51,297 bases of DNA from Eggerthellaceae bacterium (GCA_017431165.1 JAFRLO010000037.1:1-51297), one strand, 5' to 3'. Numbered from the stretch's first letter, positions 1 through 51,297 are shown. Program-made: numbers and translations. The notes: generated from the sequence alone by a model not told the origin.

Positions 1-135
1 AATTGTCGTGCTCGTCGAATTCCCAATGCGATAAACTAGTCTGCGCCCTAATCGGCAACTTAGCCCAACCAATCAGCCCGTCATCGAAACGAGATTTCAA
101 GCGCGGGTCTTTTTTATTCTCGGCGCATCAAGAAC

Positions 136-588
136 GTGCCATTGGCACTTGCCTCAAAGATAGCGAAGCTCGCCGGCATCGATGAGTATCGCGCCGACCT
201 TCTTCCTGAAGACAAGCATGCCATCGTCCAACAATTGCAAGCCGAAGGTTACAAGGTTGCTATGATCGGCGATGGGGTGAACGACGGCCCTGCACTGGCT
301 GCTGCGCATGTAGGCATTGCCATGAGCGGAGGGAGCACGGTTGCCCGCGAGGCGGCTGATATCGCGCTGGTATCGGATGACCTGAATGCTCTTGTCGATT
401 TGAGGAAAATGAGCCGCATTCTCGTTACGCGTATGAAGAATGGCTATCGATTCACTATCGCACTCAATTCGCTTTTGCTCGCTCTCGGTATCGGCGGCAT
501 TATCACACCGCAAGTCTCATCGGCAGCGCACAATGGGTCGACCATCGCGCTCTCGGCATTCAATGCGCGGGCATTCCTTCCCGAATAA
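136..588 (+). pseudogene. 5'-truncated heavy-metal P-type ATPase remnant
   Basis: Only the C-terminal quarter of a P1B-type ATPase is left. Visible are the end of the P domain with [10 protein letters not shown] and the conserved [16 protein letters not shown] stretch, followed by one hydrophobic segment and the usual family C-terminus. The phosphorylation motif DKTGT, actuator domain, metal-binding domain and most membrane helices are missing. Similarity seems to begin near base 154 ([12 protein letters not shown]); the bases to the left, back to an in-frame stop at 61-63, do not resemble the family. The reading frame itself is intact, so the loss looks like a 5' deletion or rearrangement rather than decay by frameshift. 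It is unlikely to be functional. The alternative, a start of the gene outside the window, is excluded by the in-frame stop. Confidence 0.8.
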
Positions 589-684
589 GCGTTTCAGCCA
601 CATGCCCGCAACAGCTTGCCGTATATCGCAAAGGCCGCTTTCTCTTAGAAACAGTTAAAGGGTTTTGGACGCTTTGAAGATTCC

Positions 685-1335
685 TCAACGCCGTTTGCGA
701 TAGCTGCGCAGCACGCCGATGGTGATGCCGATAGCGATAAGGGCGACAACCAGGCTCCCGATGGTTACCCACTTGAGAATCGTCTCAGTATCCGCATCGG
801 TTGTTCCAGAAGCGGCTTGGCCAGTCTGCGGCTTCTGCGTCTGAGCCGATTCTGCCCCAGCAGTCTTCTTGAGCGTCGATGAATCGAATGTGAAGGAGTA
901 CTCTATCTCGTGCGCATTGCCCATGGCGGTCGTGTCGCCGATCATCACGAGTGGCGTATCGAATGCGCCCACGGGTACTTTGAATTGCGAAGTCGGTTTC
1001 TGAGTGATCGGCATGATCTTCTCGCCGTTCACCTTCATGTAATCATAATTCTCGCTGCTCCAGATAAGCGTCGCATACGCCTTGCCGTCAGCAACCTCGA
1101 GTTTGGCAGGCGATTCGACTGTCGCCTTGCCCGTACCACCCGCCATCGTCACGCCAATGGTATAGCTGCCGGGCTCGAGAGCTTCAATCGCCTCAGCTGC
1201 ATACGCATGCAAAGTCGAAGCGCAAAAGAGCACCACAGCGCATACCATCACGGTAAAGGCTGCAAAGCACCTGGCAAACAACGTTTTTTGATTATTGGTT
1301 CGCAACAAAGTAATACTTCCCCGTGCTCTTGTCAT
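685..1335 (-). CDS. NEAT-like membrane-anchored surface protein (small, 216 aa)
   Basis: Secreted, membrane-anchored protein with one beta-rich domain. The N-terminus carries a long hydrophobic signal (FAAFTVMVCAVVLFCAS) ending near AYA-AEA; residues about 45-150 start with LEPGSYTIGV and contain VADGKAYATLIWSS, the layout of NEAT (iron-transport-associated) domains; a TM helix and an RKRR tail close the protein. NEAT domains bind haem in Gram-positive surface proteins; binding here is inferred, not seen. It is the last gene of the riboswitch operon and overlaps the 3' end of the DUF2149 gene by 44 bases. The start ATG at 1335 is chosen because GGAG lies 9 bases upstream and it gives a clean signal peptide; a longer reading to 1443 would lie wholly inside the upstream gene. 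Confidence 0.6.
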   Translation of the reverse strand: MTRARGSITLLRTNNQKTLFARCFAAFTVMVCAVVLFCASTLHAYAAEAIEALEPGSYTIGVTMAGGTGKATVESPAKLEVADGKAYATLIWSSENYDYMKVNGEKIMPITQKPTSQFKVPVGAFDTPLVMIGDTTAMGNAHEIEYSFTFDSSTLKKTAGAESAQTQKPQTGQAASGTTDADTETILKWVTIGSLVVALIAIGITIGVLRSYRKRR

Positions 1336-1597
1336 AGTAAACCGCTCCGCGTTCCTCGTATGTGTCGTCGACTTCTCCGTCTTGGTTCGCATCCATCGCA
1401 ACCTGAATGCCGATGATGTCATCGGACTGAATCGGAACCTCATTCAAGTCGATGTTGTAGCGCGTGATGAGCGCAACGAGAAAACCGAGCATCAGCACGA
1501 GCATGCAGTCGGCGATATTGAAGATGTACGATCCCGGGTTCACGTCCTCTTCAACAGGAGGATTACCTGCGAGCGAATGCGAGTATCTACGCCTCAT
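1292..1597 (-). CDS. DUF2149 protein, ExbD-like partner of the proton channel
   Basis: A 101-residue protein with a single membrane segment (residues about 25-45, NIADCMLVLMLGFLVALI) followed by a small extracytoplasmic domain ending in YDKSTGKYYFVANQ. The Asp near the start of the helix is placed like the essential Asp of ExbD/TolR. The family DUF2149 is known to be encoded next to MotA/TolQ/ExbB channel genes, as here, 4 bases downstream. Inferred role: the stator subunit that couples proton flow to work on the outward-facing NEAT-like proteins. Start ATG 1597 has AGGAAGGA about 8 bases upstream; a 16-residue longer start would lie inside exbB. Cotranscribed with its neighbours on both sides. 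Confidence 0.75.
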   Translation of the reverse strand: MRRRYSHSLAGNPPVEEDVNPGSYIFNIADCMLVLMLGFLVALITRYNIDLNEVPIQSDDIIGIQVAMDANQDGEVDDTYEERGAVYYDKSTGKYYFVANQ

Positions 1598-1601
1598 GTT
1601 T

Positions 1602-2330
1602 TTATCCTTCCTGTATGGATCCACGCGGAATGGACACGTCATCATCGCGCCTTTCCATCCATGACGGAACTGCGCTTTGCGCCGCTGGAGCTTTCACGCT
1701 CGAACGTTGTGGTGTGGCCGCCAACTCATTCGCCCTCTCAAGAACGCATTCCATCGCTGCCTCGAATGCCGCCATGTACTTCGCATACCACGATTTGCGC
1801 ACTGCTGATACGAACAACGCGAGTGCGCCGACAATCAAGCCGAGGATGGTCGTGTCGAACGCGACGAGCAGGCTCTCTGACAGAAGCGAAGTATCACCCG
1901 TGCCGATGGAAACGATGCCAGGACCAAGCGGGATGAGCGTACCCATCAGACCGAGCATCGGCGCGACCTTCGCGATGAAGTCGGTTACCTTCGTACGGGT
2001 GTCATAGATGTTCCGCTCGCTCGCAACCAAGTTCACGGCCATCGACTCGCGTTGGGACTCCTTCGCGTGCGGATGCCGCAGCAATTCGAGCAGGGCCTGC
2101 TTCTGGCGCAGCAGCAAATCTGCATCCTCGATGACCTCGACAGGATTCTCGTCAGCGCCCAGATCGTCGATAAGCACAGGCAAATCAAGCTTGAAGTAGC
2201 GTCTCTCTGTGAACAGCTCAGCAATCAACATGCCGATGATGACCACCATGGCGATGGTGAGCACAATCAGCAGCACGATGACCGGTATCTGCAATGCACT
2301 CGAAATCGTATGCAGCATCTGAATAAGCAT
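1602..2330 (-). CDS. MotA/TolQ/ExbB-family proton channel
   Basis: Membrane protein of 242 residues with the ExbB layout: one N-terminal helix (residues about 13-40), a cytoplasmic stretch of about 75 residues, then two helices. The signature APMLGLMGTLIPLGPGI and AFDTTILGLIVGALALF is the MotA/TolQ/ExbB core, with the small and polar residues that line the proton path. ExbB proteins form pentamers around ExbD-type partners and power TonB in Gram-negative bacteria; here the partner is the adjacent DUF2149 protein and there is no TonB or outer-membrane receptor. GAGG lies 9 bases before the ATG. Six bases separate it from the upstream NEAT-like gene, so translation is likely coupled. Confidence 0.85.
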   Translation of the reverse strand: MLIQMLHTISSALQIPVIVLLIVLTIAMVVIIGMLIAELFTERRYFKLDLPVLIDDLGADENPVEVIEDADLLLRQKQALLELLRHPHAKESQRESMAVNLVASERNIYDTRTKVTDFIAKVAPMLGLMGTLIPLGPGIVSIGTGDTSLLSESLLVAFDTTILGLIVGALALFVSAVRKSWYAKYMAAFEAAMECVLERANELAATPQRSSVKAPAAQSAVPSWMERRDDDVSIPRGSIQEG

Positions 2331-2336
2331 TGTTTT

Positions 2337-3338
2337 CTACCTCTTCTTTCCCAATGCGAATGAAACCGAACGTAATAGAATGCCGGCAAGCACAGCGCCT
2401 GCCATGATGAGCATGAGGATTTGCGACAGGGAGAGCCCTTGAGACTGCGCCTTTCCCGAAAGCTCGGGTGCGCTGGCTGCAGCATCTGCTCCCGTTTGCG
2501 TATCGAACGTGACGCCTGTAATGACCACACCCCGCTTCGCACCAGGGGAAACAGCCTGCGCGCCTCCGCTCTGCGATGTTGCAGCGCTGTTTGCACCTTG
2601 ATTCGCAGTAATCTGATCATTGATATCATCGATTAAGCCGCTATAGCCTGAACCACCACTCGGCGTTGAGTCGCCCGACGGTGCAGGAGTCGGATCGGTG
2701 CCGCTCATGGCAGCATACACCTCGTCTGTCGCCTTGAACGCGATGAAGCGATGCCACCAGCGACCGCCTGCGAAATCGGCGTTGTTGCCACCATAAGTCG
2801 CGACATCCATCGGCCAGTTCAGCGCAGGAATCTGCAACGAGAAATAATGCGGCACATAACCTTGGGAAGGACTTCCGAAGATGTAGCCATCCCCATCCGT
2901 GCCATCAGCATTACAAGCGGCAGCCGCTTCAATAGCAGTACCCCACCGCATATGCGTATATGCCTGCGACAGGTAGAAGTGCACGGTGAACGTTCCCCCG
3001 CTTACCGTGAGAGTGCAATGGCACCAGGGCGGATCCTGGATACGCCCGGAGCACTCCGAGGCGGTCGGATACAGCCAGCACATCGTTGATGTAGTCATGG
3101 CATCGATGTTATATGTGCCATCAGGTACCTCTCCGGGCATGATGACCTCGCCCATCGATGCCATATACGAGTTCCACGAATCCTGAGAGCGAGATGCCGC
3201 GCCGTTGAACGGATCGGCAGTGGAGTAATCGCTGAAACTCGCGAATGCGGTGCTTGGGGTTAGACATGCGAACGCGAGGGCGAGGCTTGCAAGCAAGATG
3301 CCCAAACGTCCGTGTACTATGTCTTTCGGAAAGCGCAC
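2337..3338 (-). CDS. NEAT-like membrane-anchored surface protein (Trp/Cys-rich, 333 aa)
   Basis: Secreted protein with signal segment GILLASLALAFACLTPSTAFA, an extracytoplasmic domain that begins with VPDGTYNIDAM (the D/E-G-T-Y opening shared with the other two surface proteins of this operon), a Ser/Gly/Ala-rich stalk and a C-terminal TM helix with tail LGKKR. The domain has unusual Trp, Cys and His content (CWLYP, PPWCHC, GGRWWHRF), which could serve metal or tetrapyrrole binding; that is inference. The start is uncertain: GTG 3338 lies just past the end of the upstream gene and gives a normal signal peptide, but its ribosome site is weak, so translational coupling is likely. ATG codons further upstream overlap the preceding gene. 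Confidence 0.55.
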   Translation of the reverse strand: MRFPKDIVHGRLGILLASLALAFACLTPSTAFASFSDYSTADPFNGAASRSQDSWNSYMASMGEVIMPGEVPDGTYNIDAMTTSTMCWLYPTASECSGRIQDPPWCHCTLTVSGGTFTVHFYLSQAYTHMRWGTAIEAAAACNADGTDGDGYIFGSPSQGYVPHYFSLQIPALNWPMDVATYGGNNADFAGGRWWHRFIAFKATDEVYAAMSGTDPTPAPSGDSTPSGGSGYSGLIDDINDQITANQGANSAATSQSGGAQAVSPGAKRGVVITGVTFDTQTGADAAASAPELSGKAQSQGLSLSQILMLIMAGAVLAGILLRSVSFALGKKR

Positions 3339-3357
3339 TGTATGCGATACCGCTGGG

Positions 3358-5814
3358 TTAGTTCTTATCTTCGCGATGCACGAAACGCAATGCGAAACCG
3401 AGTGCACCGAGCGCAGCGGCGCACAGGATTCCCGCAAGAATAGCGAGCGGTGCGTTGCCCGCGCTATCGTCATTGCCCATCGATTCACCCGTGAATCCAA
3501 GCCCATTCGAACCGAGCGAGCCCTTCCCCAGCGAGGCCTGCGCCGTGGGTGATGCCGCCCCTGTCGTGGTCGCCTTGGTCGTATTACCGGTCCTCGAAGC
3601 CGCAGCAGCAGCCAATGCAGAGCTGTTGCTCGCAGTCGAGCCGTTCGGGTTCACAGACGGAGCTGCACTTGAACCTCGTCCTTGCAGTTGGTCGATGATG
3701 TCGAGCAACTCGTTGATGACAGCCTCATACTCCTCGGAGCTCGTATCGCTTCCGCTCGGCAGCGGACTGTCGGGAGATGTGCGGGATTCATCGATTGCAT
3801 TCGTCAGCTCAACAGAAATACCTGTCGTGCCGCTTCCCGCATCCTGCGCTTTCCACACGAAATGCGTAGTTGAATTCAAATCGATCGGCACATCGTAGGT
3901 ACGATAGTCTTTATTGCTCACGGGCGGATTGTTCGCGTATTCGCGTCCGTTGATATGCATGATGCCGTCAGTCGTGGACTCGTGCTCGATGGTCGCAATC
4001 GCGAGGCCATCCTTCACCGTGACGCTCTTCACGTTGAAGGCCTTCGAACGCGTGGACTGGGTTTTACCGTAATCGTATGACGACTCGATGCCAGTCGTGT
4101 ACACGCCTTCTGGCAGCGTCGTTGACGCGTTCGCACTGCTCATGGCGTCTAATGCCCACTGCGCATTCTCGAGGATGCGACCGTAAGGGGTCGTGCTCAG
4201 CGGAGGTTTCTCATCATCGAGACGCGTTTGGACATCGGCAGGCAGTGCATTATAGGCTGCAGCCGCCTTCGCGATGGCGCCATCATCGTCGTTCCTGATG
4301 TCGATCGGGTCGCGCGGAAGAGCCTCTATGAGCGCCTTGGCCACGTTTTCGCTATCGTCTGTGCCATCGATGCGGATAACACCGCCTGCCAGATCGATTG
4401 TCAACGTTCGGTCAAGCCACAAATCGCTATCGACGTGATGGAAGCTCATCTGGATGGGCTCACCGAGGCTGAAGCTCTTTTGCCCTGCCGAATTCTCGAA
4501 CACGAGCAGGAACGAACCATTCGAAAACGTCGCACCCGCGGGTGCGAGCTCGCCTTCGATCATCGACGTGTACTCGATGTAATCGTACGCCTCATCATTC
4601 ATCGGCAAGGTCACAACGCACTTGAACATGCTGTCATTCGGGTCGCCGATGGCACGCACGCTCGCCGTCGGAGCTGCATTGAAGTCGGGAGCAACGCCGT
4701 CGCCAACCTCAACCGCAATGTCGAACGCATTGTCATAGCGCTCGAGCGTGAGCGTTGCCGCAGCAAGGTCGAGCTCGAACTGGTATGCGTGCAACTTCTC
4801 GGCACTGTCATCGACGTCATCAGCGTCAATAACGGCAAATGGAACGAGCAACGCATTATACGCCGTTGGGATGACGAAACGCATCGTTCCGTCCTCTTGA
4901 GGCTCACCGGCAATCCATGCGGAAAGGTCATCGCCTGCCGCTAGCGCCTGCGCAAGGTTGCCGAGGAACATGTAGTCAACCGATGCGCCTTCCAAATCAA
5001 CAGATAGTTCGACCGAACCGCTTTCTTCAACCGCAGCGGAAGCATTACCGGCAGTCAAGCCATCCGCCTTATTCTCCACGTCGAGCTCGATGAAATCCTC
5101 TTCAGGAGCAGCAGGCTCGGCGATTTCGGTTTTCAGCTCATACATGATCGGATAGGGCATAGTGCTCGAAATGCCAGCGAAGTATGTATCGCCGTTTAGG
5201 TCGACAGGTATCGGATACGTGCTGTCCGACTCCCTCGGAATAGTCTCTCCACCAACCCAGATACTCGGATACGAGGTCAGTTTGTTGTCAGCGGCAGTGC
5301 CGCTGGTAACGTAGATGTAGGCCGTAGCCTTGCCGTCCTGGACGACGACCTTCTCTACCCACCAATTCCTAACACGAGAAGACGTGCTCTTGCCCTTATT
5401 GGACTCCGAACTCACTGCCGGAGTCGACGTCGTGGAGTAGGTGCCATCCGCAAGCGTAGTACTGTCATCGATATCGAACGACTTGACGGACCACAGCGCG
5501 CTTTCGAGGACACGACCCAACGATTGACCGGCGCTTGGATGGCTTTCTGCATCGAGCGTTGCCTTATCCTCGTCGCTCAACGCCTGGTAATCCGCCCAAA
5601 CCGCTTCGACTGCGGCCTTGTCATCCGCGGTAAACGATGCCGGATCGACCTCGAGCGCTGCGATCGCCGTTCGCACGCTATCTATCGTCGCGGTCGCAGG
5701 ATCCGCAAGCGCCGTTGGCGCAAGCATCAAGCCGAATGCAAGTGCAGCGGCGAGCGCTGCGCGCGCCCACGCTTGAATCATCTTTGACGAACCCATCGAT
5801 GATTCCCTTCTCAT
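3358..5814 (-). CDS. Large NEAT-like repeat surface receptor (818 aa)
   Basis: First gene of the riboswitch operon. A signal peptide ends near residue 37 (LAPTALA-DPA). Two tandem units follow, each made of a helical stretch (with VLESALW or ILENAQW at its end) and a beta domain opening with LADGTYST (from about residue 118) or LPEGVYTT (from about residue 555), both with VxDGxAxA strands typical of NEAT domains. Between them, residues about 240-530 form a further beta-rich region without a recognised match. A Ser/Ala/Thr-rich stalk and a TM helix with a charged tail (HREDKN) anchor it. No LPxTG motif is seen. Start ATG 5814 is preceded by AAGGAGTTGG; an in-frame ATG at 5838 lacks such a site. 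The ligand is unknown; the riboswitch points to cobalamin or a precursor, the fold to haem. Confidence 0.6.
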   Translation of the reverse strand: MRRESSMGSSKMIQAWARAALAAALAFGLMLAPTALADPATATIDSVRTAIAALEVDPASFTADDKAAVEAVWADYQALSDEDKATLDAESHPSAGQSLGRVLESALWSVKSFDIDDSTTLADGTYSTTSTPAVSSESNKGKSTSSRVRNWWVEKVVVQDGKATAYIYVTSGTAADNKLTSYPSIWVGGETIPRESDSTYPIPVDLNGDTYFAGISSTMPYPIMYELKTEIAEPAAPEEDFIELDVENKADGLTAGNASAAVEESGSVELSVDLEGASVDYMFLGNLAQALAAGDDLSAWIAGEPQEDGTMRFVIPTAYNALLVPFAVIDADDVDDSAEKLHAYQFELDLAAATLTLERYDNAFDIAVEVGDGVAPDFNAAPTASVRAIGDPNDSMFKCVVTLPMNDEAYDYIEYTSMIEGELAPAGATFSNGSFLLVFENSAGQKSFSLGEPIQMSFHHVDSDLWLDRTLTIDLAGGVIRIDGTDDSENVAKALIEALPRDPIDIRNDDDGAIAKAAAAYNALPADVQTRLDDEKPPLSTTPYGRILENAQWALDAMSSANASTTLPEGVYTTGIESSYDYGKTQSTRSKAFNVKSVTVKDGLAIATIEHESTTDGIMHINGREYANNPPVSNKDYRTYDVPIDLNSTTHFVWKAQDAGSGTTGISVELTNAIDESRTSPDSPLPSGSDTSSEEYEAVINELLDIIDQLQGRGSSAAPSVNPNGSTASNSSALAAAAASRTGNTTKATTTGAASPTAQASLGKGSLGSNGLGFTGESMGNDDSAGNAPLAILAGILCAAALGALGFALRFVHREDKN

Positions 5815-5929
5815 CTTTCCAACTCCTTCAACACCCAAACCTCCGTGAAAGCATCGTATCGTCTCGATCAGACGACGAGCACACGCAAGATATCATCACA
5901 TCGCGCATTGCGTAACCGAATCAGCCAAA

Positions 5930-5959
5930 TAAAAAACGCGTCCTGACCGGACGCGTTAG
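5930..5959 (-). terminator. Riboswitch expression-platform terminator
   Basis: Read on the minus strand, ACGCGTCC and GGACGCGT form an 8-bp hairpin with a short loop, followed directly by a run of six T. It sits between the cobalamin aptamer and the first gene of the operon, so premature termination when ligand is bound is the likely mode of control. Confidence 0.85.
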
Positions 5960-5984
5960 CGAAGAAGCACGATTGCCTTCGCGC

Positions 5985-6180
5985 GCTCGCGCGCGAGCCG
6001 TGCAACCACTTCTTAAGGAACACTACTCCGGGGTTCACAGAGCCATCTAGCGTCTGAGCAGGACAGGCATTCCGACTCTTACGGCAATGTCCCTTGCTCG
6101 GGAATTACACCCGATTCCCCTGCCGCGTGATGTACCTTGCGGCACCCCTACGCAACTGCCCAGCATTCGGTTATCAACAT
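5985..6180 (-). promoter_or_regulatory. Cobalamin (B12) riboswitch
   Basis: On the minus strand the leader contains the ordered conserved blocks of the cobalamin aptamer: GGTGCCGCAAGGT, then GGGGAATCGGGTGTAATTCC (bases about 6102-6121), GCAAGGGACATTGCCGTAAG, and GTCGGAATGCCTGTCC (about 6061-6076), which matches the family box GAGTCAGGAxACCTGCC. The region between the G/A-rich core and the last box is short, so this may be a reduced variant. A GC-rich hairpin (GCTCGCGCGCGAGC, about 5984-5997) and the terminator at 5930-5959 follow before the NEAT-like/ExbB operon. Such switches turn off uptake or synthesis genes when cobalamin is plentiful. Confidence 0.85.
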
Positions 6181-6189
6181 ACGGAGGTC

Positions 6190-6219
6190 ATTGTATTTGA
6201 CGAGGTGAACAAGTGTCAA
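6190..6219 (-). promoter_or_regulatory. Promoter of the riboswitch operon
   Basis: Minus strand: TTGACA (6214-6219), an 18-base spacer and TACAAT (6190-6195). It sits just upstream of the aptamer, so the transcript would start near 6183 and carry the complete riboswitch. A GTTGCGCAAC palindrome borders the -35 box on the upstream side (6222-6231). Confidence 0.8.
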
Positions 6220-6477
6220 ACGTTGCGCAACAAAATGCAAGTTCAGCTAGCAAAATCCAAGTATTGAGAATGTTGCCAGTTCAAAGGAAAACGGTCAGAC
6301 AAGACACCAGGACCAGCAATCCTCAATACCTGCGGATGCTGTGCCCTTTCCCATTCCGAACACCTGCCGCATCGTATGCATCCGCGAAGCAGATATGGTC
6401 ACGCACGCAAGGCAGATATACAATGTTGGAGTACCTTGCGAAAGATGCGGCTGAAGAAGACTCGTTGGGAGGCCACC
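6220..6477. other. Intergenic stretch upstream of the HIT gene
   Basis: No gene is seen. It separates the minus-strand riboswitch promoter from the plus-strand HIT gene. A possible -10 (ATACAAT, 6418-6424) exists without a convincing -35 box. AGTATTGAG (6260-6268) and CTCAATACC (6322-6330) form an imperfect inverted repeat 53 bases apart. Confidence 0.4.
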
Positions 6478-7020
6478 ATGGATTTGGATAGGTGCATCTT
6501 CTGCGACATCTACGACGCGGTTGCCTCCCGCATCAAGAAGTCGCCGACAGATTCGAGCGAAACCGAAACCTCCGCTGAAGCAGATGGGCTCGGCGAACTT
6601 GACGACCAGACGACGATCAACGACCAGTCGAAAACCGACAACGAAACGAAAGGAACCATCATGGACGACTGCCTGTTCTGCAAACTCGTATCCGGTGAAA
6701 TTCCCACCAACGTCGTGTATGAAGACGAGGATTTCCTCGCATTCGACGACATCGAACCCGAGTGCCCGATCCACACGCTCGTCATCCCCAAAAAGCACTA
6801 CGAGAGCCTGCAAGACAATGTTCCCGCCGAGCTTTTGGGCAAGCTGTGGAAGGTTGTTCCCGAGGTCGCCAAGATCAAGGGCGTTTATGAGTCCGGTTAT
6901 CGTTCGGTCATCAACACCGGCCCCGATTCAGCGGCAACGCAACCGCATCTGCACGTGCACATCTTAGGTGGCGTTAAGCTCGGCCGTTTCACGTTCGAAG
7001 GCTCACAGCGCCTCGGCTAG
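6478..7020 (+). CDS. HIT-family nucleotide-binding hydrolase with duplicated Cys motif
   Basis: The last 119 residues are a standard HIT protein: CLFCKLVSGEIP at the start, a central AFDDIEPECPIHTLVIPK stretch and the catalytic HLHVHILGG. HIT proteins hydrolyse or transfer nucleotides from AMP-linked substrates such as adenosine 5'-phosphoramidate. The reading frame extends about 60 residues further upstream to ATG 6478, which has a good GGAGG site, and this extension holds a second CIFCDIYD motif plus an acidic Ser/Thr-rich linker. ATG 6661 also has a usable AAGGA site, so a 119-residue product is possible and both forms may be made. Transcribed alone, ending at the hairpin at 7043. Confidence 0.85.
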   Translation: MDLDRCIFCDIYDAVASRIKKSPTDSSETETSAEADGLGELDDQTTINDQSKTDNETKGTIMDDCLFCKLVSGEIPTNVVYEDEDFLAFDDIEPECPIHTLVIPKKHYESLQDNVPAELLGKLWKVVPEVAKIKGVYESGYRSVINTGPDSAATQPHLHVHILGGVKLGRFTFEGSQRLG

Positions 7021-7042
7021 GCAAATAAGCGCCATACCATCA

Positions 7043-7079
7043 TTAAGCGAGGCACCGGGTTTTCCCGGTGCCTCGCTTA
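7043..7079. terminator. Convergent bidirectional terminator
   Basis: A 15-bp perfect stem (AAGCGAGGCACCGGG with its complement) around a TTTT loop lies between the ends of the HIT gene and the minus-strand gene at 7091. T-rich stretches are short on both sides, but stem strength and position support a shared terminator. Confidence 0.8.
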
Positions 7080-7090
7080 TTCCCGTACGT

Positions 7091-8026
7091 TTAAGAACCC
7101 GCCTCTTTAAGAAGCGCCTCGATATATTCTTTTCGGCTTGAAGAGAGCAGCCTGGGTGGATGCTTGCGCTCCCACTCAAAGCAAGCCTGCCATCTTGGAT
7201 AGCCCCGGAAAGCCTCTTCGTTTCGCTCTCCTTGCCTCGTCAAGATGCTTACCGCATCGGTAGCTTCGATCTCTTCCTCGTCGCAAATCATCCGAACATG
7301 CGCATCATCGCGCCATACCCAGCGTGAATTGGTATAGCTCACAGAATCGATCTTTCCATGAGCGATATTGACCGTCCCTTTGCTATGAAGCCCCTCGACC
7401 GTATACCCCTCAACGGCAATCAGCCCGCGGTATTGCGAACCCGCCTTCCACGAAGGCCGGTAATCCAACCCCGCACCTTCATCGATTTCTATCATCGCAT
7501 GCAAGCCATTGGAAGCCGTGAGAAAAAAGCGTTTCCCGCGTGGGTCATCGCAAGCCAAAAGCCCGCCATCATCTGTGCAGTCAAACGGCACGATAACCCT
7601 TGTGCCGTTGTCGTACACCCTAAGATGCCGCACGGGCTTCTCTATATCATCTGGTGGGAAGTCGAATGCGAATATCTCAAGGAGGGCGTCTTTCGCAAGA
7701 TCGAAAAGCGCAGCGCGTTCATCGGATGATGCCTCGGATTCCCCTTCTAGCCGAAGAAGCCACGGCTCACCATCAGCTGAGTCCGGCTTTCCCCCAAAAG
7801 CCCACAGACGGTAATCGAGCTCATAGCGTTTCATGGTGTCGCGATTCCTCGCATGCACATCGCGAAGGCCCAATTCGTGAAGCGCTTCGCGGTACATGAC
7901 CTGCAGCCCGTAAAGTTGCGTATCAAGCTCGATCTCGCTCAATAGGCCTGCCGTATATTGTCGAAGCACGGCGTTTTTAAACTCGTTGATTCTGGCAAGG
8001 GCCGCATTAAGCTTCACCTCGTCCAT
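7091..8026 (-). CDS. Uncharacterised cytosolic protein (311 aa)
   Basis: I do not recognise this family. No signal peptide or TM helix is visible. Residues 1-60 are helical and charged (MDEVKLNAALARINEFK), the middle is rich in beta strands with several Trp residues, and the C-terminal 50 residues include GYPRWQACFEWERKHPPRL. The region around residues 135-235 (VIVPFDCTDDGG, KRFFLTASNGLHAMIE) reads like a WYL-free ligand or effector module, but that is only an impression. The start has a strong AAAGGAGATAGG site. It stands alone, convergent with the HIT gene. Confidence 0.6.
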   Translation of the reverse strand: MDEVKLNAALARINEFKNAVLRQYTAGLLSEIELDTQLYGLQVMYREALHELGLRDVHARNRDTMKRYELDYRLWAFGGKPDSADGEPWLLRLEGESEASSDERAALFDLAKDALLEIFAFDFPPDDIEKPVRHLRVYDNGTRVIVPFDCTDDGGLLACDDPRGKRFFLTASNGLHAMIEIDEGAGLDYRPSWKAGSQYRGLIAVEGYTVEGLHSKGTVNIAHGKIDSVSYTNSRWVWRDDAHVRMICDEEEIEATDAVSILTRQGERNEEAFRGYPRWQACFEWERKHPPRLLSSSRKEYIEALLKEAGS

Positions 8027-8129
8027 AGCCTATCTCCTTTAAAACGCATCTCTTGCAGATCCGACGGTGGAAGTATAGCGCGCAGATAAAAGATGCGCAT
8101 GCTGAAACACTCGGAAACCATTATCGAAA

Positions 8130-8184
8130 ACCCAGTTGAAATCAACTTTTTCTCCTTGACCGGCAAAGCGCTTTGCCGTAGAAT
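8130..8184 (+). promoter_or_regulatory. Promoter with an 18-bp palindrome in its spacer
   Basis: TTGACC (8156-8161) and TAGAAT (8179-8184) are 17 bases apart. The perfect palindrome CGGCAAAGCGCTTTGCCG (8161-8178) fills the spacer, a typical place for a repressor or MerR-like regulator. A second inverted repeat, AGTTGA-AA-TCAACT (8134-8147), lies just upstream of the -35 box. The promoter reads toward the ATPase gene at 8517. Confidence 0.75.
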
Positions 8185-8190
8185 CTCCTT

Positions 8191-8516
8191 CGCCCGAAAT
8201 CACTCGGGATCATCTGAATATCTCGAATCAAATCAGGAAAGACAGCATGGCTTGGGAGTAGTGCGCCCTCTTTCGGCGTGCGCGTATGCGCATGCCAAAA
8301 AAGCCATGTTGCTCTTTGACAACCGCATATCTGAAACGAACATCCCGAATGCGGGGCCGGAGCCGCATATAGTCCCCCGGCAGCCAACCTAGCGAGCTGA
8401 TACGTAAAGGGCATCGCGCATGCGGTGACAAGCACAGAAATCTGCAGACAACCATCCAACCGTCCGGAAACTTCATCGTCTGTGCAGATGAACGACACGG
8501 AAAGAAAGGAAGATGC
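8191..8516 (+). other. Long structured leader of the orphan ATPase gene
   Basis: About 325 untranslated bases separate the promoter from the ATG. They hold several hairpins: CATGGCTT (8246-8253) pairs with AAGCCATG (8301-8308) around a GC-rich inner stem, and ATGCGG (8349-8354) pairs with CCGCAT (8363-8368). No known riboswitch, T-box or leader peptide was recognised. It may be a regulatory leader or contain a small RNA. Confidence 0.4.
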
Positions 8517-10040
8517 ATGTCTACGAACAATCATAAATCACTCGGTAGAATCGACCATGTCGATGAAGATGCCGATGCCATATCGGGTTTGAATGCAGAT
8601 AGCGAAAACCCCTTCGACGAACACTGCCCCGACGGGCAATTTCTGGCCGAGAACCTCTCCTTCGGCATCACGCTCGGCAAAGCCGATGGGCGCACCGTGT
8701 TCCAATTCAACGAGGACCGTTTCCGCCATACAGCCATCATCGGCCGTACAGGCAGCGGCAAATCAAACCACATCATGCAGATGGAACGCGAGGACATCCG
8801 AAACGGAGCCGGCGTCGCCATCATCGCAGCCCATGAGGAGGATGCGCTCTATCCGCTCATGTGCGTCCCAAAAGAGCGAATTGACGACGTGATCATCCTT
8901 GATCCGACCAATGCCCGTGTGCTGCCCTGCTTGAATCCACTCGATGTGGAACCCACTGACAAAGCAGCGGCCTCAAAGGCAGTAAGTGATTGCATCCAGC
9001 TGCTGAAAAGCCAGTGCTATCACGAATGGGCGGGGCCCAGGTTCGACCAGATGGCACGCCTCGCCCTTGAAACGATGCTCGACCCTGGCTTTCTCGAGGC
9101 CGTCTGCGTAGAGCATACGAAGGTTGCAGCGATCCCATGCGTTCCCGCATCGCGGGAACAACTCGGGAACCACCCCCATATAGGGCTGATCGAGCGCATG
9201 TACACCGATCCCGACTACGTAAGGTTGTTTCTTCCCAAGCTCACAAGCAAGCACCTCTACGATCAGTGGAAGCTCGAAGCGAGCTCGCGACGTTCGATCG
9301 ATGCGGATGACAAAGTGCAATGGTTCTTAAGCAAGCTCGATCCATTCTTCTGTGATCGCGTGCTGAAGAACATCTTTGGCCCGGGTAAGAAGACCATCGA
9401 TATCAAGCAGATCGTCGATGAGGGGAAAATACTCGTGGCAATCATCCCTGAGCATCGCATCGGGCACGATGCCGCTGCGCTGTTGCGCACATGGCTGCTC
9501 ATGCAGCTAAAAGACGCCATCCTTGCTCGAGGAGCCTTAGATGACAGCGGTTATTTCGGCATCTGCTCCGCATCGAAACGAAAGACACAAGACCTCGACC
9601 CGTTCTTCGTGTACGTCGACGAATTCGGAGAGCAGGCAAGCCTTGAGTTCGCATCGTTTCTCGCCGAATCGCGCAAGTATCACGTCGGATTCACGCTTGC
9701 ATTTCAGAACCTCGCGCAAATGAGCACGTTCGATACCCATGCAGGCCGCGAAAGCAGCAAGCTGCTTGATGCCATCCTCGGAAACGTCGGAACCGTTATC
9801 ACCTATCCCATTGGTAGTTCGGATACCACCCTGATGGCTCGCCAGCTCAACGTGGACGAACGCGAAGTCGCTAATATCAGGCGTTATCACCCGCTTGCCC
9901 GCGTATTGCTCGATAACGAGCAGCGTCTTTTAACGCTTGACGTCGATTGCAAACCAAAACCCGACGACCCCGACATGCCTGAAACTTTGGCCGACAACCA
10001 AATCATCCATAACGTCTGGTTGCCGGTTAGGCGCAATTGA
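8517..10040 (+). CDS. Orphan VirD4/TraG-HerA-like ATPase
   Basis: Soluble P-loop ATPase of 507 residues related to conjugative coupling proteins. Walker A is GRTGSGKS (residues 76-83); Walker B is FFVYVDEFGEQ with D368-E369; later FTLAFQNLAQM and a region of the TraG/TraM-recognition type (GNVGTVITYPIGSSDTTLMARQL) follow. Coupling proteins normally have N-terminal TM helices and lie beside relaxase and type IV secretion genes; here no TM helix and no such neighbours are present. It may pump or remodel DNA in another context such as a cryptic element or a defence role; this is inference. GAAAGGAAGATGC precedes the ATG. Transcription probably starts at the palindrome promoter near 8190. Confidence 0.75.
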   Translation: MSTNNHKSLGRIDHVDEDADAISGLNADSENPFDEHCPDGQFLAENLSFGITLGKADGRTVFQFNEDRFRHTAIIGRTGSGKSNHIMQMEREDIRNGAGVAIIAAHEEDALYPLMCVPKERIDDVIILDPTNARVLPCLNPLDVEPTDKAAASKAVSDCIQLLKSQCYHEWAGPRFDQMARLALETMLDPGFLEAVCVEHTKVAAIPCVPASREQLGNHPHIGLIERMYTDPDYVRLFLPKLTSKHLYDQWKLEASSRRSIDADDKVQWFLSKLDPFFCDRVLKNIFGPGKKTIDIKQIVDEGKILVAIIPEHRIGHDAAALLRTWLLMQLKDAILARGALDDSGYFGICSASKRKTQDLDPFFVYVDEFGEQASLEFASFLAESRKYHVGFTLAFQNLAQMSTFDTHAGRESSKLLDAILGNVGTVITYPIGSSDTTLMARQLNVDEREVANIRRYHPLARVLLDNEQRLLTLDVDCKPKPDDPDMPETLADNQIIHNVWLPVRRN

Positions 10041-10042
10041 TA

Positions 10043-10066
10043 AGCGCCACATTTCATTGCGGCGCT
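10043..10066 (+). terminator. Possible weak terminator
   Basis: AGCGCC and GGCGCT form a 6-bp stem directly after the ATPase stop codon; no T run follows, so function is uncertain. Confidence 0.3.
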
Positions 10067-10117
10067 CGATCCCATATGCAGGGAAAGATCAACTCAGGCA
10101 TTAACGACACATCATGT

Positions 10118-10179
10118 TGTGCAAATTTATCTACAATTGTTGATTCTTCTACATGTGTGGATTATAGTAAATTCGCACA
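10118..10179 (+). promoter_or_regulatory. TetR-gene promoter with spaced inverted repeat
   Basis: TTGATT (10140-10145), 17 bases, TATAGT (10163-10168) form a promoter. TGTGCAAATTTA (10118-10129) and TAAATTCGCACA (10168-10179) are inverted copies with one mismatch that flank it, consistent with autoregulation by the TetR protein encoded next. Confidence 0.6.
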
Positions 10180-10204
10180 TTATCGAGAGAATCGAGTAAC
10201 CTTT

Positions 10205-10792
10205 ATGAGCAGAACAGACCGTCGCGTCATACGTACCCGCAAGGCAATCATGGATGCATTCGGCGAGCTCATCGCCGTACAGAGCATCGATACGATCAGC
10301 ATCTCCGCGCTTGCACGCAAGGCAAACATCGACCGCAAGACCTTCTATTTGCATTACCCATCCATCAACGCTTTAGTCAACAGCTTCATCCAGCAACATA
10401 TAGAGCGTGTACTCAAGGTCTTCAAAAGGCATTCTTATCTACCCATCGAAGAGCGTCTTCACCCTATGCTTCAAGAGGCGAATGCGATGTTCGAAGAGAA
10501 CATCGATGTGTGGACGCACCTCGCTGACAATCTTTCAACCGATGAGATGATCGACATCATCGCAAACACGCTTGGCCCCGCCGTCGTCAATACGGGACTC
10601 GCAAAAGAAGTAGATGCAGGGCAGTTGGCGAACGTCCTTGCGCTTGCGCGTTTGCGCTACGCACTCGCCGGAGCACTCTCGTTGTACACGTTCTGGCTCA
10701 AGAACGGCTGCAAGGAACCCGTGGAAGCGGTTTCCAAAATCGTCGAGGACTCTGCAAGAAACGGCATCTACCCGCTCGAGAGGCGCGTTTAG
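10205..10792 (+). CDS. TetR/AcrR-family transcriptional regulator
   Basis: A 195-residue regulator. The N-terminal 55 residues form the TetR helix-turn-helix (RTRKAIMDAFGELI, SISALARKANIDRKTFYLHYPSINALV), close to the DhaS-like group; the C-terminal domain is a helical ligand/dimer domain with no recognised ligand. The start ATG 10205 is chosen because the domain begins there; the ribosome site is weak. Its 3' end overlaps the convergent ADP-ribosylglycohydrolase gene by 4 bases. The target is unknown; the upstream inverted repeat suggests self-control. Confidence 0.85.
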   Translation: MSRTDRRVIRTRKAIMDAFGELIAVQSIDTISISALARKANIDRKTFYLHYPSINALVNSFIQQHIERVLKVFKRHSYLPIEERLHPMLQEANAMFEENIDVWTHLADNLSTDEMIDIIANTLGPAVVNTGLAKEVDAGQLANVLALARLRYALAGALSLYTFWLKNGCKEPVEAVSKIVEDSARNGIYPLERRV

Positions 10793-11625
10793 AACAAACA
10801 CGCCTCGATTATCTCTTTGCCCCGCAACGATTCCATCCACCGCGCAGGAATAGCGTCGATGCCATAGAATGCGCCAGCGAGCGCGCCAGCCACGCACGCA
10901 GTCGTATCGGTATCGCTACCGAGATTCACCGCTGCCAGCACGCAATCGGCATAACTATCGGTATTGGCAAAACACCAAAGCGCCGCACCAAGCGTATCCA
11001 ACACGAATCCGCTCGAACGCACTTCACCTCGTTGCCAAGTAACCACGGTATCGAGGAAAGCGAAGCTTTCGCCTGTGGGCTTCAACTCGCAAACAACCTC
11101 TTCCATCGAAAGGACATCCGTGATGTCGCCGTTGATGATGCGGCGCAGGAGCTCAACGAAAAACACGCACGATTCAGTGGAAACGCGATGCGCATGCGTG
11201 ATGGCGGAAACAGCTCTCACATCATCATCGTTTGCATCGCAATACGCGAGCGGCGCGATGCGCATGAGCGAGCCATTGCCGTTATCGCGTTCGCCCGAAC
11301 AGCCGTACCCCTCATCGAGCGCTATGGCTGTCGTATTGCCGATATCGAAGCACGACCCATCCGCTGTATATGCTCCGTTGCGCCACCAGTGCCTAAAACG
11401 TTCGCGCATGTCATCCGTATCGATGCGTCCGGCTAGCTCGCGGATGCTATCGCATGTGGCAAGCATCATGGACGTATCGTCCGAGAACGTTCCGGCAGGT
11501 AAACCGTATGTGCCCTGCCCCACCATGTCGGAGCATTCGAATGAATCGCGGGCCTTGAATTCGAACGGAACGCCGAGCGCATCGCCTATAGCTGCACCAT
11601 AAACCGCATCTCTGAGAGTGCCCAC
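10789..11625 (-). CDS. ADP-ribosylglycohydrolase family protein
   Basis: DraG/ARH-type hydrolase of 278 residues. Seen are the opening GAAIGDALGVPFEF, the metal-binding FSDDTSMMLA and the C-terminal NLGSDTDTTACVAGALAGAFYG, together giving the Asp/Thr ligands for two Mg ions. The family removes ADP-ribose from proteins or small acceptors. Start: GTG 11625 has AGGAG six bases upstream; a TTG two codons earlier would leave no spacing. Convergent with the TetR gene, with no partner ADP-ribosyltransferase in the window, so the substrate cannot be predicted. Confidence 0.9.
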   Translation of the reverse strand: MGTLRDAVYGAAIGDALGVPFEFKARDSFECSDMVGQGTYGLPAGTFSDDTSMMLATCDSIRELAGRIDTDDMRERFRHWWRNGAYTADGSCFDIGNTTAIALDEGYGCSGERDNGNGSLMRIAPLAYCDANDDDVRAVSAITHAHRVSTESCVFFVELLRRIINGDITDVLSMEEVVCELKPTGESFAFLDTVVTWQRGEVRSSGFVLDTLGAALWCFANTDSYADCVLAAVNLGSDTDTTACVAGALAGAFYGIDAIPARWMESLRGKEIIEACLF

Positions 11626-11643
11626 GTACAACTCCTCATCCGT

Positions 11644-13275
11644 CTATCCGAACAGGCTGCCGATGACATCACCGATGTCTTTGCCAACCTCACCGGCCTT
11701 ATAGGCCTTGTGCGTTTTGCTTTCCTCATCGCCCGTTACGGAATCACGTGTATCGGATACATCCTCGGCCAGTTCGCTTATGGCCGCAATCGTATCGAGC
11801 CCCAAAATCGCGGCGATATTGTGCACGACCGACACGCCGTCTTCGGCCTCCATCTCCACGCCTGTAAACGCATCCTTCACGGTGTCACCGAGATCGTGCA
11901 CGCGATCGGCACTGGAAATGGCGGAAAGCATCGTGGAAACGCCTGGAATGCCGAACAAATCGGTGATAATACCGATGCTTTCGAGAGAATCGGCATCCTG
12001 CATCAGATCCTTGTATAAAGGCACCACGAGCTGCGACATCTTCACATATTTGTTTTGGTCGGCACCTGCATAAGCGAACAGCAAGCCAGCATCCTTCTCT
12101 GAAGCCAGACGAGAGGCAATCACATCATCGGCATCGAATACGATTGCTTCGCACCTGGTGTCACCATGTCCCGCCTGAAGCTCTGTAAACACTTCCATCA
12201 TCTGGGAGAACTCTGCTTCGTTCGCACAATCCAAAAGCACGGCATCTGGGTCTTCAGCCTCGACCTGGGCAGATAAGGTATCGGCCTTTTCAGGGTTGAA
12301 CAGCACGAGCGAAAGGTTCGGACGCGAACGAACAAGTTGCAGGAACTCCTCGTTTGACTCAGATGGTCGAAGTTTCGCGAGGATCTTCTTCTCGGTAAGC
12401 TTTACAAGCTCGAATCCGCCCGCCGCTTCGGCAGCCGCAACTCCCGCTGCCGCAGCATTCCTGGCAAGGAACTTCTTCACAACGAACGCGATACCGCCTG
12501 CGATGACGATTGCGCCGCCGATGATGACGCCGATAGGCAGCCCGGTCTTCGGAATGGCACGCTCTTCACGCGCCCCGCAACGCATGCACTCACGGTACTC
12601 CAGGCCCTCTTCGGAATCCGACGCTTTCTTCAGAACCGTCCACTTCTCCGGCCAGCTATGCCCGAGTGCGGCGAACTCGGTCTTCTTTATATCACCGCAA
12701 CGCGAACATGTTTCTGTCGTAGAACCGGGCTCGGTGCACGTCGGCTCGATCACCGTGCTTACGTAATCGTGTCCGAGTGCTGGAACGGATTCGGTATAGG
12801 AGGTACCGCAGCGGACACAGGTATACGTATTCGTGCCTGCTTCAGTACATGTCGCGGATGTGCCTGACCGATAGTAATCGTGTCCCACTGCACTTGAGGT
12901 CTCGGAAAAGGAATCACCGCAACGAGAGCAGGTGTAGACAATCTCGCCATCTTCCGTGCATGTTGCCGTACTGGCGCTCGCGTGGTATGCATGCCCAAGC
13001 GCGGGCACCGTCACGAAATCTTGGAACAGGGTCCCGCAAACGGGGCAAACCAATGCGCCGAGACCTTCTTCCGTGCATGTCGGGGAATGATAACCCACAG
13101 TGCCGGCGACATCGTAATTCATTATCGGTTCAACATCTTGATCGCAATTCCAGCAATACGTTGCAGCAAATGCCTTGCCTGCGAAAACGGGAAGCAATGA
13201 ACATGCGAGGAAGATGCCGAGAAGCAGGCCGAACACTCGTGCAGAACGCACAAAACGAATGGATGCGGAATGCAT
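11644..13275 (-). CDS. Exported zinc-ribbon repeat protein with large cytoplasmic domain
   Basis: 543 residues. A signal segment (GLLLGIFLACSLLPVFAGKAFA) is followed by five Cys repeats (YCWNCD, LVCPVCG, YTCSRCG, YTCVRCG, ETCSRCG, plus a degenerate ECMRCG), separated by TCTExG and ALGHxY/W stretches as in bacterial surface repeat proteins that may bind zinc. Near residue 247 comes IPKTG, then a TM helix (IGVIIGGAIVIAGGIAFVV) and a KK stop: this looks exactly like a sortase signal, but 270 more residues follow. That C-terminal half is predicted cytoplasmic, Asp/Glu-rich and unrecognised. The start ATG 13275 has GGGAGGG seven bases upstream. A link between cell surface and cytosol is suggested by topology only. 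Confidence 0.65.
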   Translation of the reverse strand: MHSASIRFVRSARVFGLLLGIFLACSLLPVFAGKAFAATYCWNCDQDVEPIMNYDVAGTVGYHSPTCTEEGLGALVCPVCGTLFQDFVTVPALGHAYHASASTATCTEDGEIVYTCSRCGDSFSETSSAVGHDYYRSGTSATCTEAGTNTYTCVRCGTSYTESVPALGHDYVSTVIEPTCTEPGSTTETCSRCGDIKKTEFAALGHSWPEKWTVLKKASDSEEGLEYRECMRCGAREERAIPKTGLPIGVIIGGAIVIAGGIAFVVKKFLARNAAAAGVAAAEAAGGFELVKLTEKKILAKLRPSESNEEFLQLVRSRPNLSLVLFNPEKADTLSAQVEAEDPDAVLLDCANEAEFSQMMEVFTELQAGHGDTRCEAIVFDADDVIASRLASEKDAGLLFAYAGADQNKYVKMSQLVVPLYKDLMQDADSLESIGIITDLFGIPGVSTMLSAISSADRVHDLGDTVKDAFTGVEMEAEDGVSVVHNIAAILGLDTIAAISELAEDVSDTRDSVTGDEESKTHKAYKAGEVGKDIGDVIGSLFG

Positions 13276-13384
13276 GAACGACCCTCCCGATGGAAACCGA
13301 ACGGTACATTTCCGATTGCATCGAATCATAGCACAGGGCATGCGCGCTATACGTCAGTTGCCCTTTCCCGCACGGATGCAGGCA

Positions 13385-14776
13385 TCAAACGAGCGCAATC
13401 ACGCTTGACAGGTACAGATAGATGAGCACGATGATGGCATACGTTTGCACGATGGGCTTCCATTGCCACACGAGCAGACCCGCGAACTCGCGTATGAATG
13501 CATTCGGCCAGAAGTAATACCGCGTCTTGCTTCCGAGCCCCTCGGCATTCATGCCGGCCTTGTGTGCGCATACGTATCCGCGAAGCACATGGTAGTTCGT
13601 CGTCGAGAAGCCCACGCGAAGCTCACCAGCATCGCGATGCGCATGTTTCTCGATGACTTCGCGAGAGAACGCCATGTTCTCGTTCGTGGTAGTGGAGCGA
13701 TCCTCTAGCACGATACGCTCACGCGTAACACCGTTCTCTTGCAGATAGTCCGACATGCTCAAAGCTTCGCTAATGGGCTCATCGGGCCCTTGTCCGCCAC
13801 TGCATACGAACACCGATGGTTCATCCCCCATCGAAACGCGTTCTGCATCGAACGCGATGGCACGGTCGATGCGTCGCTGGAGCAAAGGAAACGGTTTGCC
13901 GTCTGAACGGATGCCGCATCCAAGCACTACCAGATAGTCCACTCCGTGCTGCGGCACATGGCGCGAGGCAAGCCACGCGCACAGCATGGTAGCGACCAAG
14001 AGGCATTCTCCGAGCGCGATGCCCACGGTGATGAACAGATTGACGGTCTGCATCGCACGCGACGCGACACCTACGCCAGACCACGTGCTGCCCACCAAAA
14101 TCAACAGCACGTTCGCCGCAGCCCACGCAATACCGAACGCGATGCCGAGCAGATTCACGGGACGAAAACCCTCATGCCTGATGAGCGATATGTTGCTCGC
14201 GAACAAAAGCAGCGCGATAAATCCCATCGGGAAGAACGAAAGCAACACGAAGTACTCAGCGGAATTGGAGACCGTCACTAGGAATTGCCAGAGCGAAGGA
14301 TCACCGCCCCGCATGAGCATCACCGAAAAGAATGCGAATTGCGCAAGGCAGAACAGAAGGCTGCCGGCGCATGCGATCATCTCGTATCCGTACCACGAGC
14401 GGCGATGCAGTCGCATAAGCGCACTTGCAAACAGTACGGCTGCCCCCGCGAGGAAGATGCACAAGCTGACGTAAATCGACCGCCAACCTTCCTCGAGGTT
14501 GCCGTTCGCTTTAAGCTGAATGTACGCGTATGAGCCGATTGCGAGCGCTAGAACCAGAGGGATAAGCAACAGGAAGCGCCGCCAAATACGTTTCACGCTC
14601 ACAGGTTTGCTTCGCGCAGCTGCATCCATCGCATCTTTCGCCGCCCGGTCAAATGCCCGCTTACGCGAAATGGGCGCTGGCGCATCCGCATCGAGCGTCA
14701 CTGTGCTGTATGGCGCGTAATCGCCTCCGTTGCTCTGCGCAGTATCGGCCTTGTAATCCAGAGGGGTATCGCTCAT
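13385..14776 (-). CDS. YdcF/SanA-like (DUF218) membrane protein
   Basis: 463 residues: a polar N-terminus of about 60 residues, six or so TM helices, then a DUF218 domain (VDYLVVLGCGIRSDGKPFPLLQRR, VFVCSGGQGPDEPISEA, EDRSTTTNENM, FSTTNYHVLR) and a final TM helix. The DUF218 fold occurs in envelope proteins such as SanA and ElyC that affect wall or outer-layer synthesis; the exact reaction is unknown. Start is uncertain: ATG 14776 and ATG 14806 both lack a clear ribosome site. Divergent from the membrane peptidase gene at 14955. Confidence 0.85.
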   Translation of the reverse strand: MSDTPLDYKADTAQSNGGDYAPYSTVTLDADAPAPISRKRAFDRAAKDAMDAAARSKPVSVKRIWRRFLLLIPLVLALAIGSYAYIQLKANGNLEEGWRSIYVSLCIFLAGAAVLFASALMRLHRRSWYGYEMIACAGSLLFCLAQFAFFSVMLMRGGDPSLWQFLVTVSNSAEYFVLLSFFPMGFIALLLFASNISLIRHEGFRPVNLLGIAFGIAWAAANVLLILVGSTWSGVGVASRAMQTVNLFITVGIALGECLLVATMLCAWLASRHVPQHGVDYLVVLGCGIRSDGKPFPLLQRRIDRAIAFDAERVSMGDEPSVFVCSGGQGPDEPISEALSMSDYLQENGVTRERIVLEDRSTTTNENMAFSREVIEKHAHRDAGELRVGFSTTNYHVLRGYVCAHKAGMNAEGLGSKTRYYFWPNAFIREFAGLLVWQWKPIVQTYAIIVLIYLYLSSVIALV

Positions 14777-14954
14777 CGTGGTGTACTCGTTGTCGCTTAA
14801 AACCATCCGTTACATGATACCCGTCTTTGCCAAGGACGCACCAGCCATTCACTCATCATGCTGCTACAATGACCTCGAAAAACAATGCGCCCCTGCATAT
14901 GGCGCAGCACCCGCACCACTGGATGCCCTCCTTTGGACATCCGAAAGGAACGCC

Positions 14955-16184
14955 ATGGATTTCGCAAATATGGATTTCGCTAACTTCGTCGTCGCATTCT
15001 TGAGCCTTGCCGTCGCCGTCGTCGTGTTCGTGATCACATCTGCGCAGACGAAGAGGGCGACCGAGGAACAGACGAAGCAGGAGAACATCCGTGCAACGCT
15101 CACGGATTTCGCCGCGCTTCGCCGTGAACATGAGAACTTCGAGCGCCTTATGCAGGCGCATCCTGAAAGAAGCACCGAGTTCACCAAGCCCTACATCGCA
15201 GACCTCGAGCGCTTTGCCGTCGGCTGTAACCGCGGTGCCTACGATCTTGAAGTGGTCAATAGCATGTCGGGCGGCATGCTCGTGCGACAGTATCGTCGTT
15301 ATTTCAGAGACTACGTGACAGAGCGACGCCGCGCGACGAAGCTCAATTCCGCTGTACCTCGCCAGAACCTCTATATCGAGTACGAAACGATGATGAAAGA
15401 GCTGTGCGCCATACGTGGCGTAGCGTGGGAGCCAATCGAGATGATCTCGGAGGACCAATGGACGCTCGAGCGTATGCTCGACATGCCCATCTCGTCATCC
15501 GACTCCATATTCTCCCTGTTCAGAACGCTACCAGGTGCCATCGAAGCCCACGGCGAAGGAAAGCAAGGCTACCTGTACGTACCAGGCACGCGTAAGGACC
15601 GCTGCGTATTGGTCGCGCATGCCGATACGGTATTCGATGTCGCGTACGACCATGAGCCCGTCGAACAGACCACCGTACTCGAAGACGGTTTCTACCATGG
15701 CACGAACCCCGCATGCAGCATCGGCGCGGACGATCGTGCAGGCTGCGCGATGCTCTGGCTTTTGCGCAAAAGCGGGCACTCATTGCTACTGCTCGATGGA
15801 GAAGAGCACGGTCAAATCGGCTCGCATTTCCTGAAAAAGAGCAATCCTGAGCTGTTCGAAGAAATCAACGCCCATACGTTCATGGTACAGCTCGATAGAC
15901 AGAACGGCAGCGATTACAAGACCTACCAGCTGCCCGTCCCCCGCGCATTCGTCGACTTTGTGGAGCGCGAGACGGGTTACTCGCTTTCGGAAAGCACCGG
16001 CCGCACCGACATCCAGGTGCTGTGCGAAAACGTGAGCGGCGTGAACTTGAGCATTGGCTTCTACGACGAGCACAAGCCTACCGAGCGTTTGTGCCTGGCA
16101 GAATGGGAGCACACGCTCTCGATCGTGCGCACCATGATTGCAAAGCCGCTTTCGCGCTATCCACTGGAACGAAAGGATGCGTAA
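14955..16184 (+). CDS. Membrane-anchored M28/M20-like metallopeptidase
   Basis: 409 residues. A TM helix (FVVAFLSLAVAVVVFVI) is followed by a cytoplasmic region of about 170 residues resembling DUF4760-type membrane proteins, then a di-zinc peptidase core. Candidate metal ligands and base in order are H222 (HADTV), D259 (GADDRAG), E283/E284 (DGEEHG), D314 (QLDRQN) and H373 (YDEHKP), the complete M28/M20 pattern. Activity as an aminopeptidase or amidohydrolase is likely; the substrate is unknown. Start ATG 14955 is preceded by GAAAGGAACGCC. A possible -10 box TACAAT lies at 14865-14870 without a strong -35. Confidence 0.7.
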   Translation: MDFANMDFANFVVAFLSLAVAVVVFVITSAQTKRATEEQTKQENIRATLTDFAALRREHENFERLMQAHPERSTEFTKPYIADLERFAVGCNRGAYDLEVVNSMSGGMLVRQYRRYFRDYVTERRRATKLNSAVPRQNLYIEYETMMKELCAIRGVAWEPIEMISEDQWTLERMLDMPISSSDSIFSLFRTLPGAIEAHGEGKQGYLYVPGTRKDRCVLVAHADTVFDVAYDHEPVEQTTVLEDGFYHGTNPACSIGADDRAGCAMLWLLRKSGHSLLLLDGEEHGQIGSHFLKKSNPELFEEINAHTFMVQLDRQNGSDYKTYQLPVPRAFVDFVERETGYSLSESTGRTDIQVLCENVSGVNLSIGFYDEHKPTERLCLAEWEHTLSIVRTMIAKPLSRYPLERKDA

Positions 16185-16228
16185 GGCGCTGACCGACTCG
16201 GCCAGTGCGCATCGCATGAGGAAGCCCC

Positions 16229-17488
16229 ATGAAGAAGATCTTTAAAGCAGCGGAAGGCGTCTCGAACATCGAGCTGTTCTACGACCTTATCTTCGTGTAT
16301 TGCATCAGCGTGCTCACGTCGCTTATGCATCACGTGCACGACGGCTTTTTCGATCTGGGAACATTCCTCACGTTCATTTTCTCGTATCTGGTCGTGCTGC
16401 AAGTATGGTTCTATACGACGTTTTTGATGAACCGCTATGGCGACCGCTCCGCCGCTGACAACGTATGCCTGTTCATCAACATGTTCCTGCTATATTTCCT
16501 GGCAAGCAGCATTCGCGCCGAATGGGGCGCGGCGTTCGGCTTCAACAGCGCCTGGGCGCTCATCCTCGCAAACCTGCTTGTGCACTGGACGATAAAGCGC
16601 TTGCGATACACCAATCTGGATGACGATGATAAGCACATCATGAATACTACGATCGTGGTGCTTGCCATCCAGCTAGTCATCTGCGTGATCGCAGCGCTGC
16701 TCAGTGGCGTCCCCAGCGTCGTCGTCTCATGGATAGCACTCGCCTTCGGCACTGGCGTCTTCACGCAGATGCGCTCGTACAAGCGCAAGACCTCGCGTTT
16801 CAACCATCTCGCCGAGCGTTGCGCGCTTTTGACCATCATCGCATTCGGAGAGACCATTGTCGCCATCGCTACGTATATGCAAATAACTGACCTCTTCTAC
16901 CCGATCTTCGTGTTCGCATTGGTCGTCGGATTATTCCTTATCTACATCTACGAGCACGACAACATGCTCGACCACCATAGGGAAACCGATGGCATGGCTT
17001 ACCTCACGTTGACGGGCTGGATCATCCTTATCGTCGGCAATCTCACGGTCGCCCTCGAATACATGCCCATGGAAGAGGTCGCGTTCCTGCCGAAGAGCAT
17101 CATGCTGACGATTTGCTTAATCGCGTACCTGCTTACGTCGTTTTTGGTGGGCTTCTTCAACAAGCCAGAATTCCACTATTCGGGCGCATTCATCGCCGGC
17201 CGTGTTGGCGTCTGTGTGTTCATCGCCGCGGTAGCGTTCCTCACGGACTTCAATCCATACATCAATCTCGTGTGCGACACGGTGGCAGTGTACTTCGCAC
17301 TGTGGCACGAATGGCTTTTGTACCACGGTCGCTCGAAAGCGGTCGCATTCGGACGCTCGCTCGGCTTCACTGACGAGGAGATGATAGAAGCGGGCTACAC
17401 GTTCACCACACGCGAAGGCAGACGCAACATCCGTAATGCCATCCGTACGGCACGCGAAGCGGAAAAGAATCGAGAGGATCAAGAATGA
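16229..17488 (+). CDS. LtrA family (low-temperature-requirement A) membrane protein
   Basis: 419 residues with about ten TM helices. The N-terminal VSNIELFYDLIFVYCIS and the central HLAERCALLTIIAFGETIVAI are the two family signatures. LtrA was named from Listeria growth at low temperature; its biochemical role is not established. The C-terminus is a charged cytoplasmic tail. The stop codon overlaps the start of the deformylase gene by 4 bases, so the two are translated together. Confidence 0.9.
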   Translation: MKKIFKAAEGVSNIELFYDLIFVYCISVLTSLMHHVHDGFFDLGTFLTFIFSYLVVLQVWFYTTFLMNRYGDRSAADNVCLFINMFLLYFLASSIRAEWGAAFGFNSAWALILANLLVHWTIKRLRYTNLDDDDKHIMNTTIVVLAIQLVICVIAALLSGVPSVVVSWIALAFGTGVFTQMRSYKRKTSRFNHLAERCALLTIIAFGETIVAIATYMQITDLFYPIFVFALVVGLFLIYIYEHDNMLDHHRETDGMAYLTLTGWIILIVGNLTVALEYMPMEEVAFLPKSIMLTICLIAYLLTSFLVGFFNKPEFHYSGAFIAGRVGVCVFIAAVAFLTDFNPYINLVCDTVAVYFALWHEWLLYHGRSKAVAFGRSLGFTDEEMIEAGYTFTTREGRRNIRNAIRTAREAEKNREDQE

Positions 17489-17898
17489 TCCGCCCAATCA
17501 TGAAAATGCAGGTGTTTTTGCAACAACCGAGCGCAGATGCGGAAGCGGCAGACCTCGATATCGCTCAAGACCTCGTCGATACGCTAAAGGCCCATCGCCC
17601 AGCTTGCGTGGGTATGGCGGCGAACATGATTGGCAAGCGCAAGCGCATCATCGCCGTTGTGGACGATGACGATCGGATTCTCGTGATGCTGAATCCCTAT
17701 CTCATCCATTGGTACGGCGAGTACGAAACGAAGGAAGGCTGCCTATCACTCGAAGGCCTACGGCCAACGAAACGTTACAAGCGCATCCTAGTGGGCTACA
17801 ACGACACCCTCATGCGTTCCTGTCAAGCGGAATTCACCGGACGCGTTGCGCAAGCCATCCAACACGAAATCGACCACACGAACGGAGTGCTGATCTAG
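17485..17898 (+). CDS. def: Peptide deformylase-like protein
   Basis: 137 residues, a minimal deformylase that removes formyl groups from nascent chains. Motif 1 is GMAANMIG (residues 43-50) where the canonical form is GxGxAAxQ, so the oxyanion-hole Gln is replaced; motif 2 is EGCLSLEG with C86; motif 3 is QHEIDH with H127, E128 and H131, so all metal ligands and the catalytic Glu are kept. The gene ends soon after motif 3, giving a protein shorter than E. coli Def. This GMAAN variant is common in short deformylases of Gram-positive anaerobes. AGAGGA lies inside the end of the upstream gene, seven bases from the ATG. Confidence 0.85.
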   Translation: MIRPIMKMQVFLQQPSADAEAADLDIAQDLVDTLKAHRPACVGMAANMIGKRKRIIAVVDDDDRILVMLNPYLIHWYGEYETKEGCLSLEGLRPTKRYKRILVGYNDTLMRSCQAEFTGRVAQAIQHEIDHTNGVLI

Positions 17899-17946
17899 GT
17901 GAGCAGCATAGAAGCGCCTCGCGTCAGACACCTAGAAAGCGAGAGA

Positions 17947-17978
17947 ACGACCCCGCGCCATTAAGACGACGGGGTCGT
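17947..17978. terminator. Terminator between def and the SDR operon
   Basis: ACGACCCCG and CGGGGTCGT form a 9-bp stem with a 14-base loop between two convergent genes; AACGTTT follows on the plus strand. A shared convergent terminator is likely. Confidence 0.65.
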
Positions 17979-18018
17979 AACGTTTGTGCGCTCGTGGCGC
18001 ATATGAAACATGCGGCCT

Positions 18019-18864
18019 TTACGTAAGCTCCATCCCCAGCATGTCCATGACCTGACCGGAAAGCGTCGCCGCCTCAAGGCCCCAGTCAACGACCAGGCAA
18101 TGGCCCGACACGTATTCGGCAAGCTCGCTGCCCAAATACAGGCAGGCTTTGCCCATGACGGACGGATCGGCGATAGGTTTACCATTGCCAACGCTCTGCT
18201 CGAACTGCTTCTTTGCGCTCGGCATGACCTCGTAGAACTCGGTCATGAAACGCGAGCCCGTCGAGCACGGAAGAACCGCATTGATGCGTACGTCACGCTC
18301 CGCGAATTCGGCCGCCTTGCTCGCCACAAGGAAGTTCATGGCGCGTTTGGCCAGCATGTAGGCCATGTTGCCGCCGGCATCATCCATATCGAGCTCATGG
18401 ATGGCCTCGATGGTAGCGTCCCAACCGTCTGCTTCCACGATGTCACGATACTCGTCGATGAGCTCTTCCTTGGCCCAGCGCACACCTGCTGTGGATGTGA
18501 CGAAGGTGATGCTTCCGCCTGGCACCACGCGCTTTGCCAGATACGTATCGAGCAGGTATTTGTTCGCCACGAAATCGATGGTGAACGTATCTATGTAATC
18601 GTTTTTCACACCCGAAACGCCCGCTACGCCGAAGAAGCAATCGATCCTCTCGGGCAGGCTTGTGAACGCCTCATCGATCGATCCGCGACTCACCTGATCG
18701 AGGCGAACCCAACCGGCTTGCCCCGAGATATCCGCCTCGCCTCTGCTCGCGGTCCACACTTCGGCACCGCAATCGATGAGCATATCGGCAAGCGCACGAC
18801 CCATGCCCGAGCTCGCACCCGTTACCACGCAGACCTTGCCTGCGTATCCTAGATAATCTTTCAT
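18019..18864 (-). CDS. Short-chain dehydrogenase/reductase (SDR) 2
   Basis: 281-residue NAD(P)-dependent oxidoreductase. The cofactor motif TGASSGMG is at residues about 15-22, the catalytic Ser in VTSTAG, and Tyr/Lys in YMLAKRA. Between Ser and Tyr lies an insertion of about 30 residues (EELIDEYRDIVEADG and onwards), as in 3-alpha-hydroxysteroid dehydrogenase-like SDRs, so a hydroxyl/ketone on a bulky substrate is plausible but unproven. It is the last gene of the cluster, with AAGGAGG before the ATG, and is separated from the PanB-like gene by a terminator hairpin, so its level may be lower than that of the upstream genes. Confidence 0.85.
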   Translation of the reverse strand: MKDYLGYAGKVCVVTGASSGMGRALADMLIDCGAEVWTASRGEADISGQAGWVRLDQVSRGSIDEAFTSLPERIDCFFGVAGVSGVKNDYIDTFTIDFVANKYLLDTYLAKRVVPGGSITFVTSTAGVRWAKEELIDEYRDIVEADGWDATIEAIHELDMDDAGGNMAYMLAKRAMNFLVASKAAEFAERDVRINAVLPCSTGSRFMTEFYEVMPSAKKQFEQSVGNGKPIADPSVMGKACLYLGSELAEYVSGHCLVVDWGLEAATLSGQVMDMLGMELT

Positions 18865-18876
18865 GATTCCTCCTTG

Positions 18877-18910
18877 GAAAAAGGGACAGCACACCGAAGC
18901 ATGCTGCCCC
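18877..18910 (-). terminator. Intra-operon terminator upstream of SDR 2
   Basis: On the minus strand GGGGCAGCA and TGCTGTCCC form a 9-bp stem (one G-U pair) followed by TTTTT, ending five bases before the ribosome site of SDR 2. It should end most transcripts after the PanB-like gene, with read-through into SDR 2. Confidence 0.75.
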
Positions 18911-18947
18911 TCTGATCCTTCGGTCAGTTCTTCAAACGCTAACCTGA

Positions 18948-19829
18948 TTAGCCCTCGAACTTGGCCATCATGTCGTTGAACTTGTCGAGTTCCTCGGGGT
19001 CCATGTGATAGCCATGCTTATCCTCAGGATAGTCGCCATCGCGGACGTCATCCAGCCAATCCATGTAGGCCTCGCACAGGAACGGAAGCAGCTGCGCATA
19101 GGTCTTCGCATGGGATGCCGGCTTCGGCATAACGCCGAAGGTGTCCATGTCAACCATCTCGGAACCGTCGCACGGTGCGCCACCGGCGATGGAAACGACG
19201 GGGACGCGCAGCTTCTCGGCGATAGCCTGAGAGACTTCCATCGGGGTGAGCTCGATGGTCATGCCGCCCATGCCGTTCTCCTGATACTCATAGCCCCACT
19301 TGAAGATCTTGAAGGCGTCCTCGGCGGTCTTGCCGACCTTCTTGTAGCCCGTGGCGTTGGTCTGCCAACCGGAGATGGCGCCGATGTGGCCATAGGTGGG
19401 AACATAGTTGTCGCTCATGAACTTGAGGACGTCGTTGGTGACACCCATGGGAAGCATGGAGTCGGCACCGTCGAAGGTCCACTCGGAACCCCAGCGCACT
19501 GCCTGCTCGCCAGTGGAATAGGTGGGAGCCGGCATGTAGTAGTTGAGGTGGATGATCTTGCAGTACTCGCGATACTTCTGGATGGTGAGACCGCTCGTCT
19601 TCTTCATGAAGTCGTAGTCGACGCTGTTGCGCAGGCTCATCATGTCGGGGATGCGGCAGATGTCGCAGCCGACCATCTCGGCGGCCATCGCGAAGAACGG
19701 GCCGAGCTCTGCCGGGCACATTTGGACGATCTTCTCGCCGCGATCCTTCATCTTCTGAAGGTAATTCAGGTTCTTGCGGGTCTTAGAAGCGGTCGACATC
19801 TTGATGTCGGCGGTTTGATTGTCAGCCAT
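18948..19829 (-). CDS. PanB-fold protein, probably not ketopantoate synthase
   Basis: 293 residues with overall similarity to 3-methyl-2-oxobutanoate hydroxymethyltransferase (PanB) and the PEP mutase/isocitrate lyase superfamily: YGHIGAISGW matches PanB GHIGLTPQ, GYKKVGKTAEDA matches GFRVQGRT, and MTIELTPMEVS keeps the catalytic Glu region, followed by SIAGGAPCDGS. However the PanB metal and substrate residues look altered: the second Asp segment (DLPF) reads NYYMP, and the KxEG motif reads LPMG. I infer a different aldol or C-C cleavage reaction on a substrate handled by the neighbouring SDRs. AAAGGAG precedes the ATG. Cotranscribed with the 71-residue protein. Confidence 0.7.
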   Translation of the reverse strand: MADNQTADIKMSTASKTRKNLNYLQKMKDRGEKIVQMCPAELGPFFAMAAEMVGCDICRIPDMMSLRNSVDYDFMKKTSGLTIQKYREYCKIIHLNYYMPAPTYSTGEQAVRWGSEWTFDGADSMLPMGVTNDVLKFMSDNYVPTYGHIGAISGWQTNATGYKKVGKTAEDAFKIFKWGYEYQENGMGGMTIELTPMEVSQAIAEKLRVPVVSIAGGAPCDGSEMVDMDTFGVMPKPASHAKTYAQLLPFLCEAYMDWLDDVRDGDYPEDKHGYHMDPEELDKFNDMMAKFEG

Positions 19830-19884
19830 GGAAGGCTCCTTTCGTTATTCCGTAACTTTCAATCGTGTGGAATGGCTCTTTCGA

Positions 19885-20100
19885 TTAGGCATCGAGCGCG
19901 TCGAGGCGGGCGATGATCTCTTCGACGGTTGCCTTGTCAAGACCGGTCTGCGGGAACTTGAGCAGGGTCTTCATCTTCATGCCCTTGACCGGGCCGAGCT
20001 CGGGGTTGGAGACGAATCCGGGAACGTATTCGTCGATGATAGCGACTGCGCGCTCGTCCTCGAGAATTTCGCTGAGCTTGCTCTTGCTGTTGATTGCCAT
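19885..20100 (-). CDS. Small helical protein (71 aa)
   Basis: A compact helical protein: KLSEILEDERAVAIIDEYVPG, then a loop SNPELGPVKGM and MKTLLKFPQTGLDKATVEEI. The same kind of helical unit occurs, as far as I recall, as a C-terminal appendage of various enzymes in anaerobes, where it may aid oligomerisation. Here it is free-standing and lies between SDR 1 and the PanB-like enzyme, suggesting an accessory subunit of one of them. The ribosome site AAAGGAAACATC is good and the gene starts 94 bases after SDR 1; a small CCCGC/GCGGG hairpin lies in that gap. Confidence 0.75.
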   Translation of the reverse strand: MAINSKSKLSEILEDERAVAIIDEYVPGFVSNPELGPVKGMKMKTLLKFPQTGLDKATVEEIIARLDALDA

Positions 20101-20194
20101 GATGTTTCCTTTCTCGAAACTTGTTTTATCTACTCCCGCATGCGCGGGGTCGAACCAATAACGGGGTCAGGCGCGAAGGCCTGGTTGCAGTGCC

Positions 20195-21094
20195 TTATGC
20201 GTGAAGACCGCCTTCCATGGTGTAGCTCCACGGCTTCTCCTGGAACGAGAGGCCGGCACCGCCGTCGACATCGACGACCTTGCCGTACATGAAGTCGGAA
20301 AGACCGGTGCACATGGCAACGATCATACGGGCCATCATGTCGGGGGAAGATGCAACCGGTGCATCGGAGAGGCTCATCTGGTCATGCTGCCATTCCTGTC
20401 CGTAGCGCTCGGTCGTCTCAAGGCAGTTTGCGATGGCACCAGGGGTGACCATGGCACCCGGAGCGATGCAGTTCACATTGATGCCGTACTGCTTGAGTTC
20501 CTTGGCGATGCCGCGCGTCATGCCGATGACGCCGGCCTTGGCCGCGTTGTAGTGCGTCATCATGGCGAGCTTCGTCATATCCTCGCCGCGATATGCAACG
20601 GATGCGATGGTAACGATCTTGCCGCCCTTACCTGCCTTGACCATGGAACGGGCTGCTGCCTGCACCAGGAAGTACTGGCCCTTCATGTCGGTATCGACGA
20701 CATCGTCGTAGAGTTCCTCGTCCATATCGAGGAAGGCGCGCGCTTGCCACGTAGCGGCAACGGGGATGCAGATATCGACTGGACCGAAGGTCTCCTCTGC
20801 GAAGGCGACGAGTTCTGCGCACTCGTCAACATTGCGGGTATCGAATTGCTTATAGATGCAGTTCTCGCGACCGAGATCGGAAAGCGCTTCCATGGCCATT
20901 TCGCCCCACTCTTCGGAGCGCGCGCCGAAGACGACCTTGGCGCCGAGCTCAGCAAGGCGATTGATAACGAAAAGCGCAAGACCGACCGAACCCGAAACGA
21001 CGGCAACTTTGCCGCTCAGGTCCATAAGGTCCTCAAAAGGCTCGACATCTTCCAGGCTATCGGATGACATGTCGAACAGATCTTCTTTATCCAT
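20195..21094 (-). CDS. Short-chain dehydrogenase/reductase (SDR) 1
   Basis: 299 residues. The Rossmann motif is SGSVGLALFV, lacking the last Gly of the usual TGxxxGxG, and the NNAG motif reads PVAAT, so cofactor binding may be atypical. Catalytic Ser (IASVAYRG) and YNAAK are present, followed by INVNCIAPGAMVTPG and a C-terminal VVDVDGG. It has a 28-residue acidic N-terminal extension (DLFDMSSDSLEDVEPFEDL). It is the first gene of the operon SDR1, small protein, PanB-like, SDR2, behind a regulator palindrome at 21189-21204. AAAGGA precedes the ATG. Confidence 0.85.
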   Translation of the reverse strand: MDKEDLFDMSSDSLEDVEPFEDLMDLSGKVAVVSGSVGLALFVINRLAELGAKVVFGARSEEWGEMAMEALSDLGRENCIYKQFDTRNVDECAELVAFAEETFGPVDICIPVAATWQARAFLDMDEELYDDVVDTDMKGQYFLVQAAARSMVKAGKGGKIVTIASVAYRGEDMTKLAMMTHYNAAKAGVIGMTRGIAKELKQYGINVNCIAPGAMVTPGAIANCLETTERYGQEWQHDQMSLSDAPVASSPDMMARMIVAMCTGLSDFMYGKVVDVDGGAGLSFQEKPWSYTMEGGLHA

Positions 21095-21136
21095 GGGGAT
21101 TCCTTTCCGTGAAAATGGCTGGTAAACCTTATGGAA

Positions 21137-21210
21137 AGTATCCCGAAACGGTGTGCTGCACGTTATGGGTAAAACTGCGTATTGTTCATACCTAAAATTA
21201 GGTAAAACTG
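21137..21210 (-). promoter_or_regulatory. Regulated promoter of the SDR/PanB-like operon
   Basis: TACCTAAAATTAGGTA (21189-21204) is a near-perfect palindrome of the LuxR-box type. GGTAAAACTG occurs twice in direct orientation (21168-21177 and 21201-21210), exactly 33 bases, or three helical turns, apart. A possible minus-strand -10 box, GATACT (21137-21142), has no good -35, as expected for an activator-dependent promoter. The same palindrome type lies before the chaperonin gene. Confidence 0.65.
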
Positions 21211-21357
21211 AAAGGGTTGCTAGATTGTACGGAAAAGGCTATTTGTCGAATTCGCAGGGGCTTTTTGGCGCAGCGTGCCGAAGCTGCAGCTGCCGTCTGC
21301 GAGAGCCCGTCTGCGACCGCCCATCTGCAAGCGCACGTTCGCGACGGACGGTTTCGA

Positions 21358-22116
21358 TTATTTGCCAAGCAGCCTGACGAGAAGCTCCTGCTTGCTGTCA
21401 ACGCCGAATTTTCGATAGATGTGGGCAATGTGCTTGTTCACCGTTCCGACCGAAATCCGCAGTTCCCGCGCGATGTACACGGGCTTGATTCCCTGGCACA
21501 GCAGGTCGAGCACTTCACGCTCGCGTTCGGTGAGATCATCGACGCCGGCAACGCCTTCCCACATGCGCACCTGCGCCGTCGGGCGCACGAAGAGATTCTT
21601 GTAGAGATTATTGAGGTGCGCGGTAAGGAGCTTCACGGTTTCGACCTCGAGATCGGTGAACTTCCTATCGACCAAACGATCGAATGCGAAGATCGTTGCC
21701 GGCGCGCCTTTCGGATTGAACAGGACGATGGAAAGCGTCTGAGACAACCTGCGCGGACGGATGTAGTTCACGAGCATATCATCGCGCGAACCGTCGAAAT
21801 CGTGCCAGTTGATGAGGCGAACGTATCCCCTGCCCTCAAGCTCTATCGCATCTGCCGTCAGCGAGAAATCGTCCCCTTGGAACTTGGAATAGTAGTTGAG
21901 ATACATCTGAACCCAACGATCCGTGAATCCTACGAAACGCTTGCGGGCGATCTTGCGATTGCTGTCGAGCATGAGAAGCACGGCCTGGTCGTACGGGATG
22001 ATATCGCGGACCTTGTCGAGCACGTTCACGCAGAAGCGGTACGGCTCATGGATGCTGCCGCAATCGAGGATGAAGTCGCTGCATTCCTTCCAAGGGGGTT
22101 GCTTCTTGATTGCCAT
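21358..22116 (-). CDS. LuxR-family regulator with N-terminal sensor domain
   Basis: 252 residues. The C-terminal 60 residues form a LuxR/GerE helix-turn-helix (LTEREREVLDLLCQGIKPVYIARELRI and VGTVNKHIAHIYRKFGV). The N-terminal 170 residues look like a GAF-type ligand-binding domain (VRDIIPYDQAVLLMLD, SIVLFNPKG). No receiver domain and no TM helix are present, so it probably senses a small molecule in the cytosol. It is downstream of groEL and the trigger-factor-like gene on the same strand, 66 bases after the latter, with GGGAGG before its ATG. It is the obvious candidate to bind the palindromes at 21189 and 24337, activating its own operon and the SDR operon. Confidence 0.85.
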   Translation of the reverse strand: MAIKKQPPWKECSDFILDCGSIHEPYRFCVNVLDKVRDIIPYDQAVLLMLDSNRKIARKRFVGFTDRWVQMYLNYYSKFQGDDFSLTADAIELEGRGYVRLINWHDFDGSRDDMLVNYIRPRRLSQTLSIVLFNPKGAPATIFAFDRLVDRKFTDLEVETVKLLTAHLNNLYKNLFVRPTAQVRMWEGVAGVDDLTEREREVLDLLCQGIKPVYIARELRISVGTVNKHIAHIYRKFGVDSKQELLVRLLGK

Positions 22117-22182
22117 GATGCCTCCCGCCGTTCGCTTTCGCCTGCTTGTGGCTCCCCTGCCCCGTTCAGTGCTTCGAATACG

Positions 22183-24247
<2,065 letters not shown>

Positions 24248-24308
24248 TCACATTGCTGCGGAATGGCTCTTGAAGAATAGCTGGGCATCATCAGATGCAA
24301 CCAAGAAG

Positions 24309-24354
24309 AGCATACTCAATTCAGAGTAGTGGTTCTATACCTAAAAATAGGTAT
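24309..24354 (-). promoter_or_regulatory. Regulated promoter of the chaperonin operon
   Basis: ATACCTAAAAATAGGTAT (24337-24354) has perfect 7-base arms and differs from the SDR-operon site only in its central bases. A possible minus-strand -10 box TATGCT (24309-24314) would place the palindrome centre near -43, where LuxR-type activators often bind. Confidence 0.65.
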
Positions 24355-24434
24355 TCGTTGGATTTAGTGGAAAGCGGATTGTCGATGGCACTCATGTAAC
24401 AACGACGCATTCCCCGAAGGCTTTTTGCTAGCTA

Positions 24435-25067
24435 TTACCGTTCGAAGATCACGCTGCCCGCTTCGGTGGGATGATCGAACAAAAGCGTGTCATCCGAGAC
24501 CGCCTTGTGTCGCAGGACCTTTAAAACGATCAAGACATCGCCCGCCGCAGCAACGGTCATCAATATGCCAATGAACAGGAGCGGCACATTGCCTACGATA
24601 AACGCTATGGCAAGGGGAGCGATCCCGAGGATGATCAGCGGCATGAGCGCACCTATGACGTAAGCGCCTTTGCGCAATGGCGCATTACAGGTGCAATACG
24701 GCGTGAAAGAGTCACGCATGATACCGAATTCGATGTTCTTGAACCCGTTGGGAGCAAAGAAGCTCCATGTTATGCCATGAATCAACTCGTGCACGACGAT
24801 CAAAACGAGGAAAGCGATGATAACGATGATGAAACCTACAGAAGAGAGGATGATATCGGTTTCGGGATGAGCCATCGCGAAAAGAGGAATCGAGACGAGG
24901 AACAACACGACGGCAGCAACAATAGCCACGACATTGGCGAACAGGATGCCGACTTCGAGACCGATGCGCTTATAGCCTTGCGAGACCAACGCATCGCAGG
25001 TTGCGCTGAACGCTTCTAAGCGCCGCACCTCGGCATCGGTCAGTTTGCGTTCTTTCTTCGCGCCCAA
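24435..25067 (-). CDS. DUF3267 integral-membrane metalloprotease-like protein
   Basis: 210 residues with four TM helices. The zinc-protease motif HELIHGITW (residues about 93-101) and the later YCTCNAPLRKGAYVIGALMPL and GDVLIVL stretches are the DUF3267 pattern, in which a third ligand is the Asp of the last helices. Proteolysis within or near the membrane is inferred. The start is TTG with AAAGGAGG about eight bases upstream. It lies 36 bases downstream of a 4-TM protein gene and may be cotranscribed with it. Confidence 0.85.
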   Translation of the reverse strand: MGAKKERKLTDAEVRRLEAFSATCDALVSQGYKRIGLEVGILFANVVAIVAAVVLFLVSIPLFAMAHPETDIILSSVGFIIVIIAFLVLIVVHELIHGITWSFFAPNGFKNIEFGIMRDSFTPYCTCNAPLRKGAYVIGALMPLIILGIAPLAIAFIVGNVPLLFIGILMTVAAAGDVLIVLKVLRHKAVSDDTLLFDHPTEAGSVIFER

Positions 25068-25103
25068 AATGATCCTCCTTTTTCTGGCGCACTGCCAGCG
25101 ACC

Positions 25104-25679
25104 CTACCCAACTATCAGCATGAAAACCGCTATGCATACGACTATGGTTATCACGATGACTGCCACACGCAAAGGCGTGCGAAGCGCACCGCGCAGATTC
25201 AAGTCACGCGTAAGCGATTTCGCTCCGACGAACAAGTGCCAGCACAACAGGACCGCCGTCATAATCAATGTGGGCAGGGCAAGCATGTCGACAACGGAAG
25301 GCGGCAGCAATCGTGCGACGCACAGCTGGTGCACTACGATCGCACACGCAAGCAACACGCCGGTGACCCACTTCAGGATTTGATGGCGTTTCTTGCGGTC
25401 GCTGGGCGGACGCACCGTATCGGTCCACATCTCATACGTGGTTGCGATACTCATGATCACATGGACGACGATGACTGCCACGCCGAACCACACGATGAAT
25501 TCCAAGTTGCTCGGCATATCTGGCCAATAAAGCTTCAGCGTACCAAGACATGCATGCACAAGGAACAACAGCATGATGAAGCACGCTGCCACGGCATTTG
25601 CGATGCGCGCACGGGTATGCGGACGATGCTCGTCTTCGAAATCGTCAGATAACCGTTTACTGTCCTTCGGATCGATCAA
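25104..25679 (-). CDS. Four-helix membrane protein of unknown function
   Basis: 191 residues with four or five TM helices and short loops. His residues fall inside or at the edge of helices (LFLVHACLG, VVHVIMS, CAIVVHQLC, LLCWHLF), a spacing that recalls di-haem cytochrome b subunits of succinate/fumarate dehydrogenases, but I see no catalytic partner genes and do not claim haem binding. The cytoplasmic loop is strongly basic (PPSDRKKRHQILK). The start is TTG with GAGGTGA six bases upstream. Between the radical SAM and DUF3267 genes on the same strand. Confidence 0.55.
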   Translation of the reverse strand: MIDPKDSKRLSDDFEDEHRPHTRARIANAVAACFIMLLFLVHACLGTLKLYWPDMPSNLEFIVWFGVAVIVVHVIMSIATTYEMWTDTVRPPSDRKKRHQILKWVTGVLLACAIVVHQLCVARLLPPSVVDMLALPTLIMTAVLLCWHLFVGAKSLTRDLNLRGALRTPLRVAVIVITIVVCIAVFMLIVG

Positions 25680-25711
25680 AGAATCACCTCATGCACGCAA
25701 TCGTTTACGCA

Positions 25712-26611
25712 TTACGCGTACAAAGGGCGGCCTTCGGCGCCCTTGCGCGGATGCGAATTGCGCAACTCTGGCGACATGGCGGAAAGCCCTGCCTCGAGCC
25801 ATTCGATCAGCTTCTCTTTGTCACGCGGCAAAATGCCGCCCACCTTCACCGGATTCGACACATGCTGCCCGAAGAATCCGCAATCGTTTTTAAGATCGAG
25901 TTGGCGGACGAACAGAATCTCCTCCTCCACGTACTGCCCCAGCGTGCATTCCTTGAACTTACCGGATGCGATATCGTCAAAAAGCGGCGTACCGAAATCC
26001 GCATGGATCGGCGAGACCGAAATAAGCTTGGGCTGCACCTCGTTCACGAGTGCTGCGCATGCAATAGCGTGCTCCTCGATGCGATCAGGACCAGCAGATG
26101 CGAAGATGATATTCACATTGAAGGGCAGGTTAGCCTCATTCAGGCGGTGCATCTGCTCGCGCGCATCCGCTAACGTAGTGCCCTTCTTGAGATAGGCGAT
26201 TACGTCGTCGAGGCCTGACTCGACACCGATGTTTAAGTGCGCATAGCCCGCCACGGCAAGCTGCTTTAGCTCTTCATCGGTTTTCGGAATGATGTTTTTG
26301 ATGGATGCGTATGCGCCGATGGTCGTCACGTTCGGCAGGTATTTATGGATGAGTTCGGCGATCTCGAGCAAACGCTTCGCAGGCAGCCCGAATGCATCGC
26401 CATTTTCCAAGAATACGCGGGTGGCGTTCGGACGGAAACGGGCGGCCTCGTACAGGTCGGATTCGATCTCGTGAAGCGGGGATTCCGTATACGGCGTTCT
26501 GCGATACATCGCGCAGAATGAGCAGGCGTTGTGCGAGCAGCCGGTAGTCACCTGCAACAATAGCGATTGCGCTTCGAATGGCGGGCGATAATTCTGTCCG
26601 TAAAAATGCAT
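25712..26611 (-). CDS. Radical SAM enzyme
   Basis: 299 residues. The cluster motif is GCSHNACSFC, a C-x4-C-x2-C variant of the radical SAM CxxxCxxC signature, near residue 25. The rest matches the Elp3-like superfamily layout of anaerobe proteins (FLENGDAFGLPAKRLLE, then LNIGVESGLDDVIAYLKKG). The opening YGQNYRPPFEAQSLLLQVT is typical of this uncharacterised subgroup. Substrate is unknown. Nine bases separate it from the upstream DUF3783 gene; AGGAGC precedes its ATG. Confidence 0.85.
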   Translation of the reverse strand: MHFYGQNYRPPFEAQSLLLQVTTGCSHNACSFCAMYRRTPYTESPLHEIESDLYEAARFRPNATRVFLENGDAFGLPAKRLLEIAELIHKYLPNVTTIGAYASIKNIIPKTDEELKQLAVAGYAHLNIGVESGLDDVIAYLKKGTTLADAREQMHRLNEANLPFNVNIIFASAGPDRIEEHAIACAALVNEVQPKLISVSPIHADFGTPLFDDIASGKFKECTLGQYVEEEILFVRQLDLKNDCGFFGQHVSNPVKVGGILPRDKEKLIEWLEAGLSAMSPELRNSHPRKGAEGRPLYA

Positions 26612-26620
26612 AGCTCGCTC

Positions 26621-27088
26621 CTACTCTTCCCCACCTGCTGCCTCGGACACTGCAGCGGCAGCAGCATTTACCGCCTCATGCTCACGGGACACCTCGCTGA
26701 TAAGCTTTGCAAATGGCCACACGCGATTATACTGCGTAACCTGCGCCTTGCAGTCCACTACTGCATCGGCCTCGCGCATGGCGGCAAGCAGTGCGCTGAG
26801 CCGCTCCCCTTTCACGTTATGCAGCAACATGAACTCGGTTTGCGGCGCTTCGCCTTCGAACGGCTTGGCGAGATGATGAAACCCCACAAGGCCCACGAGC
26901 GCACCGACAGGATTGCCGAGTACGTCAGCTGAAGCGGTCTTTGCGCGAATTCCTAGCTCGGCAAGCACTGCGCGCACAGCATCGCCTCGAAGCGTTCCCG
27001 CATCCAGATTGTAGAGCACGGCCACAGGCTCTGACACGACCGCCTTTTTCGCCGCGCTGGCTTTATTCTTCTTGGGCTTCTTCGCCAT
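26621..27088 (-). CDS. DUF3783-domain protein
   Basis: 155 residues. A Lys/Ala-rich N-terminus (MAKKPKKNKASAAKKAV) is followed by a DUF3783-like domain (VLYNLDAGTLRGDAVRAVL, EFMLLHNVKGERLSALLAAMR, NRVWPFAKLI). Function is not known. Start ATG 27088 is chosen for the GGAGGAGAGG site upstream. Operon partner of the radical SAM gene. Confidence 0.75.
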   Translation of the reverse strand: MAKKPKKNKASAAKKAVVSEPVAVLYNLDAGTLRGDAVRAVLAELGIRAKTASADVLGNPVGALVGLVGFHHLAKPFEGEAPQTEFMLLHNVKGERLSALLAAMREADAVVDCKAQVTQYNRVWPFAKLISEVSREHEAVNAAAAAVSEAAGGEE

Positions 27089-27125
27089 CGGCCTCTCCTC
27101 CGCGCGCATGTGGGCGCTTTTTAAT

Positions 27126-27256
27126 TAATCTGCTCGTAGATTACTTGCATTTTGAGCATTTCGCAACGCGCCGCATGATGCAGAAACTGGTTTTTTAGCG
27201 AAGCAAACGGCCATATTCGCAAATCTGAACTGGGCAAAACGCACGCCATGTATAAT
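27126..27256. promoter_or_regulatory. Divergent promoter region with inverted repeat
   Basis: TATAAT (27251-27256), preceded by TG, is a likely -10 for the GH25 gene; the -35 is poor. TAATCT-GCTCGT-AGATTA (27126-27143) is an inverted repeat just upstream of the minus-strand DUF3783 gene and may be an operator for it. Confidence 0.45.
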
Positions 27257-27292
27257 TCGTAAGTCTTACAATCGACCAAGGAACCAGGCACA

Positions 27293-28057
27293 ATGGCACA
27301 GCATGCCTCACAGACAAAGAAGCAGCACCGCGTATTGAAGGCGTTTCTCGCCATCATCGTCATTCTCGCGGTGGTAGTCGCTGTGCTCGCTGGACTGATC
27401 AAAGCAAGGGTCATCAATCCAAACGAACCATTTTTGCGTAATGGCGTGCAAGGAGTGGACATTTCGGAATACCAAGTTGACGTCGACATGGATGCCTTGA
27501 AGAGCCAAGGCATCGAGTTCGTCTATATCAAGGCGACGGAAGGATCGTCTCATGTCGATTCGCGCTTCGCAGAAAACTGGGCGAATGCACAGGCAAGCGG
27601 CATCCCCGCTGGCGCGTATCATTTCTTCTCGTTCGATTCACCAGGAGCAACGCAGGCAGCGAACTTCATCGCAACGGTTCCCGCATATGACGGCATGCTC
27701 ATACCCGTCGTCGATGTGGAATGGTACGCAGACAAGAAGACCAATCAGCCCGCAAAGGAAGATGTCGTCCGCGAACTTGCCGCCTTTATGGATGCCATCG
27801 AGGCCGCTTATGGTGTGCAGCCGATGATCTACACCGGCAGCGATTTATGGAACGATTATCTCAAAGAAAGCTTTAGCGACCACCGCCTGTGGGCATCGAG
27901 CCTGTATTCACCCTATTGGCTCAGCTGGGAAAACGAGTGGAGTGTTCTGCAGTATAGCGGTCGAGGCAAGCTGGAAGGATACAAAAGCCACGAAGGCTTT
28001 ATTGACCTTGACGTCCTTGCATCTGGCGTGAGCCTCGATGATCTGCGTGTGAAATAG
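27293..28057 (+). CDS. Membrane-anchored GH25 lysozyme-like muramidase
   Basis: 254 residues. A basic N-terminus and one TM helix (FLAIIVILAVVVAVLAGLI) anchor a GH25 domain: GVDISEYQ at the start of the barrel, FVYIKATEG, AGAYHFF, and the catalytic VVDVEW. GH25 enzymes cut between N-acetylmuramic acid and N-acetylglucosamine in peptidoglycan. It is the only gene of its transcript, bounded by the promoter near 27251 and the terminator at 28070. A cell-wall remodelling rather than phage role is inferred since no phage genes adjoin. Confidence 0.9.
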   Translation: MAQHASQTKKQHRVLKAFLAIIVILAVVVAVLAGLIKARVINPNEPFLRNGVQGVDISEYQVDVDMDALKSQGIEFVYIKATEGSSHVDSRFAENWANAQASGIPAGAYHFFSFDSPGATQAANFIATVPAYDGMLIPVVDVEWYADKKTNQPAKEDVVRELAAFMDAIEAAYGVQPMIYTGSDLWNDYLKESFSDHRLWASSLYSPYWLSWENEWSVLQYSGRGKLEGYKSHEGFIDLDVLASGVSLDDLRVK

Positions 28058-28069
28058 CATGACACGAAA

Positions 28070-28096
28070 AGGGGCGCCTCGTTCAAAGGCGCCCCT
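28070..28096. terminator. Terminator after the GH25 gene
   Basis: AGGGGCGCCT and AGGCGCCCCT form a perfect 10-bp stem with a 7-base loop between two convergent genes; CGTTTC follows on the plus strand and TTTTCG on the minus strand. Confidence 0.8.
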
Positions 28097-28127
28097 CGTT
28101 TCACAATGAATGTGAGAACAGTACTGC

Positions 28128-29180
28128 TTAACCGAACAGGATTTGCGGCTCGAGGCGAGCATCCTCGAGTTCTTTCTGCGTGAAGCCGTACTTCTCGGTG
28201 TTGTACTGGTCGATGTACTTCATCAGTTCGACATAGGTGCCGCTGAACGTGGAACCCGGGCCGCCCTGCGTGATGCACGGGATGTAGCCATTGGGAGTAA
28301 AGCCGTCAAGATGCTCGTACGCAACGCGCTTTACATCCTCGGGAGTCCAACCATCGAAGTCGATGAACTTGTTGTCGATGTCACCCATGATGGCGAGTTT
28401 GTGATCATACTGCTCGAGAATGCCGCGGGTGTCGTTGTTCGCCATGGCGCCTTGCCACACATCGATGCCCATCTCGATCATGTACGGTACGAGGTTCGCG
28501 GAATAGCTGTCGTTATGATGGACGACGAACTCGACGCCGTGATCCTTATAGTATCCGTACACTTCCTTATACGGCTCGACGAAGAAGTCGGCGAACACCT
28601 CAGGACGCAGGAACGAATTGTTCTCGGTACCCCAGTCGTCATGATGGAACAGCATCTCAGGATGCAGATGCTCGCAGATGCCTTCTGCAACCTTCAGCTC
28701 GAACTCGGTGAGATACTTGATCATGTCCTTCATGCTCTCTTCCTCGGTGAGGTAATACACGAGAGCATCGTCGATAGCGCACAGATAATGCGTCATCTCG
28801 AACAGTCCGGTAACGTAAATCGGCGCTGCGTAAGCTTTGCCGGTCGCATTGACTTCCTCGTACTGCTGCTGGAACACTTCCCACTCAGCCTCTGGGAAAT
28901 CGAGGTTAGGAGCCTTAACATAATCGAACCATGTCTCGATGTCCTTGCAGACAATCTTGTCCGCTGTATGAACCGGGAAGGCACCTGGCACATACTCCGG
29001 AAAGTCCATCGTGACACCCCATGCATTGACTTTGCCGTAGTCGCCGGGCATAAGCAATGCGCCCGAATGCATGATCCATGGGTGCATCATGAGGTACATG
29101 CCCTCATAGTTGTTGGAGAAACGATCCGGCTTACCATCGGGCAAGATCGATTGACGTAGATTTTCTTTTGCTGTGAGCAT
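28128..29180 (-). CDS. UroD/MtaA-family corrinoid-type methyltransferase
   Basis: 350 residues of the uroporphyrinogen decarboxylase fold in its methyltransferase branch (MtaA/CmuA-like). The sequence has no UroD porphyrin motif but keeps His/Asp clusters (LFHHDDWGTEN, FVVHHNDSYSANLVPYM), candidates for the zinc site that binds a thiol or substrate. C-terminal GGPGSTFSGTYVEL is typical of the subgroup abundant in Coriobacteriia and Clostridia, where members take part in O- or N-demethylation. No corrinoid protein or activase gene is adjacent, so partners must be elsewhere. Start ATG 29180 with GGGGGA upstream; the longer start at 29204 lacks one. Divergent from a PucR-like regulator. Confidence 0.8.
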   Translation of the reverse strand: MLTAKENLRQSILPDGKPDRFSNNYEGMYLMMHPWIMHSGALLMPGDYGKVNAWGVTMDFPEYVPGAFPVHTADKIVCKDIETWFDYVKAPNLDFPEAEWEVFQQQYEEVNATGKAYAAPIYVTGLFEMTHYLCAIDDALVYYLTEEESMKDMIKYLTEFELKVAEGICEHLHPEMLFHHDDWGTENNSFLRPEVFADFFVEPYKEVYGYYKDHGVEFVVHHNDSYSANLVPYMIEMGIDVWQGAMANNDTRGILEQYDHKLAIMGDIDNKFIDFDGWTPEDVKRVAYEHLDGFTPNGYIPCITQGGPGSTFSGTYVELMKYIDQYNTEKYGFTQKELEDARLEPQILFG

Positions 29181-29225
29181 AGCATCCCCCTTACCGTAAA
29201 ACATGCTCGTATACTGATGGGCGAT

Positions 29226-29408
29226 TTGCGCAATATGCGCAAGTTAGAACCACCTAATGAGCCAGGCCCCTCATCTGGCGTTTCATTAGGCTATATCTTG
29301 ATAGTAAATGGCACTTTGGCAAAAAGATATGCTCTATAATTGCAATTATTGACAACTTGGCACTACAATTTGTAGTGTTTTTACGTGGTGTGATTCAACA
29401 CGTAAAAA
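29226..29408. promoter_or_regulatory. Palindrome-rich divergent control region
   Basis: Four inverted repeats lie between the methyltransferase and its regulator: TTGCGCA-ATA-TGCGCAA (29226-29242); CCTAATGA (29253-29260) with TCATTAGG (29283-29290) around an inner GCCAG/CTGGC stem; CACTACAA-T-TTGTAGTG (29361-29377); and TTTTTACGTG (29378-29387) with CACGTAAAAA (29399-29408). A -35-like TTGACA (29349-29354) precedes the third one. These are candidate operators for the PucR-like protein; the second could also fold in the methyltransferase mRNA. Confidence 0.6.
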
Positions 29409-29476
29409 ACCGCTTGTCCTAATGCATGCTGCGATGCGGATTAGAGCGAGGCGGCAACACCTGAAACGGAGGCCCC

Positions 29477-30988
29477 ATGAAACTTGACGGATTTGCAGTG
29501 CAGTATTTCCTTTCACAGGGCTTCGAGGACGTTGCAAGCGTCAGCATCTCGCGTTATGCGCTCGTTGATTACCCGATCCTCTACGATGACACCGTCGATA
29601 TGAGCGGTCATGTGGTGCTCGTTCCCGATCACGAGCATCCTACGCGCGACCTACATGCCAAGAATGCCCTGTTCGTGTGCACGGGATCTGCGTCCGCCAT
29701 GGCAGCACGCGATGCAGGTTTCTCGGTCATCTGGGTACGAGGCGACGTAACGTTTCGGCAGCTCTATAACTCCATGCTGGATGTATTCGTACGCAATGAG
29801 CGACTTGACGCCCAGTTAAGCGCCTATGTCAAAAGCCTCGCGGGTTTCCAGGCGCTATTGGACGCATGCTCGAAAGCCATGGACTGCAAATGCGCGCTGA
29901 TAGACAGTCAATATCGCATAGTTTGCCAAGCGGATCCCGGAGCGAGTGAGAACATGGAGAACGGAGAATCCGACTTGCTCGAAGCGGAAGTCATCGATCT
30001 GTTCATGGCATCGCATAGATACCGACAACGTCGCAAAAGCCGTAATGCGTTCACGATTCCCGGTTCAACCGACTTGCTCATGAAGAACATCTTCTCAGGA
30101 GACGATTTGGTCGGCACGCTCGTCATGAACCACGACGGGACTTCGCTAAGCGCAAATTTCACGTTGTTCTTGCTGAACTACCTAAGCCCCTTCATCGAAG
30201 AAATGTATGCGCACCTCGGTTCGTTCGACCAACCATCCTCGGGGTCGAGTCGCGTACGCATCACGCTTTCCGGGGCGCTCGCAGGCGACGCAGCAAGCGC
30301 GGCAAACCTTGCTGCCGCATTGATTGCCGATGGGCACAGCAAGTACACCAATTACGTGGTGCTGCTCATCGACCGCAGTTTCACGCATGAAAGCGATGCG
30401 GAACTCGACTACTTGGCGCGACGATTCGAATTATCCTTGCCGCATACGTACTGCTTCGTCGAAAAAGGCAATCTTTATATGCTCGCCGATGTCGGTACTG
30501 AGGAGGCGGACAGGCGGCGCGCGTTCTTGCAGAGCCTGCCCGTTGCCGCACGTGACAACTTGGCGAAAATCGGTGTCAGCAAGCCCTTCGCGAATATGAT
30601 GCAGCTTGCACTCGCGTGCGAACAAGCGAACATCGCCCTTTCGCAGGGAAGCGCAATCAACCCCACGTATTGGTATTACCGCTTCGGGGATTACGCGCTT
30701 TCATGGTTAATCGACCGGGCGACAGCAGGCGTATCCCCCGGAGTCGTCCGACATTCAGCGCTAACCACGCTCGAGGCGTACGATGCAAGCCACAATACTG
30801 AGTTGGCGCATACCCTCAAGACCTTCATGAACTGCCGCTACAATGCGACGGCTGCCTCAGCGGAGCTGTTTGTTGCGCGTTCAACGCTCCTCAATCGGTT
30901 GGAGCGCATCAAAGAGCTCACGCACATCGATTTGGACGATCCGCACGAACGGCTCTATTTGGCGATTTCATTCGAGCTCGGCGCATAA
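29477..30988 (+). CDS. PucR/CdaR-type transcriptional regulator
   Basis: 503 residues. The C-terminal 60 residues contain the PucR HTH_30 (LAHTLKTFMNCRYNATAAS followed by LFVARSTLLNRLERIKELT). The N-terminal part resembles a PucR-type sensor region, with a central GAF-like segment (CKCALIDSQYRIVCQ). Such regulators respond to aromatic or other substrate and, in Coriobacteriia, often adjoin methyltransferase genes. The divergent UroD/MtaA-like gene is the likely target through the shared palindromes. The ribosome site is GGAGG seven bases from the ATG. Confidence 0.85.
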   Translation: MKLDGFAVQYFLSQGFEDVASVSISRYALVDYPILYDDTVDMSGHVVLVPDHEHPTRDLHAKNALFVCTGSASAMAARDAGFSVIWVRGDVTFRQLYNSMLDVFVRNERLDAQLSAYVKSLAGFQALLDACSKAMDCKCALIDSQYRIVCQADPGASENMENGESDLLEAEVIDLFMASHRYRQRRKSRNAFTIPGSTDLLMKNIFSGDDLVGTLVMNHDGTSLSANFTLFLLNYLSPFIEEMYAHLGSFDQPSSGSSRVRITLSGALAGDAASAANLAAALIADGHSKYTNYVVLLIDRSFTHESDAELDYLARRFELSLPHTYCFVEKGNLYMLADVGTEEADRRRAFLQSLPVAARDNLAKIGVSKPFANMMQLALACEQANIALSQGSAINPTYWYYRFGDYALSWLIDRATAGVSPGVVRHSALTTLEAYDASHNTELAHTLKTFMNCRYNATAASAELFVARSTLLNRLERIKELTHIDLDDPHERLYLAISFELGA

Positions 30989-31019
30989 ACGACAAACCAT
31001 TCTGGTATCGTGATGCGTG

Positions 31020-32366
31020 ATGACTAAACCGAAGACAAACCAGACGTATGATTCTCGCGAACCACATCGCGATAACGCATCGCGCACGACTGGCACATCG
31101 CAACACGCTCGTCATGCACGCTCGTCGCAAACGGAACAAAAACAGCGGCCTTCCCGCACCCGCACACGAAAGCAAACGCGTCCGCGGCAACAACCACGTT
31201 CACAAACACAGCCGGCTCGGCAACGCCAAAGACAATCTATGCAGCATCGAAGCGCCCCGCGCCAACAACGCCGCGTTCAAGCCACGCGGCAACATCACGC
31301 ACCGCGCTACCTGCGCGTGTTGCTCTTCGTCTTGCTTGCAGTATTGATCGTTGGCATCGCTTTCGGAATCAGCCGATGCATTGGAAGCCAAAACGATTCC
31401 TCGAACGCAACCGGACGCAGCAATCAATCACAGTCTGTGAATGACAAATCCACCAATGCGGATAAGGCAAGCGTGCTTCTTACCAATACGAGCATGCAGC
31501 GCATCCCCGATGACGATGGCGTATTCTCGTTCACCCTCTCGCAAAATGCTAGCGCACCAGTGCTTTCGGATACGCATCGTGAAGCCATCGAGGAAGCCTA
31601 CGATTCGATTACGCAATTCGACGCATCGGCGGGTTTTCTGTTCATCGACCTTAAAACCGGCTCAGGCATCGGATGCAATGTCGATGAGCCTATCTATGCG
31701 GCAAGCGCTGTGAAGGGACTCTATGCATGCTATCTGGCCGAAGGGCAGGTTGATGCCGGACTTGCAGAATGGAGCGAAGAGCTCTCGGAAGACATCGCCT
31801 ATTCATTCATGGATGAGAATGGCGAGTATCTCAACGATAACGTTAGCGAATACTCCCTAGAATCGCTCGTCGAAGACAGCGTCGTGCGCTCTGAAAACGA
31901 TGCGTATCGTATTCTGCGCATGCATTTCGATAGTGACGAATACTTAGACTGGCTGGATAATGCGGGAGTAGATGGCAGCGATTGGCGCTTTACCGACTGG
32001 TGGACGAATTACAGCGCCCGCGAGGCAGCGGCATTGTGGCTTCATGCGCGCAATTATGTTTCTGGCACGTCCCCATCCGCATCGAAACTAAAGGACTGGC
32101 TTGGCAAAACCGATGTTTCGATGATTCGAAATGTGCTGATGGGCGCCGGTGAATCCGATTGCATGCTAATCAGCAAAGCCGGTTGGAATGCCGACATGGA
32201 AGAAGTACGATTCAATGCGCTCGGCGATGCCGGCATCGTTTCGAAAGACGGCAAGGACTACCTTATCGTCGTGCTCTCATCCTTTCCAGGCGAAGACGAT
32301 ACGTTCTATCTGGCAGAAGACCTCATCGCTGCTCTTTGGAGTGCCCGCACCGATTTGGCAAGCTGA
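31020..32366 (+). CDS. Membrane-anchored class-A beta-lactamase-fold serine hydrolase
   Basis: 448 residues. The first 80 are very rich in Arg, Gln, Thr and Ser, then a TM helix (LRVLLFVLLAVLIVGIAFGI) leads to an extracytoplasmic hydrolase domain. The three catalytic motifs of the family are present: S229-A-V-K232 (SxxK), S291-E-N (SxN) and K386-A-G (KTG-like). It may be a peptidoglycan-active or penicillin-interacting enzyme; the KAG triad is a variant, so lactamase activity is not certain. GTG 31017 in the same frame is an alternative start; no clear ribosome site is seen. Its basic cytoplasmic tail is unusual for the family. Confidence 0.75.
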   Translation: MTKPKTNQTYDSREPHRDNASRTTGTSQHARHARSSQTEQKQRPSRTRTRKQTRPRQQPRSQTQPARQRQRQSMQHRSAPRQQRRVQATRQHHAPRYLRVLLFVLLAVLIVGIAFGISRCIGSQNDSSNATGRSNQSQSVNDKSTNADKASVLLTNTSMQRIPDDDGVFSFTLSQNASAPVLSDTHREAIEEAYDSITQFDASAGFLFIDLKTGSGIGCNVDEPIYAASAVKGLYACYLAEGQVDAGLAEWSEELSEDIAYSFMDENGEYLNDNVSEYSLESLVEDSVVRSENDAYRILRMHFDSDEYLDWLDNAGVDGSDWRFTDWWTNYSAREAAALWLHARNYVSGTSPSASKLKDWLGKTDVSMIRNVLMGAGESDCMLISKAGWNADMEEVRFNALGDAGIVSKDGKDYLIVVLSSFPGEDDTFYLAEDLIAALWSARTDLAS

Positions 32367-32477
32367 CAAACACGCCAGCCGCTCTTATTTAGCAGCCCGC
32401 GGGCATAGACGGCATAATGCGGCTCATCCCTCGATTATTCCTTGCCTAACCAATTTCTCCACCGATATCATGTCCAA

Positions 32478-32497
32478 TTGCCTACATTAGTAGGCAA
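32478..32497. promoter_or_regulatory. Palindromic operator candidate before hdrC
   Basis: TTGCCTACATTAGTAGGCAA has perfect 8-base arms around ATTA. It lies 92 bases before the hdrC start in a 220-base gap with no other gene, so it is a likely regulator site for the hdr-flx operon. The core differs in spacing from the palindromes at 21189 and 24337. Confidence 0.55.
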
Positions 32498-32589
32498 CAA
32501 GAGAAGTATTGAGTAAGAACTGGGCTTCGAATTCGCTTTTCGCGCGCACGCGCGCATAGGCATGAATGCCCAGCGAGAGGAGGTGGGCT

Positions 32590-33192
32590 ATGCGCGCCAT
32601 AGATCTGTCGGCGATAACCGACGAGGACTTGCAGGCGTGTGCAGCCATTGCAGCAGAGGCTGGTGTTGACCTCAAAGACTGCTACCAGTGCGGCAAATGC
32701 ACGGCAGGGTGTCCCCTTGCCGAGAGCATGGACCTCATGCCGCGCGAAATCATCCGTTTCTTGCAACTCGGCGACCTTGAAACGGTGCTGACCGCGAAAA
32801 CCCCATGGATCTGCGCGCAATGCGACGTATGCTCGACCCGTTGCCCGCAAAACGTCGACATCTGCTCGACAATGCGCGCCGTACGTCTGGCCTCCAAGCA
32901 TGCAGGCAAGCAGCCTGTACGCGAGGCAGACATATTCGATGATGCGTTCATCGCCAATGTCAAATCTCACGGCGTTTCCAACGAGCAGTACCTTGCTGCC
33001 GCGTACAACCTGAAATCAGGTCACCTGATGCAGGACGCTGGCAATGCGATCCGCATGCTAAAGCGCAAGATGGTCGGCGTTGCAGTCCACAACTCCCAGG
33101 GACGCGCTGAAGTCGCTGCTCTCGTCGATCGCGCATTGGCTGCCGATGCCAAGCGCCGCGCTGATGCGTCAGGCAAAGGCGGTGAGGCATGA
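32590..33192 (+). CDS. hdrC: Heterodisulfide reductase subunit C homolog
   Basis: 200 residues. Two [4Fe-4S] motifs, CYQCGKCTAGCP (about residues 34-45) and CAQCDVCSTRCP (about 76-87), define HdrC, which passes electrons from HdrA to the HdrB disulfide site. Start ATG 32590 has GAGGAGGT seven bases upstream. First gene of the seven-gene hdrCBA-flxDCBA operon; its stop overlaps the hdrB start by 4 bases. Confidence 0.95.
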   Translation: MRAIDLSAITDEDLQACAAIAAEAGVDLKDCYQCGKCTAGCPLAESMDLMPREIIRFLQLGDLETVLTAKTPWICAQCDVCSTRCPQNVDICSTMRAVRLASKHAGKQPVREADIFDDAFIANVKSHGVSNEQYLAAAYNLKSGHLMQDAGNAIRMLKRKMVGVAVHNSQGRAEVAALVDRALAADAKRRADASGKGGEA

Positions 33193-34238
33193 TGAAATAC
33201 GCGAACTTCCCCGGCTGCTCCGCAAACACCACAGGCAAGTCGTTCACCATCTCGACGAACTACGTCGCGAAGAAAATCGGTTGCGAGTTCGTCGACATTC
33301 CCGACTGGAACTGCTGCGGCACCTCCGCAGCTGCACTAACGAGTCCTGAGCTGGCCGTCGCATTGCCTGCACGCAGCTTGGCGATTGCCGAGCAAAAGCT
33401 GCCCGGCCTTGACGTGGTTGCCGCATGCGCTGGCTGTTACAAGTCGCTGCGCACCTCCCTCGTTTACGCTCGCAAGAGCGCAGAAAACCTTGAGCAGGTC
33501 CGCGAGCTTATCGATATGCCTTATGAGGCGACGACCGATGTGATCAGCCTCCTCGAGGCATTCTCCGCACCTGAGGCACGCGAGGCCATCGCCGCCAAGG
33601 TGGTGAAGAAGCTTCGTTGCCTGAAAGTCGCCTGCTACTACGGATGCGCCATGGTACGCCCCGTCGAGGTATGCGATTTCGATGACCCCGAAGACCCGCA
33701 AAGCATGGATGAGCTCATGGCGCTCATCGGCGCAGAACCCGTCGATTGGGCGTTCAAGACCGAGTGCTGCGGTGCCGCCCAGCAAATGGCCGTGCCGAAA
33801 GAGGCGCGCCCCATGATCGAGCGCATCTTCCAGAACGCTTGGGCAAACGGCGCAGACTGCATCGTCACATCATGCCCCTTGTGCATGCTGAACCTTGATA
33901 TGCGCGAAGCTGAGATCAATAAGGCCCGCATCGCAGCTGGCAAAGAGCCGTTCGATATCCCGTGCTACTACTTCACCGAGCTCATCGGCTTGGCCTTCGG
34001 AGGGCAGGCAAGCGAGTTGGGCATCGACATCCACTTCCATCCTGCAGAGCAGCTGCTCCAAAAGCGTGCTCAGGATGCTATCGAGCTCGAGAAAGCGGAA
34101 GCCGCCGCACGCGCCGAAGAGGAGCGCAGGCAGGCTGAGCTTGCAGAGCGGATCGCCCGCAAGAAGGCGGAGAAAGCCGCGAAGGAGGCTGCCGCCGCTA
34201 AAGAAGGCGCAGACGTAGGAAAGGAGGACGCACGATGA
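33189..34238 (+). CDS. hdrB: Heterodisulfide reductase subunit B homolog
   Basis: 349 residues. Two complete CCG domains are visible: C10 of FPGCSAN with NCCGTSAA and CAGC, then CYYGCAM with ECCGAAQQM and CPLC. These ligate the two non-cubane [4Fe-4S] clusters that cleave disulfides in HdrB. The C-terminus carries about 55 extra residues, Ala/Glu/Lys-rich and probably a coiled helix (EKAEAAARAEEERRQAELAE), which standard HdrB lacks. ATG 33189 overlaps the hdrC stop; ATG 33192 is an alternative. Confidence 0.95.
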   Translation: MMKYANFPGCSANTTGKSFTISTNYVAKKIGCEFVDIPDWNCCGTSAAALTSPELAVALPARSLAIAEQKLPGLDVVAACAGCYKSLRTSLVYARKSAENLEQVRELIDMPYEATTDVISLLEAFSAPEAREAIAAKVVKKLRCLKVACYYGCAMVRPVEVCDFDDPEDPQSMDELMALIGAEPVDWAFKTECCGAAQQMAVPKEARPMIERIFQNAWANGADCIVTSCPLCMLNLDMREAEINKARIAAGKEPFDIPCYYFTELIGLAFGGQASELGIDIHFHPAEQLLQKRAQDAIELEKAEAAARAEEERRQAELAERIARKKAEKAAKEAAAAKEGADVGKEDAR

Positions 34239-36217
34239 GCCGCATCGGAGTTTTCCTTTGCTACTGCGGTAGCAATATCGCAGGCACCGTCGACGTCGAA
34301 GCCGTTGCCGAAATGGCACGCACGCTTCCCGGTGTCGTCTATGTCGAAACCAATAAGTACACATGCTCTGACCCAGGCCAAGAGGGCGTGAAGAACGCCA
34401 TCATCGAAAAGGGCATCGACCGCGTCGTCGTCGGCCCCTGCTCGCCACGTATGCACGAGCCCACATGGCGCAAGCTTCTGGCGGACACTCCGGTCAATCC
34501 TTACATGCTCGAGGTCGCGAACCTGCGCGAGCAGTGCTCATGGGTCCACAAGGATAAGGCTATCGCCACCGAGAAGGCAAAGGACCTCGTCAAGATGGCC
34601 GTTGCCAAGGTGGCCCGCCTTTCACCCTTGCATTCCACCGAGATTCCCGTCCATAAGAAGGCCCTCGTCATCGGCGGAGGCATCGCTGGCATGCAGACCG
34701 CACTCGATATCGCAGATGCGGGCTTCAAGGTGACCATCGTCGAGCGCGAGACCTCCCTTGGCGGCAAGATGGTCATGCTGGATAAAACCTTCCCCACCAT
34801 GGACTGCTCTGCCTGCATCTGCACGCCGAAGATGTCCGAAGTGGGCAATCATCCCAATATCACCGTTAAGAGCTACTCCGAGGTCGAAAGCGTTTCCGGC
34901 TACATCGGAAACTTCGAAGTGACCATCCGTGAGAAAGCGAAATATATCGATTACACGAAGTGCACCGGCTGTGGCGCATGCGAGACGAAATGCCCCTCTA
35001 AGGTCATAAACGAATTCGAGCAGGGCATGTCGAAGCGCACCGCCATCTATAAGATGTTCCCGCAAGCCGTACCATCGAAGCCCGTCATCGATGCAGAGCA
35101 TTGCCGCATGCTTCAAGAAGGCAAATGCGGCGTGTGCGCAAAGGTTTGCCCGACTGGCGCTATCAATTATCAGGACGAGGATAAACTCACGACCGAGACC
35201 TACGGTGCCATCGTCTTCGCAACCGGCTACAAGCTCATCGACTGGAAGCCGCTGTATCCCGAATATGGCGGAGGCAAGTATCCCGATGTCATCACCGGCC
35301 TACAGTTCGAGCGCCTCGTGAACGCCTCTGGACCCACCGAGGGCCACATCTTGCGCCCATCTGACAATAAAGAGCCCAAGAGCGTCGTCATCATCAAATG
35401 CGTTGGAAGCCGCGACCCCAACAAGGGTAAGGCATATTGCTCGCGCGCTTGCTGCATGTACTCCGCCAAGCATGCGCATCAGTACCTCGACAAGGTACCC
35501 GATGGTCGTTGCTACGTCTTCTATATGGACGTCCGCACACCAGGCAAGGGCTATGACGAGTTCTACATGAACACCGTGCACGATGGTGCGCAGTATCTGC
35601 GCGGCCGCGTATCGAAGATCTACAAGGAAGGCGACAAGCTCATCTGCAAGGGCGAGGACACGCTCACGAGCCAGCAGGTAACCGTTGCAGCAGATATGGT
35701 CGTGCTCGAAACCGCCATGGTACCCGCCGATGGCATCGACGAGCTCGCCGCGAAGTTCACGGTCGGCCGCGATGCTGACGGTTGGCTCGTGGAAGCACAC
35801 GCGAAACTGCGTCCTGTGGAAACGAACACCGCCGGCATTTACCTCGCCGGCACCGCACAAGGACCGAAGGATATTCCCGATTCGGTATGTCAGGCAGGCG
35901 CCGCCGCCTCTAAGGTCATCGGTCTTCTTAACAAGGACAAACTCGAGAGCAATCCGCAGATCTCGCGTGTGAACGAAGCGCTGTGCCAAGGCGATGGCGC
36001 ATGCGCGAACATCTGCCCCTATGGCGCCATCTCCATCGTGGAGAAGCAATTCCGTGAGAACTCCCGCAAGGTCACCCGCCCCGTCGCGCAGGTCAATCCG
36101 GGTCTGTGCCAGGGTTGCGGCGCATGTACGGTTACCTGCCGTGCCGGCGCTATGGATCTTATGGGTTATACGAACGAATCGATCATGAGGGAGGTTGATG
36201 CGCTGTGCCAGTGGTAG
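34235..36217 (+). CDS. hdrA: Heterodisulfide reductase subunit A homolog (flavoprotein)
   Basis: 660 residues. An N-terminal domain (FLCYCGSNIAG, VVGPCSPRMHEPTW) is followed by the FAD site VIGGGIAGMQTALDIADAG, the HdrA-specific MDCSACICTPKM, and four ferredoxin motifs: CTGCGACETKCP, CGVCAKVCP, CQGDGACANICP and CQGCGACTVTC. HdrA carries the bifurcating FAD. The order matches HdrA of bacterial HdrABC-FlxABCD complexes. It overlaps hdrB by 4 bases and flxD by 13. Confidence 0.95.
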   Translation: MSRIGVFLCYCGSNIAGTVDVEAVAEMARTLPGVVYVETNKYTCSDPGQEGVKNAIIEKGIDRVVVGPCSPRMHEPTWRKLLADTPVNPYMLEVANLREQCSWVHKDKAIATEKAKDLVKMAVAKVARLSPLHSTEIPVHKKALVIGGGIAGMQTALDIADAGFKVTIVERETSLGGKMVMLDKTFPTMDCSACICTPKMSEVGNHPNITVKSYSEVESVSGYIGNFEVTIREKAKYIDYTKCTGCGACETKCPSKVINEFEQGMSKRTAIYKMFPQAVPSKPVIDAEHCRMLQEGKCGVCAKVCPTGAINYQDEDKLTTETYGAIVFATGYKLIDWKPLYPEYGGGKYPDVITGLQFERLVNASGPTEGHILRPSDNKEPKSVVIIKCVGSRDPNKGKAYCSRACCMYSAKHAHQYLDKVPDGRCYVFYMDVRTPGKGYDEFYMNTVHDGAQYLRGRVSKIYKEGDKLICKGEDTLTSQQVTVAADMVVLETAMVPADGIDELAAKFTVGRDADGWLVEAHAKLRPVETNTAGIYLAGTAQGPKDIPDSVCQAGAAASKVIGLLNKDKLESNPQISRVNEALCQGDGACANICPYGAISIVEKQFRENSRKVTRPVAQVNPGLCQGCGACTVTCRAGAMDLMGYTNESIMREVDALCQW

Positions 36218-36744
36218 AGAACAACGCCAACGCAATTCCCGAAGATTGGGAGCCCAAGATCATCGCGTTCTGCTGCCATTGGTGCACCTACACGGGTGCC
36301 GACCTGGCAGGCCTGAATCGCATGAACTATCCGGCAAATGTACGTGTTTTACGCATTCCCTGCTCGGGCCGCATGAATCCGCAATATGTCATCGAAGCGC
36401 TTAACAAGGGCTGCGACGGCGTATTGGTTTGCGGTTGCCACCCAGGCGATTGCCATTACGTAACAGGCAACTACTACGCCCGTCGTCGCATGATGATCTT
36501 CAAGCGTCTGCTCGAGTACGAAGGACTTGAGCCCGGTCGTTTCCAGGTTAAATGGATTTCGGGCGCAGAAGCTGGCAAGTTCCGCGATACCGTCATGAAG
36601 GCGGTCGAGGATGTACGTGCTTTAGGTCCGATTAACCTAACTCGCGAGATCCCGTACTTCGAACTGCCCGCTATGCCCGACGACGATGAAGAAGCCTTCA
36701 ACGCCGTACCCGAGGAAGTCTTCCCTGAGGAGGTGAACGCGTAA
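36205..36744 (+). CDS. flxD: MvhD/FlxD-like electron-transfer subunit
   Basis: 179 residues. FCCHWCTYTGADLAG, CGCHPGDCHYVTGNYYARRR and GRMNPQYV are MvhD-type motifs for a [2Fe-2S] cluster that links an electron donor module to HdrA. The C-terminus is an acidic tail (PDDDEEAFNAVPEEVFPEEV). The start is GTG inside the end of hdrA. In this operon it would pass electrons from the FlxABC module to HdrA. Confidence 0.9.
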   Translation: MPVVENNANAIPEDWEPKIIAFCCHWCTYTGADLAGLNRMNYPANVRVLRIPCSGRMNPQYVIEALNKGCDGVLVCGCHPGDCHYVTGNYYARRRMMIFKRLLEYEGLEPGRFQVKWISGAEAGKFRDTVMKAVEDVRALGPINLTREIPYFELPAMPDDDEEAFNAVPEEVFPEEVNA

Positions 36745-37598
36745 TGTCTGCTCAGGAAATCATCCGCGCACGCGCCAAGGAGCTTCTTGAAAGCGGCGAA
36801 ATCGCCACGTTTATCGGCTGGGAAGCGGGACGTTTCACCAATCAGACAACTCCGCTTGTCATCACCGATGCGGCAGATGCCGGCAAGCTCGTTTTCAACG
36901 AATACTGCGCGAACACGCTCGCCAAGTATGTAACCGATGTGCTCGCACGCGGCAAAGTCGGTCTCGTTGTCCGCGGTTGCGACAGCCGTGCGATTGTCCG
37001 GCTTATCAATGACAAGGTCATCAAACGCGAGGATGTCTATCTTGTCGGCGTAGGGTGCCCTGGCATGAAGGATCGAAAGACGGATGAACCGTTGAAGAAA
37101 TGCACCGAATGTCGGCACAATAACCCGCTCGTCTTCGATGAGATGGCTGGCGAGAATGCAGAGAAGGCCGTGCCTGAAGACCGTTTCGCGGAAGTCAAGG
37201 AAGTCGAAGCCATGACAGCTGCCGAGCGCACACGCTACTTCGAAAGCATCTACGCGAAATGCATCCGCTGCTACGCATGCCGCGACGTCTGCCCATGCTG
37301 CACCTGCCGCGAGTGCTTCGTCGATCAGCGTCGTGAGAATTGGGTCGGCAAGCAGAACAACGTTGCCGAGAACCGCTTCTACGGCCTGACACGCGTCATG
37401 CATATCGGCGATCGCTGCATCGAGTGCGGCGAATGCGAGCGCGTGTGCCCCATGGACCTTCCGCTCATGAAGCTGAATCGCAAGGTCATCCAGGATATGA
37501 ACGATTTGTTCGGCGAGTTCGAATCGGGTCTGGTCATCAGCGCTGAGCCATCGGTGCTGACCACGTACGAGCTGACCGACCGAGAAGAATTCATGTAG
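36744..37598 (+). CDS. flxC: FlxC-like iron-sulfur protein
   Basis: 284 residues. An N-terminal region resembling the F420-hydrogenase beta / CO-dehydrogenase-like module (TFIGWEAGRF, VVRGCDSRAIVRL, VGCPGMKDRK) precedes two cluster motifs, CIRCYACRDVCP with adjacent CCTCRECF and CIECGECERVCP. Part of the Flx module that feeds NADH electrons to the Hdr subunits. The letters within Flx are assigned by order and may need checking against named homologs. Its ATG overlaps the flxD stop by one base. Confidence 0.85.
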   Translation: MSAQEIIRARAKELLESGEIATFIGWEAGRFTNQTTPLVITDAADAGKLVFNEYCANTLAKYVTDVLARGKVGLVVRGCDSRAIVRLINDKVIKREDVYLVGVGCPGMKDRKTDEPLKKCTECRHNNPLVFDEMAGENAEKAVPEDRFAEVKEVEAMTAAERTRYFESIYAKCIRCYACRDVCPCCTCRECFVDQRRENWVGKQNNVAENRFYGLTRVMHIGDRCIECGECERVCPMDLPLMKLNRKVIQDMNDLFGEFESGLVISAEPSVLTTYELTDREEFM

Positions 37599-37612
37599 GA
37601 AGGAGGCCTTAG

Positions 37613-38623
37613 ATGTTGCTTTCAAAACAAAACCTGATGCCTCTTCTGAATAGCTTGGCATCCGATGTCGACGTGTTCGTGCCTACCACTATCGATGGCG
37701 TGAAGAAATTCGCCCGTCTTGCCGATGGCGTCGAGCCGGACTTCGACATGATAAACACCACCATGCCGCCGAAAGATCTGCTGTTCCCGCAAACGCAGAA
37801 GATGTACCACTTCGACGTTGACAAAAACGGTAGCTATCACATCCATGAGTATGACGAGTCACGCGAGCAAATCGTGTTCGGCATCCGCCCATGTGACATG
37901 CGCTCCATCGTATGCCTCGATGAGGTCTTTCTGACTAAGGGCTTCGTTGACGAGTTCTACGCCAACGCACGTGAGAAGCTTTTGACCGTAAGCATCGGTT
38001 GCACGCAAGCAGCCGAAACCTGCTTCTGCACCTCGATGGGCGTCGACCCCATCTATGCTCCCAACGCTGATGTCATGCTTCAGGATACAGGCGATGCTTA
38101 CAAGGTCACAGCACAAACACCGAAAGGTGAAGCCGCCGTTTCTGCATGGAGCGAGTTTTTATCTGACGGCGATGCCGAGCCTGTTAATTGCGATGTAACC
38201 CTTAAAGTGAGTATGGAAGGCGTTGTCGACAAGCTCGAGGGCATGTACGACTCCCCCATTTGGGAAAACCTCTCCATCAAATGCCTGAATTGCGGCACGT
38301 GCACCTATGTTTGCCCCACGTGCCATTGCTTCGACATCAGCCAGGAAAACCGCAAGAAGGACGGCGTGCGCTTCCGCTGCTGGGATAGCTGCATGTTCTC
38401 GGAGTACACAGCCATGGCAGGCGGCCACAACCCGCGCCCCGAAAAACTCGAACGCGAACGTAACCGCTTCATGCACAAGCTGAACTTCTTCGAACGCCGT
38501 TATGGCATGTCGCTGTGCGTCGGCTGTGGCCGCTGCGTCGAGAAATGCCCAGTCGCACTCGATATCACACGTCTAATCGATGATATCGGTTCGTACGAAG
38601 TAGCGCCTGCGAGCGCCGAATAG
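37613..38623 (+). CDS. flxB: FlxB-like iron-sulfur protein
   Basis: 336 residues. The N-terminal half resembles anaerobic sulfite reductase A (AsrA)-type proteins (FGIRPCDMRSIVCLDEVF, SIGCTQAAETCFC), and the C-terminal half has CLNCGTCTYVCPTCHC and CVGCGRCVEKCP cluster motifs. It links the FAD/NAD subunit to the rest of the complex. GGAGG eight bases before the ATG. Confidence 0.9.
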   Translation: MLLSKQNLMPLLNSLASDVDVFVPTTIDGVKKFARLADGVEPDFDMINTTMPPKDLLFPQTQKMYHFDVDKNGSYHIHEYDESREQIVFGIRPCDMRSIVCLDEVFLTKGFVDEFYANAREKLLTVSIGCTQAAETCFCTSMGVDPIYAPNADVMLQDTGDAYKVTAQTPKGEAAVSAWSEFLSDGDAEPVNCDVTLKVSMEGVVDKLEGMYDSPIWENLSIKCLNCGTCTYVCPTCHCFDISQENRKKDGVRFRCWDSCMFSEYTAMAGGHNPRPEKLERERNRFMHKLNFFERRYGMSLCVGCGRCVEKCPVALDITRLIDDIGSYEVAPASAE

Positions 38624-38634
38624 GAGGTAGAAAG

Positions 38635-39501
38635 ATGGCTATCGAAATCTCCCACGGTTGCGCCAAGGGCGAGCGCCCGCTGATTCCGCAGGTCTGCCGC
38701 GTTACCGAGATTACCCAGGAAACCCCTGATGTGAAGTCATTCCGTCTGGTCACGCTCGATGGCAAAAAGCCCTTCGACTGCGAGCCGGGACAGCTCGGCA
38801 TGTTCGGACTTTTGTCGTACGGCGAGTGCATGTTCGTCGTGTCGGCGCAAAGCGATGAATGGGTTCAATTCACCGTAAAGAAGGTCGGTTTGGTCACTGA
38901 GCAGCTGCACAACCTCTCTGTTGGTGACGAGGTATCGCTACGCGGTCCATACGGCAACTGGTGGCCTACGGAAAGCTGCCGTGGCAAGGACATGCTGTTC
39001 ATCGCAGGCGGCATCGGACTTCCACCCGTGCGCTCATTCTTGCTGTACTGCCTTGAGCATCGCGAGGATTACGGCCGCATCGACTTGGTATATTCAGGTT
39101 CCAAATACGATGACTTGGTCTTCAAGGAGCAACTGTTCGACATCTGGCCTAACGAGCCCGATATGCACGTGCACGTGTCGCTCTATCACGAGGATCCGAA
39201 GCACCCCGAATGGAAGGGTGATATCGGTTACACTGCCCCGTATCTCGAGACGCTCGACCTCGGTCCCGAGGATGGTAATCGCGTCGCAGTCATCTGCGGC
39301 GGTCCGTCGCTTTCGCGCACGTGCCGGGAAAGCCTCCTTAAAGCCGGTTTTGATGAGGGCAACATCCTCACCACGCTTGAGATGCGCATGAAGTGCGGCG
39401 TCGGCAAATGCGGTCGTTGCAACATGGGCGGACATTTCATCTGCCTTGACGGTCCCATCTTCTCCCTCGCTGAAATCGCCACCATGCATAGCGACGTATA
39501 A
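38635..39501 (+). CDS. flxA: FlxA-like NAD(P)H-binding flavoprotein
   Basis: 288 residues of the ferredoxin-NADP reductase fold. The FAD-binding domain is near residues 20-100 (with GQLGMFGLL), the nucleotide domain opens with DMLFIAGGIGLPPVRSFLLY, and a C-terminal CGVGKCGRCNMGGHFIC motif holds a [2Fe-2S] cluster. This is the entry point for NADH electrons. AGGAGG precedes the ATG. Last gene of the operon, ended by the hairpin at 39530. Confidence 0.9.
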   Translation: MAIEISHGCAKGERPLIPQVCRVTEITQETPDVKSFRLVTLDGKKPFDCEPGQLGMFGLLSYGECMFVVSAQSDEWVQFTVKKVGLVTEQLHNLSVGDEVSLRGPYGNWWPTESCRGKDMLFIAGGIGLPPVRSFLLYCLEHREDYGRIDLVYSGSKYDDLVFKEQLFDIWPNEPDMHVHVSLYHEDPKHPEWKGDIGYTAPYLETLDLGPEDGNRVAVICGGPSLSRTCRESLLKAGFDEGNILTTLEMRMKCGVGKCGRCNMGGHFICLDGPIFSLAEIATMHSDV

Positions 39502-39529
39502 GAAACGTAAGAACAGCTCAACGACACGA

Positions 39530-39560
39530 AATCGCGCGGTAGGGAAACCACCGCGCGATT
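39530..39560 (+). terminator. Terminator of the hdr-flx operon
   Basis: AATCGCGCGGT and ACCGCGCGATT form a perfect 11-bp stem around a 9-base loop, followed by GTCTTTT. Confidence 0.85.
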
Positions 39561-39619
39561 GTCTTTTGCGGTACAATCAACTCGTGAGAATCAATGGCGG
39601 TAATGTGAAGGGAGTCAAC

Positions 39620-40126
39620 ATGGGCATTGCAGAGCGTTTTGCAACGATAATGAAGGCGAATATCAACGACTTTCTGGAAACCGGAGGTCCTCTGAAGAAC
39701 TTCGACGAGCTTATAGGCGAGCTGAAGGGCGCTGTCGGTGAAGCTGAGGAAGAAACTTCGATCCTCGAAGCCGCCGAAGCCCGCGCAAAGGAAGCCTACG
39801 ATGCCGCCGTAGCTAAGATCAAGGAACAGCAAGAAGCAGCCAAGCGCGCACTCATCGCCGGAAACCAAGGCGATGCCCGAAAATCGCTTGCCGAAAAGAT
39901 CCAGCTCGAGCAAAAGGTCGGTGGATTGGAGGCTGCGTACAGAACCGCGAAGGAGAACGCCGACAAGATGCGCTCGATGCGCGATCAGATGGCAGCAATG
40001 CTGCAGGCAAAGCAGGCAGAGATCGATGCAGTTGCAGAGCGCTATGAAATGGCAGCCTATAAAGAAAAGATCGACAATGCCGTTGAAGCGGAACTTGCAG
40101 AGCTGAAGAAGAGCATGAATCTGTAA
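39620..40126 (+). CDS. pspA: PspA/IM30-family membrane-stress protein (short)
   Basis: 168 residues, nearly all helical. The start MGIAERFATIMKANINDFLE is the membrane-binding amphipathic helix 0 of PspA/Vipp1; the rest is a long Ala/Glu/Lys coiled coil. It is about 50 residues shorter than E. coli PspA and lacks the last helices. PspA proteins are ESCRT-III-like and form rods that protect or repair membranes. ATG 39620 has AAGGGAG upstream. TACAAT (39575-39580) may be its -10 box. It forms a single-gene transcript between two terminators; no pspC or pspF is near. Confidence 0.85.
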   Translation: MGIAERFATIMKANINDFLETGGPLKNFDELIGELKGAVGEAEEETSILEAAEARAKEAYDAAVAKIKEQQEAAKRALIAGNQGDARKSLAEKIQLEQKVGGLEAAYRTAKENADKMRSMRDQMAAMLQAKQAEIDAVAERYEMAAYKEKIDNAVEAELAELKKSMNL

Positions 40127-40152
40127 GCATCAATAAGAAAGAAAGTGATCAT

Positions 40153-40177
40153 GGGCTCCCGCACATTGCGGGAGCCC
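40153..40177 (+). terminator. Terminator of pspA
   Basis: GGGCTCCCGCA and TGCGGGAGCCC form an 11-bp perfect stem with a 3-base loop, followed by GTTTCG. Confidence 0.85.
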
Positions 40178-40229
40178 GTTTCGTATGCGGAGGGAATCAG
40201 GCTTACGCGCTAGAAATAGGCCTACTTTT

Positions 40230-40247
40230 TATAACATATGTTATACT
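40230..40247 (+). promoter_or_regulatory. Operator/-10 region of the TetR-CPBP operon
   Basis: TATAACATATGTTATA (40230-40245) is a perfect 16-bp palindrome that overlaps the -10 box TATACT (40242-40247), 33 bases before the GTG start. Its size and position are typical of a self-repressing TetR operator. Confidence 0.75.
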
Positions 40248-40279
40248 ATGCCAGGCATCAAGCTTGTGAAGGGAGAACC

Positions 40280-40861
40280 GTGTCAAGAACCCCGACAGTA
40301 ACGCATAAAACGATACTCGATGCTTCCATTGCGTTGATCCGCGAGCAGGGGCATGAGCGTTTGAACGCTCGAGCGCTTGCCGCACGGATAGGTTGTTCCA
40401 CGCAACCGATCCTATATTGCTTCAAATCGATGGACGAATTGCGCAGGGCGGCATACGAAGCAGCCGACCAGCTTCACACAGCGTTTCTCATGGAAGGCCT
40501 CGATAGTCCCAATCCCCTTCTTGGGCTCGGTCTTAAATACGTGCGTTTCGCCTATGAGGAGCCTCTCCTCTTCCGGTTCCTGTTCCAAAGCAACGAACTT
40601 GGCCAGCACGACATGGTCGGTCTTATCGAAAACCCTGCACTCATTCCGCTACTGACCCAAGTCGCTGAAGAAGGGAGCTTGGATGAGGCGACGGCGCGAC
40701 GGACGTTCCTGACGATATTCGCGACAGCCCATGGGTTCGCGAGCTTGCTTGCCAACAATGCACTGGAGTACGACGAGGAACTCGTCGCTTCCTCGCTCTT
40801 AGGTTCGTTTATGGGAGCAAGCCAATTCGAAAGGGAGATAAACGATGAAATTGCTCGATAA
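40280..40861 (+). CDS. TetR/AcrR-family transcriptional regulator
   Basis: 193 residues. N-terminal helix-turn-helix: THKTILDASIALIREQGHE and ALAARIGCSTQPILYCFKSMDEL. The ligand domain resembles WHG/TetR_C groups with many aromatic residues. Start GTG 40280 is preceded by AAGGGAG, a better site than the upstream ATG at 40238, which lies inside the operator. The 3' end overlaps the CPBP protease gene by 17 bases, so both are one transcript and the regulator probably controls it. Confidence 0.85.
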   Translation: MSRTPTVTHKTILDASIALIREQGHERLNARALAARIGCSTQPILYCFKSMDELRRAAYEAADQLHTAFLMEGLDSPNPLLGLGLKYVRFAYEEPLLFRFLFQSNELGQHDMVGLIENPALIPLLTQVAEEGSLDEATARRTFLTIFATAHGFASLLANNALEYDEELVASSLLGSFMGASQFEREINDEIAR

Positions 40862-41600
40862 GCTCTATCAGCGCAACGACATCACTTTCGCCATCATATG
40901 GATTGTGGCATATGTTGTAATCGCATCTATCGCAGACTCTGCCTCGCGTGAGCTGGGCATCGAAAAATGCGTGACCGCACCTGCGCTTGCAATCATGTCG
41001 ATCATATTGTGGGCTTGGGTCAGCCATGCGGGACTAAAACGAGAATTCGGTCTTGTTGCCCCTATCACACCTGCGACGCGCATGCTCCTCTACCTACCTT
41101 TGATCATCATCGCCTTTTACAGGCTCTGCTTCGGCATAACGATGAACTACCCTGTGCTTGAGACGGTGCTTTTCATTATCAGCATGCTTGGCGTCGGGTT
41201 CCTCGAAGAGATGATATTCCGTGGACTGCTCTTTCGCGGCATGGCAAAGAGCAACCTGACCGCAGCAATCATCGTAAGCGCGATCACATTCGGCGCGGGC
41301 CACATCGTGAACGTGTTCAACGCAAGCGGCCAGGATCTCCCAGAAACGCTCGTGCAGGTAGCATTCGCAATCATCATCGGATTTGTCTTGGTCTTCGTAC
41401 TTCTGAAAAGCGGAAGCCTTTGGCCCTGCATCATCTGGCACGGCGTTTATAACTCCCTGTCCGCATTCTGGGATGATGCTGCCCAAATCGCCGTGCTCGG
41501 CTCGGAATTCAACGCGATTCTGCTTGTCTTGGGACTTGCGATCGTCGTCGGAGGTGGTTATCTGGCCTACTTGGCCAAACTGCCGTCTGCGAAAGGCTGA
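40845..41600 (+). CDS. CPBP-family intramembrane metalloprotease
   Basis: 251 residues with seven or eight TM helices. All three CPBP/Abi motifs are present: EEMIFRGLLF (EExxxR), FGAGHIVNVF (the second His) and WHGVYNSL (the third His). Members include Rce1-like proteases and bacteriocin self-immunity proteins. With a dedicated TetR regulator, an immunity or stress role is plausible. GGGAGATAAACG lies before its ATG inside the TetR gene. Confidence 0.9.
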   Translation: MKLLDKLYQRNDITFAIIWIVAYVVIASIADSASRELGIEKCVTAPALAIMSIILWAWVSHAGLKREFGLVAPITPATRMLLYLPLIIIAFYRLCFGITMNYPVLETVLFIISMLGVGFLEEMIFRGLLFRGMAKSNLTAAIIVSAITFGAGHIVNVFNASGQDLPETLVQVAFAIIIGFVLVFVLLKSGSLWPCIIWHGVYNSLSAFWDDAAQIAVLGSEFNAILLVLGLAIVVGGGYLAYLAKLPSAKG

Positions 41601-41683
41601 TTCTCTCTTGAACGGCTCAATTTCACGTATGGTACACTTAAACGACCCTACGGACGGAAACGAATGCGAAAGCGGGAGCTAAA

Positions 41684-41989
41684 ATGCCCAGACGTTGCAA
41701 GATTACCGTTTTGAAGTGCAATTTCGACAAGGAGCTCGCACCTGACTGGGTGCAACGCCCCTGCCAAGCAATGCATGTCGGCGATGCCTATATCACCGAT
41801 GGCGAGCATGGGGACAAGATGCCTCAAGGCTTTTGCTATATGGCTTGGGAGTCATTGCGGACGATTGCCGTCACCATCGCATCAGGAGGAAAGGTCTTCG
41901 GCTTGTACGATACCTACACAGGAGCCTGTCCGAACGGTGGACGTCCGGTTATATTCCTTTTGGAACCTTATGAAGAGGAAGGTAACTAA
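41684..41989 (+). CDS. TIGR04076 family protein
   Basis: 101 residues. CKITVLKCNF, MPQGFCYMAWESL and CPNGGRPVIFLLEP are the family pattern, with conserved Cys near the two ends that could hold a metal. The family is small, anaerobe-biased and of unknown function. AGCGGGAGCT precedes the ATG. It is convergent with the HD protein gene. Confidence 0.8.
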   Translation: MPRRCKITVLKCNFDKELAPDWVQRPCQAMHVGDAYITDGEHGDKMPQGFCYMAWESLRTIAVTIASGGKVFGLYDTYTGACPNGGRPVIFLLEPYEEEGN

Positions 41990-41992
41990 GCG

Positions 41993-42589
41993 TTACGCAC
42001 CCGCTTGAAACGTGTCGCGATCGGGCGCGAACGATTGCATAGCCGCTATCGTGCGAGCGAATAGCTCATCGAGATCCCAACCGCACATCTCGGCGCCTTC
42101 TCGGATGATATCGCGCGAGCATCCAGCTGCGAATCGCTTGTCTTTGAACTTCTTTTTGAGTGACTTCACTTCGAAATCCATGACGCTTTTCGAGGGCCTC
42201 ATGATCACGGCAGCCCCGATCAAGCCAGTGAGTTCATCGACCGCATATAGCACCTTTTCCATAAACAGCTCGGGCGATGGGCACCCATCTGCCGCGAAAT
42301 TATGTGACTGGATAGCATGGATCAGCTCATCGGTACCGCCCGCTTCCCTAAGCCATGGCTCGGCTTTGAGCGTATGAGCTTCGAGTTCGGGGAACTCTTC
42401 CCAGTCGAGGTCGTGAAGGAGACCGACGATGCCCCAGAACTCCTCGTTTTCCGGATCGAATTCCCGCGCATAATATCGCAAGGTGTTCTCAAGCGTTTGC
42501 GCATGCTCGATATGGAACTCCTCTTTATTGTGATCCTTCAACAGCTTAAAGGCGTCTTCGCGTGTGATTCCTGCTTCCAGCTTCGTCAT
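41993..42589 (-). CDS. HD-domain hydrolase
   Basis: 198 residues. The HD motif is GLLHDLDWEEFP with IQSHNFAADG and YAVDELTGLIGAAV further on, close to the HDIG/YfbR-like phosphohydrolase group seen in anaerobes; substrate unknown. The reading frame continues upstream to 42805 without a stop and that part also looks coding (MGIREDEKRWKRIQDALAA), but ATG 42589 has AAAAGGAG six bases upstream while the earlier starts have none. A 270-residue product is therefore possible but less likely. Confidence 0.75.
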   Translation of the reverse strand: MTKLEAGITREDAFKLLKDHNKEEFHIEHAQTLENTLRYYAREFDPENEEFWGIVGLLHDLDWEEFPELEAHTLKAEPWLREAGGTDELIHAIQSHNFAADGCPSPELFMEKVLYAVDELTGLIGAAVIMRPSKSVMDFEVKSLKKKFKDKRFAAGCSRDIIREGAEMCGWDLDELFARTIAAMQSFAPDRDTFQAGA

Positions 42590-42958
42590 GGCAGTCTCCT
42601 TTTGACTTTCCCGAAAAGAGCATCGCGCTGCTTTTTGCACGGCTTCGTCTTCTGCGACGATGCGCTCAATCTGCTGCTCGACGCTCGATTGGATTCCGAA
42701 AAGCGTACGCATCGACGCAATGGGGCGCGGCTCCTTCCCTGCCGCTTCGGCAGCAAGCGCGTCCTGTATGCGCTTCCAACGTTTTTCGTCTTCGCGTATT
42801 CCCATGCAGTCAGTGTACAAGTTGGCACATGGATGTGGAAGTGGTTCTGCTTCTTAAGGAGTGGTAGAATTCATTGTCTCCACATTATGCGTTTAGTTCC
42901 ATCATGCACGTCCAAAGCAATCTGTCTCTATGCGTTCGCTACAAGGAAGGATCAGCTC
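42590..42958. other. Gap between the HD protein and nitroreductase genes
   Basis: The left part (42590-42805) may be an N-terminal extension of the minus-strand HD protein or the end of a lost gene. The right part holds the leader of the nitroreductase gene with a -10-like TAGAAT (42865-42870) without a strong -35 box. No RNA gene or repeat is seen. Confidence 0.4.
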
Positions 42959-43714
42959 ATGGATATCATCGAAGCAATCGAGCATCGCATTTCCTGCCGG
43001 GCCTTTACAGATGAGGCGATTACCGATGACACGCTCGCCCAAATCCAACAAAAGATCAATGAGATCAACGAGCAAACCGGCTTGCATTTCCAGCTCTACG
43101 GACCCCGCGAAAACGGAACCGCGCTTGATTTGAGCAAGAGCATGTTCGCATCAGATCCCCTATATTATGCGGCTCTCGCCGCCCAAGACGACGCCATCTC
43201 GAAGGAGAAGCTCGGCTACTATGGCGAGCAACTCGTGCTTTTCATCACGCAGCTTGGACTTGAAACATGCTGGGTCGCAGGCACCTATGACCACGAAACG
43301 GTTCGTGTCGAACTTGCCGAAGGCGAGGTGCTCCATGATGTGATACCCATCGGTTACGCCCCAGAGAAGATGCCTTTGAAGCAACGCACGATTCGCAAGG
43401 GCCTTCGCAAGCGGGACAAGAAACTATCCGATCTTTGGCAAGCGTACATTCCGTTCGATCAAGCCCCCGAGTGGGTACAAGCGTGCATCGAAGCAGCGCA
43501 AAAGGGGCCATCTGCCATCAATGGGCAACCGTATGTGTTCACGCAGGATTCCGCTGACGCACCGATTCGCGCTGGACTGTCGCATACACGTTCAGGTCTC
43601 GTATATACGGATTTGGGCATCGCGAAATGCCATTTCGAAATCGTAGCGTGCGCGTGCGGCATGAAAGGTTCTTGGGAATGGGGCGTTGGCGGCGCGTTCG
43701 TCGTTGAAGAGTAA
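42959..43714 (+). CDS. Nitroreductase-family protein
   Basis: 251 residues. EAIEHRISCRAFTDEAITDD is the FMN-phosphate-binding opening of the nitroreductase fold, GYYGEQLVLFITQLGLETCWVAG the central helix, and AAQKGPSAINGQPY a second copy of the GPSAxNxQP motif. The C-terminal half has the Nit_reductase_TM1586-like layout. Such FMN enzymes reduce nitro groups, quinones or other acceptors with NAD(P)H. AAGGAAGGA precedes the ATG. Confidence 0.85.
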   Translation: MDIIEAIEHRISCRAFTDEAITDDTLAQIQQKINEINEQTGLHFQLYGPRENGTALDLSKSMFASDPLYYAALAAQDDAISKEKLGYYGEQLVLFITQLGLETCWVAGTYDHETVRVELAEGEVLHDVIPIGYAPEKMPLKQRTIRKGLRKRDKKLSDLWQAYIPFDQAPEWVQACIEAAQKGPSAINGQPYVFTQDSADAPIRAGLSHTRSGLVYTDLGIAKCHFEIVACACGMKGSWEWGVGGAFVVEE

Positions 43715-43718
43715 TCCG

Positions 43719-45137
43719 TTAATCCCACACAACCGGTATATCCATCTCCAAATCATCGAGGAATCGGTGCAAATACCCCACGTCATCGCCCACGTCCTCG
43801 GTACGCGTGTTATTGGCGATCTCGGATTCGCTCATATCCTTCAAGAACCGCACGTACACATCCCCGCCATCCGACCATTCGATCGCCGGATAGAACATGG
43901 GGTTCTCGAGCGAAAGCGTCCCATCTTTCTGCCACACGAAATCGCAGGTGAACATGCCGCTTAAGATGGTGTCCGTCAACGTCCACCCTGATATGAAATC
44001 CGACAGGCCATACACGGTGAGAACCGTATTGCCTGATTCGCTTGTAACGTACTTGATGGGCTGCAGGATGTGCGCATGGCTACCGATGATGAGATCGACT
44101 CCTTGGTCGGCAAGCCACTCGGCATACTCGATTTGCTGGTTGTTCGGCTGCCATGTGTATTCGGAACCCCAATGCATGTACACGATGACCGCATCGGCAA
44201 CCTTCTTGGCACGCGCGATATCGTTAGCCATTCTTTCGTCATCGAATGGCGTTGAATAGTACGAATTCGGGAACCCATTCGGATCGGTTCCGTAGAAGTT
44301 ATCCCCATAGCAATAGCTCAAGAAGGCGAATGTCGTACCGTTGCGTTCGATCATATGGATAGCCTCGGCATCCTCGGGCGAATCGTAGCTGCCGATGAGC
44401 ATGACCTCCGGATACTTATCCCAGAGCGCATGCGTATGCTCGATACCGGCTGCACCCATGTCCCATGTGTGGTTGGAATTCAAGTTCACGATGTTGAAGC
44501 CCTCGGCGGCGATGCTGTGCGTGATTGTGTCAGGACTGTTGAATACCGGATATCCCGAGAAGCTGGAAACTCCATCAGCAACGGTTTCCTGATTGATGAA
44601 GCGCAAGTCATATTCGCGCGCCTGGTCTGCTGTACCCTGATAAAAAGGTCGACAGTCGTATGCCCCATCACCTCGGGAGCCATCATAGCCGTCTATGATG
44701 TTAATGTTGTTGTCCGTAACGAGCACATCGCCTAGCGCAGAGAGCGTGACCTTGCTGGTTTGACGGCCGAAAGAGCCGCGTCCGTATACGACATACGTGA
44801 TGCCATCGGGCGTGGTGCCGTGGACGATTCCGTTGGCATCGGTGGTTTCAGTGGATCCGGCAAGTTTGTTTGGATGAGCGGGTGCGGACCTGTCTTTGCT
44901 CACCTCGGGAGAGCTTTGCTGCGATGTCTGGGGGTTCGCCGCCTCGTCTTGAGCGGACGAACTGCTCGACATGATGACCCATATGCCCGCAGCTAAGACA
45001 GCGCACAGGATGACAGCACAGATAGCAAGGACAATCCCCAGATAGGACTTCTTCCCTTTCGCGGGTATCATTTCCGCTTGCGCTCGCTTTTCGAGGTTTT
45101 GCTGTTCGTATTCGCTCATATGCTCAGTATAGGGCAT
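43719..45137 (-). CDS. CapA-family membrane-anchored metallophosphatase-like protein
   Basis: 472 residues. A TM helix (YLGIVLAICAVILCAVLAAGI) is followed by a Ser/Gln/Thr linker and a CapA/PgsA domain: LSALGDVLVTD, INQETVADG, NLNSNHTWDMG, VYMHWGSEYTW and IIGSHAHILQPI. CapA proteins are linked to poly-glutamate or polysaccharide capsule export. Start 45137 has GAAAGAAG upstream; ATG 45119 is an alternative. It lies next to surface-polysaccharide genes but on the opposite strand, convergent with the nitroreductase gene. Confidence 0.85.
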   Translation of the reverse strand: MPYTEHMSEYEQQNLEKRAQAEMIPAKGKKSYLGIVLAICAVILCAVLAAGIWVIMSSSSSAQDEAANPQTSQQSSPEVSKDRSAPAHPNKLAGSTETTDANGIVHGTTPDGITYVVYGRGSFGRQTSKVTLSALGDVLVTDNNINIIDGYDGSRGDGAYDCRPFYQGTADQAREYDLRFINQETVADGVSSFSGYPVFNSPDTITHSIAAEGFNIVNLNSNHTWDMGAAGIEHTHALWDKYPEVMLIGSYDSPEDAEAIHMIERNGTTFAFLSYCYGDNFYGTDPNGFPNSYYSTPFDDERMANDIARAKKVADAVIVYMHWGSEYTWQPNNQQIEYAEWLADQGVDLIIGSHAHILQPIKYVTSESGNTVLTVYGLSDFISGWTLTDTILSGMFTCDFVWQKDGTLSLENPMFYPAIEWSDGGDVYVRFLKDMSESEIANNTRTEDVGDDVGYLHRFLDDLEMDIPVVWD

Positions 45138-45340
45138 CGGCTAAACTTCTTTCAGATGTTCTTCCAATGAGCCGACTTGCGCGCGCACAATACGGCGATT
45201 ACGTGAAGGTCGCACGTCATCGCAGCCTTCCCCTTCGTGCAAAACTGGTCATCCTGCTATGATAAAGGATAGCGCGCAGTTTGAGTTTGAATGGTGTACC
45301 TGCGACTTCATCGTTTGCGCGACAAGACGAAAGGCCCCAA
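45138..45340. other. Divergent promoter gap before the glycosyltransferase
   Basis: No gene is visible. TATGAT (45258-45263) is a possible plus-strand -10 box; its -35 is weak. Confidence 0.35.
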
Positions 45341-46267
45341 ATGAGACGAATCATCACGTTTTTGATTCTTCAATACCAAACTGCTGATGAAACCGAAGCC
45401 TGTGTGGAATCCATCCGCCTGCTTAAGTCCTCTGACTATGACAAGCGGATAATCATCGTAGACAACTGCTCCACCAACGGCGCTTTCGAGCAGATCGAGG
45501 CACGATACGCAGATGATCCTTCGATCGAGTTTTTGCGAACAAGAGAGAATCTGGGATTCTCCAGAGGCAACAACTTCGGTTATAGCGCCGTCGATCGCGA
45601 AAACACCCGGTTCCTCGTGGTGACGAACAATGATGTCATCTTCTTCCAAGAAGATTTCATCGATCGAATCGCGCATTGCTACGATGCTTACGATTTCGAT
45701 ATCGCAGGTCCGGATATCCTCATCCAAAACAGCGTTTTCCCCGACATGCTCCGTAACTCGAACCCGATTCACCGTTCGCTGACAACCGCCTCGGCAATAA
45801 AGAAAGCGAAAAAGACATTCTCCCGCACCTCATTGACGATCGGTGCTTACGGAGAGCACGGTCTGCAGGTCGCGCTGATGAAAACAGAGCAGGGCAAAAA
45901 GCTCATGCGCTCCATCTATGAGAAAAGAGGCTGGGTCCTAAAACCGCAAGAGGTTCAGCACGGCGTTACGCTACAAGGAGCATGCTTGATTCTCGGCCCA
46001 CGTTTCTTGGAGCGTTTCGATGCAGTGTTCGATCCGCCGACCTTCCTTGGGTTCGAAGAGGACATCCTTGCTCTTCGTGCGAAAGCAGAGGGCCTGACCA
46101 CCGTATACGACCCTTCATTGCAGGTGCTCCACAATCACCATGCATCGTTTAGAGCCGATCAGAAAAACGTTTCGAAATCCGTGGATAACGAAACGAAGTG
46201 GAGCAAGGAAGCGCTCGGCATTCTCGAAGATTATTACCAAGCACTTGCGCGCGATGGAAAGGTCTGA
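45341..46267 (+). CDS. Family 2 glycosyltransferase
   Basis: 308 residues. IIIVDNCSTNGAFEQIE, FLRTRENLGFSRGNNFG, LVVTNNDVIFFQEDF and the acceptor-side FLGFEEDILALRAKAEG are the GT2 rhamnosyltransferase-like pattern, including the metal-binding DxD equivalent NND. A transfer step in surface polysaccharide assembly is likely. Start ATG 45341 has GAAAGGCCCCAA upstream; longer starts lack a ribosome site. Eleven bases before the flippase gene. Confidence 0.9.
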   Translation: MRRIITFLILQYQTADETEACVESIRLLKSSDYDKRIIIVDNCSTNGAFEQIEARYADDPSIEFLRTRENLGFSRGNNFGYSAVDRENTRFLVVTNNDVIFFQEDFIDRIAHCYDAYDFDIAGPDILIQNSVFPDMLRNSNPIHRSLTTASAIKKAKKTFSRTSLTIGAYGEHGLQVALMKTEQGKKLMRSIYEKRGWVLKPQEVQHGVTLQGACLILGPRFLERFDAVFDPPTFLGFEEDILALRAKAEGLTTVYDPSLQVLHNHHASFRADQKNVSKSVDNETKWSKEALGILEDYYQALARDGKV

Positions 46268-46277
46268 TGCTTAAACC

Positions 46278-47690
46278 GTGCTGAACGTCAGATCGCTCAT
46301 ATCGAATTTCTCCGTTGCGCTTTTAGCGCAGGGAATCGCTTTTGCGGTCAGCTGCGTGATCTCGCTGCTTTTGCCGGCCTTCATCGATGTTGCCGAGTTC
46401 GGCTATTGGCAACTGTTCATCTTGTTCGCGAACTATGTGGGCTTGTTCCATTTAGGCTTAAACGATGGCGTTTACCTCATCGAAGGCGGCAGGTCGCGTT
46501 CCCAGATCGACAAAAGCGCCATAAAGTCCCTCTTCACCTGCGGGGCGGCTTTCCAATGCGTATTCGCGGTGGTCATCATCGTTTTCGCCTTAATCGTTCC
46601 GATGGAGCCTAAACGAGAATTCGTCTTCATCGCAACTGCGATCTTTCTGTTGTTGGCGAATTTCACGAACTATTGGGGCTACGTATTCCAGGCAATGAAC
46701 GAAACGAAGCTCTACTCCGCATCGGTCGCTATCAATCGCCTGGTGTTCCTCGTGCCGCTTTTGCTTTGCATGCTGCTTGGCTGCCGTGATTTCCAAATAT
46801 ATGTGGCGTTCTATCTGTTCGCTCAGGCAATCGCCTTGCTGTTCTGCCTATACAAGGCAAGGGACTTCCTCAAAGAGCACATGATGGCCTGGAAGGAAAC
46901 TATCGTCCAAACCTTCTCCACCATCCGCGTGGGCGCAAAGCTCATGATAGCATCGCTTTTCGGCATGCTCATCATAGGATCGATGCAATTCTTCGTGGAT
47001 AGCCAAGGCGATATCGAGATGTTCAGCAAATTCTCCTTCGCGCTCTCCATGGTGGCTTTCTTCATGATTTTCATTTACCAAGCAAGCATGGTCCTCTTCC
47101 CCGCTCTTCGGCAAACAAGCGAAGAGGAGCAAAAAGAGGTTTTCGTAACGGCACGCGATGGATTGGACGCCATACTGCCAGTGATATTCCTCTTTTACTA
47201 TCCCGCAGTGGCACTGCTCATGCTATGGCTTCCTCAGTATGAATTGAGCTTCAGCCTATTTGCATTGCTTTTACCGATTTGCATTTTCGACGGGAAGATG
47301 GATCTGATCGGCACAACCTATTTGAAGGTTTTACGTGGAGAGAGCCTCTTGCTCAAAATCAACCTTGTTTCCCTTCTCGCATGCCTTGCATGCATCGGCT
47401 TGAATGCATGGCTGTTCAACTCCTTAACGGTGTTGTCGATTCTTCTCGCCTGCGTGGTAGCCGGACGCTCTCTGTTCACAGAATTCTTGGTAGAAAACAA
47501 ACTGCATACGGATCATACGCCCGCTGGTTTAGAGATTGTCGGCCTTTCTGCCGTGTTTATCGCTGTAACCATGCTTGCTCCAACCTGGCTCGCCATCGCC
47601 ATATATGCCGTGTGCTACTTTGCGTTTTTATGGGTCAATCGCAACCGAAGTTTAGCGGCTTTTCGCACGCTGAAGAATAAATCGAAGTAG
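46278..47690 (+). CDS. Wzx-type polysaccharide flippase
   Basis: 470 residues with 12 or so TM helices in the MOP exporter pattern, including FGYWQLFILFANYVGLFHLGLNDG near the first helix pair. These flip lipid-linked sugar units across the membrane. The start is GTG with a poor ribosome site and is probably coupled to the glycosyltransferase stop just upstream. Follows the GT2 gene and precedes the SGNH gene. Confidence 0.85.
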   Translation: MLNVRSLISNFSVALLAQGIAFAVSCVISLLLPAFIDVAEFGYWQLFILFANYVGLFHLGLNDGVYLIEGGRSRSQIDKSAIKSLFTCGAAFQCVFAVVIIVFALIVPMEPKREFVFIATAIFLLLANFTNYWGYVFQAMNETKLYSASVAINRLVFLVPLLLCMLLGCRDFQIYVAFYLFAQAIALLFCLYKARDFLKEHMMAWKETIVQTFSTIRVGAKLMIASLFGMLIIGSMQFFVDSQGDIEMFSKFSFALSMVAFFMIFIYQASMVLFPALRQTSEEEQKEVFVTARDGLDAILPVIFLFYYPAVALLMLWLPQYELSFSLFALLLPICIFDGKMDLIGTTYLKVLRGESLLLKINLVSLLACLACIGLNAWLFNSLTVLSILLACVVAGRSLFTEFLVENKLHTDHTPAGLEIVGLSAVFIAVTMLAPTWLAIAIYAVCYFAFLWVNRNRSLAAFRTLKNKSK

Positions 47691-47803
47691 GCACGAAGCT
47701 GAAATAATGGGCACGTTATAATGTCGTGGTCGCACGTTTGGCAAAAAGAACGTTTCACCCAAAGCCCATTCGTCCGATAAAAGCAATGCAGGGAAAACAT
47801 GTA

Positions 47804-48790
47804 ATGAAAAAAGCACCTCGCAACCGAATTGGCCTGTGCATCGCAGGCGTGGTGCTTCTCTGCCTGATTGCGGTTCTGCTGATATATGGGAATGCGAAAA
47901 ACTCCACAAGGATCGAATCCCTTAAGCAGCACAAGAGCATTTCCAATATAAGTGATTCGCGAGAAATCGTATGTTGGGGAGATAGCCTCACAGAGGGCGT
48001 CGGAGCAAGCTTTGCGCTCATCAAAACGGATACGGGTTATTTCGATGCAAGCTTTCTTTCGTATCCCGATATCCTCGAGCAATTGACAGGCATACGTACG
48101 TATAACTTCGGAATGAGCGGTGCAACCTCGGCTGATATAGCCTTTATGCAAGGAGGCTATATCCCCGATGAGGATTCCGAGGAGCAGTCTGAGTCCGAGG
48201 GCAGACCCGAAGGAGAATCGGACAATAAACCCAAAGGCAGGAACGACGAGGGGTCAGAGGACAAACCTAAAGATAGGCCCGAAGGAGACGGCTTCGAATT
48301 CGATCTCGTCAAAAGCATGATCAAGCTGCAGGCAGCAGAACACAAAGGCGATATCCTCATATTAGAAATGGGCAGCAATGGAGGCTGGGATGACGGCTTT
48401 GAGCAATTGATCGAACAGTACCGTTTCATGATCGATTATGCAGGATGCGATAAATACATCATCATCGGCGACACCGATGACCCAGGAAGCTCTTATGCCG
48501 ACCCATGGGACTATCCGCAAGACTACGGATTGGGCATACAGGAAACTGCTTGGGAGGCGGCACTGCGCGAGGAATTCGGAGAGCATTTCATTAACATGCG
48601 GTTGTTCCTCATCGAGCGAGGCTTGAGCGAGGCGGGTTTAACACCAACCGAGGAAGACGAAGAATACGCTGAGCAGGGCTGGATATCTGAGCAGCTCCGA
48701 TTCGACTGGACGCACCTGAATTCATACGGTTATTACGCCCAAGCGATTGGCGTATACGAAAAAGGCAAAGAATTAGGCTACTGGACTTAG
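47804..48790 (+). CDS. Membrane-anchored SGNH/GDSL hydrolase with charged insertion
   Basis: 328 residues. A TM helix (GLCIAGVVLLCLIAVLLIY) is followed by the SGNH blocks: VCWGDSLTEGVGA (block I, catalytic Ser), FGMSGATSADIA, EMGSNGGWDD, and DWTHLNSYGY (block V, Asp/His). Between the second and third blocks there is a highly charged, low-complexity insertion of about 43 residues (Glu, Asp, Ser, Lys, Gly, Pro), probably a disordered loop. Likely an O-acetyl esterase or transferase acting on the nearby polysaccharide. Start chosen as ATG 47804; an earlier in-frame ATG at 47786 is possible. Confidence 0.75.
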   Translation: MKKAPRNRIGLCIAGVVLLCLIAVLLIYGNAKNSTRIESLKQHKSISNISDSREIVCWGDSLTEGVGASFALIKTDTGYFDASFLSYPDILEQLTGIRTYNFGMSGATSADIAFMQGGYIPDEDSEEQSESEGRPEGESDNKPKGRNDEGSEDKPKDRPEGDGFEFDLVKSMIKLQAAEHKGDILILEMGSNGGWDDGFEQLIEQYRFMIDYAGCDKYIIIGDTDDPGSSYADPWDYPQDYGLGIQETAWEAALREEFGEHFINMRLFLIERGLSEAGLTPTEEDEEYAEQGWISEQLRFDWTHLNSYGYYAQAIGVYEKGKELGYWT

Positions 48791-48825
48791 TAACTGAGCA
48801 GTTTGCGTAGTTTAAGGATATGAAT

Positions 48826-48857
48826 AAACGAATGGCCCCGATTGGGACCATTCGTTT
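48826..48857. terminator. Convergent terminator
   Basis: AAACGAATGG with its complement CCATTCGTTT and CCCC/GGG pairs form a hairpin between the SGNH gene and the minus-strand oxidoreductase gene; T-tracts are short. Confidence 0.65.
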
Positions 48858-48880
48858 GCAAAAGACTAGAAAGAAATACG

Positions 48881-50740
48881 CTATCCGTAGATATCAGCGA
48901 TCACGTCATCCATGCCGCCGACCTCTTCGTAGGTTTCGCGGAAGGGTACGCCATCTTCGAGATTGATACCCATCTCTTTGAAGAATGCATCGCCCATGGC
49001 ATCAACATCGATGGTGACACCCGCAAGCGGACCCTCTTCCAGCGGAGGTTTACCTTGCAGACGGTCATCCAGATACCAGTAATCGCGCAGATAGCCCTCG
49101 CGGATGTTGAACGCCTGGCGCATAAGCCAGATGCGCTTGCCCGCGAGCTTGAATTCCTCGGGCGTGTAATCAAAGCCCGTCGCGGCGTTGATGAGCTTCC
49201 GATAAAAATCGGGTGGCAGCCCAAAGGCTGTGAAGCCGCAGAATCCACCGGCAGCGGACAATTCGCGGTCGAGCGTGCCTGCGACATCTTCCGCACCCCT
49301 GGTGCTGTAGGCGAATTTGATTTCGGGTGGTTTATGTCCGCATGCAACGCCGAGGCCACCTTTCACATGGCGACCAGGCGACGGATCGAACACATAGGTG
49401 CGCGCAAGGTGCGGACCGTAACGGCAGTCGTGTTGGCCAATCTCGATGCCGTTCGCGGTTACGAGCGCGTCATGACCAACGCCGAAGTGGTCGGCGGCAT
49501 ATTTCGAGCCGTTCATCAGTATTTCGCCGATACCCTCGCCACGAGCGATCTTCTCGGCGAGGCGGACAATGGCCTCGCCATTACCCCAGGTAAGCTCAAT
49601 GCCGTCCAAATCATCGGAAGAAAGCAGGCCGCGATCGTACATTTCCATGGCCCAGGCGATTGTACCCGAGCCCGAGATAGCGTCGATGCCATATTCATTG
49701 AAGAGAAAATTGACCACATTAACGGCATCGGTGTCTGTATTCAAAAGCATGCTTCCCAGACCCGCAGTGACCTCGTATTCGGGCCGTCCGCTGTCTTCGG
49801 ATTTGTAACCATATGCATCAAAGCCATAGATTGCACCGCACCCAACCGGGCAGGCAGCGCATGAGTACTTCTTGAGTCGATAGATCTCGTCCATCTTCTG
49901 CGTGCTGATCGCATCGCGGTCTTCGGGTGCGATGTCCTCGGCAGACCCGGCCCAGTTCTTCACTCCGGCATCGCCGCAGCCAACCGCGTGCTCGTAATCG
50001 TTGCCGGTTCCGTATGCCCCAAACAGGTTGACGACAGGTTTGACGGGACCTTCTTTCTCCCAAGTCATGACCTCTTTATTGAGCTGCCTGAGCAAGTCAG
50101 GATCGGCCTTTTCAAGCTTGAACTTACCCGTAACGACGATACCTTTAAGGTTTTTCGATCCCATGACCGCGCCCACGCCGCCACGTGCTGCGGCACGATG
50201 CGTGTCGTTCATCACTGCGGCAATGAGACCCTTCTTCTCACCGACCGGCCCGATCCAGCAGCTTCCAAGCCGTTTTTCTGAAATCTCTTCGGCGGCAAGG
50301 GCCTCGCACTCGCTGACGGTCTTCCCCCAATACTGGGAAGCATCGCGAATCTCGCACACGCCGTCCTTGATGTACAGATACACAGGCGCTTCGGCAATAC
50401 CCTTTACGAAGATGCCATCGTATCCTGCGCTACGTATCGATGGCCCGAAGGTTCCGCCGGAATTCGCATCGTTCCAACCATCGTAAACAGGTGATTTGCA
50501 TACCACCATATAGCGCCCACCCATAAGGGCGGTCGTACCGTTTGCTGCGCCGCTGACGAAACCGATCATGCTCTCGGGCGCAAACGCGTCGGTGTGCGCT
50601 GGCATCTCATCGTATAGGATGCGCGCACCGAAACCATATCCGCCAATCCACGTGCGCGCGAATTGCTCGTCGAACTCGCGGACCTCGATCTCGCCCGTCG
50701 AAAGGTCAACGAAGAGGAGCTTTCCCGCATAACCCTTCAT
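48881..50740 (-). CDS. Aldehyde:ferredoxin oxidoreductase (tungsten-type)
   Basis: 619 residues, full family length. The N-terminal GKLLFVDLSTGEIEV and GGYGFGARILYDE, the pterin-binding region (HRAAARGGVGAVMGSKNLKG), the cluster ligands CAACPVGC with the distal Cys in GGFCGFTAFG, and GRPEYEVTAGLGSMLLN are all seen. Members use W-bispterin and one [4Fe-4S] to oxidise aldehydes or other substrates with ferredoxin, or to reduce acids in reverse. This form probably uses a low-potential partner; none is adjacent. The ribosome site is AGGGAGG. A TATAAT -10 box lies at 50790-50795. Confidence 0.9.
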   Translation of the reverse strand: MKGYAGKLLFVDLSTGEIEVREFDEQFARTWIGGYGFGARILYDEMPAHTDAFAPESMIGFVSGAANGTTALMGGRYMVVCKSPVYDGWNDANSGGTFGPSIRSAGYDGIFVKGIAEAPVYLYIKDGVCEIRDASQYWGKTVSECEALAAEEISEKRLGSCWIGPVGEKKGLIAAVMNDTHRAAARGGVGAVMGSKNLKGIVVTGKFKLEKADPDLLRQLNKEVMTWEKEGPVKPVVNLFGAYGTGNDYEHAVGCGDAGVKNWAGSAEDIAPEDRDAISTQKMDEIYRLKKYSCAACPVGCGAIYGFDAYGYKSEDSGRPEYEVTAGLGSMLLNTDTDAVNVVNFLFNEYGIDAISGSGTIAWAMEMYDRGLLSSDDLDGIELTWGNGEAIVRLAEKIARGEGIGEILMNGSKYAADHFGVGHDALVTANGIEIGQHDCRYGPHLARTYVFDPSPGRHVKGGLGVACGHKPPEIKFAYSTRGAEDVAGTLDRELSAAGGFCGFTAFGLPPDFYRKLINAATGFDYTPEEFKLAGKRIWLMRQAFNIREGYLRDYWYLDDRLQGKPPLEEGPLAGVTIDVDAMGDAFFKEMGINLEDGVPFRETYEEVGGMDDVIADIYG

Positions 50741-51078
50741 GCAACCCTCCCTTTGCTCATGCTTTATCTTGTCAAACGTGCATTGTCATATTATACAGGC
50801 ACTTTTCTCGGATACGTTGCAACATACGAACAACCTTATAATACGATTTTTTGCGAACGAGCTATATCACCCAGGTGTTTTTCCTGCTCAACCTGTATAT
50901 ATTCGATTATTTCATTGCACTTGATGTTTCGAAAACTGCCTAATTGAATAAGACATCTGGGCAATTGCTTTTATAAAACATGTTCAAAAAAAGCTGACAC
51001 TAAGATGATCTTCCAGGGTTTCCGATTATTCCATATTCTCAGCCCCATACTTAACTCAAAAGCGATGATCAATCCAAG
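50741..51078. other. AT-rich intergenic region
   Basis: No gene is seen. Its base composition is clearly more AT-rich than the rest. It holds the oxidoreductase promoter: minus-strand TATAAT (complement ATTATA, 50790-50795), preceded by TG, without a firm -35. The molybdenum/tungsten cofactor riboswitch pattern was looked for and not found. Confidence 0.5.
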
Positions 51079-51114
51079 AAAAAAGCAGGTCAAGCATTTA
51101 TTGCTTTGACCTGC
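51079..51114 (-). terminator. Terminator of the tRNA remnant
   Basis: On the minus strand GCAGGTCAAAGCAA and TTGCTTGACCTGC-like halves form a stem of at least 11 bp with a short AT loop, followed by TTTTTTC. It begins 8 bases after the tRNA CCA end, the normal place for a tRNA terminator. Confidence 0.85.
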
Positions 51115-51122
51115 GATGATGC

Positions 51123-51168
51123 TGGTCGCGGGGGTAGGATTTGAACCTACGACTTCCAGGTTATGAGT
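51123..51168 (-). other. 3' half of a CAU-anticodon tRNA (candidate attachment-site scar)
   Basis: The minus strand reads CTCATAACCTGG (anticodon loop with CAU and 3' anticodon stem), a variable region, GTAGGTTCAAATCCTAC (complete T arm), CCCCGCGA (3' acceptor strand) and an encoded CCA. No matching 5' acceptor strand, D arm or 5' anticodon strand is present in the 130 bases before it: the bases GCGGA where CCAGG is needed cannot pair. The loop and arms resemble initiator tRNA-Met. This is the usual product of site-specific integration into a tRNA gene 3' half. Confidence 0.7.
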
Positions 51169-51297
51169 CCGCGTTTCCAGTATCGGGACGTCTCGCCATT
51201 TCCGTCTGTCAAACCGTCGTCCCAGGTAGAAGCCATTTTTGCTATCTCGTTCAATCAGCTCTCTCGGGATGTGCTCTCTAGCTTTCCCCCCGATTTC

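Follow-up and report, generated by a model that had tools for sequence, protein, structure and literature searches.

An operon in an Eggerthellaceae gut bacterium probably encodes the surface part, anchored in the membrane and powered by protons, of a system that acquires corrinoids or cobalt tetrapyrroles when B12 is low. The operon lies on the minus strand of a contig from a MAG (GCA_017431165.1, JAFRLO010000037.1:1-51297); the window is the whole 51,297-nt stretch that was analyzed. The location at 685-6219 and the single-membrane setting given in a preliminary description were both correct. A promoter, a candidate AdoCbl-II aptamer and an intrinsic terminator precede five genes, in the order P5, P4, ExbB, DUF2149 and NEAT, which encode three exported membrane-anchored proteins, an ExbB/MotA-type channel and its DUF2149 partner. 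The start codons of P5, P4 and NEAT were picked by the analyst on the basis of ribosome-site or orthologue evidence. The features are as follows.

6190..6219, minus strand: promoter-like site TTGACA-18-TACAAT, matching the consensus at 11 of 12 positions (consensus match only)
6057..6131, minus strand: candidate AdoCbl-II (cobalamin) riboswitch aptamer, RF01689 (33.7 bits, E 4.7e-6, covariance model, 701 nt)
5935..5957, minus strand: intrinsic terminator of the expression platform, AACGCGTCC-GGTCA-GGACGCGTT followed by TTTTATTT
3358..5796, minus strand: P5, an 812-aa exported protein with two NEAT-like domains (by comparison with the NEAT family profile) flanking further beta domains, and a C-terminal membrane helix; start taken from an upstream AGAAGG site
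2337..3338, minus strand: P4, an exported protein of ~333 aa with one predicted NEAT-like domain (model, Foldseek, VIA) and a C-terminal membrane helix
1602..2330, minus strand: ExbB/TolQ/MotA-type proton channel (PF01618)
1292..1597, minus strand: DUF2149 protein with a single transmembrane helix and a conserved Asp, a putative partner resembling ExbD (PF09919 below cut-off; position and Asp)
685..1335, minus strand: NEAT-domain protein with a signal sequence and a C-terminal membrane helix (PF05031 below cut-off; model and fold search)

Neither TonB nor an outer-membrane receptor was found among the operon's own genes. The earlier statement that no ABC transporter is present holds for the operon itself and fails for the genome: FecCD and ECF importers are encoded in sister operons with AdoCbl riboswitches, and ABC transport is therefore not missing from the organism.

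The promoter-like site was the top promoter match in the region, and the terminator consists of a perfect 9-bp stem followed by a T tract (5957-5935), which bears out both elements as originally proposed. A scan of the window at Rfam gathering thresholds returned no match, and a weaker search was needed for the aptamer, whose 33.7 bits (E 1.9e-6 in a whole-genome search) compare with a gathering score of 36.5 for RF01689. The AdoCbl-II match is thus below the curated Rfam cut-off, yet as a sequence match it is strong; the orthologous aptamer in genome G001 likewise scored 33.7 bits, and cobalamin riboswitches again precede the cassette in two other genomes. Covariance-model scoring therefore supported the proposed cobalamin aptamer rather than rejecting it. 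Folding energy gave no information here, the minimum free energy alone being ordinary (z -0.88), and weak matches to snoRNA and microRNA families were dismissed as chance.

The proposal that the three exported proteins are NEAT-like was supported by a different kind of evidence for each. The last protein matched PF05031 with an E value of 1.6e-4 and 22.5 bits, below the gathering cut-off of 32.8, and relatives within the family do exceed the cut-off. Its domain was modeled with a pLDDT of ~95; the 15 Foldseek matches with E ≤ 0.001 were without exception NEAT domains, and VIA gave a Z score of 12.9 against IsdX1 (106 residues aligned at 2.3 A), so that the predicted structure settles its assignment as a true NEAT fold. 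P5 and P4 had no Pfam match. Profile comparison with hhalign identified P5 as NEAT-like (96.7% probability, 4e-10 against the NEAT family). P4 was modeled because its profile alone gave a weak match to NEAT; the model, of moderate confidence (pLDDT ~80 over residues 45-195), had only NEAT domains in its top Foldseek and VIA rows (Foldseek E 1e-4, VIA Z 8.0), and on this model P4 is classed as NEAT-like. The structures obtained were accordingly related to NEAT.

The two haem motifs of NEAT domains as defined in a NEAT survey (PMC4143258), the SxxxxY of the 3-10 helix and the strand-8 YxxxY, were absent. In their place GG[ST]G[KR]A and TTAMSxPHxI[DE]Y were found (alignment A2). These two motifs and WSSxxYDxM are common to most of the 25 aligned relatives, with TTAMSxPHxI[DE]Y missing from two divergent rows (L183 and L184). 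According to the same 2014 survey, some clostridial NEAT domains also lack YxxxY while keeping a loop methionine, ligand-free NEAT domains exist, and the motif-less domains were proposed to have an unknown role in anaerobes (PMC4143258).

The channel protein matched PF01618 above the cut-off (E 8.1e-11, 42.2 bits, cut-off 22.9), and its profile found solved ExbB and MotA structures. Its partner, encoded directly after it, fell below the cut-off for PF09919 (E 0.0017, 19.1 bits, cut-off 27.1), and a genus-level PF09919 search at E 0.001 returned no DUF2149 match; the identification of the pair, as first proposed, is upheld for this protein by its conserved Asp and its position behind ExbB. ExbB of the window type is encoded at 519 loci in GTDB genomes, 80 of which, the majority from Clostridia, were fetched. 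DUF2149 lay directly downstream in 75 of these 80 related loci (53 as an ORF and 22 by motif), and the transmembrane Asp was kept in all 53 aligned ORFs. The pairing of ExbB with DUF2149 is old and conserved; DUF2149 was also found in Methanosarcina acetivorans. Motors of this proton-powered kind are usually associated with two-membrane bacteria, but the pair without an outer membrane is not special to this organism and is widespread in Clostridia. A complete three-part FecBCD-type importer adjoins ExbB in 17 of the 29 loci having 6 kb on either side, and the pairing of ExbB-DUF2149 with an importer is therefore general in single-membrane bacteria. Clostridial ExbB-DUF2149 loci carry SLH, Shr-like or Oxidored_molyb surface proteins, and the cargo probably varies.

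The cassette was found in at least four genera (loci L056, L057, L058, L059 and L075, and GTDB loci L078 to L085), and the order P5-P4-ExbB-DUF2149-NEAT was maintained in other genera. The genomes bearing it are MAGs, mostly from ruminants and deer, and some of the recurring loci are cut by contig ends or are without the last gene. Upstream of the cassette, L085 has an AdoCbl riboswitch (68 bits, above the Rfam cut-off of 50) and L056 a cobalamin riboswitch (40.7 bits); no riboswitch was found near the cassettes of L057, L059, L083 and L084, among which some contigs start close to the operon. At L058 (genome G117) an exported-type CbiK is encoded immediately before P5-P4-ExbB-DUF2149; the N-terminus of this CbiK lies beyond the contig end, and a single in-frame stop is present in the MAG.

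The operon's own genome has four AdoCbl-II matches, including that of the window. In the second AdoCbl operon (L049 and L218, riboswitches of 58 and 52 bits), a NEAT lipoprotein heads a cbi operon that continues with cbiD to cbiC, a FecCD permease, an ATPase, a PF01497 binding protein, a CbiK lipoprotein and a P4-like lipoprotein. The third encodes an exported giant of ~2400 aa with CbiK (5.5e-68) and ricin lectins, followed downstream by a DUF4430 lipoprotein, an ATPase pair and an ECF substrate component. DUF4430 also forms the C-terminal domain in transcobalamins (PMC4350170); no claim is made that the giant has a transcobalamin-like barrel, since its matches to toroid families were weak (PF13243 1e-4, below cut-off). 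The fourth encodes CobT, CobU and CobS, named by eye from the sequence. Of the links to BtuFCD or CobN that had been envisaged for such loci, the former is represented by the FecCD/BtuF importer in the sister operon, whereas CobN (PF02514) was found neither in the genome itself nor in any of the family's 138 genomes, which rules it out as the missing chelatase.

In many relatives, lipoprotein-type CbiK has NEAT lipoproteins, P4-like lipoproteins and FecCD importers as its neighbors, and it retains the catalytic-type motifs GHGTSH (GHGT.H) and GDHANNDM; a divergent type carries a twin-arginine signal and the second motif only. Some NEAT domains are fused to a PF01497 binding protein, and the binding proteins show a weak match to IsdE. 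Cobalamin riboswitches above the cut-off precede P4like-CbiK-NEAT-importer clusters at L190 and L197. The phyletic profiles of NEAT lipoproteins and CbiK agree in 25 of 27 cases (p 1e-19, uncorrected for relatedness). None of the three genomes of the genus contained CbiM, and no anticorrelation between exported CbiK and CbiM was seen across the family. The only CbiK matches in G001, a 98% complete genome, are two exported proteins. The best solved relatives of the exported CbiK were CbiK 1qgo, 'Heme-binding protein FetB' 9b86 (9e-33) and 2xvx (4e-27), the last of which we take to be the periplasmic CbiK of Desulfovibrio, with a haem role.

Counted in favor of corrinoid or cobalt-tetrapyrrole acquisition were the riboswitches at the cassette, the NEAT fold, the kept gene order, the sister operons, the DUF4430 domain shared with transcobalamins, the riboswitches of the L190 and L197 clusters, the common phyletic profile of NEAT lipoprotein and CbiK, the CbiK neighbors and the absence of CbiM. 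Counted against it were the action on haem porphyrins of FetB/IhtB and HmuS from P. gingivalis, to which chelatase and motor are most closely related, the fact that to our knowledge the NEAT domains studied all bind haem or haemoglobin, the sub-cut-off aptamer of the window, and the four cassettes with no riboswitch. Co-regulation also differs from co-function, and contact between ExbB and the NEAT proteins is hypothetical. A B12-related cargo, as first suggested, stands as the better bet, and would work as follows. At low AdoCbl, transcription would read through the terminator, and the NEAT proteins would bind a tetrapyrrole at the outer membrane face and in the wall. ExbB/DUF2149 might then spend the proton gradient on reshaping the anchored NEAT proteins or a neighboring exported CbiK, or on freeing cargo from them, and the cargo, or a metal swapped by CbiK, might be handed to the binding proteins of ABC or ECF importers. 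A more specific version, in which the proton-driven pair works NEAT receptors re-tuned from haem to a corrinoid or cobalt tetrapyrrole while an exported, extracellular CbiK inserts or exchanges cobalt and so replaces the known cobalt importer, is offered only tentatively.

Several observations would also fit haem uptake, or a haem-iron system, under incidental B12 control, in which the NEAT proteins would bind haem, exported CbiK would remove or swap its metal and ExbB/DUF2149 would drive the process as in Hmu: the NEAT fold, the resemblance of exported CbiK to FetB, the Shr-like haem-protein domain in Clostridial ExbB-DUF2149 loci, the weak matches of the binding proteins to IsdE, and HmuSTUV being a haem system (PMC10434189, PMC13227078). 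Such a system is nevertheless unlikely, since SxxxxY and YxxxY give way to a different conserved motif and AdoCbl control recurs in several genera and is common to cbi and cob operons. It is less likely still that the regulon imports cobalt outside the known transporters, with exported CbiK inserting cobalt into sirohydrochlorin extracellularly, the NEAT proteins holding the product and FecCD importing Co-sirohydrochlorin for CbiD onward. The absence of CbiM, the export of both CbiK proteins of G001, their catalytic-type motifs and the location of importer and CbiK in the cbi operon agree with this, but no carrier is known here that would export sirohydrochlorin, the family shows no anticorrelation of CbiK with CbiM, and other cobalt carriers (NicO, CbtA) or a small CbiX may be present. 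Finally, NEAT-like and Ig-like folds are versatile and some NEAT domains have no ligand (PMC4143258), as would suit structural or adhesive proteins, with ExbB/DUF2149 serving wall or envelope remodeling and B12 control reflecting general growth regulation; this is very improbable, because the same domain families occur in loci under cobalamin riboswitches, next to cbi genes, CbiK and importers.

In the open-access literature no earlier report was found of NEAT domains with a cobalamin riboswitch or with ExbB, only the NEAT survey bearing on the latter (PMC4143258). If corrinoid or cobalt-tetrapyrrole acquisition is the correct reading, NEAT domains are more than haem modules, the ExbB family can act on surface proteins where no outer membrane exists, and an unrecognized route to B12 precursors or cobalt is open to many bacteria of the rumen and gut. 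The family described here would also offer a direct test of the question raised in 2014 about the role of anaerobe NEAT domains without the haem motif (PMC4143258).

Among known systems, the Isd/NEAT relay of Gram-positive bacteria similarly has anchored NEAT proteins handing a tetrapyrrole to a membrane importer, but it has iron control, the YxxxY motif and no ExbB, whereas in the Eggerthellaceae cassette neither the motif nor iron control was seen and an AdoCbl riboswitch is present instead. In the Ton, Tol and Mot stators the ExbB fold is likewise paired with a partner that has a single transmembrane helix and a conserved Asp; the cassette differs in having no TonB or outer-membrane receptor and in replacing ExbD with DUF2149. 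The periplasmic CbiK of Desulfovibrio is likewise an extracytoplasmic class II chelatase, in a two-membrane host.

The Ton-like comparison drawn initially was partly apt, in that the closest precedents are the Hmu and Iht systems of P. gingivalis rather than Ton alone. In Hmu (hmuYRSTUV), the ExbB-type HmuU and the DUF2149 protein HmuV adjoin HmuS, an extracytoplasmic member of the chelatase family, and proteins that bind tetrapyrroles (PMC10434189, PMC13227078), and in this Hmu resembles the Eggerthellaceae system. Two membranes, a TonB-dependent receptor, a CobN-like HmuS and iron/haem control set Hmu apart from the Eggerthellaceae, in which a single membrane and NEAT proteins go with an AdoCbl riboswitch and with a regulon that includes CbiK-type chelatases. 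Iht (IhtABCDE, with FetB/IhtB) has a CbiK-like exported lipoprotein with a binding protein, permease and ATPase (PMC10913741), as does the Eggerthellaceae regulon, and FetB reportedly exchanges porphyrin metals; Iht differs in its haem/iron setting and TonB receptor and has neither NEAT proteins nor a riboswitch. The Eggerthellaceae regulon has counterparts of both Hmu and Iht, with NEAT receptors and AdoCbl control, and corrinoid or cobalt-tetrapyrrole acquisition is therefore favored. By analogy, the operon may be regarded as a B12-tuned counterpart of Hmu and Iht, with a cargo and a motor function that we infer, and all three systems would then be united as extracytoplasmic chelatase machines that are partly proton-driven.

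The search for chelatases of the CbiK family in G001, a related genome that is 98% complete and carries an orthologue of the window aptamer, identified only two matches, on contigs C7 and C13, both of which are exported. A cbi operon is present in G001, and no cobalt-inserting enzyme for the cell interior was found in this genome.

An exported protein of ~2400 aa, whose gene lies behind an AdoCbl riboswitch, combines a CbiK chelatase domain and ricin lectins in one chain and also displays a weak alpha/alpha-toroid match. It is encoded at:

L053:375-7529, minus strand, G001 contig C13
L051/L157, the window's own genome

A further riboswitch precedes genes for an apparent peptide/nickel-type binding protein and permeases, a candidate for another B12-regulated importer:

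L193:16112-16311, minus strand, cobalamin riboswitch (116 bits)

The contig starts with a truncated gene, and its full-length counterpart (699 aa; L031:11465-13564) adjoins the cassette in a sister genome:

136-588, plus strand, metal P-type ATPase, 3' fragment

ExbB-DUF2149 pairs are also common in single-membrane Clostridia (GTDB loci L087-L155), where they are adjoined by FecBCD importers and by SLH, Shr-like or molybdopterin-binding surface proteins.
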